A stretch of 64,000 nt of DNA from Clytia hemisphaerica. Taxonomy: Eukaryota; Cnidaria; Hydrozoa; Leptothecata; Clytiidae. The stretch spans positions 62,001-126,000 of the forward strand of contig CACVBU010001212.1 of the NCBI GenBank assembly GCA_902728285.1. Reading direction: 5' to 3'. Made by a program: the position numbers and the translations under genes. How positions within the stretch are numbered: position 1 is the first letter of the stretch; every line of letters begins with the position of its first letter. The notes below the pieces were generated by a model that saw only the letters and a program-made list of their open reading frames with translations, was not told the origin of the DNA and ran no database searches. Shown here piece by piece: positions 1-64,000 of the stretch.

Positions 1-615
1 ACATTTTTATTCCCCCCCCCCCCCCCCCCCCCGCTTATTCCAAACCCCCCGGCTATTAGGTACCCGAGAGTAAATTGCTTGAGTAGAAAGAAATTTTAGC
101 GGGAATTTGGCTGGTGGCCCATGAAGTTCGAAAGTTTTCCAAAGGAAATTAAATTTGGTGGATGGCTTTAAAACTTTAATTATGTAACTTTAATAATGGT
201 GGGAATTTAATTTGACGGGTGAAGGATATTTTTGGCCAAAAACGCTTTGAAATGAGAATAAACATGTTTTAAGGCCTGAAATAGCACATATTTGAATACA
301 ATAATTTTAATTTTGCTGGAAAAATTAAATTTGACGAAAACTTTATTTGATATCCGCCAAATTCTCTTCCCGCCAAAATTTCTTCCCTTAAGATAGTAAT
401 AAGTATTACTTTAATCGTAGAAATTTTAGCGAGACTAATTTTTGCGTATATTATCGAGTCAGGAAAATCTTGATTTTTTTTGGATTTATTTTAGCGAATC
501 ACGATTTCAAAAAATTTTAGCGATCTGTCGATTCGGCGTGTTTTAGCGAGGAAAACTCGCTAAAACGCTAAAATTAGTCTCGCTAAAATTTATACGATTA
601 TAGTAGCATGAAAAA
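1..615. other. Non-coding start of window: C-tract and hairpin element
   Basis: A run of about 20 C at 13-32 followed by TTATT-type sequence resembles the dispersed C-tract repeats at 9.5-9.8, 14.9-15.2 and 37.3-37.6 kb. Positions 410-602 hold an inverted repeat listed separately. No gene is visible. Confidence 0.5.
410..602. repeat. Inverted-repeat (MITE-like) element with TTTTAGCGAG motifs
   Basis: TAATCGTAGAAATTTTAGCG at about 410-430, continuing to about 445, is mirrored by the reverse complement at about 568-602. The spacer carries further copies of TTTTAGCG and a small palindrome at 541-567. It lies just upstream of the first exon. Confidence 0.6.
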
Positions 616-640
616 ATGAAGCTTTTCCGGATATTTACAG

Positions 641-3600
641 GAGTAGCGTTCAAGGTGGTTAATAACAGCAAAATTAGTATTTCTGATATGGAGAAAAGGC
701 AAACCGAAAGATTTCGTAATGGAACTTATGGAAATGGCACAAGGACTGTTGTTCAAGTTTCATTCAGTGATTTATTCAAAGATAAAGCTGCACTTAAAGG
801 TATCTATTGTTTTTCTCTTTTTTAATGGATGCACTAAATGGGGATTGGATTTCAGCTTCATTTTTAAGGAAGAAAGAAATTCATTAAAAAAAAATATTTC
901 CTGAAAGAGGAGGTCTGCGTTTCAGACTAGGTGTATTACAAAGTGTGGCAGTTATTACAAAGTGTGGCAGGTATTACAAAATGTGGTAGTTATTACAAAG
1001 TGTGGCAGGTATTACAAAGTGTGGCAGGTATTACAAAGTGTGGCAGGTATTACAAAGTGTGGATTACAAAGTGTTGGAAAAAGTGTGGCAGGTATTACAA
1101 AGTGTGGCAGGTATTACAAAGTGTGGCAGGTATTACAAAGTGTGGCAGGTATTACAAAGTGTGGCAGGTATTACAAAGTGTGGTATAAAGTGTGGCAGGT
1201 TATTAATTAACAAAGTGTGGCAGGTATGACAAGTGTGGCAGGTTTAGACAAAGTGTGGCAGGTATTACAAGTGTACAAGTGTGGCAGTTATTAAAAGTGT
1301 GGTACAATTGTGGTAGGTATTACAAAGTGTGGCAGGTATTACAAAGTGTGGCAGTTATTACAAAGTGTGGTACAAAGGTATTACAAAGTGTGCAGTATTA
1401 CAAAGGTGTGGCAAGTTACAAAGGTATATACAAAGTGTGGCAGGTATTACAAAGTGTGGCAGGTATTACAAAGTGTGGCAGGTATTACAAGGTGTGGCAG
1501 GTATTACAAAGTGTGGTAGGTATTACAAAGTGTGGTGTTATTACAGTGTAGTTTACAAAGTGGCAGTATTAAATGTGGAAGGTATTACAAAGTGTGGCAG
1601 GTATTACAAAGTGTGGCAGGTAGGTATTATTAAAGTGTGGCAGGTATTACAAAGTGTGGCAGGTATTACAAAGTGTGGCAGTTATTACAAAGTGTGGTAG
1701 TTATTACAAAGTGTGGCAGTTATTACAAAGTGTGGCAGTTATCACAAAGTGTGGTAGTTATTACAAAGTGTGGCAGGTATTACAAAGTGTGGCAGTTATT
1801 ACAAAGTTGTGGTAGGTAATTACCTTATTACAATGGTGGCAGGTATTACAAGGGGCAGTTTTACAATTGTGGCAAGTTTATCAAATTGTGGCAGTTATTA
1901 CAAAGTGTTGGCAGGTATTCAAAAGGTATTACAAAGTTGGCAGGTTATTCAAAGTGTGGCAGGTATTACAAATGTGGTATTACAAGGGTATTACAAGTGT
2001 GGTAGTTAGTTACAACAGTGTGGCAGGTTATTACAAACAAAGTGTGGGTTATTACAAAGTGCAGTACAAAGTGTGGCAGTGGGTATTACAAAAAGGGTGG
2101 CAGGTATTACAAAAAGTTGGTAGGTATTACAAAGTGTGGCAGGTATTACAAAGTGTGGTAGGTATTACAAAGTGTGGCAGGTATTACAAAGTGTGGTAGG
2201 TATTACAAAGTGTGGCAGGTATTACAAGGTGTGGCAGGTATTACAAAGTGTGGCAGGTATTACAAGGTGGCAGGTATTACAAAGTGTGGCAGGTATTACA
2301 AAGTGTGGCAGTTATTACAAAGTGTGGCAGGTATTACAAAGTTGGTAAAGTGTGTACAGGTATACAAGGTGTGGCAGGTATTACAAAGGTGTGGGCGGTA
2401 TTACAAAGGTGGTAGTGTGGATTATTACAAAGTGTGGCAGGTTATTACAAAGTGTGGCAGGTATTACAAAAGGTACGCCAAGGGATTACAAAGTGGCACA
2501 GGTATTACAAAGTGTGGCAGGTATTACAAATGGTGGCAAAGTTAGTTACAAGTGTGGCAGTTATTACAAAGTGTACAAAGTGGCAGTTATTACAAAGTGT
2601 GGCAGGTATTACAAAGTGCGCCAGGTATTACAAAGTGTGAATGTTTTATTAATTTCTTTCTTGTTATTTCCATCAACGTAGGTCTTGGCATACTGCTTGG
2701 TGGATTTCTTCTCGTCTTATCCTCCATTATTTACTGTGTGGTACGCGTCGTGCGAAGGAGACGGGCAGCAAGGCTAGCTTTACTAGTAGATGAAGATGAA
2801 GAATATGGCAAATTGACAATACACCCTGCCGAGGAAGAGAGCGGTGTGGCTGGTGGTGAGGCTGGAGCGGATGAAAAGAAGACTTCTGAAAAGTCTGAGA
2901 AGAAAAAGAAGGTATCTACATTATTTAAAAAAAAATTTTTTCAGTAATTTCTTTCGAATTTCTCATCACTAAGGTCAATAATAAGACGGTTTACCCCGTT
3001 CGCAATTTCCCTTCCGAAAAGAAAGCAAAAACGTCAACCCCCGGATGCTAATTTTTCGGTTTTAAAAGTTCAAAAGCATAACCGAAGGCGAAGCTGGGAA
3101 TTATGAAATTATGTATGTCATCTTGCTTCTATTTTCACAGGATAAGAAAGAAAAAGATAAAGGCAATGACAAAATCAAGCCAGATACTGAAGCCAAAAAA
3201 AGCGATGAAAAAAGCAAGAAACATAAAGAAGATAAAAAGAAGAAAGATGAAGAAGATAAAAAGAAGAAAGAAAAGGAAGATAAAAAGAAAGAAAAGGATA
3301 AAAAGAAAGAAAAGGATAAAAAGAAAGAAAAGGACAAGAAGAAAGAAAAACACAAGAAGAAAGAAACTGCGGACAAAAAGAAAGACAGTGCGGACAAGAA
3401 GAAGAAGAAGAAGGATAAAGAATCTAAGGACGAAGAATCAGCCGGAAAGGGTGATGACTACATTCCCATTGGGGATATCCCACCTCCTCTGGAAAATATC
3501 TATACGCCGGGATTATCGAAATTCCCATCTGCCATCCCTCCACCAATGTCAAAATTTCCCTCTGCCATCCCTCCACCAATGTCAAAATTTCCCGTCTGCC

Positions 3601-3900
3601 ATCCCTCCACCAATGTCAAAATTTCCGTCTGCCATCCCTCCACCAATGCCAAAATTTCCGTCCGCCATTCCTCCACCGATGGATAAATTTCCGTCCGCGA
3701 TTCCTCCGCCAATGGATAAATTCCCGTCAGCACTTCCTCCACCGCCGTTAGAAGGAGCAGCTACAGAACGTAAGAAATCTTCACATCGTAAGCACAGCCA
3801 TAGGTCTGGAGTCTCCGCAGGTGCTAGTCATCATAGAACAGGAGCATCTGGAGGAGGCACTAAAGCTCACAGGTCGCCATCACATCATAGAAAGAAGTAA
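641..3900 (+). CDS. Single-pass membrane protein with Lys-rich tail and Pro-rich 11-aa repeats (partial 5', frameshifted)
   Basis: Three exons join in phase: 641-799 (acceptor TTTACAG, donor AAAG/GTATCT), 2682-2911, and 3141-3900. Exon 1 encodes a presumed extracellular stretch with three N-glycosylation sequons (NNS, NGT, NGT). Exon 2 starts with a transmembrane helix (LGILLGGFLLVLSSIIYCVV) followed by an Arg-rich stop-transfer run and an acidic/Lys-rich cytoplasmic segment. Exon 3 continues with KKKD/KEKD repeats (about 80 residues), then seven 33-bp units of the type SKFPSAIPPPM, and a Ser/His-rich basic end stopping at 3898-3900. The third unit is 34 bp (extra base near 3591-3594). Read literally, the frame shifts and stops near 3686; without that base it runs to 3900. 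The 5' end is unresolved: ATG at 616 could start it, but an acceptor at 639-640 suggests upstream exons. I recognise no family. The Pro repeats resemble ligands of EVH1, SH3 or profilin-type domains (inference). Confidence 0.65.
931..2638 (+). repeat. 19-bp minisatellite, about 85-90 copies, intronic
   Basis: Tandem and slightly degenerate copies of TATTACAAAGTGTGGCAGG fill most of the intron between 800 and 2681, ending about 43 bp before the splice acceptor. Units differ mainly at GGCA versus GGTA, with scattered short deletions and partial units. Because 19 is not a multiple of 3 and the unit lacks stops in every + frame, all three + frames read the same 19-residue cycle (VWQVLQSVAGITKCGRYYK). 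The open frames are therefore artefacts of the repeat. The adjoining exons splice in phase without it. Confidence 0.93.
3520..3750 (+). repeat. 33-bp coding repeat (7 units), third unit 34 bp
   Basis: Seven units encode [S/P/D]KFPSAIPPPM. The unit spanning about 3580-3613 reads TTTCCCGTCTGCC where its neighbours read TTTCCCTCTGCC or TTTCCGTCTGCC, so it has one extra base and shifts the frame by +1. Confidence 0.85.
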
Positions 3901-5022
3901 GCGTAGGAGAAGTATGACATTTGTACCTCAACATCTTAAAAAGAGCCTTGTATGAGCTATATATCAGACCATTGGTAATGCACAACACAACCATCATTTG
4001 ACAGGAAAGCTGAACTACAGACGCAAAAGAATAATGAATTCTTGCAGTAGTAAATGGGGGAAGATGGGGTAGAAGAGTGAAGGAATAGCGTGTTGAACAC
4101 ACCTTACGGCGCCCCGCCCACGCAATAACAGCATCGAACAGAGTAGGATTAAGGAACCCTTTAGGGTGATCCAGTGACTAACAACCAGTTATTTTCAAGG
4201 AGCATGTGCTTTCAATCAAGATCAACCGATATTTCGTTGTATATGTAAAAGCATTTCTTTTCCAAATACGAGTGAACATGAAATGTAGTAACTTGTATTA
4301 CCATTACATTATTTACCATGTTATTCAACTTTTTTCATTTACTATCAAAAATAGAATTATATCTATAATATTTACAAAATAATTTTATCGTCTATTGTCT
4401 AATTTTATTGTTTATTTTATGATTCAAAACATTGGAACTTTCAGTTTCGCAATTTAATTCTTCATTTCTTCATTCTTCAAAAACTTTTAAAATTTTCAGT
4501 CGTCAGATCAGGAAGTAATACACACTTTTCTTTTCTTTTTATAAGAACCAGTAAAATTTTGCTGAGGGTCGGCTGTTCTTGTTTTTTGGTGATTTTGAGC
4601 GTCATTGTTCTTATAAAATTGTTCTTATAAAAGAAAGAGTGTACATACACACGTCATTAGTTTCGTTTATTTTGTTTTCGTTTTTATCGAATCGGTGTTT
4701 TTCCTCGAAGTTCTATTACATAAATTTCCAACTGCAGTCGATGGCATCCGAAGGCTCCCTTTTCTCTAGCTTTCGATCCAAAGGTAGGGAGGGAGGCTTT
4801 TCCCTAGTTTTTCTTCGATCTATTTTACTGTAGTCAGAAACCATTGTAGTTTGTATTGATGGTTAGTTAGAAGTTTTGGGTATACTCTCTGATAATGGAA
4901 GCGGTTACATTTCTTTTTTTCTCCAAAAAGCAGCAATCGCGTCTTGCTTAGCCTTTAGAGCTTTAGATAGTTTCATATGTCACATTATACGCTTAAATCC
5001 TCGTATTGATTACATCATATTT
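3901..5022. other. Intergenic space between convergent genes
   Basis: Holds the 3' flank of the membrane-protein gene and of the homeobox gene. A short inverted repeat at about 4518-4655 (ACACTTTTCTTTT...TATAAGAAC versus GTTCTTATAAAAGAAAGAGTGT) belongs to the widely dispersed TTCTTATAAAA motif family. No coding sequence is seen. Confidence 0.5.
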
Positions 5023-8000
5023 TCAATCTTTTTCTTCGCTAACCGATGTACCAGACTCACTTTCGCATCTCTTCCATTTCGTTAAAGTGGGCGGTGGAGC
5101 GTATTTTTCACACTCGCAACAACCTAAGCTACTTGATGACGCCGTATAAGGAGGTGAACGTCTATACGACGGGAACCTATCCGGACTACTGCATACCCGT
5201 GTATACGGCTTCCGGAATGGATACATTGTCGGCCGTTCCGGTGGTGATTGACTACGGTATGTCCGTAATTCACTTCTAGAGAGAGGTGATAATCGCTCCA
5301 TTAAGAATGGTGGCCTGTCATAACCAGATAAAATTGTGGAATTTTTTGATTCCTGATGTGAGGATGTGGTTTTGGGTTTGGGTTTTGGTTTTGAATGGCA
5401 TTCTTTAACGTATTTCTTCAACTTGTATCGGTGGTTTTGGAACCAAATTTTAACCTGAAAGAGTAAATAAAAAAAATTCAGAAAACAGAGTTGATTAGAG
5501 TTGATAAAATAAACATTTACGTTCCATACACGAACCGGTAAATTTTGGCTCATGAATTGACTGGAGTCGTTTATAATGCGTGTAATACAGCAGTATAGGC
5601 ATAATACGATTGTTGTTATGGCATTTAGTTTGTGTAAACTAAAATTTGTTGCCTCCATTAGTTTTTGCTTTATTTCTACTATGTCTGAATTAGTCGTCTA
5701 ACTTGATAGACTTAACCTGATAACAGATTGCGTATTTTCTGGCCCAGTACGCTGAAGCTTCAGCGTGTTGCGTTGAGAAAACTCTACAGCTGTTATCTGG
5801 TTAGCTAGATTAGCTTAGGCAGGGCTGTTGTAACTCTTTGAAATTTTTATGCTTAAATTTTATTCTTAAAATGTTCTTAATATAATGTGACTTTAGAACA
5901 TTATTCATTCGTTTCAAGCCTTTATTTGGCGGGAAAATTATACGATATAGCAATGTCTTATTTAGTTTGTTCATAAATATTTGATAGAGCTGAAATCTAT
6001 TTGAAGGTTTTGGCCAATTTTCAGCCTCGTGTTCTTATAAATAAATTAAGAAACTTAAAACTGATATCACGGAGAGTCTTCTGAGAACTTTTAAAACCTT
6101 CCAACCAATACGTCACTTAAAAAATAGAAAAAGTTCTCAGAAGACTCTCCAGTGGTGTCTATCATGAATACTCATACCTGTGTTGGTGTCAAGTTGATTT
6201 TCCTTGATAAGAAATCACGTTGTGGAACTGTCAAATATTGTTGATATTGAAAGACTTTTTGTAACTCGTACGTCTGTTCTCTTGTAAAGAGAATCCGTCT
6301 TTTGCGGTGTGTCTTAACATCAGATGAAGTCGTTGGTGATTCAAGACTGTGATTGTGTTCTTCAAGCAGTTCATCTGGACCTATAGAGTTTAAAAATCGA
6401 TCATATATCTTTTTCATTGTCTAAATAAATTTTTCTAATTTCCACCCTGAAAATTGTCCAAAATAACCAAAAGATGACTCTGGCAGGTACAAATGTTAAA
6501 AATAGTAAATTTGGGACACTGTCATATATTTTAAGAACCTAGAAAAGGGACCCTGACCAGCGGCACGTCCCGGTCCCATTTTCACCTGAGTGCCTCAACC
6601 GGGCTTTACACCCACCACAGAGGCAGAATTTCCTAGAATACCGAATATTCGAATCTCTTTGTTATCTTTAATTTTAATCAATCCGATTTCGTGTCTTAAA
6701 GGGACATAAAAGTATGGCGAAATTTGTAAACAAACCGTATGCAGCGGGATACAAAATCAAAACAAATGTCACATGTCAAAATAAAAAAAAACAAACAAAT
6801 ATGGCTGATTTCGATTGTTTCAAATTACATTAACCTGATACCTCGAAACAAAATTTCCATAACTCGAACAATTTTACTGTGTCCCCCGTCCGTGTTCGAG
6901 GTATGGCGTTACTGTATTAAGGGCTTTGACCATAGTGAATTTTTCATATTTGCCATGCATAGAATATAGATTTTTGCCTCAAAACTATGGCATCTTATAG
7001 ATTTTTTGCTAGGCCAACTATTCCTAAATCTGAAAATTTAAAAAATGCGATTAAAAAACTTGATGAAGAAGAAAATGAAGACTTTTGCGAAAAAGAGCAT
7101 TTCAACTTCGAGGACCTTATTTTAGGCGAAGAAAAAACATTTTGAAAAATTTTTGTGTTAGATGATGATCTTTAACCAAACTAAAATTAGATTTTCGGAA
7201 CATTTTTGTGAAAGCTTCTTTGAATCAATTTTATCTTAAAAAAGTGGTTTTTGACCAATTTTCCATGCCGATTTTTAGTGGAAAAACGGTCATAATTTTT
7301 GATACATCTATTTAGAAAATTCTTCCGAAAAAAATTAAAACAGTTCATTTCTTTGCGGACAATTTAAAACAATTTCGAAAGAAAAGCATTTTTGTTAAGA
7401 GGTTAATGTAACATTTTATTAATTTTATTTTTAAAGTTCATAACGTCATTTCTGTAATTTAATTCTTAATTACTCTTGACAGAATACATTATCAAATAAC
7501 TTGTAAAGGCAATCTTTTTGTTAAAAATGTCAAGGAACCCAAACAAAATTTTATCTTCAAATCCCTTAACAAATTGTTTGACTATGGTCAGAGCCAGCCT
7601 TTTAACTTGGATGAAGGTTTATACTAGTAGCTAAAAATGCTTGCACAAAGGCTTTTTTTGGAACTTTCATCTTTTTCATCATCTGTAAGACACGCTTTTA
7701 CTTTTTTCACGGGACAGGGCTCTCGCATTCAGACTTTGTCGTCTTAATTTCTACACCCCTGTGTCACAGACCCACTGGGACCCCAGCCCCACTGGAAAAT
7801 TAAGCAGAAATTTCGTCCCCAGTGGCAAAATACCCTTAAATTACAGCCCCGCTTCAAAAGGAATTTTTATTCCCCACTGAGGAAAAAAGTTCCACCGGGG
7901 CTGTGAGACAGAGGTGTCTTTATCATCTTACTTTCTTGTCTTGAAAGAAAATTGAGAAGGGTACAAACTTGATCTTGAAGACAAAATATTTACTTACCAC

Positions 8001-8172
8001 TTTTAATAAAGTCTTCCACAACATTCCGTCTTCTTTGGTCTTCTCCTCGATACGATCTAACACTTCCATAATCGTCAAAATCATAATGAAAGTGATGCCT
8101 TACGGTTTCACTCCCTGAATTTCTTCTCTCCTTATGATCAGGCTTTAAAAGAGCATCAATACTAAAGGACAT
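5023..8172 (-). CDS. NK-2 class homeobox transcription factor
   Basis: Three exons on the minus strand: 8172-7998 (ATG at 8172; donor GTG/GTAAGT), 6380-6178 (acceptor CTATAG/GTCC; donor ACAG/GTATGA) and 5454-5023 (acceptor TTTCAG/GTTAAA; stop at 5023). Phases 1 and 0 fit and give 269 aa. Residues 2-9 contain FSIDALL, an EH1-like (FxIxxIL) Groucho-binding motif. The homeodomain is about residues 83-142, with KRRILFTREQTYELQ in helix 1 and VKIWFQNHRYKLKKY in helix 3; Tyr at homeodomain position 54 is diagnostic of the NK-2 class. An intron splits it between positions 44 and 45 (TPTQ/VKIW). I see no NK2-specific domain downstream. The C-terminus is rich in Ser, Pro and Tyr. The role would be nuclear, sequence-specific DNA binding. 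Helix 1-2 residues are diverged from bilaterian Nkx2 proteins, so I assign the class but no orthologue. Confidence 0.9.
6062..6164. repeat. MITE copy 1 (GGAGAGTCTTCTGAGAACTT termini)
   Basis: TGATATCAC then GGAGAGTCTTCTGAGAACTT at 6062-6091 is the inverse of AAGTTCTCAGAAGACTCTCC plus AGTGGTGTCTATCA at 6131-6164. It lies inside intron 2 of the homeobox gene, ending 13 bp from the exon 2 donor. It is related to the copy at 55116-55253, sharing termini and an internal CCAA(C)ACGTCACT-like core. Confidence 0.85.
6381..7997. other. Intron 1 of the homeobox gene with dispersed repeat
   Basis: AT-rich intron. Positions 7759-7918 hold one copy of the dispersed CACCCCTGTCTCACAGCCCC family, also seen at 24219-24371, 31808 onward (truncated) and 33320-33451. 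No further exon is evident. Confidence 0.5.
7759..7918. repeat. Dispersed ~160-bp repeat, ACACCCCTGTCTCACAG family, copy 1
   Basis: Ends CACCCCTGTGTCACAG and CTGTGAGACAGAGGTG are inverted relative to each other. The interior alternates CCCCACTGG and AAATTT motifs, as in the copies near 24.2 and 33.3 kb. Confidence 0.7.
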
Positions 8173-9267
8173 GTTTTCCTAGAGTAAAACCCGACGGCTA
8201 ATTCAAACTATGTTTTGAAAGCGAATGAGTAAGCGTTCTCAACTGTGTGAAATTTACTCGTTGTATCGGAATTATTTTAACGCAAAAAAGGAAAAGAAAA
8301 ACTCGATGGGCTTTTAACCAAATTAAAACAAACTATCAAAAAAGGGGTTGACCTCCCCCTGCAACTCTTTTGTTCCAAAAAATATTATAAATCAAAGTAT
8401 AAATAAAATACTCTATTGTGGTTATTGTTCTATGGGAGCTTTTAAACAAAAGAAAGTTAATCAACTTCAGAAAACTATTGTTTGTCTCAAGAAGAATAAT
8501 TAGTAGAACAAAAGGAAAGAAAAAAAATTAACTTTATACTTTTAATAGCTCCCCTCCCCTCTTTTCAAATTCCACCAATAAGGAACTTTAAGTCAATTAT
8601 ATTGGGTAGGTGGCCCCTTTTTTTGCACACTTTTGTTTATGCGAAAAAGTTTGATTTTTATATAAACTTTGATTTCGAGAATAAAAAAACACTTACTAGG
8701 GAGTCTTTAATTTTTCTCTCCAGAGGGTATTTTGAAATATCCCTAGGTTATTTTACTTTATTTGATCTTTTTAGTTAATTCCAATCAAAGATTCTAAGTT
8801 TGATACTAAAAAGTCTTAAGAAATATCCCCTTAAACATCTTTGAGCCAATCACTTAGCCTAGCAGGGAAGTGGGTTTTGCTTATTTTATTGTGATTTTTT
8901 TCCTTTCGTTTTTCTTTTAATTTTGTTGTTTTATCTATCGAAAAAAAAAAATTTTTTTTTTAATTTTATAAATACACTCACTTGTCAAAAAGTATCAATA
9001 AAAAATCTTGAATCTTTTTCTTTTGTTTAAAACAGAAATTATAGACCACTCCCTTCCTTCCTATACATTTTAAAGTTAATCTACCGAATCAATATTTTTT
9101 TCAGTCAAGGTTTCTTTTATTTCGAGTATAGTCGTTTATCTAAACTAATCGATTTTAATCGGTTTTTAAGATTTTCCAGTCGTTTTATTTTTAAGAGTAC
9201 TCTGTTTTTTATTATATTTTTTCTAAAAATTATGCCTCTGCATTTCCTTATTTAGAGTAATGCATAT

Positions 9268-9380
9268 TATTCATGACGTAATGTTTTCTACGGAAAGACC
9301 CCGGTTTTTGCCACTAGTTTAAATTTGCCACTACTGGCTAAAACCGGGGTATTTCTGTAGAAAACGTTACGTCATGAATA
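9268..9380. repeat. Palindromic MITE, TTCATGACGTAAYGTTTTCTA arms
   Basis: Two arms of about 45 bp, at roughly 9268-9314 and 9335-9380, are near-perfect reverse complements (TCATGACGTAATGTTTTCT... / ...AGAAAACGTTACGTCATGA) around a spacer of about 20 bp. Confidence 0.88.
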
Positions 9381-9456
9381 TCATGAATTTTGAACATTCA
9401 AAAATATATAGTATAAAGGGCCCCTATAAACAACTCTAACGAAAGGGTAGACTATG

Positions 9457-9824
9457 TACTCTTGTCTCCCGAATAGACGCCCCCCCACTAATTGTTAAGA
9501 GAAAAAAAATCCATCCCCCTGCTCTTATTAAGACCCCCCGCTAATTAAATTCGAATTTTGATATTTTATTACAGTGTAGATAGACCTTAAACTTGTTAAA
9601 ATTTTCCTTTTTGTTAGTATTGGTTCTTTATTGGGTTCTTATTTTACGTTTTCATGTGTTAAAGTTTCTTTTTTGCTGTTGAAATTGATATCAGTTAAAA
9701 AAATTCTGTCTTCAAATTACCCCCCCCCCCTCTTATTCCATCCCCCTGATTATTAAAATTTAGAAAATTTTCCTACCCCTTGCTTATTCGGACCCCCCCC
9801 CCGTCTATTTGGGAGACAAGAGTA
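9457..9824. repeat. TIR element with C-tracts, ~368 bp
   Basis: TACTCTTGTCTCCCGAATAG at 9457 is matched in reverse complement by CTATTTGGGAGACAAGAGTA ending at 9824. Each terminus is followed inward by a C7-C10 tract and TTATT. The start of the window carries a related fragment. Confidence 0.8.
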
Positions 9825-11513
9825 TGCTTTAGTCTAAGACGAATTCGTAGACTCTGAAACGCCAAATTTTTCAAGAATCACACAAAAATACTCACAAAAA
9901 TGATTAAAACAAGAACAATTCTAAAAACACGTTTAAAGCTAAAACAACTCAAAAAGTTAAGAACATTTAAGCTTTGCAGACTCTAAAACACCCAATTTCT
10001 TAAGAAATCACACAAAGATACTTACAAAATGATTAAAACAACTCAAAAATTTAAGAATATTCAAACTCTTCAAAAATTCTTACAAAATGTGTATGTGCTT
10101 TTGAATAAAAAAGAATTTACCGTCATGCATCTATGATAATAAGCTATTAAAATCGTAAACAAAAAATTACAAATATATGAATTATGAAAATATTTTAATC
10201 ATACAAACTTCTACGAGCAGAAACTTTCGCGACTCATTATGAGTTTTGGTTTTTTTTTTGCGAAAATATGTAAGACTTCAAACTTTTTAGCTTAATGAAA
10301 GAATTATTCTGATTTTATTAAACGCGCACACAAAAGTAGAGTGGAGCCGCACAGAAAATCGAAAACTATCAATGAGTGGTTTACTGTTACACACTTGGGA
10401 GTAACAGCAATTCTTACAGTCCGTCTCCACAGCCTAACTTTCAGGGAAAGCTAGTTTTAGGCTGTTTAAAAGCTTCATAAATCAAAAGACAAAAGTTTTA
10501 ATCCAATTATTTAAGAAGTATTTGTTCCTCTAAGTCATTGTGAAAGTTTATGCTCTCGAAAAAGATTTAGTCCTAGGGGTGAAATAATTACCTGGCTGGA
10601 AAATTCTGGGAAAAGTGTGTATTTCATATATTTCGAAATTCGATCCTTTTTACTTCGGAGTTCGGTTATCTCACAAAATCACTTTTTCAGAATTAAAAAA
10701 AAAAAACAGTTTGGTATCAGTATAATATATAAATCACGTTGTAATAATGGCGAATTAGTACAATAAAAAAATATCGTTATTATATAAGAATTGGGGATAA
10801 GGAAAGTTACTCTACATAATTAATTGGCGTAAGTGTTTCGTTCACCTAGAGGTAAACCATGGAATCCCAAATGTAGACTCTATAATATAAGACTTCACGG
10901 TAGTTTTTTCTCGCAGAACTACCGTATACTTTTTTCAAAACCTACCCATGATCATCATATCATAATATTTTCTCTTAAACCACTTAAAAAGTAATTTTTA
11001 AGTTTATTTTAGTAATTTTGGGTCAATAGATTTAAAATCAAAATCTGATTTAAAATTAGTAATAATCTGAAAAAAATAGCAAAAGTTTACATACAAATCA
11101 CAATATACTTTGAAAAGTTAAATTTATGAGATTTTCTTCCACGAAAGTTTATGATCATCCTAATTAGTCGAAAACTCAATTCTAAATGGTCAATAGTACA
11201 ATACAAATTGATAGTCAAAATTAATTTGCGCTCAATTTAATTTTTTTTGTAATTGCCAATTCGCCCAAAGTAAATGAAGAATAAATTAGCCGGATTAGAA
11301 ATCTTCACATTTCAAAGCTTGAGGAGTGATAATGGAAAGTAAAATTTTCATTTTAATAATATATGTTTATGTAAAAACAATAATGTTTGTAATTTTAATA
11401 CTTTGATTTCTTTGACTTCCAGGGCAAGAATTTTACCATCAGTTTTCAGACCTTCAGATTCACCCTTGTGTTTTGAGAATTGAGCAACGTAGCCTGCAGA
11501 ATTCAGATATTGC

Positions 11514-11712
11514 AGTTGACTCTCTCTAATTCGATCTTCAAGGGGCCAATGATTTTCTTCTAATTAGAGAAAGATTCGGATTATAAAGGTAACTTTAAAG
11601 GGCTTTCCATCTGAGGGGGCCACTGTTTTAGTTCGAATTTACAGAGAAATTCGAATTATGGAGGTTCATCGAATTACGGGGGTTCATCGAATTACAAAGA
11701 GTTGACTGTGCA
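11514..11712. repeat. Tigger/pogo-like MITE
   Basis: CAGTTGACTCTCTCTAATTC at 11514 and its diverged reverse complement GAATTACAAAGAGTTGACTG near 11712 form terminal inverted repeats. CAGTTGACTC-type termini are typical of pogo/Tigger elements (family knowledge). A related terminus appears at 29252-29340. Confidence 0.6.
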
Positions 11713-11847
11713 ATGGGAGCTTTACCCCCTACTAGTCGGATTTGTTAAGTTACTTCAAATTAAGTCCTTCCAGATACTTTCCACTCATATCATCTCGCAC
11801 CATTTGTCTGGAACCTTGTTCATAATCTTAGAGAAAAAAAATTGAAA

Positions 11848-14006
11848 TCATGACATTAAGCAATTCGATGGCTGAGCCTGTTCATCTCTTCTCACGTTGG
11901 TCCCAGGGGTGCGAATATCCACTACTTCACCAAACGGAATCGGAATTCGAGCATGGAAAAATGGATTTTCCAATAAATCGGGATATGATTTTCGGAATAT
12001 TTGGACTCCATCATTAAGTTTAACCATACTGGCTTCTTTTAGTGGACCACGCAATAAATTGTGGACTAGACCGGTTGATTCATGTCGTGAGATTTGACCT
12101 TGTTGTGTAACGCTGCTAATAATATCTTTGATGACGAAATTGTTTCTGTGAAGGGGTTTGATTGTATTTTTCCAAAGTGAGTTCATCTTCCTATAAATAT
12201 ACCGAGATTATTAGATAATAAGATATAGATTTTGTGATACACAAACTATTTTTTCTACTTATATATGTGGTCTGACACAGGACTTTTCTCGGGGCACGCT
12301 GTATTTGGCGAAAAGCAATTGCGCCACAAAATGATAAATCTTGTTGATTTCATTAAAACGCGTCAAATTCTAAGAAACTTGGCTCGTCAATCAAATTCTA
12401 AGAAATTTGGCTCGTTAAAAAATTACCTTATTGACTTGTCATATTTACTTTGATCAGTATTGACGATATGGAATTGATCTATGAAAATCTCCAACACAGT
12501 ACCATCTTCAAACGCAATAGCAGATAGGGTTTCTTTGCCTTTTTCAGCTGGATTGAAAGCTTCTTTTACAGCCTGGTATATCTCGTTTGTGTGACGGGCC
12601 AGGTCGTCAGTTACATGGTCCAATGGTCCCAAAGGATCAACAAACTTTAGGGAAATCTTCACTATGTCATCATATTCTTTCTTATTTATAATCGCGTTGT
12701 GGAATATTTCGTTTTGTTGCATAACAAGTTTGGCTTCCTCTCTAACTTCTGGATGCAAATCGCGAAGAACGTTGATATTAGGGCAAAAGAAGTGCTCGCA
12801 ATAATTATTCTCCAGTCTCTCTAACATGTAGTTATATATCATACATGCCAACGCCGGAACATTTTTGATGTAACCATTATTGCTTCGATCCGCTGGTTTA
12901 CATTTCTGATTGAAAATATTAAACATACTATTCTTAACAAAGAATGAAGTCAATAGTTCTTTCTTTGGTAAATCAGGACGATTTTCTCCAATTTTTGATA
13001 AGAATTTGTAATAATAGCTTTTCACCATAAGGAAGGCCAACTTTTGTTGCTCTGAGAAAAATGAAATGATTGATGCCTCGGCGTTTGACATTGACCAACG
13101 CCACATGAGATCGCCTATAACATGATTTATTGGGTTTGCTTTAGGTATGACATGGCAACCTCCTTCTCGGATTTCTTTTGCTTCATCAACTGTAACAATA
13201 CCGTTTCCAGCTTTCAATAGACTCCCACCCTTGTAAACTTCTGGCCATTGATCACTACAGAACACAGATGCGATATTATCACAAGAAAAGACACAAGCAT
13301 GCGTTTTCCCATCATTATCTTTATAAGTACCATTAACATCAAAGGTGATTGACACTCCATCTTGGTCTAAATCACCCACGCACACCGATTCGACGCCTTT
13401 GAAATTCTCTCTAAATTTCTGACGTAGAACATTTGAATACTTTTTGAAGTATTTTTGAAGCTCATTCTTGAAATCCTCCTTTACTTCAGAGCAAGAAAGA
13501 TAACGAGGCCTATCAACTAAATTTCGGGAATCATTGTTGTTGAGGGTTTCCCTGAAAGGGAATCTTGCCACCATTTTCTTGCCACCAGTATGGTCACCAT
13601 TTTCTTGCGCAAAGAAGGTTTTTAGAAAAACATACTCCTCACTGAGTATGTCAAAAGGATTGACAATGCTGGCAGGGAGCAACAAGACACCAGCCTTACT
13701 TGTAGGACGATGGCAAATCTCACCAATTTCATACATGACATCCCACTCCAATAGTTTATCACCTTTGTTTTTGGACCAACGCGCCAAAGCAGTTCCATCT
13801 TTGCAGCTTCCACGTAATCTCAATGGAATACCAGGAAGAAATGCAGACGTCTTATTCAATTCGTCGATTAAAACTTGGCTTTTTTTACACCATTTTTTGT
13901 CAGCTTCATGAAACGCCATCAAGCTGTGCAATGTGTCCAATATTTTTGAAATGTCTTCGTCAGCTGGTTTTGGGTCGTGAGCTATAACAAAATTTGTAAT
14001 GATCAA
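11848..14006 (-). CDS. cGAS-like receptor (Mab-21 nucleotidyltransferase)
   Basis: Main exon 14006-12427; a probable terminal exon 12190-11848 joins in phase (ATAAG/GTAATT to TATAG/GAAG, a 236-bp intron) giving about 640 aa. The nucleotidyltransferase signature is RGSCKDGT (G66-S67) followed by LLEWDVMYEI, giving metal-binding candidates E87 and D89; D223 in SITFDVNG is the likely third acidic residue. The Mab-21 C-terminal lobe shows MWRWSMSNAE (302-310), matching the family WRxSxSxxE, then the helical bundle. No cysteine-rich zinc-thumb insertion separates this motif from the next helix, unlike vertebrate cGAS. Family knowledge: such receptors sense foreign nucleic acid and make cyclic dinucleotides for STING. 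Ligand and product cannot be read here. ATG 14006 lies just upstream of a possible acceptor (TTATAG at about 13982), so an earlier exon may exist. The last 113 residues match nothing I know. Confidence 0.82.
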
Positions 14007-14079
14007 TTGTTTGAGTTACTAACCTACTTACTCCAAATTATTCAATAAATCTCGGTCGGAATTAGTACGTATCCCGTTA

Positions 14080-14340
14080 ACTCTATTCATAATGGGCTTT
14101 TAGGGGCGGTTTAAAACTAGGGAGGCTGTTCCTGTACCACCCCTTAACTTTTGATCTAGTGGGTCTTTTTGGATGAAATTTGACACACAAGACACATGTC
14201 ATACAAGGTAACTTTTGACAAAATCTTTTTTGATGACGTCAAAGTGGGCAAAAACCGAAAATTTCCTTTGTTCTTTTAGATAGCTATTGTATTCTAGCAA
14301 AGGCTTCAAAATTGCCTGAGTCTAAAATCCTAAAATGCTT
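14080..14340. repeat. Dispersed ~260-bp repeat (copy A)
   Basis: Shares long stretches with 40048-40330 in the same orientation, for example CTGTACCACC, TAACTTTTGACAAAA, TGATGACGTCA and ACCGAAAATTTCCTTTGTTC. The two copies differ by scattered substitutions and short gaps. Confidence 0.8.
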
Positions 14341-14869
14341 ATTTTAACCTTAATTATATGGTTGATTACATTTAGCTTAGATTTGTAAAAGACGAGCGGG
14401 GCGATAAATCCGTAATAGCCCCGCTTTTTTGTAATCGCCCTGATGTAAACAAACATTTCTATTGGTTGAAAGAAAAGTATCGTACGATATTTTGATTGGT
14501 TAACAAAATATCGTACGAAATTTTTAAGCCAATCAAAATGAGAGTGTCAGTCGAATGTTTTTTTATAGTTTCGAATGTTTTTATAAGTTTGTACTAGTAA
14601 TAACATGGTTTAGAGGGTGATTTGGGATTAATAACCCCGAGGTTCATTGAAAACATTATATATAAAATCTTTAAAGCGCCGAATACGGGCTTAGTTAACT
14701 AGGCTAGCTGTACCTAAGCAAGTGGAGAGTACAGAGTCGAGTCGTTTTTTTATAGTTAAGAATATTTTAAGGCTTCGAGGGCTCTCAAACACCGATTTTC
14801 TTTGGAAAATGGACAAAAATAATGTAAAAAATTGCAAAAATAAGAACATTTTAAGAACATCTTTACTCT

Positions 14870-15165
14870 TAGGTGCCAAATAAACACCCCATGCTTGTTA
14901 ATTTTTCGATTCGAATTTTCCTACCCCCCCCGGACCTTATGAGGAACCCCCCCCGTTTATTCATTTTTACAAGAATATTTTCAGTTGGCAAAAAGAACTC
15001 CCCTTATTTTGCTCCAAAAAGCCTGATTTTAGCCTATATTTACCTTATTTTTGGGTTTTCATAAGATACAATTTCCAGCACCCCCCCCCCCCCCCGACAA
15101 TTAGGCCCCCTGTTTATTAAAATTTCGAAACTTTTCCACCCCCCCTCCCCGTTTATTTGGCTCAA
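14870..15165. repeat. C-tract dispersed element (inverse of 37330-37650)
   Basis: Alternates C7-C14 tracts with GTTTATT and AAATTTTCGAAA-type spacers. The internal segment about CTTATTTTGCTCCAAAAAGC appears in reverse complement at 37.48 kb. On the other strand the tracts are G-runs that could form quadruplexes. Confidence 0.75.
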
Positions 15166-16821
15166 AACTCAAAAAGTTAAGAAAATCCGAAGGCTTCAAA
15201 ATTTTTGGATGTTCTTATAAAAAAACAGTTTGAGAAAAAGTAAAATTTCTTATTTTTGTCCCTTAAAAACTTGAAATTTAGTGTTAAATTAGCGCGAGTA
15301 CTTTTTTCCCAGGTTTATTTTTTACGAGACGCTACGCTTAGAATCTTTAGGGGATACTAAAACGAATGGCTTACCAGGTGATGCCATATTTCAATAAACG
15401 TCGCTGGACTTCGTTTTTGTGCTTTAAAATTTCGATCGTCTCTCTTGTTGTAAAGGTAGCAGCATAAAAAAAACACATTCAACTTCTCATAACAACAACA
15501 CAGGTATTTGCGCTTTTATAGACTTTTCACCAATGAAGGTACTTTACAAAAGACCAACGAAGACCTCTGCAATGAAGTTTGATTTATTGCAACACTTCTC
15601 TCATCGTCTTCCCTCTCTCATCAACACTCCATCGCATCAGTAGTCGGTTTAAAAAATCTCAAATGAGAAAAGTACAGACAAATATTTATCTTTCTTAATG
15701 ACTTCCCATTCATATGATTATCTCTTTTTTTTCTTTGATGTTCAAAGGGGGGGGGTTTCATGGTTGGCGGGGGAGCGGAATCGGCCCTTTTTTCGGACGG
15801 AGTGGCGGAATTTGGCGAAAATTTAGACGGAATTACGGAAATTGGGTTCTCTGACGGAGACGGAAAATTAGACAATTTTAGTGCGGAAAAACGGAATTTA
15901 GCAAAAAAATTGGCGGAATTTCGGAATTGGTAAAAGATTTTCAAAATTTGCGGAATTTTCGACAAAAATATTGAATTTCAAAGGAATTTTCGGTGACGGA
16001 ATTTTGGTTCAATTTAAGACGGTGTGACGGGAATTGGTGAAAAAATTGGCGGAATTACGGAATCGGGTACCCCCTGAAACCCCCCCCCCTTCAAAGTACA
16101 GTACAAAGGTACTATTCCTGTAATTCAAAGAAAGTACACACTTTTTTTTTATTGCCCCCGCAGGAGCGTAGCGACGAGGAGGCACTCATAGTTTCACGCA
16201 TAGATATTGGACTGGAATCTCGAAATTTTGTTGTTTTTTTGTGTTTTGTCGCCCAAGCATCCCCGTAGTTAGTCTCTTCCGTAAATGTTCGGTTTTGCAT
16301 ATTTTCATATTACGTTATATGCTATTACCATTATTACATATTACAATTTATTGGCCCAGCGCTAGCGAGTGGGCCTTTAAAGAGAGTGTCACTATTTTTT
16401 TTCCGTGTTTCCTTCTGTGTATCCGTTTTGGTAGAAACGGCGCTTTATATCAGTAACACACTTTTTGCCGTCTGGAGAGGGAAAAGCTTGCGAAAGTCGG
16501 GTACTGGCTAAAAAAGATATATTTTCTGATTTCGCGCTCCTTAAACAACAAACGTTTTCAAAACAAAACAGATACAAGATGGCGGTTGAAGCGAGGAGAT
16601 TGATTTCATGTGTTGATTCTTACTTTCTTGAACATTTTCTTTGCTTTTGGTCAAGAGACTTTCAAACCAAAGAAACTTTGTAGTGATTTTTCTTTGTAAA
16701 CTTTTTCAACATTCTGTCATATGTTATAGTTTTCATAAAGCTTTCTGAGTGAAAATTCTATACCTTAAATCAATTTCTGACTTTCACTTTTAGTTTCTTG
16801 TTTTCAAAAAGACTTGATTCT

Positions 16822-17424
16822 GGAATTTGCTGATGAACACTAAAATGGAGTTCATGTGTAAATTATAGCAAGATTGGAACTTTTTCAATGATACTACGTG
16901 TGAAAATGGTTATTTCTAGATCTGTCTCGTTTAACGAATTGGTGGCTTGATTTTTCAAACTCAACACGGAATTATTTCAAATACCGATTAAATGGAATAT
17001 GGCAATGGAGACTAAAATGCAGCTCATGTGTAAATTTGAACAAGATTGGAACTTTTTCCATGATGCTACGTGTGAAAATGGTTATATATTTCTAGATCTG
17101 TCTCGTTTAACGAATTGGTGGCTTGATTTTTCAAACTCGACACGGAATTATTTCAAATACCGATTAAATGGAATATGGCAATGGAGACTAAGATGCAGCT
17201 CATGTGTAAATTTGAACAAGATTGGAACTTTTTCCATGATGCTACGTGTGAAAATAGTTATATATTTCTAGATCTGTCTCGTTCAACGAATTGGTGGCTT
17301 GATTTTTCAAACTCGACACAGAATTATTATAAATACTAATTTTAAATGGAATATGGACATGGTAAATGTAGACTAAAATGCAGCTCATGTGTAAATTTGA
17401 ACAAGATTAGAACTTTTTTCATGC
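16822..17424. repeat. ~176-bp tandem satellite, about 3.5 copies
   Basis: Landmarks recur at constant spacing: GAATATGG at 16995, 17171 and 17349, and the TAAAATG(C/G)AG words at 16841 and 17013. The middle copies are over 95 percent alike by eye; the outer ones are diverged. Confidence 0.9.
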
Positions 17425-18234
17425 AATGATGTTGTTTCTTATGGAAGTTGAATTTAATGATATTTTGAATTTGATTGTTTACCTTCGGGTAGAAAGTTTC
17501 AAGCTTTCAACATTCAATTTATTTTTGATTGACTACTGTACATTATGTTTCGTTTATTTTTTCACTTCCCTGTTCTAAGAAATGAAGAAAGGGAGAATTA
17601 TCCTTGTCGACTTATTTTTCATTTTATTTTGCTCGACGCAGTAAAATTTTAAATCCTTTGGACATCCCTTTCCTGAAATCTTGTTAAACATTTTTTGGAA
17701 TTTTTGGAAATCTCGAAATTCGCGAAAATCGCGTAAATTTCGCTTTTGCTGGGCCTTCACGCCTAACGGGCTTCTTGTTAGTTTTGATTTAGCTTTGAAA
17801 AGCTGAAGCGAGTGTTATAAATGCAAATTATAACAGTGTATGATATAACACGAATGACAATATTACTTGCGCGCAAATCATCAAAACAAACAAAATGGCA
17901 GACTGGTTATGATGATGAGCTGATTCATTGACTGGAAAAAGTGTTTTGTATGTCAAATTTTGTTTCTTGTCTTTGAAACTGAATACTAAATACTGTAATT
18001 TAGTCAGAAGTTCATTTCAGCAATGATTTCAATTCTTTTTCTGGAATCTTTAAAGAAATTTGCTCAAGTTTTTTAATGTACGTACATTTGATTTGATGTT
18101 TTTGTTCAAACTGTAATTATGGTGTAATTTATCTTTGTCTGTTATTATATCAATAACTAGCTTTACTGTTTATAGAGCTTCTTGAGCTTTAAATACCATC
18201 ATATGGTCGTAACTCGAGAAAGTCCTTCTTAAAA

Positions 18235-21200
18235 GGTGGTCGTTAACAAACTTTTTTTAAAAGTCCAAAAAATTTCAAAATGGAATATCTCAAAAACTAT
18301 TCAATATATATTGTTGAAACTTTGTATGATGGTACTTCTTATTATGTTGTTCTAAAAATAGAAAAAATAATTAAAAATATCAAAGACGGGGGTCATGACG
18401 TCACTTCTAAAAATAGATTCGAAAATCTCTTGGCAGAAAAATCTCAGCAACCAGAAAGAGTTAGCTTTTGATATTTGGTAGTTATGTTACCCTAGTGACC
18501 TTCTGTGATCTGAGTGAAAAAAAAAATTGAAAAAAATAAAATCAGGGGGTAAAAACCCAAAAAACTGTTTTTTATAATTATAAAATCAACAAAACATTTT
18601 TTTAAAAAACTGTTTCACTCAGATCACACCTTTCCATGAGGGGAAGCTGTGTTGAAAATTTCATGCCAATCGGACCATCCAATCCTGAGATATTTCCGCC
18701 AAGAGATCAAAAAACCCCGCTTTTGCTGTTTTGCGTAAACTGGCCTTAAAACTATTTATTGCTGTAAATAAAGGGAAAAAAAGCTTTTAATATGGGATTT
18801 TTGACATATTTCAGTTGAATTTGATGCACTAATCCAATTTTCAATATAAAAAAGAAAGTAAAGCCATTTTTTTTGCATGTGTCAGCAAATTCATGGCTTC
18901 GCGTAGAACCCTGAGATTATACCGCAAACATGCAAAAAAGTTACTTTTGCCTGCGAAAAAGCTAAAAGTTGGTGAAAAGTGATTGAAAAGTATTCCCTGA
19001 CCCTTTCATTGGTTAAAGTAACACATTTTATTGTAGAAAAGCAAATTTCCATCCCCGTTACTTGAAATACAAGCTGCGCTCAAGTCTAGTAAAGAGCACT
19101 TTCACTTTCACTTTTGCGAAAACCCCGAAATGCACCAAAATCAACTATATCACTATCAAAACCCAACTAAAGGTGTATGAATAGTTTCAAGAAGATATTA
19201 TGGACGTTTTTAAAAGTAAATTATCAATTAAATAACTTAAGGTGGTAGTCTACTGAGAAATGGAAAATCATCGAAAAAATTGTCGAATTTTGGTTTTTGG
19301 GTGTTTTGAGATCCTTAGGTCTTTCTGAACATCTCCTGGAAATTTCAGAGAGATATCTTTATTTTTCAGGTCGCAGTGAGCATTTTTGTCCTGCTGGGTG
19401 CTTGAAAAATCGCCCTAGCAACGGAAAAAATCCCGTTGCTAAGGACTTATTTCTTCAATCTCGGTCGGAACATAGCAATGTGATACACCAAAAGAAAGCT
19501 CTTTTTACGCCCTTTTCGAGCGTCAAAATATTATTTTCCGTGGCATTACGTCATCCTTAAAATTAAAGATGGTAGGTTCAGTAGTGTCACACATCAAAAC
19601 AAGCCGAAAAGCAAGCTGTAAGCATGATTCTGCAGATTTCTTGGCAAGTTTTAGATCAAAACTTAATTTCTTTGATGGAAATGATTTGTTTAAATGAAGA
19701 ATAGACCTTACAGAAGCTATAAAGTTGCTGTACATTGGTTATGTTGCTGGATTTCTACGAAAAACATTTAAGTTGCCGCCATTTTGTTTTGAGCATTGGC
19801 GGTGTGCTTTTGGTGGCTCACATAATGTTTTGAAGTGGATTTAAATGTAACTGAGATATTTCCAAGCACAACATGATGTAACAGAGATGGAAATGTGCAT
19901 TATAATGAACTGGACCTAACTTCTGGAGACGCACATTCTCATCTGACACCCGCCACTCATAACAGCCTTCCTTCGGTCAAGCCAGCTCATTGCTCATTGT
20001 CATCTAGTCTATGTGAATAAAAATATGCACACAAAAAGTTTTCATGCCTACAGAGAGTCATGCTGGACTTTCATTTGACACACTTATGTGGCTGTTTTCA
20101 CCCAAATTTGATGTTATCGCAAGATTACCGCAAACTTTGCTATTATGTATACATGACTTTATAGCGCAACATGTTTTTGTTGATTTTTGGATATTTTATC
20201 AATTTTTGTGAAATTTTAACTTTAACTTTAGAAACCTGACTGGTTGGATGAGTATTCAGTGAAGAAATTTTTTGAAAGGAGCTTTCCAGCTTAAAATAAT
20301 ACCCATTTTTGCAGACTTTTGTCTTTTTCCTTGATTTTCTCAAAACGCGTTTCCGGGGGTTTGCTAACGCCTATGCAGGTTTTTCTCGGGATTGAAAAGT
20401 GCTAGCTCCATGAAATTTTCAGGGGTTGTTTCTTGTACCATTTGGCAGAGGATGAGTGAAGAAAAAATTCAAAAAAATCTGTCATTGGTTCTAAATCTCA
20501 AAAATCACGTTTTTTAGGTTCCAGACCCCCTGGAAAATAATTATGAATTTTTTTTTCACTCATCCTCTGCCTTTGATGAATACCAACCACCATACCAAAA
20601 ATCTTTTGCTAAAACGTTTTAGAAGTCTTTAAAAACCTGTATGGAGAAAACTATAGTATGTAACCCCCTGGTCGGTATCACCCCCGTCTGTGCTATTTTT
20701 AGAATTTTTTTTTCATATTTTGCATTGTTAATAGTTTTACTACCATTGTGGAAAGTTTCATTGAGATATCTTAGATATTTCAAAAGTTATTACAAAAAAA
20801 GTAAAAAAATGACTTTTTCCATTTCTCAGTAGACTACCACCTTAAAAAGAGAGAGAAAACAGAAGAAACGTTTCACATACCTGTCACACATTTGTGGCGT
20901 TGAAATTTGATCCCAATGGGGATTTTTTATAGGAATATCGATTTTTTATAAGAAACACTTCTTATAAATATCAATGTTTTATAAGAAACATTTTTTATAA
21001 GAATATCGATCTTTCCAGTTAGGGTTAGGGTTGGAGCCCGAAACAATAGCATAATTATACTAATTATGTTATTAATGATGTAATCTTTACTATACGAGAT
21101 TTTTCCTTGACCGCCCTCCTTACTACAAGAAAATAAGCCATGAAACAGTTATTCCCTTTACCAAAAAACCACACTTGAAATTTGACAAGATTCAAGATGG

Positions 21201-21553
21201 CGGGTTTGTTTTGGTTGTCTTAAATCCGGAACTATTAACAGTACCGGTGTAAAATTTTCCGGAAATGTTCCTTGTGGCTCTAAGTAGCGACGGTAAAAAT
21301 TTGGAGTCGCTCCAAGGACCAGAAGAGCGAATATTGCGGTTTTCGTGACGGGCGGCGGGGTGGGCGTTTAGGGCGGACCGCAAGATCTGCTCAGGTAGGT
21401 GTCTAAAGACCTAAATTTTTCCACTTTCCTCTTCTCTATATCAAATAAAATCTTTGGGATATTGTTTAGTAAGGTTCAAACTTTAGTTTAAACCAAAAAT
21501 TGAAAAATCGACCCAAACAAGATGATCCTATCTCAGAAGTGTTAACGACCACC
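18235..21553. mobile_element. Outer GGTGGT-terminus TIR element, ~3.3 kb, hosting a nested element
   Basis: GGTGGTCGTTAACA at 18235 is inverted as TGTTAACGACCACC ending at 21553. The right end is followed directly by TTAA; the left flank has TTAA two bases further out. A 120-bp hairpin (GTGATCTGAGTGAAA / TTTCACTCAGATCAC, 18507-18627) lies inside. No transposase frame is seen. The ends resemble those of the nested element at 19241-20841, so both probably belong to one superfamily. TTAA targeting suggests a piggyBac-like element (inference). Confidence 0.6.
19241..20841. mobile_element. Nested TTAA-flanked TIR element, 1.6 kb
   Basis: Termini GGTGGTAGTCTACTGAG...TTTTCC (19241 on) and the reverse complement ending at 20841 match over about 29 bp. 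Both ends abut TTAA (19237-19240 and 20842-20845), a precise target-site duplication as made by piggyBac-type transposases. An internal hairpin at 20447-20572 (CAGAGGATGAGTGAAG... inverted) parallels the hairpin of the surrounding element. No protein frame is convincing, so it is probably non-autonomous. Confidence 0.8.
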
Positions 21554-21605
21554 TTAACTTTTTAAAACAAGATACCGGCAAAGTACAAAAATGTTGAATG
21601 TATGC

Positions 21606-21816
21606 ATTATGGCCATATGTAAAGTTGAATCCAAAAGTGCGGTTGAATGAATGTTGAATGTCATTCAATGTAAACAAACTTTTTCTTTTGGTATTCAAAA
21701 TAGATTTAGCTCACTTAGAGTTTTTTCAGTGTGGTGAAATCTATTTCAAAAACCTGAAAAAAGTTTGTTAACATTCGTTTAACTTTACATATGCGCATGT
21801 AGGCGCATATTCAACT
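21606..21816. repeat. Hairpin MITE
   Basis: CATATGTAAAGTTGAA and AATGTAAACAAACTTTTTC on the left are inverted on the right (GAAAAAAGTTTGTTAACATT, TTTAACTTTACATATG). Confidence 0.7.
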
Positions 21817-23580
21817 TTTTCTAAATAACTTACGCTCCAGTGGTTTGGTGAAATAGCTCCAATTCTGGTTTTCCAAGTTAGGAGGGACCTTCCCGAAGGC
21901 ATTTAACGGTGGTTAGACTAGATAAACAGACATTCATACGGAAACATAATAAAGTCTAGCTTCCTGGAGGCACGTCTCTTCATTGTCTGCGCTGCGATCA
22001 TCTTAATGGCTTCGATCCTTTCAGCTTGGAGAAAAGATTGCATCATGAAAAAGTTCTATCAGTTAGGAACATTTGGCGAGTTCCTGTACGCGGCCGCAAT
22101 CAAAAAAATCATAACGTCACTCAATAAAAAATTGCGTTCGTGTCTTTTCGCACTTTTTTAGCCTAGACGATGTAGCAAACATAGTAAGTATAAGCACACT
22201 GTGCTTTTGATTGGCTGAAAATATCTTTTGCGTCGGAAAAACTTTTTCAAACTTTCAGCGATGATTGATCAAACTGTTACAATGAAAATTATCCAGCGCA
22301 TTTTTTATCTTCTTACCTTCTTCATCTTTAATGAAGCACTCAAAGTTTACTGAAATTAAGCACATAAGATATTCTTATAATTAATGATATTCATTTAAAC
22401 ACGCTTCGTTATGCGCTGCGGTGGAGTGCATGACGTAACTCGCGCGGCAACTAACTCGCCTTCTGTTGGAAGATCATATTGGGCGTGTTGGCGTTACCAC
22501 CCTCGAAGCAGCGAGCGCCTTTGTCTTTCCGCAACTCTTCGAGCACCTCACTAAAAACCGGGATTTTTTATCTCGTATCTCGTTAATTGCGTAGAAAAAA
22601 CGCGGGTGACGTCTAGTATAGGCTACATTTTAGATGGCCTTAACAATAGATCCAAAAGGGCGCCATAATCTTGGAAGATAATTTGTTTTGGTCTCCGGCT
22701 TTGGGAAGTAGCAATGTTTTTGGTTGTTTTCAATGGAAAATGGTAAGAAACTTAAGTTTACAAGTGTCATTTAGTTTTTGCTGGCTTATAGAATGGCAGG
22801 ATCCTGGATGGTTTCCCTAACTGTCTATGCACTTGAAAAAAAATTGAAGCGCATTTCAACTTTTCTCGACTGTAAGTCTGAATAGACCACAATGGCATTC
22901 CTTTATTTTTCTTTTGACCAACAACATAGAAGATTTTGCTTGAGAAGTGCAATCACAGCGTACACAAGAGGAGCCCAGGCCTTAACTAGGATTGGTTTCT
23001 ATTTCACCCAATTTAAGATGGCGCAGAACTTTTTGATAAATTTTATACGTAGTATTCTCTTGACTATTGTTTATTAGGCAAAGTAGCAATAGAGAATTGT
23101 TGAAATATAGCAGTCAATGAAAAAAGCAAGCTATTTCGGATTGGTTGCCTTGTTGATTTATTCACCGCTATATATTTTGCCTACACTCTAAGATGTCTGC
23201 GGCATTATCAGAAAAGGTCTATTGTGAATTATAATCATGACATATATTGTTGTAAGAAAGAAACTGGGAGAAAAAAACAAACAGGAGATGTGAAAACCAG
23301 TAAGCTAATGATACCATAAATTTTTGAAATATATATTTGAGAAGCTTTTCCTTAAATTTGATCAAATTATCAAGCTGTATGAATTCTTCAAGTATTGTGT
23401 TAATGGAATATATATTTCTTTTCAAGCATATGCCTCAATCAATTAATCAATCATTCAATAATTAAATCAATCAATTATTTCTGATTATTTTTACTGCTTT
23501 AAATCTTTAAAGCATTAAAAGCTTTATAAGTGCATGACATTATCTTCTGCGTGGGCATTTAGTGAAAGCTATGACTAGTA

Positions 23581-23920
23581 ATAAGAATGGTGTAAATCCA
23601 TTTTATCATGGATATTCTTAACTTTTTTGGAAAGATCATCCTGAAATATTCTTACAGCATTCTTAGGTTAGCATCCTAATTCAGACTAGATTTAACATTT
23701 AGTACAGACGTCTAGCATAAAATGACATTTTTTGTGAAAGGAGTGTGAGCCTTGCCTTACTTGGGGGGCAATTGACAATTTATAATTGAAAATGCTCTAA
23801 AAATAGCATTCTTAGCTTGGTAGCAAAATTCCATGATGATGATATTCTTAGCATTATTCTTAATTTTTTGGCCATTTTTATCATGGACATTCTTGTAAAG
23901 TGTATTCTTATAAAAAAACG
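23581..23920. repeat. Dispersed ~340-bp repeat (copy A; copy B at 58685-59010)
   Basis: Shared landmarks in the same order: TCATGGATATTCTTAAC, ATTCTTACA(G/A)CATTCTTAG, GATATTCTTA(G/C)CAT, TTCTTAATTTTTTGGCCA and ATTCTTATAAA. Confidence 0.8.
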
Positions 23921-24218
23921 CATGTAAAGTTAAAAAAAAGGTGAATTCCTGGAAGCCACAGTACTTAAGTATAACGCAGTGATGTTTTTGTGGTTTGTCA
24001 TAACTTGAATATCGTTTATTTCTCAAATACTCTCTTTGTATTTTTTTCAGCCTAAAGCAAACAGGATTCCTGTCCATATCTCAAAATTTGTTTTTAAGAT
24101 ACTTTTTACAGTGCTAAGTGCAAGTCAACATTCTATTTTTGATTACAAGTTTTTTTATGTGCTCAAATCTTGAAGAAACTGAAGCATTGGCTAAGCATAT
24201 CAAAAGCTTTAGTAAACC

Positions 24219-24371
24219 ACTGTCTCGCAGCCCCGGTGGAACCTTTTTCCTCAGTGGCGATTAAAATTTCCCAATGGGGCTGAAGTTCTAGGGTATTTTC
24301 CCACCGGGGATGAAATTTTTGCCAAATTTCCCAGTTGGGCTGTGATCCAAGTGGGTCTGTGAGACAGGGGT
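24219..24371. repeat. CACCCCTGTCTCACAG family, copy 2
   Basis: Starts CTGTCTCGCAGCCCCGGTGG and ends GGTCTGTGAGACAGGGGT. Same internal order of CCCCACTGG-like blocks as 7759-7918 (inverted) and 33320-33451. Confidence 0.8.
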
Positions 24372-24460
24372 ATCTTAGTCGAACGAATGGACTGGGTTCG
24401 AGTTTTGGTCAAGACTTAGGGAGACTTTGGTGCTCCTTTCCCATCAGGAAAAATTTTGTG

Positions 24461-24737
24461 ACTATTTCTAAAGTCTATTCACGATAAGTGTACACTCTTT
24501 TTTTCATTTACCTATAACTCTTAGAAGGAATACTTCAATCTTTATAAATTTGGCATCATTGGAAAGATATTAGTGAGTAGGGGGAGAGGGGGGAAGGGGG
24601 GTTGTCTCACAATTTTCGTCCACGATTGTAAAGTCTGTTCACGATAAGTGTGCACTCTTTTTTCATTCACCTATGACTTTTGAAGGAGTTCTTCAATCTT
24701 TATAAATTTGGTATCATTGGAGAGATGTTTGCGAGTG
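24461..24737. repeat. Direct duplication, ~159-bp spacing
   Basis: AAAGTCT(A/G)TTCACGATAAGTGT through CTTCAATCTTTATAAATTTGG and CATTGGA(A/G)AGAT occurs at 24470-24577 and 24628-24737, separated by a G-rich linker. Confidence 0.85.
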
Positions 24738-26101
24738 GAACAATTTGAAATAAAAAGTTCTTTAAAAAAATTCCAAAAGCGAAGATGAAAATGAAGATCT
24801 TGTATAACTTTCATTTTCACTGGAAAAACTAAACATTTGCCACTGGGGGGGGGGGGCGTTCCATTGTTTTTCCAGTATTTCCAGTGTTTTTCTCAAACAT
24901 CCAAGTCCATGATTGTATATCATTATTGTTTTAAAGTTTTCAATGGTTAAATCATGCACTGTTTTATACCCAAAAAAAGTAAATTGCTTTTTGGTAGAAA
25001 TATTTGGGGAAGGAAAAATAAAATAAAGACGAAGAAAAAATAATTTTCTAACATTATAACGCTCCTATTTAAGAGTTCAGTCCAATTTTCAGATCTTTAA
25101 TTAAGTTGAATGGATTAACAAATTTATTTCTATACCTCAGCTCAGTACTAAAGAGTGAGGGGTTCTTTTTATTTTTTTCGCTAAAATACCCAGCTAAGAG
25201 TTAATCATTCTTCGTAAATGAGAGCTTAGAAAGGCGGTCCCATCGAATCAAAAAAACTTGGGGAGGGCTAGCTTATCAAGAGAAGTGTTTTTAACCTTTT
25301 TGATAAATAAATAAATTAAGTTTTCCAACATCAAAATTTATCTCTTGATAGGACCAAGCGAATGCATTTTCCTTATCTCACCACCCAGTACGAAATCAAT
25401 TTTCAAATTAAAATATTTTAGGTGATATATCTAATCTAACAAAGTCAATTTTCAAAAATCATATGAAATCCATGTTGAGTTTAAAGCTTTTGTTTTTAAA
25501 TAAGAGTAATATCTTTTGCTGACTCATCAGTTCTAATAGACAAGCCTTTTCACAGCATTGGATTGACACGGGTGTGGAGCAAGCTTGGTCAGAAAAACGA
25601 AAACAAAAACATTTTTTGCTTATATCAGCACAATGTAACAATAGGCAGACGCTGTCCTGATATGAAACGGGAATCCAACTTTTGAATGATTGCTGTTCTG
25701 AAAACCTAACTGTTTCATATTTAAGTTTCTTAGCTGTTCCCAGGAAAAATTTTCCCGCACTTCTTGTTAAAGAATGTCGAGAAAAGTTTCAGCAATGATA
25801 ACAAATTGACAAACAATAAATTAGTATCTATTTGAGGTTTTTCTTCAATTAAAGTTCTTTTCTGTTTAATTCTAGGAAAGCCTCACCTATGGGGGCGTAA
25901 TTGGCAAGTAATTAACGAATTTCGAAGATAGAAAAAGTCTGAAATGCTATATAATAGTTTATGAACAATGCTGATATATAAAGCAATTTAAGGAGCTTAT
26001 CATTAAAAATGTGGTATCAAACCTAAAGTACCTCACGACCTCAGTATTTTCCTAGAAATAAAATAAAGAATAGATTCAATATTGCCAAGGAAATAAGAAC
26101 A

Positions 26102-26458
26102 GCTGAGCACCCGGGGCCCCCGGGCGGTGGGTTTGCGGACTGACGGTATGTGCGGGCCAAAAATTGGCTTTTAAAATTGCACCCTTACAGTGCAGCAAAA
26201 ATCAGTGAAAATCATACCCTTAGATTGCATTTTCCCCCAAATTTTCGATCCCTTTCGTGCAAAAAATGGTCAAAATTCTAGCATTTTTTGTCAAAATATC
26301 TAGATTTTTCAAGAATTTTCTGAAATTTCTACCCTTACAGTGCATCTCTAGTTTTTCCGACCCTTACAGTGCATTTTAAACATATTGGAAAAGGTACCCT
26401 TAGGACCCGCACATACCCGTCGGTCCTTTTGCCCAGCTGCCCCCCCCCCCCGGCTGAG
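26102..26458. repeat. GC-rich TIR element with CCCTTACAGTGCA subrepeats
   Basis: GCTGAGC... and CGGACTGACGGTATGTGCGGG on the left (26102-26157) pair with CCCGCACATACCCGTCGGTCC and ...GGCTGAGC on the right (26405-26458). CCCTTACAGTGCA occurs three times inside. A fragment with the same word lies at 30700-30760. Confidence 0.75.
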
Positions 26459-27360
26459 CCTCATCAGAAATTTACTGATTCCGGTATAAAAAGAATGAAT
26501 TATTTTGACATTGTTGACACGGAGGACTTTGTTGCTTTTAAAATCACCTTTTTAAAATTGTCAGAAAGGGGCAGGATATTGGAATAATAATGGGCAATTC
26601 CATTTTATATCCATACATGGGGAGGGGGGGGGCGAACATTTCTAGGGGGTCCTCAAAGAATAAAATTCCAGAAGTCTAAGGACATTGATACAGGAAGTTT
26701 GATTCGAGTTGTATTTTTTCAAAGGGGTTGGTTGGTCTTTCTATATCTTTTTCAGGGGCGAAATAATAATTTGGATTTCGCGAGGGCTTAAAGTTATTCT
26801 GAAGGGTAGCATATGGATATTAAACAGAACAGCCCAATACTGTTTAGAAAATGACCAATTTAGCTTATTATATACACAAGAGTAGATATATTTATTTCAA
26901 ATCCCAAAGAAATTTTAATGGTTTTTAAAAGTGGAATCAAAATAGAATTCGCACATGAAAAATGCTGATAACAAGCTTATTCATTCATCTTACAAAAGAG
27001 AAACCATATTCTTTCGAAAAAAAAGCGCGGAAAGTTATCGAACTTATTTGGTAATCACAATTTGTAATCTTGAATGAACAACACTCACTCAGAATGCGAA
27101 AAGCGCACCTAATTGACCCAATTCTGATCCACATAGAATAGGGAAATTTTCAAAAGATAGAAGCTGAAATAAAACCAAAAATTTGTAAAATCTTTATACA
27201 GGCATGAAAATAATCCATTTAAAATTGTTCATGGCAAATAATATCTTTGTATGGAGTTCAAGAAGAATCGTTGCTTTCTTGTCCAGTTAAATCGTTGGTT
27301 GGAACAGGGATGAGATGATGCCATTACAATAACAATTGAGAGGTACTTTATGGTGACAAG

Positions 27361-27545
27361 TCCTTTGTGACGTCATTCTCATTGCATGTGTGACGACTCT
27401 TTTGTTGCGTCATTCTCATTGCATGTGTGACGACTCCTTTGTGACGTCATTCTCATTGCATGTGTGACGACTCTTTTGTGACGCAATTCTCATTGCATGT
27501 GTGACGACTCTTTTGTGACGTCATTCTCATTGCATGTGTGACTAC
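27361..27545. repeat. 37-bp minisatellite with CRE-like TGACGTCA cores, ~5 copies
   Basis: Copies start at 27368, 27405, 27442, 27479 and 27516, an exact 37-bp period. Copies 1, 3 and 5 carry the palindrome TGACGTCA; copies 2 and 4 have TTGCGTCA and TGACGCAA. Each unit also contains TTCTCATTGCATGTGTGACGAC. It lies about 150 bp downstream of the CIA30 stop codon. TGACGTCA is the canonical CREB/ATF site; regulatory use here is inference. Confidence 0.92.
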
Positions 27546-27695
27546 ATCACGAGATAAAAAAATTCTTCTATACACAACTTTTACACTTTTAACAAAGACA
27601 GATTAAACGAAAAAAACATATCGTCACCTGCAAGATACACAAATAAAGCTAAATAAAGAATAGTTACAAAGTGGAAATACGCCGTAAACTTTGCG

Positions 27696-28882
27696 TCAAC
27701 TTTCATCTTCATCTTTGATCAAGCTCAACGAACGCACACCCAAACCGAAAGTACCTTCTACGAAGTCCGGATTAAATTTCCCATCCACTGTCACGTGACT
27801 GATCAATACACCAAGAAAGTCAACTTTACTAAAATCTACGTTGCCAGGAGACGATAACACGTGACCAAACATGGTAGGCCAAAAAGAATACAAATCCAAA
27901 ACAACAGTGTGCCATTCGCCATCTGGTTCCACAATAAATTCAGCTTGCCAATTAAACGATTTCAAGTGCGCCTCGTTGGCCATTTGGAATTTGTAACGAA
28001 TATTTTTTGTATCGAGGTTCATTACCTCTAACGATATAGCTTTGGTACCACTCAACAATTCTTTCATTTCATCCTTATTATCTGGTAGAATGCGAACACT
28101 TGCAAAGCCACCCCGGTTTTTTTTAGACAAGGATCCGGAAAATTCGATGCATTCTTTGACCTAGAAAATATAAGGGTTGTCACAAATTTAATAGACCTTT
28201 TCATAAATTACGTCACGAACAACACTTGTCTCGTTTTGAAATTATTGCCATGGTGATCAACTCCCATCGGATTTTAACAAAACTACTTTCGATTCATAAA
28301 AAAATCATTTCATGTCTCAAGGGACAAAATCAAAAAGCCTATTTAAAGCCAGGTCAATGATATTCAAATGGAGATCAGGCAGCGTTATATATGTATAAAT
28401 TAGCTTTCAACAAAGGTCCCTCGATTTTAATTTAATTTTTTTATAAAAATTTCTTTATACCTTATTACACGAATATAAGTAAAGATGTATTTAACGCCCT
28501 ATAGATTAACACGCCAAAAATTAACACGAATTTTATTGCTTTTGCAAGGGCCAAGCTGGAGTTTTTACAAGATCTTATTGGATTTGGTTGGTCGTTAACA
28601 TGTAGTAATGAAAATGGTTGGTTTTAATTAAGGGTTTTTTTATCAACATGAAATTTTTCAAATCGTGTTAATAAAATGACTAGTAATATTCGTGCAATAA
28701 GGTAATGCGAACTTTATCACACGAACCTCATCGAATTGTGTGTTGGCTTCACTTGATCCGCCCATCACTCGATCATTGCACGTTGTCATACCGTACTGAA
28801 ATAGTGAACCGTCTTTCTGTCGAAAATCAATCACCATCAAACCTTTCTTCTTTTGCCACTTCTCACGTTTGTTCAATTTTTG
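27696..28882 (-). CDS. CIA30-domain protein (NDUFAF1-like), partial 5'
   Basis: Two minus-strand exons join in phase 0: 28882-28727 (acceptor TTTCAG/CAAAAA, donor GAG/GTTCGT) and 28160-27696 (acceptor TTCTAG/GTCAAA, stop at 27696). The first shows NDRVMGGSS, the hallmark start of CIA30 domains. The second shows FSGSLS, GGFASVR and GEWHTVVLDLYSFWPT, ending with LGVRSLSLI. CIA30/NDUFAF1 proteins assist assembly of mitochondrial complex I. Other CIA30-domain proteins of uncertain role exist, and this sequence has the NDRVMGG form rather than the diverged human one, so the exact role is uncertain. Upstream exons with any targeting signal were not found. It ends in an acidic tail (KDEDES). Confidence 0.78.
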
Positions 28883-29778
28883 CTGAAATCAGAATGAAAA
28901 CAAGTTTAAAACTATTGTAAATTCAGACAAGCCTTTATCGTAAGTCCGAAGATATCTGCGTGATGTAATGATAGGTACATTTTTTCGTGCTTGCGTGATC
29001 AGAGGTCAATACGTGATCCGTGATTTGAAAGATTGAGCCGTGATGCGTGATTCGAACTTTTTTTCAAAGGGATGCGTGATTATCCAATTTTTTTGTTGAT
29101 TTGCGTGATCGTGACCGGGTACAAAAAATTGCGTGATATCGGGACCAGAGTTACTGCTCGGGGAGACTCCCAACCGAACCAACTGAAAATGAACATCAAT
29201 CTAAATCCTGTTCGGCTTTTTTTAAACAAGAAAAATAAAATAAAAATATACAGTTGACTCTCTCTAATTCGATTTTCAAGGCATAAAGAATCTTCTTCGA
29301 ATTAGAGAAAAATTAGAGGAGACCAATGTTTTAGTTCGAATTGATACTTATTGAATGTTTTTTCATCAATATTTTGCCATCTTTTTGTTTAGGTTTTTGT
29401 AAATGAGAGCAAATGCAAGTTTAACCGTCTGTTCCTTAAGTTTTTTTGTTGTTCTCATCCTGAGTAGTCCCTTAACAATTCCTTATTTTTACAGACCGTT
29501 TTCAGCGTCAAGTTCCCTATATACGTGTTCCTTATAAAAAAACGTGTAATGAACAGAGGGGATTCCCTGACCTTGACTTCTTTAAAAAAACAGTCAATAT
29601 AAAGGAAACCAATTTAATGTTTTCTTTTACATACCGATCGTTTTGAATGGTATCATTATTATTGTTGCTTCGCTATTCGTAATAGAAAAAAATAAACACT
29701 TATTGTTATTTCCATGGCACTTTGGTTAAGGTCAATTGAGATTTGCCAATATGAAAAAAGTACATGTTATTCTCCACG
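28883..29778. other. Upstream flank of CIA30 gene; no further exon found
   Basis: AT-rich. 29000-29150 repeats the word GCGTGAT about ten times (degenerate short repeat). 29252-29340 carries a CAGTTGACTCTCTCTAATTC terminus of the pogo/Tigger-like family. First exons of the CIA30 gene may lie here, but I cannot identify them. Confidence 0.4.
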
Positions 29779-31758
29779 CAGGGGGGGGGAGGGATCGAGT
29801 CAGTGTACTGGCCCATAGCTGGTGGGGTGGTGTATTTTTTAGGTTAAATTGAGTTAGTACAGTGTACTAAAAGGGTGGTCCTCTGAGAAAAATACAATGA
29901 AAAAGTTAGTACAGTGTACTAAAAGGGTGGTCCTCTGAGAAAAATACAATGAAAAAGTTAGTACAGTGTACTAAAAGGGTGGTCCTCTGAGAAAAATACA
30001 ATGAAAAAGTTAGTATACTGTACTAGAAAGGTTGGTGTTCTGAATTGATACACACTGACAAGTTACATTGTACATTGTACTAATTTCATGGTAAAAACAC
30101 ACAAACCCAGGGAATTTCCATGTATATTTGCCCTAATTTGCCAGGTCCAGCTGGTCCGAGACCAAAATCAAAAAATTAAGATCAGTGATATATTACGAGT
30201 ATAGGTGATTTCTTTACCTAACTCGAGATATTAATCCTTATAACAGTGTTTTTAGTGTTTTTTAGCCAGAAACAGCTGTTTTGTCCAGTTTTTGCGCTTT
30301 CGGAAGCTCAATATCTCGAGTTAGGTACTGAAAACACCTATACTCGCAATATATCACTAATCTTAATTTTTTGAGAGCTTTTCAAAAATATACAACAGGT
30401 CTCCGTTTTCTCAAGCTAAAATTTTCATTAATTTTTCACCCTATGATTTTTGCCTGAGACCGTCGTATTTGTCCGAAAATCACACCAAAGTGTCCGAAAA
30501 AAAATTGGCACCCAAGTTATTTTGATTCCCCTACCCCTTAGCTCTCCAAAAATGTATAACAAGTGCTTTGACTAAAAAAATCGAGCAATTTTACAAATTC
30601 CCCCCTACTAATTGATGTTAATTGAAAAAAATCTGTATATAAGTGAAATCACCGGGGGGAGGGGGTGAAAACGACCGTACGTTCGGCCAAAAATCAGGTC
30701 TCTAAAATTGGTCCCTTACAGTGCAGGAAAAATTTGGCTGAAAAGCGACCCTTATAGTGTAATTTTTCGAATTTTTTTGCCCTTTCAGGGCAAAATTTTT
30801 TTAAATTTCTCAAATTTTACCTCAAAATTTGATATTTTATAAAGTTTTACAGGGAAAGCACCTTTTTATATATTTTGTATAATATTACATTTGATAAAAG
30901 ATTTTCCGTTTCAGTTTGTGTACAATGTTATTATTATTTTTTTTATTTATAGAAGTGTATTTCTCAGGTCTATTGACCTCTATGAAACAATCTTACATCT
31001 TTACAATTTATAGATCTTATCATTCCATTCGTTTGTCAATTCTGTTTTACAGTTAGGCACCTTGGTATCCAACCCACTTATTAAGTCTTTTATTTTTATT
31101 TTTCAAAAAAGAAAAACTGATACAGCTTGCCAGACAATCAGAAATCAAGTCAAAAGAAGGGAAATAACTCAAAGTTGGTTTTGAGTGTTTTGACGTGCTA
31201 ATTTCAGCTAATTTCACTGTATTTGATTGACTTTGCTTTGTCTGTTTTATTGTTTCAGTGTTTGTACTATATAAGGATTCAAGTATTTTAATATTCAAAT
31301 CTTTCCTTTTTTATTTTAGTGCTTTTCTTAGCAAAATGCTTCAAAACCTTTGTATATGCTGGCAATTGAACTTATCTGGCCAAGAAGAAATTAGAGCAGT
31401 GCACTATAAGGGGTTGTTTCTAAACTTATCTGATCGAAAAAACAGCTAGTACAGTGTACTGAAAGGGTGGTAATAATAATCTAGTTAAAGAAAAACCTCA
31501 GTACAGTGTACTAAAAGGGTGGTATCAAAGCTCCGGCTGTGGAAGAAAGCTAGTATAGTGTACTAAAAGGGTGGTGTCAAAGCCCCGACCGTGAAAAAAA
31601 GTTAGTACAGTGTACTGAAAGGGTGGTGTCAAAGCCCTGACCGTGAAAAAAAGTTAGTACAGTGTACTAAAAAGGGTGGTGGTCTAATTTTTTGGAAAAA
31701 AATCCAAAAATCAAGTTAGTACCATATGGTCCAGTACACTGACTTGGTACCCCCCCTG
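29779..31758. mobile_element. TIR transposon, 1980 bp, 7-bp target duplication, subterminal repeats
   Basis: The element begins CAGGGGGGGG and ends CCCCCCCTG. CTCCACG directly flanks both ends (29772-29778 and 31759-31765). Inward of each end lies AGTCAGTGTACTGG (left) and its inverse (right). Subterminal copies of GTACAGTGTACTAAAAGGGT occur about four times on the left (52-bp spacing from 29857) and five times on the right (31446-31680), all in the same direction. An internal palindrome sits at 30169-30375. No transposase frame is seen. CAGGG termini hint at hAT-like elements, but those give 8-bp duplications, so the family is open. Confidence 0.82.
30169..30375. repeat. Palindrome of ~65-bp arms inside the 2-kb element
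   Basis: AAAAATTAAGATCAGTGATA...ACCTAACTCGAGATATT (30169-30232) is inverted at 30309-30375 with few mismatches. It may be a nested MITE. Confidence 0.85.
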
Positions 31759-32280
31759 CTCCACGTAATGTATGTACCCGTCAAAGGTATATGATCCCTG
31801 GTTCATTCCCTAAATCACACCCCTGTCTCACAGCCCCGGTGATACCTTTCCTAGCCTGGAGATCCATGCTATGATTTCTTATTCTATGTACTGATGGTGA
31901 AATATATAGCATGGTATGGGCTGAGAGTTTGAATTTCCCAGATCCTAATGACGGTTGAAAACATAGCCAATCAAATTTTGTTATTCTTTTACTTTCTTAG
32001 AGAAAGCCTAACTTCCGAAATTTGGTTTTTATTTTAGTAAGTGAGGACAGCGCTAAATTCGACAGCCCTGTATACATCAGATTATAAAAATACAGGACGG
32101 GTCTCCTGTCTATATCTTTCCTCACAGCGGGGCGGAATAAAAATTTATATTGAAATCTCAATGGGGAGTATTGTTCTAAGATTAAACAAGTGATACTTTT
32201 ATGGACCTACCTGGTTATGCATCTAACACATATATAATTAATATCTACGTGCAGCTACGGGAGCGTGACCATTAAACAAT

Positions 32281-33225
32281 CATTTAGAACACAAATAGTA
32301 ACGATCTATTAAAATTAATCGTTTGTTTCTTATAAAAAAACGTTTAGAAACTAAAATTTCATGCTCTTGAAATATTCTTTCATGTTCAAGACTTCGTGAA
32401 CAAAAAAACATCCATCTCATCAAAAAATTGAGTAATTTGGCTAATAACAATGATGTATGCTTATTAATAGTGATTCTTATAGATAAAGATGCGTTTTTTT
32501 TGAGCTGAATAATTCTTTCTTTTTTTTTAAATTTGCTTGAGCCATATTAAACCTACTTCCATGTAAAAAATCCGAAAAAAAACAATGATCCAATATTTCA
32601 CATTTCATTAACCGTTTTTAGCCTTTTTTTGGCCCAAAATTGCCCAAAAACATTTTTTTTCGAAAATCGGGCTCCGTCACATTCGAGGGTTTATAGTTAT
32701 ACATCTTTGTGCAAAAAATCATAAAGAATGAAAGAGCCAATCTCGAGAAAAGCTAATACCTAAGTAATTGATAATGTGCTTATAAAAAATATCGAATTTG
32801 GCCAGTTTTTCTATAAAAACATGCCAAGCAACCAAAATTTCATGTCTAAACACACATATTCTTCAAAAGTAAGCCCTCATGAGCAAAAAAAACATCTATC
32901 TCGTAAAAAAGTGAGTAATTTGACTAAGAACATTGATGTATGCTTATAAATAGCGATTCTTATAGATAAACATGCGTTTTTTGAGCCAACAAAATTTTTT
33001 TGCAAAAATCTGCTTATCTTTTACCTATGATGGTACCCTACTTTCATGAAAAAAATCAGAAAAAATTAATGATCCAGTTTTTCGCAAAGTCCGTTTTTTT
33101 GGCCAAATTTGCCCCCCAAATTTTTTTTCGAAAATCGGGCTTCGTCACATTTGAGGGTTTATAGTTACACATCTTTGTGCAAAAATTATAAAAAACTAAT
33201 GAGCCAATCTTGAGAAAAGCTAACG
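32281..33225. repeat. Tandem duplication, ~470-bp period, two diverged copies
   Basis: Shared order in both copies: ATGATGTATGCTTAT, GATTCTTATAGATAAA, TTTTTCGAAAATCGGGCT, GAGGGTTTATAGTTA, ACATCTTTGTGCAAAAA and GAGAAAAGCTAA. Confidence 0.85.
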
Positions 33226-33319
33226 AACGGACAAAGGTTAATTTATAGGACATCCACCGGGATAGGTCCAAAAATCCAGTAGGGATGATTTTGGAGTGCA
33301 ATTTTTAAACATTGAATTT

Positions 33320-33451
33320 CGAATGGGGGTGAAATCAAAGTCAATTTCCCAGTGGGGCCGAAATTCTAGGGTATTTTTCTCACCGGAGACGAACTTTTAG
33401 CCAAATTTTCGAGTGGGGCTGGGGTTCCAGCGGGTCTATGACACAGGGGTG
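33320..33451. repeat. CACCCCTGTCTCACAG family, copy 4
   Basis: Contains CAGTGGGGCCGAAATTCTAG and ends GTCTATGACACAGGGGTGCT, in line with 24219-24371. A truncated copy starts at about 31808 (CACCCCTGTCTCACAGCCCC). Confidence 0.75.
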
Positions 33452-34321
33452 CTAAATCACAACTTTCGATCTTAACTTTAGGAACTGGGTTTAGGCAAGG
33501 CTGTTCAAATTCAGATACTTAAAGAACAACAAAAATTGGAGGCAACAAAATACTATGTATGTATTTTTCGGCAACTAGGTTGCAAGAAATATTTGGTTTG
33601 CATCATATTGGGCCTGTTTCATTTCATATGGAAATCAATTGGGTTCAATTAATTGTACGCTGATTACTTTTACAAAAAAACATTTTGAAATTTTTTAATG
33701 ATACCACAACGACTCTGACGTCAACACCAACATAAAACATTTTTGATTAAAAGAGTGTTTTAAAAAATGTATAGTAAACGACAATGAGGCAATTATAGAT
33801 AATTACAATTTATTGACATGACAAACCGTGTTCGACAATAGAAAAGGAGTTTTGCAATTCGACAGGAAGTAAAATAACAGGTAACAAAAAAAAATCATGA
33901 TCATTTTTGTCACGCATATAGAGAATTCGTAAAATGTTACTTTTCGTGTTAAATTTGTTCTATTTCCTCAAATAAATCCCTGAATAATAATTGACAATGC
34001 AGAAAATCATTATCTCAATGAAAACTTCTTTTATTAGTCTTGTCGGAATCATCTAAGTACCATATTGATATCAAATTACACCACAAAATTGAATAAATTC
34101 AAATTTAACGAGATCTTGAAATAGAGGTAACTAAATACACGCTGTTTTTATAAGAATATCGAAAATCTTTGTTTTTAACTTTTTGAGTTTTAAGCCTAAA
34201 AGTATTCTTATCATGTTCTGTTCAGGGTTGCTACAGGTTCGCCAAGCTGGAAATTCCAAACTTTTAGTCTCAAAAGCCACATTTTAAAACTAATGGAAAC
34301 GTTTTCAGTATTTCCCTAAAG

Positions 34322-34631
34322 GTCATTTGAAAGGCTAGATAGCTTAGTAAAAAAGAATGAGAAATATCAGAGTGTCGAAAGATCTGGATTGCAAGCGAAG
34401 GGAGCAGAATTTTTAGCGAATTTCAAACGCAGGATGGCAATTTCCTATTTGCCAGAAAATTTACTAGACTTCATGCAGGACTATTTCAATCAAAAGTCAA
34501 GCAAGCAATGCCAAAAAGCTCATTATTTTGATACCTCGATACCAGGGAAAATAGGAGATTTGGAAAATCAATTTTATGGTTTGATAGAAAAAAGGATAGG
34601 TAGCGTCCATAGGGGTTATCGTCCCGCTTAA
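34322..34631 (+). CDS. Terminal exon of an unknown protein (partial)
   Basis: An open frame with coding-like composition runs from an acceptor-like TTTCCCTAAAG at 34321 to a stop at 34629-34631, about 102 residues. Recognisable stretches are SFERLDSLVKKNEKYQSVER, EFLANFKRRMAISYLPENLL and the C-terminal GLIEKRIGSVHRGYRPA. It is predicted largely helical. AATAAA lies about 75 bp downstream (34707-34712), consistent with a 3' end. I do not recognise the family and found no upstream exon. A chance open frame is possible, though its length and balanced composition are unusual for this AT-rich DNA. Confidence 0.45.
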
Positions 34632-35194
34632 AGTTTTTGCCTAAACTATGCATGTATGTATGTGGTCTCATAGCTTCAATCATGTTGCCTCGTTGCTCTC
34701 ATAAGAATAAACAGACGTCAATATCTCACCACAAGAGGCTTCCGAATGTAAGAAAAACATGATGGAAATTTTCATCACGAGAAGTATATGCGCAGGTAAA
34801 AGAAAACAAACTAAAAGAACGAATATTCCTCTGCGTTAACTTAAGACTTAAGAAATTGGTAACATATCTAAGGGACGAACTTTTTTTGGTATGCATCAAA
34901 ATCACTAAATAAAGAAGGGTGAGTCGGTTCTTTTTTTAACCAAAAAAATGAGCATTTGAAATGAACAAACTAAAAATTATGGCGATAAATGTTTTGGCGG
35001 GGTGGCAGTTTTTCAATTTTCCACGATAACGCATTCTGAAAAATCCCCAAAATTTTTTCTCTCGTTGTGCGCTGGTGTTTTATTTGAGAACGAGGCCGAC
35101 AATGATGCAGTTCAAAAAGACTATATTTGTCTAAGTAAAACAATCTGATTCGGCTAGTCTAGAATTTTGGAAGAAGAAAGTACCAAACACTTAC

Positions 35195-35828
35195 CAATGG
35201 CCCCAAGCTGGGTGCATAAACATCGGGCAGGCGAATTTCATTATAGACACGATCCAGACTGTCGCGTAACTTGCGGACTTTAGTGGACATATCTTCTGTA
35301 CTCGTTTCTGCAAAGCAAAGAGAACCATCCACCAAATTCTTTGCAGTCAGTGACACCAAATCTTTGTATTTCTGGTTCTGTTTCATCTGTTTTAGTAATT
35401 TAGTATATTCCATAAACGCTTTTGAAAGGTTACCGTTGGCAACGCAATCCGACGCCAGATTGATGGTGTCTTTAATGACGGATTGAAGATTCGACGGCAT
35501 GGCGGATTGAACGTCGTTAAAGTCGGATATACATTCGTCATAGACCGTATCAATAGCTGAACGCATTTTCCAAGCTTGGTTTACAGCCTGGTCGTCTTGC
35601 GGAGGATCAGCGTCCATAAAACTGAGCGCGCTTTCTAACGTCTTTTGCTGTTGGCGCGTAAAATGTTCACGCATACTCAATGAGTCATTGATTAGTTTTT
35701 TGTACATTGCAGATGCACGTACATGATTCCCTTTACTGGTCAACGTCGCTCCTAACGTTTGCGTGGCCCGTATTTTGGACATCAACGTCAGGAATTTGCC
35801 ACGACCTGACCCATTGAAAGCCTCGTTT
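35195..35828 (-). CDS. Internal exon of an unknown helical-repeat protein (partial)
   Basis: A 634-bp open stretch lies between a good acceptor (TTTAATTCTTAG/AAACGAGG at 35829) and donor (CCATTG/GTAAGT at 35195), about 211 residues with no stop. Motifs such as GNHVRASAMYKKLI and GNLSKAFMEYTKLLKQMKQN look like helix-turn-helix (TPR-like) units, and the rest (DDQAVNQAWKMRSAIDTVYD, VRKLRDSLDRVYNEI) is also helical. The G+C content is higher than that of its surroundings. I do not recognise the protein. Flanking exons must lie on the minus strand above 35829 and below 35195, but none could be supported. Confidence 0.6.
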
Positions 35829-35849
35829 CTAAGAATTAAAAGAAAAAAA

Positions 35850-36000
35850 TCAGGATTATGATTTATTACAGCATGCATTATATTGACCGTAAAATTTGGG
35901 AAAATAAGAAACTGGTGTCAATTCAGGATTGTGATTTAATTACAGCATGCATTATTATTGACCGTAAAATTTGGGAAAATAAGAAATGGGGTAATTTCGA
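35850..36000. repeat. ~77-bp tandem duplication
   Basis: GATT(A/G)TGATTTA...ACAGCATGCATTAT...TTGACCGTAAAATTTGGGAA occurs twice (35852-35912 and 35929-35989). Confidence 0.85.
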
Positions 36001-36591
36001 AAGATATAGGAAAGATTGCAAACTAGGCTTGATTCTCGGCAAAATTCATTTTAATTCTTCTTAAGGGTCCAATTTAACACAAAATGTGTTATAATTAGTA
36101 TCTTAAATACAGCACATAGAGTCGTTTTGCCGTTTAAGACAGTACCCCTCCCTCCCAGGCTGGAATTTAAAAAAATCATCTTACATAGTCGGCTTGCCCA
36201 TTTCAATGCATATTCTTGAAGTAAACAACCAATGAATATTATTTATTGTATTTTTGACTGCTCTCCCCAAAACGTCTCTTCTGGTTCTTCTTTAGATAGT
36301 ATAGCTCTTAGTATTTTTCTATTCTATAAAAGTAAGAAGATTGTAATTTAATACTTTGTTGACATATCAGTAGAAATAAATTTGAGTAAAGATATTCTTT
36401 GAAAAGGTAAAGATAACAGCTTTGAGAGATAATGCTCTCAAAATCTTCCAAAATTTCATATTCATTTCACCACAAATTTACGAACATCCAAACTTCTTCT
36501 CCTGATACGTAATATCATTCAATACAGAGATAACATTCCAAAAAAATAAAAAATAAAAGAACACTCAAAAAAGCACATGTCGCCGTGCGTT

Positions 36592-36802
36592 GACAAATCA
36601 AAAAGGTACAATCTCAAAATTATTGCTATTTGCTAAGTATTTTTCTGTTTGTCTGCGCATGAATTTTGAGATTGACTCTGTTTCATGTAGATGGGACCCT
36701 CACTATGCAAAAAGGGTCAATCTCAAATTTAAGGCTAACTAGACAGAAAAACTCTTAGCTTTCTCAGACACTAATTTTGTGATTGGCCCTTTTGATTTGT
36801 TA
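36592..36802. repeat. Inverted-repeat element, ~210 bp
   Basis: ACAAATCAAAAAGG...CAATCTCAAAAT on the left matches, in reverse complement, ATTTTGTGATTGGCCCTTTTGATTTGT on the right. Nested arms around TTTTTCTGT/ACAGAAAAA also pair. Confidence 0.75.
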
Positions 36803-37329
36803 AAGACGATGTAGTATCAAAAGAACTCTAGACTCTAGACACTTTGTAATTCTAAGGAGAAGCCTCACTTACAATACATTTCTTGACAACAAAAATTGTC
36901 ATATTTTTTCAATACATAGTTCCCTAAAAGGAAGCGCTGGATAGAGTCGATAGTTTTCTTGGAGATTTTTTGACAGTCTTGCGATTGTTTTCACGGAGTC
37001 CTACGCCAGCTATTTATCAACTAAACAGAAGATAAGAAGGAGTAAGGAATCGGACCAGATAAACACCCGGTTCACGGCTCTGACGCCTTATACACCAATC
37101 CACGACACCATATTAATTGGTTTCCTAGTCTCTGATTATAACCAATCTTGCTACTGATCTTTTGAAACTATTCTCCCCTAAAAATAAACACGCATAAAAA
37201 AAGAGCTCTTCAAAAAAGCATTAAAAATACTGTTCGAAACCAAAACTTTCTTCCGATAAAATTTTCAAACATTAAAAATTGAAATCGAAAAAAAAACAAT
37301 AAAAACGTAAGAATAAAAAGTCAGTTTGA

Positions 37330-37650
37330 AGAATATTCGGGGGGGGGGGTTCGAATAAACGGGGGGGGGTTGGAAATTTTCTAGATTTTATAAACGGGGG
37401 GGACCTATTGCCGGGGGGGTTGGAAATTGTACTTCTGAAACCCAAAAATAAGGTAAAAATAGACTAAAATCAGGCTATTTAGAGCAAAATAAGGGGCTTC
37501 TCTTTGACAGCTGAAAATATTCTTAGAGATTAATAAACGGGGGGGGGTCCTAATAAGGTCCGGGGGGGGTCCTAATAAGGTCCGAGGGGGTTGGAAAATT
37601 TTCGAAAAATTAACAAGCGGGGGGGCCTTTTATTTGGAACCTAAGAGCAG
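37330..37650. repeat. G-tract dispersed element (quadruplex-prone)
   Basis: At least eight G7-G10 runs spaced by short AT-rich linkers, with TAAACGGGGG and TTGGAAATTTT motifs. It is the reverse complement of the family at 14870-15165. Confidence 0.8.
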
Positions 37651-40047
37651 TGTGTTTGGTGGTTTTGAGATATTTAAAAAGTGCAATCGATAGATAAACC
37701 TTTAAATCCCTTTCCCTAAGTGTTTCACCTAAAAGGTAAAAAAAATAATAAAGGCAATTTTCTTCATAAATTAATGAATTAATAGTTCAATTCCCAAAAA
37801 CATTAAGAACATTTTTAGGCGTAAAACTCAAAAAGTTAAGAACATCCTAAGGCTTTAAAAATGTCGGATATTCTTATTACAAAAAGGAGTGAATTTTAGT
37901 TCCTATCAAAGATTATTTTATGCAATTATGCGATATATATGCGATTTGTTAGGACCTGAAGATTGCACAAAAACACTAAAAAACACTAAAAATTAAAGAA
38001 CATTTTGATATTTTCAGACTTTTTAAATCCAAAAAGTTAAACACCCTTATAAAAAATATGTATGTACGCGAATAAGTTTGACAAATTATTTGTCACCTAA
38101 AAATCAAAATTTAAAGTATCTAAATTTGACCACGACTGTATTTTATCCAGAGAAATAACTAATTTTGAACATCTTATATATGCATAACAAATGAAAACAG
38201 TGCAATAAGATGATGCACTTTCGATACCTTTTAAAAGTCATTTGAAACTAACCACATCTCTCTCTTGTCTTTGAGAACAAAATAATTCAAATCAAAGTGT
38301 TGTTTTTTTCAAGGATATTACTTTCTATTTTGAAGTGATTATTGGAAAACAAAAAAAAAATGAGAAAAGAAAAAGGGTGATTTCCAAGACAATTGTCTTC
38401 ATAACTTTAGGTTGATTAATCAAGAGGGAAGTGAATAATCTTTTTTTTATTGATGAAATTTATAACTTTAGGTTTGCAAAGAGAGATTTGTTTACAGCCA
38501 GGTCATCAATGATAGTAAAAAAACAATGCAAACGCTTAGACTCTTTTTTATATTGGAACAATTTTTTGAGACTGAAAAACTCTGAAAAATAACAACAATT
38601 GAAGAAGGTTTGAATGACTGAATACTAGGGTAAAAATAGGGTGAGGACTTCTTCAAACATTTTTGAAGCTTTTGGATGTTCTTAACTTTTTGAGATTTAA
38701 GCCTAAAAATGTTCTTAACATGTTCTTATTTTTATCATTTCGTGAATATTTTCGTCCATTTTTCTAGAAATTGGGTGTTTCAGAGTCCGCAAAGTCTTAA
38801 AATTTTCTTAACTTGTTCTTAAAAGATTTTTGCCACCAAAGCCTTATGTTCTTATATAGTTTGTTCTTATAAAAAACGTGTGAAGTTGTTTTGCAAGATC
38901 TTCTCTTAATGAACCCTAAAACGGGGATAGAGGTCACACATTCACAGTGATATAATTAATTCTCTCCATCTAAAACTGTTAAATGGAATTAATCTCTGAT
39001 GTCACGAAAGAACTCTGACATCTGCTATCATAATGAGTATATTATGGTTGTACATAATTCTAGCATTTATAACTGGGAAGAATTTCAACGTTCAACCCTT
39101 TTTATAAAAAAGTCTCTTAATAAAATAAGTTTCAGCTAAATTTCAGCCAACACCTAAGAATAAATTAAGAACAATCCAAGCAACAGGTTTCAGAAATAGC
39201 TTAAGGAAATTTCAATTTAAAATAACACAATATGACAAGCCTGTAAAATCACAAAAAAATATGAACAACTAAAGCCTCAACAAAATTTTTTCTGTTTCTG
39301 GTTCTAATAAAAAAGAGGTCTGTGACCTAGCAAATACTGACAAAGATTGGACAACACGGTGTGTAGTGCAATAATGCAGAAAGTTAATGATGATAAACAT
39401 ATTTGACACCTTTCTTCTGAGTATGCTTCCAAATGCTTTCAGATTCCTAGGCTGCTTACTATTCTCAAAATTGTAATCTTAACTTTACAACTTTGTCAAA
39501 CACTCAGTATGTACACTTTTTCGGAATTTCTCAAAACCAGTACCCTACGAGGGAATGATATTTTGGTGATTTTATTTTACCACCTATCTGGGACTTACAA
39601 ACAGGAACCCTATCAGTGTCACATTCTGTAACCAATACTATCAACACCTAAATATTTCTATCAAAACTGAATATGGAAGCGCCAAGACTCTGATCCATAT
39701 TTTCCAGATCATTTAAAGAAGGCTCATAGGCTTTTTCGCAAAAAGATTTTTTTTAAATCTGAAGTGTTATGCCAGAAACGATTTTATAAAAACCGCCCAC
39801 CAGTTGAGAATTTCTGGCATCTAGAAGCCATTTTTGCCAGTTTTTGCCAACCTTCCGTCCAATATGGAATCTTTTTAACCACCTGCGTGTAGTATTGAAG
39901 AATAGCAAGTTTCTGAAACAAAATGCTGTCTTATTTTATAAAATTTTCAACTTAGTTGAACTCATAAAAACAATTCAACGACATAGAAAATACCAACTAG
40001 ATGTCGAATAATAATTGGGTGTTGCATGGTTTAAGTGTTTAACCTTA

Positions 40048-40330
40048 TTCATACTAAGCTTTTAGGGGCTGTTCAGAACTAGGGGGAGGCTTTTCCTGTA
40101 CCACCTCTTAACTTTTAATCTAATGGGTTATTTTTAATGAAATTTGGCACACAAGATCCTTGTCACATAAGGTAACTTTTGACAAAAAAAATTTTTTGAT
40201 GACGTCACTCATTATTTTTTCACTCATGTCCAAAGTGAATAAGAACCGAAAATTTCCTTTGTTCTTATAAACAGCAATTGTATTCTAACAAAGACTTTTT
40301 TTAATTGCCTGTGTTTAAAATTATTTTATC
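40048..40330. repeat. Dispersed ~260-bp repeat (copy B)
   Basis: Partner of 14080-14340. It carries an extra insert around TCATTATTTTTTCACTCATG after the shared TGATGACGTCA. Confidence 0.8.
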
Positions 40331-40615
40331 CTAAAATATTCAATAAATTACGGCTTTTAAATTAACGATATATTTGACATTAATAGTTATAACATTTTAA
40401 ATGAAAAATGAAAAAATCAAGAGTTGTTAAAATAGGAAAAGCAATAATAACAAAAATCAAGAGGAAAAAAAACAGGACAATATTTGAATAAAGAAATAAA
40501 ACTCAAATTTAATCAATAATAAATGAATATGGAATCTCATAATTCATTAAATAATGTTGAGAAATAAAATGGGATGTGAAAATAAAAAAGGATACATAAA
40601 TTTCAGCCCCCTTAA

Positions 40616-40750
40616 AATGGGACAAGCTGGAGTTTTTACAAGCTCTTATTTGATTTGGTTGGTTGTTAAGATGCAATAAAAGAATCATCTATATCACTTC
40701 AAATGACCAATTAGTGAAGTATCTTGTAAAAACTCCAGCTCATCCCCTTA
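40616..40750. repeat. MITE, ACAAGCTGGAGTTTTTACAAG termini
   Basis: CAAGCTGGAGTTTTTACAAG at about 40624 is inverted as CTTGTAAAAACTCCAGCT near 40738. One arm only recurs at 28550-28570. Confidence 0.8.
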
Positions 40751-42045
40751 AAATAAGGGGAGACTTGAATTTTGGGCAAAATTTTAAGTGGGAAATTTCA
40801 GAAATTTTCAATTCATGTATTTATGGGGATTTATGTTTAAGGGAACTAAAAAAGAAAAAGTAATTTTGAATTTAAAGGGGTGGGTAATTCATGTGGATCC
40901 CTCTCATTACTTATCAGTTCTGCCATGGCCCCAGTCACAAGATGGGGTAATTTTCTTCTACCTAAATATACCGTTTAAGGGTTGAAAATTTGGAGATTTC
41001 TCTGTCGACCAACCATCGATTTTTTGGCCCCTGTATTAATGCCCTTTTAATAAAGGCCACACTTTGTAATGCCAAAAGACGATGCACTTAACACTTGATG
41101 CACTCTGTAATAGAATAAAAATTATTAACCAAGCAACTATGCAAAAATTTATCTCCCTTTTGAGAGATTTTCACCTAAACGGGAGATAAGGCGAGGGGAA
41201 TTTGATGTTCTGTTTACCGTTGACCGCCCACATGCTCTTGAGCCGCCGCTCAAAAAAGTTCATTATTTCTTAAAAACTTATTATTCTCTTCTTTTCCTGT
41301 GCCAAGCTATCCAAAACACTTGAATTGAATCAAAAATAACATCTTCGCTAACAAAATGTGCGCCTCAAGTAAAAAACATGGTTCCAATCACGTCCAGGAA
41401 TGGGGCAGGCATTTTTTTAAGCAGTGGGCGGCTACAAGGGCGCACATCAAATTTTCAAGGTTTTTGTGACATTTTTAGGTTGTGTTACAAAATTATCCAT
41501 AACTTTTTAATACTATATGATATGGAAAATCAACCTAAATGATGGTTAAGTAGATAGACAGGAGGTGGATAATCTTGTGACAGTTTTTCTATACTCTTTA
41601 CCTAAGTCAGGTAACGATTGAAAGAAGCTTGCCAAGCTTTGGATAATGATGTAACATCTAAATGTTTCAAATTTTTTGGTACCCAGAACTTAATATTCCT
41701 TTGACATGGGGTACTGGAACCTTTTGCAATCAATTAAGCTGGGTTTTCGCCCATCCATATAATTTTCAAGAAATATTGTTACAAGAGCTACCGGATAACG
41801 CTGTAACATGAGTCAAAGCTTGAAGACAGAGGGTTAAGTTATCCATTTTTTGGCAATAAATGTCATACATGTTGTTAAAATAAGGATACCAATTTTTCAT
41901 CATTAAAACAAGTGTATGGTTTCTAATGTTTATTTCAAGTATACTGCATTGTCTTGGATAACATTGTAACATCAAAACAAGGTCATTTTCAAGATCCTTC
42001 CAAAGGGCCTATTAATTGATGGCGAACATCAAAATCTATTAACAG

Positions 42046-42484
42046 CCCTGTGAATCCAGGTCGGCATTCGGCAATGCCAACCTGAAAGCCGACGTAACCT
42101 GAGCTGAAGTCGGCTTTTATTTGCCAACGTAATTTACACTCTAGGTCGGCGTGCCGACAAAAGAAATGTTTTGGGTCGGCAAAGCCGACCTAAAGAGGAA
42201 AAATATTATTTGTTAGGTTAATCTAATTGTGCTATCATTTGATAACACACGATAATCGAGCCTCATTCCATTCTCTTTATAAAACATAAAACTTATTAAC
42301 ACAATTATTAAGGATAGTTAAACTAACAGTAGGAAATTTATTGTCTTTGCCGACCTAAACAAGCTACTTAGGACGGCTTTGCCGACCTAAAATGACCTCT
42401 AGGTCGGCAAAGTTTTGCCGGCCTACGGCCGGTTTTGGTCGGCACCTACGTGCCGATATGATTTCTTCTGAATTCACATGGCTG
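42046..42484. repeat. TIR element packed with TAGGTCGGC subrepeats
   Basis: GCCCTGTGAATCCAG and CTGAATTCACATGGC are inverted ends. About ten copies of GGTCGGC/GCCGACC in both orientations cluster in the first 150 and last 120 bp around a plain AT-rich centre. Confidence 0.75.
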
Positions 42485-43126
42485 ATTAACATGTTTATTA
42501 CTTCATATTTAAACCTGATACCTTGTCTCAGGACAGGTGATGAGTTATAAGTTTTTAATAGAAACTATAGACAAGACCTTGGAATTGATATAATTGACAA
42601 TAAATGGATAATTTGTAACAAAATTTTAGAAACACTGATTTTGGTGACACTATTAAGATTGGCCAAATCATTGCTATCTACTACTCAGATAATGTAAACG
42701 AGCCATTCTTTTTAGGTCGCGTCTTGGAAAAGAAACATACAAACGAAAATATATTTGACTCTTATCAACATTTCATACCAGCTGATTCTGATTATATGAC
42801 TTGTAACTATTTGGAAAAAAGCAGTTGAAAATTTTCGAAAAGGATTCGTCCAATACAAGCTACTTGAAAAGAAAATCGTTTATATAACATTAAACCATGT
42901 CTTGTACCCAGAGGTTTCAATAGATGATATTTAAACACATAGAGTAAGAAAAGGACACAGGGTACCTGTCATTGGTACAATCACAGTTCTTCTGAATAGA
43001 CTAGCATGGGCTAGGACAAAAATATACAAAAAGAGATAGGTCCAAACCCAATGTGAGAATGTAGTGGGAAAAAAAAAATATATAAGGAAAAGCTATATAT
43101 AGGTGGGGCACAGTGAAAGACTAGGA

Positions 43127-43828
43127 CTAGCACTCAAGAAAGGAAGTGATGGAATGTTGGGCACGCAAGCGCTGGGACAAAGGCATGTGCAGGTAAAGGT
43201 AAATAGCATCAGACTTCCAGTCACCCATGACAGCTATAGTGTCCAGCGGGCCGCCAGCTTCAAGGGCAAGGGAAGCACCACCCCTTCTGAAGGAATGGGA
43301 ACCATACTGAGCGGAATTGAGACTAAACGAGTGAGGAAGAACTGCAGTGAATGCATGAACTCCTTATACGTGAAGATCCGGTAAGTGACACGAGAAGAAT
43401 CCCTCCAGCAAAAGGCCTGGTCATTGGGACGAGTATGAGGAGTGAGAGAGAACGCACGGGACACGGCCCAAACTGGACACAGGGGAGAAGAGCTTGCAAC
43501 CAGTGGAATGGTAACAATGCGTTGACCAAACTGGATCGTCTTACTCCACCTGACCCTGATCAGAATTGAAGACCCAGAAAAGCTAAAGTCCGAACGAGTG
43601 AGGTAGGTCAAGGGGGAGAACTCTGACACAGAAGAAGGCAGGAGATGGCTCTTACGGAAAAACCCAAAAAAAGAGACCAAGCAGACTACCCAAAACGACG
43701 CATGCTTACTATCCATGAGATTGAGGAGACCACATATATCAGGCCAGAAAATGGAAATGACAACGTACCAGCTTTTGTCAGAAATTGGATTATCAATGAC
43801 AGGTCGTTGAATAGATTTTATTTTAGTT
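43127..43828 (-). pseudogene. DIRS-type tyrosine recombinase fragment (broken)
   Basis: On the minus strand, from about 43828 (open after a stop) to 43234, the frame reads CGLLNLMDSKHASFWVVCLV then FFGFFRKSHLLPSS, LTRSDFSFSG and VRWSKTIQFGQR. Near 43310-43325 one base appears lost. The next frame continues SAQYGSHSFRRGGASLALEA and GDWKSDAIYLYL, ending at a stop (43127-43129). HSFR supplies the H-x-x-R catalytic motif, and the Tyr pair in AIYLYL holds the nucleophile candidate. This is the catalytic C-terminal domain of the tyrosine recombinases of DIRS-like retrotransposons and related eukaryotic elements. No reverse transcriptase is seen and the 5' part is missing, so it is a truncated, frameshifted relic. 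Its G+C content is well above its surroundings, consistent with insertion. Confidence 0.85.
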
Positions 43829-46800
43829 TAAACTCGTTTGCAAAGATATTCTCACATTATTTTCAAGTTAATTTATTATGTAATTTCCCAGAATTTCCTG
43901 ACTTAATTCCTAAGTAAATATTTCCTAATTTATTATACCATATTCAGAAAAAAATTATTTCTCAGTCTTTATGATTCGATGATTATCCAAAATGAGAAAA
44001 AAACTATAAAATATAGACCTTAGAGTGGATAAAATATTATGGAGTTTCTACTATATGCCATAATATAGTTTCATATGAAATACCTTTAATAAGTTCTATA
44101 AAGAATTATTTTCAGCGATGTTAAGGCTGTGTTAGAGAGCACTGCTACATGTTACAAGTTATCCAAGTACTGTCTATTAACTACAGTAAGGATGAAGTAC
44201 ACTTACATAAGCTAACTAATATTTCTTTACTCCATTACTTTAATAAAACCAATGCAATAAAGTAAAATATAGATGCCTATATCCTTGCGTGGTCACATAT
44301 TGTACATTGTTACAATATTATCCAGAGCGTGAAATAATGAATTTCTGATCAAAAAAGAGAATTTAACATTAAATTGATGATTATGGTTGTACTATATTCA
44401 ATTTTTAGCTCTCAGTAATGGTCCTAACTTATTTACCAACATTCACCTATTTAACACATGTGTTACTTCTTTATCCAATATATAGTCAACCCTTTGTGTA
44501 ATCTCTTGCAAATAACAACAGTTGCTAGGCAACATCTTAATCTTCAGTATAGAATAGGTTGGGTTTTGAAAAAGTCAAAATTTTTATTGCCTGCTTGCTG
44601 TGGATAAAAAAAAAAAGTTACAATATTATCCAGATTTTGTTATATAATGAAAACCAGTATGATGGATTTCGTGTAACTAACCAGGCCATATTTTAGAAAG
44701 GCAAGGCAGCGTCTGTTAGTGGCCAAAAAGGGCACCTTTTCCTGCCTTTTCCAGTGTTTTTCCACTAAAAAGGCTGTTTTTACCAATATTTTAGTAATTT
44801 CAGGAGGGGCAGCGTCCGATAACCGGACGCTAAAAGGGCATAAAAAATAGCCTGCTAACGCCGAAATTCTTCGGCGTACAACTGAAACGTTTTTGGCGCA
44901 TTGGCGTAAGGGTACTTACAAAGATTGTTTGATTTTCAGTTGGCGTAAAGTAATAATTCCAGCTCAGCGTGAATGACTCCATAATCCATCGATTTTTAGC
45001 TTCCGTTCGGCTAAATTTGCTTTCGCTCGCTTGCGCTCGCGTCAATTTATTAATTATGTTGGCGCATGCGCCTCTTTTCCCATCTTCAGTGTAGCTGGAA
45101 CCTCGATATTCCAGGATTAGAAAAAGCTATACCTGTTATCTTTTTTCTTTAAAGAATCAACAAGCCATCAACATCAATAAATTACACACATTTACTCAGA
45201 GAAACTTTTAAAATTATCTGCCATTATGACCTTCTTGAAGCCGTTCTGAAATGAACCAATCGGGTTATGAATCGGAATTCCTATGGGAGTTCTTTTCCGA
45301 AATTTGTAAAATAGCTAAGTCGGCAAAAAAACTTTTCCAGGGGGTTTGAGGGAAAAACAGAACTGCTGTCATTTGTTTTTTATTTAACCAGATATTTAAA
45401 TTTGGGCTCAAAAATATTTAAATAAATAAGTTAATAGTATTCAATATACTATTTGTATCTAGCAGAAAATAAAACACTCAGAACGACATCGTTTATCATT
45501 TAAAATACCCCCGTATTTGGACCATTCTATGGTGGGCGCAAATTAGGGCGGAAACTAAGTACCACCATCAGTGCAAGATTGCCGCCTCATCTTTATTCGC
45601 CCGCGTGAGAATGCGAGCTAATCATTTTTTTCTCGCGCGCTCAAGGGGAAAAGGAAAGTGATCGATATTCTTTGAAGGAAAAACGTCAGAAACAAACCCA
45701 AAGACCAAAAGATGTATTTTGTTGTTGACAATCGATCCTGTGAAGATTAAAAAATTTCTGCTTTGCGTTTTTTTCGGAACGCTGAAAAACTCTAATTTCG
45801 ATCATCCTTTAAGATAAAGAGGTTGCGAGATTTGGGTTAGCGAGGCAAAAATCGCTAAAAAGCTGGTAAAATCGTAATCCTCAAAAATCGATGTTCCAGC
45901 CTCACTGATCTTGCACCCTTATTGAAAAATTGAATGTTGGTACAAAAGAAATTTTGCTTGGCGTGAGGCTTGCTGCACGGAAAAATATCTTTGGCGCGAG
46001 ATTTCGTGGAATCCATACTAGAAAGAAAACCTCAATATTTTGACCATACAATAAGCTTTTAAGAGACATTGTTACAGAATTATCCACAAAATTTCATTAC
46101 TTAGATCCCACAATATCATGACTTATTAACAAAAAAGTGATTTTTTATCATTTTTTAAGGTGTCACAAAACTTGACGTTTTTAATGAACATGTCCGCATG
46201 TCATTTTCATTTTCACGGTGGAATTTAACTTCGTTGGAGATGGGAAGCACCAGGTAGGAATAATGAATAATGAATAATGAAATTTTGCAGCATCAAATAT
46301 TTTTTGCAACGCCACGGTAAACAGAAAAATTCCTCTTGCCTAATCTCCCGTTTGAGCTTAAGTTCCTAACTGTTTATCGAACTGATCGAACCGAAACCCA
46401 TCATTGTACATTGATCGAACTTAATCGAACACTCACAATATCTTTTAAAAATCTTAGAGATAGATTAATTATTTTAATCAAACTTTAATTGTTCGATGGA
46501 GTTTGATTGTTTGATTGTTTGATTGGTTCGACACAGTTCGATTGACAGTTACATCAATATGCCAAAAACATTTTGTTCAACCACCTTCACTACAAGAATC
46601 AAGATAGGCATCTATCTATGCTATACCTAGCCTAGGAGCAACGGTATGTATATGCGGCATGTGCAAGTGAGGCCTTCTGTTTTGAAAGAAAATCAATTGA
46701 ATTAAACTTTCTATCAACCTGAATCAAGAATTGAATAAAATTGAGATGATTTAACTATAAAAACGTTCAAGAAGCTAAAAAAAAGTTAGTACCTGGGGCC

Positions 46801-48649
46801 TAGCAAATCTGCATCTCTATTTTTAAAAATTCTGCTGGTCTGGTTGAAAATTATAATAATAAAGTTTCGGCTACCGTAAAATATTAATAATTAATTTTCG
46901 GCTACCGTAAAATATTAACATTTACAAAGATTACGTAGGACAAATTATCCTAATTAGGCTTTTTATCCTAAATAGGCTAGAATATTTATCCTAGTTAGGA
47001 TAACTTGTCCTATTTAGACCGAATACACTCATTTATCCTAATTTACAATAGACTTTGACTGGTGTTCAAAATGGCAACAAAATTTTCTTCTTTCAGTAAA
47101 ATGCGGAATGACAAACAGATTTTAATACGCTGTTTTTACCAGGCAGGTAACAGAGTTTTCGATATTTCCTTGGGTAAGCACTTTAGCTATCTATCTATAT
47201 ATGGTGAAGATCAGAGATCTGACCTCAAGGAGACATATTTGCCAACTATTTTGTATTATGAGAATGGAAATACAGGGACACGTCAACGAGCAAGCAGAGC
47301 AAGCACAAAAAATTGAGCTGGGGGTTTTGGGGGCGCTCTAAGCCTCCCCCAACTGGGGTGCTAGGAGGCGGAGCACCCTCGAGAAATTTTTTAAGCCTGA
47401 AATGACGTAGGAATGGCTAAAAAAATATATAAAATTAGAAATAAAGCAAAAATTTTCAACCCAGGCATCGAAATAGGTTGGCAGACGATATCATATACTC
47501 CAGGATTAGCAACAAAGATTTTTCAAATTTTAATTTTTTTTCAAAATCTATCCTATCTTGTAGAGCTTTGAAAAAGAAAGAAAATGAGGGGTCATAGGCC
47601 TCCAGAGGATTAGTGGTTGTAAAGATATTCAAAGTTAAGTGTCAAAAATTTGACTAAAAATGTCAAAAAAAAGGTTAGGAAAATAGCTTGGAAAAATTCG
47701 AAAAATGTGTCAAAAAAGAAAAAAAAGAAATTTTCCAGTCATGCTTCTTAAATTTTGCATATCTCTTTTTCTAGTTAGCTAGAGACCTCAAATTTGGAGG
47801 GAGAATTCTTTGATGGTGTTAAAATATTATTATATAAAAATATTTGTAAAATATTTAGTATATATTTATCAAAATAACGAAAGATATATCTTTTTTTTTT
47901 AAAGAAGACATTGCATTGTTTTATTTTTGTTTTTGAAGAAAAGTAGCTTGGAAAAGGTTGAAATGAGTCAAAAAAGGTGGTAGGACCCATTTTCAAGGGG
48001 CCTCTGGAAATGGAGGAACAAAAACTTATGAGTAAAGAATAAGTTTTTCTGAAAGGAGAAACCCCAAATGAAAAGAAAATCCATTTCGGCAGAAATAAAA
48101 ACTTTTTTTTGGGACATTCCCATGCTAAAGAAGCAAAAAAGTTAAAAAAACTACATGAAAATGAAAGAACTAGAATTAGCGATTGTGATTTTTGAATTCC
48201 TCACCCTTTTTCTGATAAACATACAAAGTTTCAGCCTCCAAATACATTTTCCTCCGTTTCCAGACACATTTGTTCTTCGATAGTTGCTAATTTTTTTTCT
48301 CCCTTCGGCAAACAATTTTCAAAATGTTGCAAAACGTTCGGCATTTTACCAATTTGCCGTCTAGCCCGTGTCCACAGTGTTATATACCGCTGGAAAGCTA
48401 AGATCACGGGCTTTCATTTAGTAAAAACCGGACGCTTTAGCATACATAGAAATAAAGTTCCAAGGGTTCAAAGTTCACGGAAAAATGAAACATTTGGTTT
48501 GACGTCAACGAAAGTTGCATGACTTCTGGAGTCGCTACCAGGATGCAAGTGAAATTTTTCAATCTGCGGACCTAGACAGGGGTTCAGTTATTATCATTTA
48601 GGGTTAGGGTTGGAGCTCGAGAGACACAATATAAGGCCTTCGGCCTTCT

Positions 48650-49083
48650 TTAGGGGGCAATCACAAATATCTTCGTTTCGCGTTGCCCGACCGACTCTCG
48701 ACAATTGAGTAGAATTGAGTCGGCGAGTCGGTAAATTTGTCGGACTTTTTCTGTCAATGACCTTTCCTTCGTTCAAAAATTTTATTAAATTGCCGATCTT
48801 TTGCGAGCGATTTCTAGCGCATTCGCAACATTTTGACTTTGTTTATCACTACATGCGCCATTTTGGGGTCGGAGGTCACAGTGTGTTCAAAGGTCATAAT
48901 TTTAAACCACCAATTACACGCGGTTGTTTTGGCTGCTGGCCGGCTGGCAGTTTCCTCTAAGAATGCACTCCAAAAATGGATGGAAAAATGGAAACCCAAA
49001 ATTTTTTACGACCGACCAACCGACCGACTCACTTTTTAGACCCAACGAGGACGCGAAATGAAGACATTTGTGATTGCCGCCTT
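48650..49083. repeat. TIR element, ~430 bp
   Basis: GGCAATCACAAATATCTTCG on the left is inverted at the right as ...GAAGACATTTGTGATTGCC. Arms are about 35 bp, then CCGACCGACTC-type words. It is preceded by TTAGGGTTAGGGTTGGAGC, which also occurs at 21015-21035. Confidence 0.8.
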
Positions 49084-49214
49084 AGGGGCATTCGTACCCT
49101 GTGACTTAACTTAGGATCCCGTAGGGATCCTTTTAGGGGCACCGGTAGGGTTGGGAGCTTTCTTAATTAAGGTCTGTAAATTGCACGCTATAAGTATTTG
49201 TGAATGACGGCTTT

Positions 49215-49420
49215 CTGTCGTGTCACGTTGGCGTAAGCGGTTAGGCCATTGGGTTTGTAAACCGAGGTTGCTTGCATTTGGTGGTTCGAGCCGGGGTCGG
49301 AGACCTGTTTCACCGGTACGGGCAAATTTCAGAAAAATACTTAGAAAACATTAGAAACACTTGAGAAAGACAGAAAATCAGGATAGAAGATAGGAAAGTA
49401 GAAAATAGGGAGAAAATAAT
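49215..49420 (+). repeat. tRNA-derived SINE-like unit
   Basis: TGGCGTAAGCGG (about 49230) fits a pol III A box and GGTTCGAGCC (about 49283) fits a B box. Between them GGGTTTGTAAACC resembles a tRNA-Thr(UGU) anticodon arm. The T arm and acceptor stem do not pair properly, and an A-rich tail with GAAA/TAGAA repeats follows, so a SINE head is likelier than a working tRNA. Confidence 0.5.
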
Positions 49421-49485
49421 GAGATGATGCATCCTGGAGTATGATATCATTTGCCAACCATCGAAACGAGAAGGGATAGGGCGTT

Positions 49486-50432
49486 TGCTCTGTTTGTGTC
49501 ACAACAGGTGTTAAAAATGCATGCGGGCGGACGGGCCCAATGCACTTTCTAGGCGGCCTTCAAAAAATTGTTCTATTCGCGTCACCCACCCGCATCATAT
49601 TTTCAGCTGTTTTTCCGGTGCGGAGACGCGGAGAAAATCCCGGAAAAACAATTTGCTCTTTTAAAGGTAAGTAGAAAACCTGGCCCGGGCCATATGGCCT
49701 ACCCCATGGCCTACCTTTGGCCCACCTTCAAAGTCTTCAAAAGAAAAAATTATTTTTCATAAACTTCATTTTTTTTCTTTAAAAGATCACTAATGGGTGT
49801 GGTATCCGTCTGTTCTATATTTGGAACCCATACAGTTTGATCCAAGTTGGACAGAACACCTTTTAATAGCACTTTCGATTTGAATCTGAGAATATGACGC
49901 TGCGAATCTGAATATGACGCTACCAAATTGACGCTAAGCTCATTTTGGTCGATCATCGATCTGAATTTCGACAGCGTGTAGGCGCTATGATTGGTTCAGA
50001 TAGATTCAGATTAGCCAATGAAATTCATATTAAAATTAAAAGGTATAATAAAATACTGACTCAAGACTTTATGATAGTTATTATAAAATTTGACCTTCCA
50101 TAAAGTTTTAAGAGCTTTTGAAGCATTTTTATTACAAAATAAAATCATTAAAGCTATTAGCAAATTGAAAAAAAGAAGTTTATCAGCTTTTGAAGGATGG
50201 CCAAAGGGTAGGCCATGGAGTAGGCCATATGGCCTGGGCCAGAGAAGTGGTTTTCTACTTACCCTCTTTTAAAGTATAGCTTTTTTTCAATCGCTCTGGC
50301 GGCCATCGAAAAATTGTTTTGTTTGCGTTACCACCCGATCTCGAATTACTGGCGTGATTAAAAAAAAAACCTGGGAATTTTTTTCGTCCGCCCGCATGCA
50401 TTTTTAACACCCGTTGCAACGCGAACAGAGCA
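49486..50432. mobile_element. Outer inverted-repeat element (~950 bp) interrupted by a nested element
   Basis: TGCTCTGTTTGTGTCACAAC...GTTAAAAATGCATGCGGGCG at 49486-49533 is mirrored at 50385-50432 with about five mismatches in 48 bp. Inside, a direct repeat GGCGGCC(T/A)TC(A/G)AAAAATTGTT precedes both sides of the nested element. Confidence 0.75.
49667..50263. mobile_element. Nested TIR element, 597 bp, 11-bp target duplication (Mutator-like)
   Basis: CTCTTTTAAAG flanks both ends (49656-49666 and 50264-50274). The element starts GGTAAGTAGAAAACC and ends with the reverse complement. Inverted repeats of about 65 bp include GGCCATATGGCCTAC. Long inverted repeats plus 9-11 bp duplications are the profile of Mutator-like elements (family knowledge). 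Inside, on the minus strand (49989-49750), an 80-residue open frame reads FRSMIDQNELSVNLVASYSD then QTVWVPNIEQTDTTPISDLL. I do not recognise it; it could be a captured host fragment. Confidence 0.85.
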
Positions 50433-52369
50433 TTTTTTCGATGACTGCCTAAGCATGATTTGGCATCCTAAAATGGATCAATTTTCAATTTTTAGCTTTT
50501 AAGTAATCCAAAAACACATCGCGAATTGCGAAATGCGATACGCTAATTCGATCCCTGCAACCAGATAAATAAATATTAGGTGTACTGGACATGGTTCATG
50601 TAGAGTCCCCTGCCCAGTCCAGTTGGCAACCGGTCTAGTTGGCGACCGAACGTCTTCAAACCCAGAAAAGTCATACAAAAACAAAACTCTGGAGAATTTC
50701 TTTTAGTAGTTATCTACCTTGACCTATTTATTTCCCGTACTGTGTAAGAAAAATTATAGAAAAGAACGAGTAGAATCCTAAAGATCCAACTTTGCACGGA
50801 AGCACACGAAAAAGCCGGATTTTTCAAAAAAAAATAAAAAATGGCTACCTGTGGACAAAAAAGCTTTGTAAGAAAAAACGCTTCAACTGTCAGCCACTCC
50901 AAAAATATTTATCCAAAACAATGAGTATGTTAGACTTAGAAAGCATTTCTATAAAAATCAGCTCGATAGGGTTTCCTTCGTCTGAAATATTGATAAAAAA
51001 AAGGTAATGCAATTGTCCAGTCTGTGACTGCAACAAAATCGAAAGTAAGAAAAAGAAGACTCTACATTGCAATCAAAACAAAACATTCCAGATGCTGAGA
51101 AAAAAAGAAGACTTTACATTGCGATCAAAACATTCAAGGGGCATGCCCACGGTCTTAACTTGACAACTCCAATGCGAAGTTTCTAGCTCCGGATTGAAAT
51201 GATAAAGGAAAACGTTTATATTGAATCTCCGGGTAGACATAAAAAATTCCCACGTTTATATCAAATGAAGACTCTCCATAGACCACCACTTTCAAAACAA
51301 AACAAAAACAAACTTTAGAAAAAAATGGTGACTTGAAGAAAAATTCTAAAAAAAATGCCGAAGGGAAATGTAAGTGAGCTTTTTTTTTAAACAAAAGAAC
51401 AAGTGTAAAGAAATTAAATACGGGAAAGCTTATGAGTTTTTTTATCATTCTGATCAATTCATATGACCTAACCTGCAAGTAGAGCACTGATTTTCTCTTT
51501 TTAGCGGTCGGTCGCAGACTGGTACGTCGGTCGGGAACTGGGCACTAGTACTGCTCGCTTCGAAAGTTTTTTATTCTAAGAAGATCGCCTCAAATAAAAA
51601 ATCAAAACAAACACGAAGAGCATGTTAAAAGTCGTCTAACCGTTGGTTGAAAAGGATTTTCAAAAAAGTAAAAAGTAAGTGAGAAATTTGAATAAAAACA
51701 TTTCGTTCGCCAACTGGGCAGGGTACTCTAGTACTATTACATCTCTGTCCAACGGGAATCCAATGTATTGAATACGGACGCACGCAATTGGGCGGACCGC
51801 TACGGAGCAAAGAGAAAAAACATGGAAGTGAGTCTGTGCTTGTGGAAACATATTTTTAGTAGCATTTATATATTTTTTCCATTCTACGAATTTTGGAGTT
51901 TTCTGGAAAATGTGGGACATCTAAGGAACTCGGGACAAAGAGCTTAATGCAGGACTGTCCCGCTCAATGCAGGACAGTTGGCATATGAAAAGAGAAAGTG
52001 TTGAAAATAAATAACATGAATTCCATGAGAAAATTAACATCTAGGTCAAAATTTCAAATTCAGAAATAACATAAGTTTTCATTTTCTCTTGAATATACAT
52101 ATGTTGAGGTGTGAGAATCCAGAAAATCTTTCTTTAAAGTCCATTTTTCACGCTTCTGTGCTGGGGCGAAGCCTTTAATACAAAAAAATACAAAATTGCT
52201 TGAAAAAACCAAGAACTTTGCCAGAAACTTTTTTCATCCAAATATGATTGTATCAGTACACAAATCTGTGTTAGAGTACTGACAACGATTATAGAAAACA
52301 TATCAATAATCAAAATCTGCTTTGCTTAACTCCTATTTGTTTTTTTCTGGCTGTTATGCATGCCTAACC

Positions 52370-53625
52370 GACTGTCCGTTAGTCACATTGATAAGAAGAA
52401 AAGTTCCAATGAAAGCCAAGGGAAGCTGTATGTTTCTTTTATTTTTGTCTTAAAAACAGAAGTACTATGACCATAAAATAAGTGCAAAATTTTAGCCCTA
52501 AAGGTTTAGTGGGTAGCTCACAAGAGGCTCATCAAGAAGTGTCCGTTAGTCACGAAAATCATCCTACCTGAGATAAAATTTTCATAAGATCACTTTTTCA
52601 AAATGCTTGGTTTCTAGCACCTTATTGCAAACAAATTGAGGCTAAACTTACCAAAAATGAAGTATTTTTCCACTAAAAGTTGTTTTCTGTTAGTAAACAT
52701 GGCAATTGTCCGTTAGTCACGAAATAGATTTAAAATTTAGAGTTCGGAGAATATAATAGACGGCACTCGCTTAAAAAACCATGTATTTTGTTTTTATTAA
52801 AGCTATTTTGACTATATTTACCCATTTCACCCATAGATATATGTTAAATAGTCAATCCTTTCTTTGTGTGTGCATTTTACATTTTCGTGACTAATGGACT
52901 AGTTGTCATAATAGGGAGAATAATCCTTTTCCAAAGTAAATAAATAAAATACCCTTACCCAATTTGTCTGTCTTTGTCCTGATTCAACAAAGAAACAATG
53001 CAGTGCAAAAAACACCCATAAAAACTCAACAGATCTTTATATTTCAAAATTTTCAAATTTTCGAGATCTATGAACTTGATAGGAATGGTACCACACAGAG
53101 AAAAATGAGAATTCTTCTATTCTTTTAGGCTTTTGTCATTCTATTGATATAACATTTCACCCCAAAAGCACCAAATATAGGAATGGTTGGATTGCCTCGT
53201 CAGAATCATTAAAAAACCGTTTTGTCCGTTAGTGACGTTTTTAAATGTCCGTTAGTCACAGCATTTTTTGCCCAATTTTTGTCATATTTTCTTACTTTGA
53301 CTTTTTTTTTTCAAAAGTAATTTTGAAACATAAAATTCAACCTTTCCTCTAGTGAATTTAAGCAAAAAACCCAACCTGTAGCTTTAGGAACAGCACTTTA
53401 CAGCTGTTTGTAAAAGTGTCCCATTTTAGATGTTAATTTTTGTGTCCGTTAGTCACGGGCCTATTAATTGCAATTTCTGACCAAGTGAAAGTCAAGAGAA
53501 AAAGTTTTATATGGTTCTTGAAACTTTGACCCCCACTGATAGTTACCACACCAAAAGAAGTTTTATTCCTATTTTCAAGCTTGACTTCTAGCCTGCTAAA
53601 CAGTGGAAACGTCCGTTAGTCACAT
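52370..53625. repeat. Diverged array with conserved 13-mer box GTCCGTTAGTCAC
   Basis: Exact boxes start at 52374, 52541, 52708, 53247, 53444 and 53611; variants are at 53224 (GTCCGTTAGTGAC) and 52888 (inverted, GTCCATTAGTCAC). Three intervals are exactly 167 bp; others are 180-197 bp. Flanking DNA is mostly diverged, though units after 52374 and 53444 share CAA(G)TGAAAG(C/T)CAAG(G/A)GA-like words. Confidence 0.75.
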
Positions 53626-54738
53626 ATGGAATTCATGATAAGATAAAGATGAAACATAAAAAGGGACTAATATTTTTATAATTATACGTTTTTTTCCAGC
53701 TTTTTTGAATTTTTCTAAATATATAAATTAAACCAATCAAACACTCTGTCAAGAAATGAGAATTTTATGCAAAAAAGAACCAACAAACCAAGCAATAGAC
53801 ATAAAGTTTAAAAAGCCAAGCAGGAAAACAAAACAAAGCAATCACATAATCAGGAAAGAGTTTTGGGAAAAAACTAGCCACTTTTCCAATCTTTCACACT
53901 TTTACAACTTTCCTAACCAAAACTTTGTAAATGTTTGTAAAAATGGGGGATTTTGGGGGATCTTGGGGGATTTTGGGGATCATTATGTACCAAAACTTTC
54001 TCTTGAATCACAAACACCAAAAACCACTCAAAAACCCAACAAATGCATTTCTAGAGTCCCTGACTTGCGACATTTAAGTAACATCAGGCCCGAACCGAAA
54101 GGCCCATTCTCGCTAATCCTCGCTAGCACTTTATTAGGGCTTAGTAATTGAATTTTTTGCAAAGACAGCAGAATTCTTTCCTTCTTTCTGGTTTCTCAGG
54201 GACAGGGAAAGGGCGTGAACGGGCTAGACACTCATAATGTGGCGCACCAAAGCAGAAATAAATACTATCTTTTAAAACGACACTTATCTTTGTTTATACA
54301 AAGACACTAAAACTTTTCTTCTAAAATTAGATACTTGTTAAGCCGATACTATCTTTTTCAAAGCGATTTGTTGTTGCTTGTTGTTGTTGTTAAAATGTAC
54401 CGTCAACTGCTCTAATTTGGGACGATTGGTCTAAACATGGGGCCTATCTCCGATGAACCCCAATTTCACAGATATGCTGGATGAGTGTGGGTGTGGTTCA
54501 CCAAGAATCTTACCTGAGAACTTTATATAGAATACCTCCAAAAAAAGTGATACAAGTAACAGTAAAGTCAAAATGGTAGCATATTATTTAGGAAAAGGTC
54601 AATAATGATGTGCAATAAAAAATCAAACTCAAGACTCAATATGGATAAAGTAAACAAACTTTTGAACCTTAATTTACATTGTCTTCAAGATGACACTTTA
54701 CTCTTCGTTTTTTTAGCTATCATAATTACTAAAAAATA

Positions 54739-57700
54739 ATGCCTTCAAAGAAAAGCAATCAGAACAAGCCCAATGGATTTGTTCTTTATGCAAATGAAAT
54801 CAAAAACCAATTGTTGAAGGAAGGTCATTCGATTCGTAACATGCCTGATTTGATTGCTACTGCTAGTCCTAAATGGCAGGTATGCTCTTTTTTCTTATCA
54901 CTTTATTTAAAAAAGGGAAGAAACTTTCACATTCTTCAAGTCGTTGGGCATGATGTCAGAAGTGGGGAAACAGACACACTTTTTACAGATTAATTGTCTA
55001 TTTTAGTACACAAAACCTTTTAGTGAGTTAACCATTCATAGTGTTTGATAGCCCTTAGAAATGATGAAATCTTAATGTTGAAAAGCGCAACAGATGACTT
55101 GTGGCAAACAAATCATGATATGCACCACTGGAGAGTCTTCTGAGAACTTTCCAAATTTTCCACCCAATACGTCACTCTTTTTATTTTTTTAAGTGCTTTA
55201 TTGGGTCTGATTGGGTGGAAGATTTTAGAAGACTCTCAAGTGGTGCATATCAAAAATTTAAAGGAACTTTTACGATCTACTCAGAGAAAATTTTGCAAAT
55301 GTTTATTCTTGTTAAAAAATACTGCGGCCATTGTATTCTTCAGAAAAACTAATAATTTTGAGATATCTTCAAGGTTGACAAGCGTGAATTAAAATTTGAT
55401 CTTATAGCCCTCCAGAAAAAAATATATAAGTTTTTTTATGGTAGTTTTTTTTAAATCAATTCGCAAAATTATTCTTGGTTATTCTCCTTTTAAGAGAACT
55501 TGTTATATTTTTGCCATCATTTCTAGCAACTTCCGGATGACGAGAGGGAATATTACAAAGAGAAAGCTAAATGGGAGTGGGATAATCGTCACACTACTGG
55601 AAAATTTCAATCTAGATCAAGGAATCATTTTGATAACACAGGCGCCCCCGTTACTGTAAGTCATTACCGTTCACCGATATTCGGCTCAATGAACGAAGAC
55701 AATCGCATAGAAATAGGCTGTCCATTTCTAAGAAAACGATCTTGTGTTGAATGGGCTGTTCCATTTAAAACCCATAGAGGGGGTGGAAGAACCTTAACCA
55801 ATAATTATTGAAAATGTGTGGATAAAAAACCCTTGGAAAAATTCTTCTTCACACCTTTAAAGTGAGGGTGGACAAATATAAAAACCAATATTTTTTTATA
55901 TTTTTTTAGTATATTTTTTACCCCCTGGATAAACCTTTCCTCAAACCCCCTGAAAATTCTTCTTCTGATTACCCCCTGGAAAGTTTCCTAGGAGTATGAA
56001 TATAAAATGTAACGGCTCATATTTATGGAAGGACATCACTTATGGAAGGTCAGTCCCCAACCTGGATTTTTGCAAAAAGTCATACTTCCCTATAATTTTC
56101 TGACAATTTCAGAGTTACACCATAAATTTTTCTCTAAATTTTTGAGACCTCTTAGGGATTTTTTCGCTTGCACCAGCTGGCACCTCCCCTGGCCTGCCTA
56201 CTTACAAAACCACCCTCTTCATAATTGAGAGTGACATTTTTTATGGAATAGCACATGGAATCTTTTTTAGACTTCTAAACTAAAGAACACTTTTAAGATA
56301 ATGAAATTTCTGTTCTTTAAAACATTTTAAATTGTTTATTTGAGAAAACTAAATGAGTTTCACGCCTCAACTTTAGGAGGATGTTCTCTAATTTTTGGAA
56401 TAAAGAAAAATCATTTTGACCATGTTTTTTTTTACGTAATACATTACAGGAACGTGTGGATCTGGTGAGGGTTATGGAAGTGAAACGCGAAAAGGAACGA
56501 CAAGAAGTTTTCATGAGTTTTCTACCAGAAAGAGGTAAAAATCTATTCTACTTTGGTTTGATATGTTACCCCTATGGGGGGGGCGTTGGGATCAGGCTTC
56601 ATTAGTTTACTACTGGATTTCCCAGCGAGATTTTAAACACCACAAGTGATTTTTAAGCGCATTAAACTACAGTTAGAAAGTTGAGTTTTAACTCTTGAGT
56701 TTTAACATGAGACTTAAGAGCCATTTTTTTTAAGAGTCTACAGGGTGTGATACCTCACCCTCTTGGATTTTGCTGAAATTTAGACCAAATGATCTATCAC
56801 ACAAGAAAATAAGACTCTGAAATTTCACCTTGATATCTCAAGTAGTTTTGCAGATATAGTGTCTCAAAGATAGGCTACTAAGCGAAAATTGACCCCTAAA
56901 AATCATGAACTCTTGTGGGGAGCAGATTTTGAAAGCCAATGAATTTTTATTCAAGTACATTAGAAAGCTGATTTACAGTGGATTTCAAGAACTTTTTGTA
57001 GGGAATCAGAAAAAAATCAAATTGAGTCTCCAAATTTTCCCTGAAAATCTCTAGTTCACCTCCTGTAGAGGGCTTCAAACTTTGCGTAATCTGGGTTTGG
57101 AAGCACTTTTAGCTGGCTGCTGATGGTCCTTGGGACTTTTTTGAAGTAAACTTTTGACCTGGAGTGGTTTACTGGTGGGTTTTGGCCACAAAAATAACAT
57201 TTTCAGGATTTCCATCTTTGTGTAACTGTCAAAAATGGCCGAAAAAAACAGTCTAAAAGCTAATCATGACACTTGGACTTAGAAATTTTGTGGTAAAGCG
57301 CAAATTATTATCAAAGTAGGATTTCTGAATGAGTCTAAAAAGTTTTTGAATAGGATCTAAGAGGGTGAGGTATCAGACTTTCTTTATTCTGAAGATTTTT
57401 TAAAAAAATGGCTCTTAAGACCTTAGGATCTCAGGATTTAAAAGATCAAAATTTGCTCCAATAAGGCTTGGAATATAGCCTAGAAGCTACCGAACCCCTC
57501 CAAAGTCGAAATATTCAATGAAAAAAGTGGAAGTGCTAAATTAGCAATTCCCGCCGGAACTTTAAATTCTGAAAAACGTTAAAATGCACTGAAATCTCAA
57601 TATATTTCGACCATGATTGTAGTTACTTCTCTTTTGGTCTATTTCTTGAAAGTCAAAAATCCCTGTCAAAATCCATATCTTTTTTGATTATACACTAAAG

Positions 57701-60700
57701 CCTGATAATTCATCTGGAATCTGTTCTCTGAAACAATTAAGGTGGGAAAATATTATTATTATTTGTTATTATTCTTTCACTTTAAAAGGCGTCTTGGACC
57801 AGAAGTTTTACTTCGTATCTTTCATCTGTCTTCTGGAGGAACCGACATTTCAACCCATAGAAGTTGCAGCGACCGAATTCAGTTTGTTGGGTGGTCGCGA
57901 ACGAAGTTTCCACAGACATTTAAATCCAGGTTTGATCGCTTCATTTCCTACTCATTGTTTGCATTACCTTAGGCTCTAGTAGGGCATTGCTCACAGTTTT
58001 CTAAGCAAAAAGGTCTGTTTTAGATAAATGAATTTTTTCAATTCATAGTTCGGACCCCCCCCCTCCGAAAAAATGGAGAAGGGGAATCAGAAATTTTCAT
58101 GAAAAAGGGGGTGATAGCAAGGAAGGGGGGGTAGTTTAAAAAGGGGGGTTTGCATGTATGTTGTAGATTATTTCAAGCACACTGTTATGAAATTTGGTTT
58201 CAAAAAGAAGAAAGAAGTTTATTATTTCACTCAGTTTCACTTTCTCTCGATCTAAAGATATTTCATATATATATATATTTTTTTAGCTATTTTTATCCAA
58301 AATCCATGGGGGATAGGCATTTTTAAAGGTCGGGGATGCCAAGAAGGGGGGGGGGTCATTTAAGAGGGAGGTCACACCCCTTTCCGCACTAAGCAATTTG
58401 ATAAAAAAACGCTTAACAAATTGTCATCTCTAACTATAAAACGATTGAATCTTTTAGAAAAATACGAGCGTGGACTTTCTGATTTTACTTTCTTAATTTT
58501 TTTCTTACGTCCAGGACCAATTCCTCAAGGTTACCGTTTCAAGGCACAACAACACAGTAAGTTTTGATTTTGTGATTAGCGTTGTTGGTAAGATGTTAAA
58601 GAGTTTTATTTTTGTTTTTAGATTTTTAAGGAAAAACGATTAAAGTAAAATATACAATCAACCTTTAGCCGTGCGGTTGGCTTTTTAAGAATGGTGTTTT
58701 TCCATTTCATCATGGATATTCTTAACCTTTTTTGGGGGGAAATCATCATGAAACATTCTTACAACATTCTTAGATTTGGATCCAAAGCCAGCAAAAATCT
58801 AACGTGTAATAAAACATACCTCAGGCAAAAATTTGGCATTTTTGTGGAACCTTTTAGCATTGCTGGGGAATAATTGACAAGTTGATGGTAAAATGTTCTA
58901 TAAAACTGGCATTCTGAGGTTGAGTTAGCCAAATTCCTTGATGGTGATATTCTTACCATGTTCTTAATTTTTTGGCCAATTTCATCATTAATATTCTTAT
59001 AAAGTATATTGTATTCACGTTACTTGATTGCTTCCATGTAAGGGTATCTGACACGACCACTTCTACACTTGTGTTTCTATACCGCCGTTAAGAAAAATTT
59101 TCTTTGTATTTTCGTCACCAGTCTCACAAAAGCTGACCGTGCCACTAAGAGTTAACAGATGTATGCCACATAACAACAAAATGTCCAAAGATACTAACTA
59201 ATCTTCTAAATTGTCAATCCTATTTCCAGGTGATCTTACCCACAAACTTCCACTGACCGGAAAGATGCAGCTGGGAGATGATTACACCAAAATCTATGAC
59301 GAACTTTTTCATTTTTTATCGAAAGGAGGCCGACATATCCCTCCTATACACGTGAAGGTACTAACTGAAAAAAAAATTTATTGGTAAAGAGAGAGATCAA
59401 ATGTTTAAGTACATTTTTTAGTTTTTTATCGAGAGGACTATTTCTTTTAAATTGCGCAGTTTCCCAATAGCTGGAAAATGTGGAAACGAGCCTCTTTTAA
59501 AGGGCTACTTAGACTACACAATATATTGACGAACAATATTCGACAATATGGTTTGCGGACCGTAATGTACGAAGTAAACAACTGGTACTCTATTATAAAA
59601 AGGAATTTTCTTTCTGTAAACAATCCCCCTTTATTGTTGGAATATTGCAAATCGTGCTGACAATATATTGCAGACACCTTTTCAATATATTGTCGACATT
59701 CAGCAATATATCATCAATATATTGCCTGACAATATATTGTGTAGCCCTTAAGTAAAAGTCAGGGAAAAGCAGGGAATTTATGTTCCGAAGATCTTGACTT
59801 GAGTTTTTTTAGCCAGTCTTCGATTCGCTAATCTTTTATCAAATGTTATCAATCGTGGTGGGTCCTTCCAAATTATAACTATTTAAAAACTAGCAAAGAA
59901 TGTGTCATTTTTTTAGGGAATAATACAACAGTTTATTCTCATTTTGAGTCAGGGAGAATTACCCGTTTTCAGCTCTTTTGTGGGACAGATGGCTCATTGA
60001 TTTACATGATTTGTGGCTTGTTTGATGACATTCGAATTCTTTCTTAATTCTACAGATGTCAGAATGTGAACGCGTCGAAGAATGTTTGAAGTGGCTGGCA
60101 ACCAATGCTGGTAAAACAGTTCTCACTATTATCTTGACTGCCAATTAGTTTTTCGTTGATAGAATTATAACAAGTTAAGGTAGTCTGGGAATGAATTATC
60201 GATGGCTGGTGTCCATTTTTATTACTCCTTGTTTTTATTTCATTTATCGTACTTTGGATAACCTTTTGTTGAACTCCCCCCCCCCAGAAAAAAAGATTTG
60301 TCAAAAAGCCTTTAAAGGCCGGCCTCCACTTTCGCGTGAAAAGAGCGAAACAATTTTAACGTTTTTGTAAGATCATTGGTCGTTTGAAAAATGAAGCAAT
60401 TCCATTGGGCAAATCTGACGTAACGATTTAAAAAAGTAGAACTTCTTTTAACTTTTTATTTTTTTCGCTCGAAACTTTTTTAATGACGTAATCTTTTCTG
60501 CAGGCAAAAACGATTGTCAAAAAATGTTTGCTCATTTTCGCGGCCTTAAGTCCCCAAATTTTAAAAGGGGGACTTCGAAGACGAGGCTTGTAATGGTTGT
60601 ATGCATCTCGAGCGAAGGGTTAATTCACAGTGTATAGAATTGATTGCATTGGTAAAGAATAGTTACCCTAGGCGATAATGAGTACACTGTGAAAAGTGTG

Positions 60701-63700
60701 AATGAGCGTATTATCCATAATGTCCTCCCCTAAAATTATATCGATTTGATTCTATAACTCGAAATTTCCTTAACTCAAACAAATTTGTGTTGATTCATCA
60801 TTAAAAGAAATGTCGATCTAGAATAACCTTCCAAAGTGTAGCATGGTCAACAAAGCTGGTATTAATTTGGCGATCTTTCTCTTTTTAAATCGTGCAGGTC
60901 GAGCAAACCACCTGAAACGTGTTTACGAACTTGAAGGGTTGATGTTGGATCTGGATGCTCATTTGAGAGGTGAACCTCAGAACTTGATGCAGATGAAACA
61001 ACCTGCCACTGATATCTTGAACTCTTCCGTTTTCGATTATGACCAGGGAAGCAGGTACGTACTTCATGTCTCACAAATATTGATAATTTTGACTTCCAAT
61101 CTATGTTGAAATATATAGAGAATTTCGGTTATTATTTCCTCGTTTTTGGAAATTTGAAGTTCGGGAGAGAAAGTCGCTTTTTGGCTATCTATTAAATGTA
61201 ATCGAATTTTTTAATTTGGATGGGTTTTATAGACTTCCAGGCTATATTTGGAGCTTTATTGGACCATTCTTGAACTTTTGCATCTTAGAGTTAAAGCTCT
61301 ACCCTTCCAACCTAAATGTTAGCGCTTCCAAATCGTTTGTTGCTGTAAGATTTCGTGGGAATTCCCCTTTTTTCTCAAATATTATGACGTTGATTGCAAT
61401 TTGACCCAGCTTAACCGGAACCCAACCTATTGTTGTTAAGGTGGATAAGACTTTTCTTTTTACCGTTTTATTTTAATACGTCATCAAAAGAATAAAGCTC
61501 ACTCTCACAAATTGATGATTGAAACGGGAACCTAATTTTTTTCGAAATTACAGAGAGATTCAAATCATAACAGGTGTTTATTGCTGACCTTTCCTATAAA
61601 CTCGCGAAATTCTTCAAAATTACTTTTTGTCAAATTAAAGTTATTAGTTGATTCACCAAATTGTAACGCCCACTAGCCAACCAAAATTTCTTGTCTCGGA
61701 AGTTTTTCTCTTAAGGTAATCGAACCTCGAAACAGTATGAGCCCCAATTATTTTTTATCTAATTGTAGATGTGAATTTCATGAAGACGAAATGAACGAAA
61801 CGGACACAAAACATTGTGCTCTTGGCCAAGCTAACCGATACTGGTGAATTCTTATTTTGAAGTTAACCTTGTTCTATTTGAAGTATTCCGAATGTAGACG
61901 GAAACCCGTTTAGTTTAATGTTATTACAACGATATCAGTCGTCAGTCTTAGACCCTGCTCGGACTTTACGGTTCCGTATCGTTCCGAAATAAAACGATTC
62001 CGAAACGTCAAAAAGGAGAACACGTTACAAAGCAAAACAGACTGAAACGGTTTCGCTCCACTATTTTCATCGTAACGGAACTGCTCCGTTTTCTTGCTCC
62101 GAAACGTTCCGAAACTAATATGAACACTCTTGATCCGTAACGGAAACCATACCGGAGCGATTCGAAACCGTAACGTCTGAACATGGTCTCAATAACGAGC
62201 TTTCAATCATGAAATTCCCAAACAGCCTGGAAAATTGGAAGTTAACAATGTGCGATTTTAATGATGAGTTTAATTGCTTTTACTGTATATGGTGTCCCTA
62301 ATTAAAGTATCGAGTCGAAACACAACTATGAGTAGAAAGTTTTATGTGCGTGTTCACAAAATTGTATTTTAAGCTCTCCCTCTTTTTTCTTTGTCATTAC
62401 AATTAATTTATACGTTGTAACTACCTGTTGTAATAAGCCTGTGTGATGGAGAACGTTCTTATATTTTAGTGATAACACACACAAACTTTTCTACTCAATC
62501 GCATGTTCAAACTCGATACTTTAATTAGGGACACCCTGTATATGGCATCAATCGTGGGAATACACTTTTTTGAGCTTTTTCCTTTTCTTTGCAATCACAC
62601 TTGATTCTGCTAATAAAGTTCGATGTTAAAAACTTACCCTTTCCTTGACTTTTGTTTTTGTTTTCCTGCAGTTTTTGTTTGGCTGATTATTTTTGTACCA
62701 ATCACGAGATCCAAATTACAGACCGTCATTTACCACCCAAACAAAATGACGTCTGTTATACCGTCATCCCAAGTAAAGATGCCGTCAAACAGCGAAGACA
62801 ACAACAACAACACCAAATGTCGCCTCGATTCCAAAATGGCGGAGGAGGTGCGACTTGGGGTGGAAATAGTGTTGGCGGTTATTCAACACCTGGTTCCAGT
62901 ATAGGAGGTTTCACAACTTCTGTTTGCTTTGCTTATTTTTTTGGATTTTATTAGGTATCAGCATCAACCTGTATGAAAAGCTTGTGCTGAGTCATCCGCC
63001 ATGTTTTATCGGAATGTTTTTTATTAGCACCCTAATGGTAGCACTAAAAACTCGATGTGTTTCATTTTATAATATGATCCTTTTGTCTGTTATTAAAAAA
63101 GTCCCAAATTGAGTAGTGTTACCATTAGGGTGCCAAACTCAAATAGCTCACATCAAAGATTTCGTTTAACCGAGATAAAGTACTTTTGTTTTCTCTTTTT
63201 CTGTTTCGTTTTCCCGAAAACTTGAGAGTAGAGGATTTATAGAAAGCGGTAAGATTCAAAGGGGAACCACAAAGCATATGTGCAAAACTATGGATTTTTT
63301 TAAACACATTGTATTTCTTGCTCTTACAACCAGGATCTGACGATTTAGCGGCTCGAGTAGCAGAGAAATTACGTTTAGAAGAGAACAATCGAATGATGGC
63401 CCATCAACAATTCGTAGATGAAGAAGAAGCCGCCCGCACCAAGGAAGAGGAGCAAAAAAAGAGATGGGCGGCATTAAGGGGAAGCCCTAATAAGCAACAA
63501 AACAATGCCCAACCCTCGAATCCACCACCCGCTGCCTCTAGGGGTAGAGGGCGTGGCCGAGGTGCAGCAGCGATCCAAAATCTTAGACGCCCTGGAGAAA
63601 AAGCATCAACAAGCCCAACTATGGAACAGCCAAATGGTTTTTCTTCAAATCCTTCCATACGCCCGCCGCCTGGATTTTCAGCGGGTCCACCGCCCGGGTT

Positions 63701-63857
63701 TAGCGGAGCCCCTATCGGGCGTGGCCGAGGAACCCAGCTTCATATACAACAAATAGACAATACAATCAATAGTCAAGATGAGCAAAAATGGGCGGGCTCA
63801 ACACGCGCCCCTAGTGCAGCAGAGGCACCCCGCCCACCACGTGCTTGGATGTCCTGA
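54739..63857 (+). CDS. MAEL: Maelstrom (piRNA pathway HMG-box/MAEL-domain protein), complete
   Basis: Eleven exons join in phase to 570 aa: 54739-54879, 55527-55655, 56450-56534, 57789-57929, 58515-58556, 59230-59357, 60056-60110, 60898-61054, 61769-61843, 62672-62907, 63334-63857. Residues 1-75 form the HMG box (PNGFVLYANEIKNQL, ASPKWQ, DDEREYYKEKAKWEW). Residues 120-330 are the MAEL domain, an RNase H-like fold. The family's EHHCHC set is intact: E143, H160, H184, C294, H297, C309. Then follow a Gln-rich patch (QRRQQQQHQ), Gly-rich segments, a charged helix and an RG-rich tail (SRGRGRGRG, IGRGRG) suited to arginine methylation and Tudor binding. Family role: germline piRNA-guided transposon silencing in nuage and nucleus. 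A TTTTTTTAG 28 bp before the ATG may be an acceptor for a 5' UTR exon. All junctions are GT-AG. Introns carry at least six inverted-repeat elements. Confidence 0.95.
55116..55253. repeat. MITE copy 2 (same family as 6062-6164), MAEL intron 1
   Basis: TGATATGCACCACTGGAGAG then TCTTCTGAGAACTTT is mirrored by AGAAGACTCTCAAGTGGTGC then ATATCA. The internal CCCAATACGTCACT matches the other copy. Confidence 0.88.
56711..57424. repeat. TIR element, ~715 bp, MAEL intron 3
   Basis: ACTTAAGAGCCATTTTTTTT and TGATACCTCACCCTCTTGGA on the left pair with ATCTAAGAGGGTGAGGTATCA and AAAAAAATGGCTCTTAAGA on the right. The 600-bp centre has no clear frame. Confidence 0.8.
58685..59010. repeat. Dispersed ~340-bp repeat copy B, MAEL intron 5
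   Basis: Partner of 23581-23920; same order of TTCTTA motifs and TTCTTAATTTTTTGGCCA. Confidence 0.8.
59500..59750. repeat. Inverted-repeat element with CAATATATTG subrepeats, MAEL intron 6
   Basis: AAAGGGCTAC...CACAATATATTG on the left is inverted as CAATATATTGTGTAGCCCTT on the right. The palindrome CAATATATTG or near copies recurs about seven times. Confidence 0.82.
61950..62188. repeat. MITE with GTTCCG/CGGAAC words, MAEL intron 9
   Basis: AGACCCTGCTCGGAC...TTACGGTTCCG is inverted at the right end (CGAAACCGTAACGTCTGAAC...GGTCT). Many TTCCGAAAC-type subrepeats occur in both orientations. Confidence 0.8.
62288..62540. repeat. Mariner-like MITE, MAEL intron 9
   Basis: GGTGTCCCTAATTAAAGTAT at 62291 onward, continuing CGAG, is inverted at 62510-62535. 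CAGGGTGTCCC-type termini and TA-rich flanks fit Tc1/mariner-type elements (inference). Confidence 0.7.
63027..63134. repeat. Short MITE, MAEL intron 10
   Basis: GCACCCTAATGGTAGCAC at 63027 is inverted as GTGTTACCATTAGGGTGC ending at about 63133. Confidence 0.85.
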
Positions 63858-63862
63858 ATAAA
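63857..63862 (+). terminator. Candidate poly(A) signal overlapping the MAEL stop codon
   Basis: TGAATAAA: the A of the stop codon TGA is the first base of AATAAA. If used, the 3' UTR would be only about 15-30 nt. Nothing else is recognised to the end of the window. Confidence 0.5.
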
Positions 63863-64000
63863 GATCTAGGCCATATTAAGTTATGAATGGAAACGGAGAA
63901 GCATTGTGTTTTAAAGATGAAAGTCTTTTGATGGCTTACGACGACTTGACTATTTAGCATCGTATTATAGTGTATTATATTATATATAGACTCCCTCAAA

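Follow-up and report, generated by a model that had tools for sequence, protein, structure and literature searches.

In animals, 3,020 cGAS-like receptors (cGLRs) are already catalogued in the 2023 preprint of Li et al. (PMC9980059), so another one is to be expected. As set out in the search sections of that preprint, cGLRs carry a long motif: h[QT]GS, 8-20 residues, [DE]h[DE]h, 50-90 residues, and h[DE]h (PMC9980059). Homology in both lobes and a match to an AlphaFold2 model are also asked for, and the methods give a shorter form, a G[S/G] loop with [E/D]h[E/D] X50-90 [E/D] (PMC9980059). For nucleic acid-sensing cGLRs, the same text gives a calculated isoelectric point (pI) above 8.5 (PMC9980059).

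The zinc ribbon of human cGAS is reported to be missing from human MB21D2, from the Tribolium cGLR, and from aligned insect cGLRs (PMC8410604). Human Mab21L1 and Mab21L2 are listed by Li et al. with complete putative active sites, and whether the two synthesize nucleotide signals is described as not known (PMC9980059). The shrimp Mab21 proteins, according to the account of them in PMC12928593, activate a kinase directly, bind neither dsDNA nor dsRNA, and make no cGAMP.

Here, we describe a candidate relative of these proteins in the hydrozoan Clytia hemisphaerica. The gene lies in a 64,000-nucleotide stretch of contig CACVBU010001212.1 (assembly GCA_902728285.1, positions 62,001 to 126,000), which we call the window; all coordinates below are positions in it.

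Gene structure

The minus strand carries a 530-codon stop-to-stop frame at 14015-12423, followed by a second frame at 12207-11848. Among 20 simulated windows of the same first-order (nearest-neighbor) composition, the longest frame in any of the six reading frames reached 125 to 190 codons. The 530-codon frame is thus not a product of chance. Our spliced model joins two minus-strand exons, 13981-12427 and 12190-11848, into a protein of 631 residues:

12427..13981, minus strand: exon A, holding the region ahead of the GS loop, the nucleotidyltransferase core (GS, EWDV, and D234), the Mab-21 C-lobe, and the start of the C-terminal extension (open frame; Pfam Mab-21 and Mab-21_C matches below cut-off; splice sites; hhalign score of 63 versus a shuffle maximum of 23)
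12191..12426, minus strand: intron of 236 nt, GTAATT...TATAG (splice consensus and frame)
11848..12190, minus strand: exon B, the last 113 residues and a TGA stop at 11848 (spliced model)

The start of exon A at 13981 is set by the splice acceptor TTTTGTTATAG/CTCACG and that of exon B at 12190 by the acceptor TATTTATAG/GAAGATG, while the exon A donor reads AATAAG/GTAATT at 12427/12426 (slashes mark exon boundaries). We infer all of these sites from consensus and frame. The join across the 236-nt intron preserves the reading frame, with 517 full stop-free codons in exon A and 113 in exon B.

An initial annotation of this DNA had described a single frame spanning 11848..14006, with no strand given. 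The feature is indeed coding and its end at 11848 stands, but it lies on the minus strand and consists of two frames joined across an intron. The proposed first base, 14006, belongs to a TTG codon that probably lies within an intron, the exon beginning at 13981.

Residues are numbered here from His1 (codon 13979-13977); adding 12 gives the open-frame number, and adding 9 the number used in the initial annotation. The earliest in-frame ATG of exon A is Met21, 36 residues ahead of GS, so the model probably lacks a 5' exon. Searching as far as 24000 for ATG-to-donor segments with the required phase, and with donors that agree with the consensus at seven or more of nine positions, we obtained three candidate first exons, none convincing. 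Nearby, an ATG at 14090 opens a frame that has a GTAAGT donor, but by eye its phase is wrong. By analogy with cGAS, the region preceding the GS loop would be the spine helix.

Homology to the Mab-21/cGAS superfamily

A profile search, as the initial annotation had proposed, returned two Pfam domains in the right order within the open frame, each below its own curated cut-off of 24.1 bits. Mab-21 (20.3 bits, E 6e-4) aligned to residues 160-317 of the frame through profile positions 55-195 of 197; for Mab-21_C (20.2 bits, E 6.8e-4), residues 337-427 aligned to profile positions 7-95 of 102. A 408-residue core scored 20.9 bits against the Mab-21 profile, versus 20.3 for the open frame. In a phmmer search of the PDB (up to E 10), four entries were returned. 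The top entry was an unrelated peptidase (E 0.047), and the second was cGAS-like receptor 1 (8gjw, E 0.082), in which GDLMWRWSMSNAE aligned with GDLLWRISFTHAE.

We then used a reference profile of four PDB-derived sequences: human cGAS, MAB21L1, and segments of 8gjy (cGLR1) and of 5n6i, a cGAS that we take to be from mouse. The human cGAS reference proved identical to 4lew_B, and the MAB21L1 reference to 5eog_A across residues 2-359. Aligned by hhalign with the spliced model, this profile gave a score of 63.5 across 214 columns, with a probability of 94.6 and an E value of 6.9e-8. When the model was restricted to its first 518 residues, the score was 63.4, against a mean of 15.7 and a maximum of 23.0 for 200 shuffles of these residues and 13.5 for their reversal. 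The match begins at the LSAS helix and stops at the YFIPxLNLF end; the GS/EhD part is outside it. Together with the ordered Pfam domains, the margin over the shuffles bears out the superfamily membership first proposed for this protein, and we regard the homology as secure.

Within the superfamily, the protein is an outlier. Each reference scored 185-516 against the other three, versus 63 for the Clytia protein. When a 413-residue core was compared with the references singly, hhalign probabilities were 0.7, 2.0, 8.7, and 17.1, none significant. Given these comparisons and the low profile score, the protein is too divergent for us to say whether it lies nearer cGAS, the cGLRs, or MAB21L1, or to group it with active cGLRs as against non-enzymatic Mab-21 relatives.

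AlphaFold2 single-sequence models of 518 and 408 residues had mean pLDDT values of 33.7 and 35.7, a confidence too low for use. NCBIfam yielded a single match at chance level (E 0.05), and a PADLOC search up to E 1 was empty. Scans of viral contigs and prokaryote genome contigs with the protein and the PDB-derived alignment yielded no confirmed relatives; an animal gene is hardly to be expected in either collection, and the result is silent on rarity. Within the 64-kb window, tblastn with the 631-residue model found no second gene copy, returning only the gene itself and chance matches (E 1.3 or worse).

The candidate active site

The GS, EWDV, and WRxSxSxxE motifs named in the initial annotation are all present on the minus strand, with EWDV reading down from 13748 and the last motif, as WRWSMSNAE, from 13103. 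The candidate active-site residues are as follows:

13806..13811, minus strand: Gly57-Ser58, activation-loop motif (LRGS; motif)
13740..13748, minus strand: E78-W-D80, the first two candidate metal-binding acids, E87 and D89 of the initial annotation (profile alignments and motif)
13278..13280, minus strand: D234 (SCDNI), the likeliest third metal-binding acid (11 of 11 hhalign profiles, Trp-Pro spacing)
13338..13340, minus strand: D214 (ITFDV), proposed as third acid, D223 of the initial annotation and D226 of the open frame (MAFFT only)

To these residues we can apply the published cGLR motifs. The GS of the activation loop is present but preceded by LR, so that the [QT] of h[QT]GS is unmatched. 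Nineteen residues separate GS (57-58) from E78-W-D80-V, which places a [DE]h[DE]h within the 8-20 residues of the long motif. As a literal pattern, however, the long motif matches neither this protein nor any of the four references, human cGAS included. The short form matches this protein and three of the four references, and is satisfied by any acid within range. The published motif is thus not decisive. Homology does extend over both lobes, the nucleotidyltransferase core and the C-terminal helical lobe, through the 214-column hhalign match and the Mab-21_C match below cut-off, with GS/EhD outside the local match. Superfamily membership is supported by sequence comparison; membership among the active cGLRs is putative.

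The third acid was located with 11 hhalign profiles, comprising all combinations of two to four references; they overlap in membership and are not independent. The third-acid column fell on D234 in all 11 of these overlapping profiles, five of them with a probability below 50. The column of the first catalytic Glu fell on E78 in nine profiles and on S94 in the other two. D234 lies 11 residues before a Trp-Pro. The equivalent acid is at the same distance in three references and at 10 residues in the remaining one; for D214 the distance is 31. Although one MAFFT alignment sets D214 rather than D234 under the third cGAS Asp, D234 is probably the better candidate for the third metal ligand, and the original choice of D223 was probably wrong. 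Because the Pfam and 214-column hhalign matches begin past GS and EWDV, the pairing in that part rests on the motif and on lower-threshold alignments. A set of three acids that could form a metal site is plausible.

Zinc thumb and predicted charge

The interval from WRWSMS to FNQKC contains no His, and no Cys before its last residue; in the alignment, the zinc-ribbon segment of human cGAS falls opposite a gap. The zinc thumb, an insertion of vertebrate cGAS, is thus absent, as first annotated. Since the ribbon is also missing from the cGLRs and MB21D2 cited above, its absence is ordinary and does not distinguish this protein.

The predicted pI is 7.06 for the 631 residues of the model, which is short of its 5' exon, and 7.91 for the core; both values lie below the 8.5 given for nucleic acid-sensing cGLRs. 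By the same calculation, the 8gjy segment has a pI of 8.31 and MAB21L1 one of 8.94. Given these two values and the missing exon, pI is weak evidence against a nucleic-acid ligand. The near-neutral predicted charge suggests that the ligand may be something other than plain dsDNA or dsRNA.

Insertions and the C-terminal extension

We find that the candidate acids are widely spaced. From EWDV there are 151 residues to D234 (CDN) and 131 to D214 (FDV), versus 89, 91, 91, and 102 in the references. The first acid is 83 residues from the LSxS helix (46-55 in the references), and the helix is 73 residues from the third acid (46-52). One stretch between the first acids and the helix has intron-like ends:

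13604..13699, minus strand: 96-nt in-frame stretch beginning GTAAGG and ending CAAG (composition and codon score)

Its GC content is 0.44, versus 0.39 for the exon and 0.32 for the predicted intron. Its codon score is equalled or exceeded by 8% of 3000 non-coding stop-free stretches, and 18% of window stretches of about 96 nt are stop-free by chance. This stretch is most likely a coding insertion of 32 residues, the alternative being a short intron.

The C-terminal extension is 218 residues long. It has no Pfam match, and its PDB matches are at E 0.11 or worse. Exon B alone likewise matches nothing in Pfam, and its PDB matches are at chance level (best E 0.62).

Genomic surroundings

The locus had been called repeat-rich, and we agree: repeats flank the gene, and interspersed and tandem repeats are common in the window. 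One lies close upstream of the model:

14077..14328, no strand assigned: interspersed repeat that shares 75% identity with 40039-40321 and lies about 100 nt from exon A, on its upstream side

Tandem repeats include a 19-nt unit, GTATTACAAAGTGTGGCAG, present in about 90 degenerate copies at 933-2639, and two arrays of 52-nt units at 29852-30043 and 31430-31702, 1.4 kb apart, with AGTACAGTGTACTAAAAGGGTGGT common to both. A 60-nt inverted repeat with an 11-nt loop at 9259-9389 is 87% complementary and is perhaps a small foldback element. At 43237-43827 on the minus strand, a 197-codon open frame has no Pfam match up to E 0.1; we take its pattern to resemble that of the tyrosine recombinase of a mobile element.

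Two other genes were seen in the window, both on the minus strand. An NK-class homeobox gene occupies 5401-6306, with its homeodomain at 6306-6166 and 5457-5401, split by an intron just ahead of VKIWFQNHRYK and giving a partial Pfam Homeodomain match below cut-off. The two homeodomain parts are 51% and 74% identical to an NKX2-1 homeodomain, and the gene fits the animal origin of the DNA. At 27699-28160 lies an exon for CIA30 (complex I intermediate-associated protein 30; Pfam E 3.2e-18).

Comparison with known systems

With animal cGLRs (PDB 8gjy and 8gjw, cGAS-like receptor 1), the protein shares the superfamily, the GS loop, the EhD motif, an acid at the third position, a WRxSxSxxE-like C-lobe, and the lack of a zinc ribbon. 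It differs from them in its far greater divergence (63 versus 185-516 in the leave-one-out comparison), its wider acid spacing, its 218-residue C-terminal extension, and its core pI (7.9 versus 8.3 for the 8gjy segment). With vertebrate cGAS (4lew, 5n6i), it shares the two-lobed Mab-21 layout and the candidate triad, but it has no zinc ribbon, and the hhalign probabilities (0.7 with 4lew, 17 with 5n6i) are not significant. With MAB21L1 (5eog), it shares the superfamily layout; in our alignments, DN replaces GS in MAB21L1 and a Gln occupies its third-acid column, whereas the Clytia protein has GS and the acids.

Putative function and alternative explanations

Our preferred explanation, with moderate confidence, is a genuine animal gene whose product is a very divergent nucleotidyltransferase of the Mab-21/cGAS superfamily and most likely works like other cGAS-like receptors. 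Most simply, it would be an invertebrate cGLR, and an active one is our best guess; the activity is putative, as is the role of immune sensor put forward in the initial annotation. By this model, a ligand would bind the back of the spine helix and the C-lobe, as in other cGAS-like receptors, and its binding would rearrange the Gly-Ser loop. E78, D80, and D234 would hold two metal ions, two nucleotides would be joined into a cyclic dinucleotide, and the cyclic dinucleotide would act on STING. Ligand, metal binding, catalysis, product, and action on STING are all modeled on other receptors of this kind. A more specific version, which we consider unlikely, is an active cGLR from a deep branch that has so far escaped sampling. 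Its catalytic domain would hold about 50-60 additional residues, a C-terminal module of 218 residues would follow, its ligand would differ from plain double-stranded nucleic acid, and its product might be a nucleotide signal not yet described.

A real though lesser possibility is a Mab-21-superfamily protein that synthesizes no cyclic nucleotide and serves as a scaffold or developmental factor, much as MAB21L1 does, or the shrimp Mab21 proteins with their direct activation of a kinase. The near-neutral pI and a sequence too divergent for placement within the superfamily are compatible with this, and the shrimp proteins, described as making no cGAMP, provide a precedent (PMC12928593). Because Mab21L1 and Mab21L2 have complete putative sites and an activity that is not understood, retained acids are no proof of catalysis. 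However, the Clytia protein retains both GS and an acid at each of the three places, whereas our alignments show DN and Gln at the GS and third-acid positions of MAB21L1. This retention, the main argument for an enzyme, hints at selection for catalysis.

That the locus is instead a decayed or partial gene copy, a pseudogene in a repeat-rich region, seems improbable. The 517 and 113 codons without a stop, the consensus-like splice sites, and the 125-190-codon limit of chance frames in the 20 simulations all speak for an intact gene, whereas a start codon was not found, the first in-frame ATG of exon A coming only at residue 21; the three upstream first-exon candidates are unconvincing; and an interspersed repeat (14077-14328) lies close by. 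Least credible, and already made very unlikely by an hhalign score of 63 against a maximum of 23 in 200 shuffles and by two rightly ordered Pfam domains with motifs at corresponding places, is a protein outside the superfamily with accidental motif matches, despite sub-threshold Pfam scores, single-sequence comparisons that are not significant, and a PDB cGLR match (E 0.082) ranked behind an unrelated peptidase (E 0.047).

Significance

The putative Clytia cGLR probably adds a further, unusually divergent member to a large family already known. Its value would be modest, as a sequence from the edge of the family that keeps the candidate active-site residues while its remainder has diverged to scores under the curated profile cut-offs. 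The catalytic acids stand farther apart than those of the four references, and the C-terminal region is without a Pfam match. Should the protein prove active, the implication would be that searches with standard profile cut-offs can overlook real enzymes.
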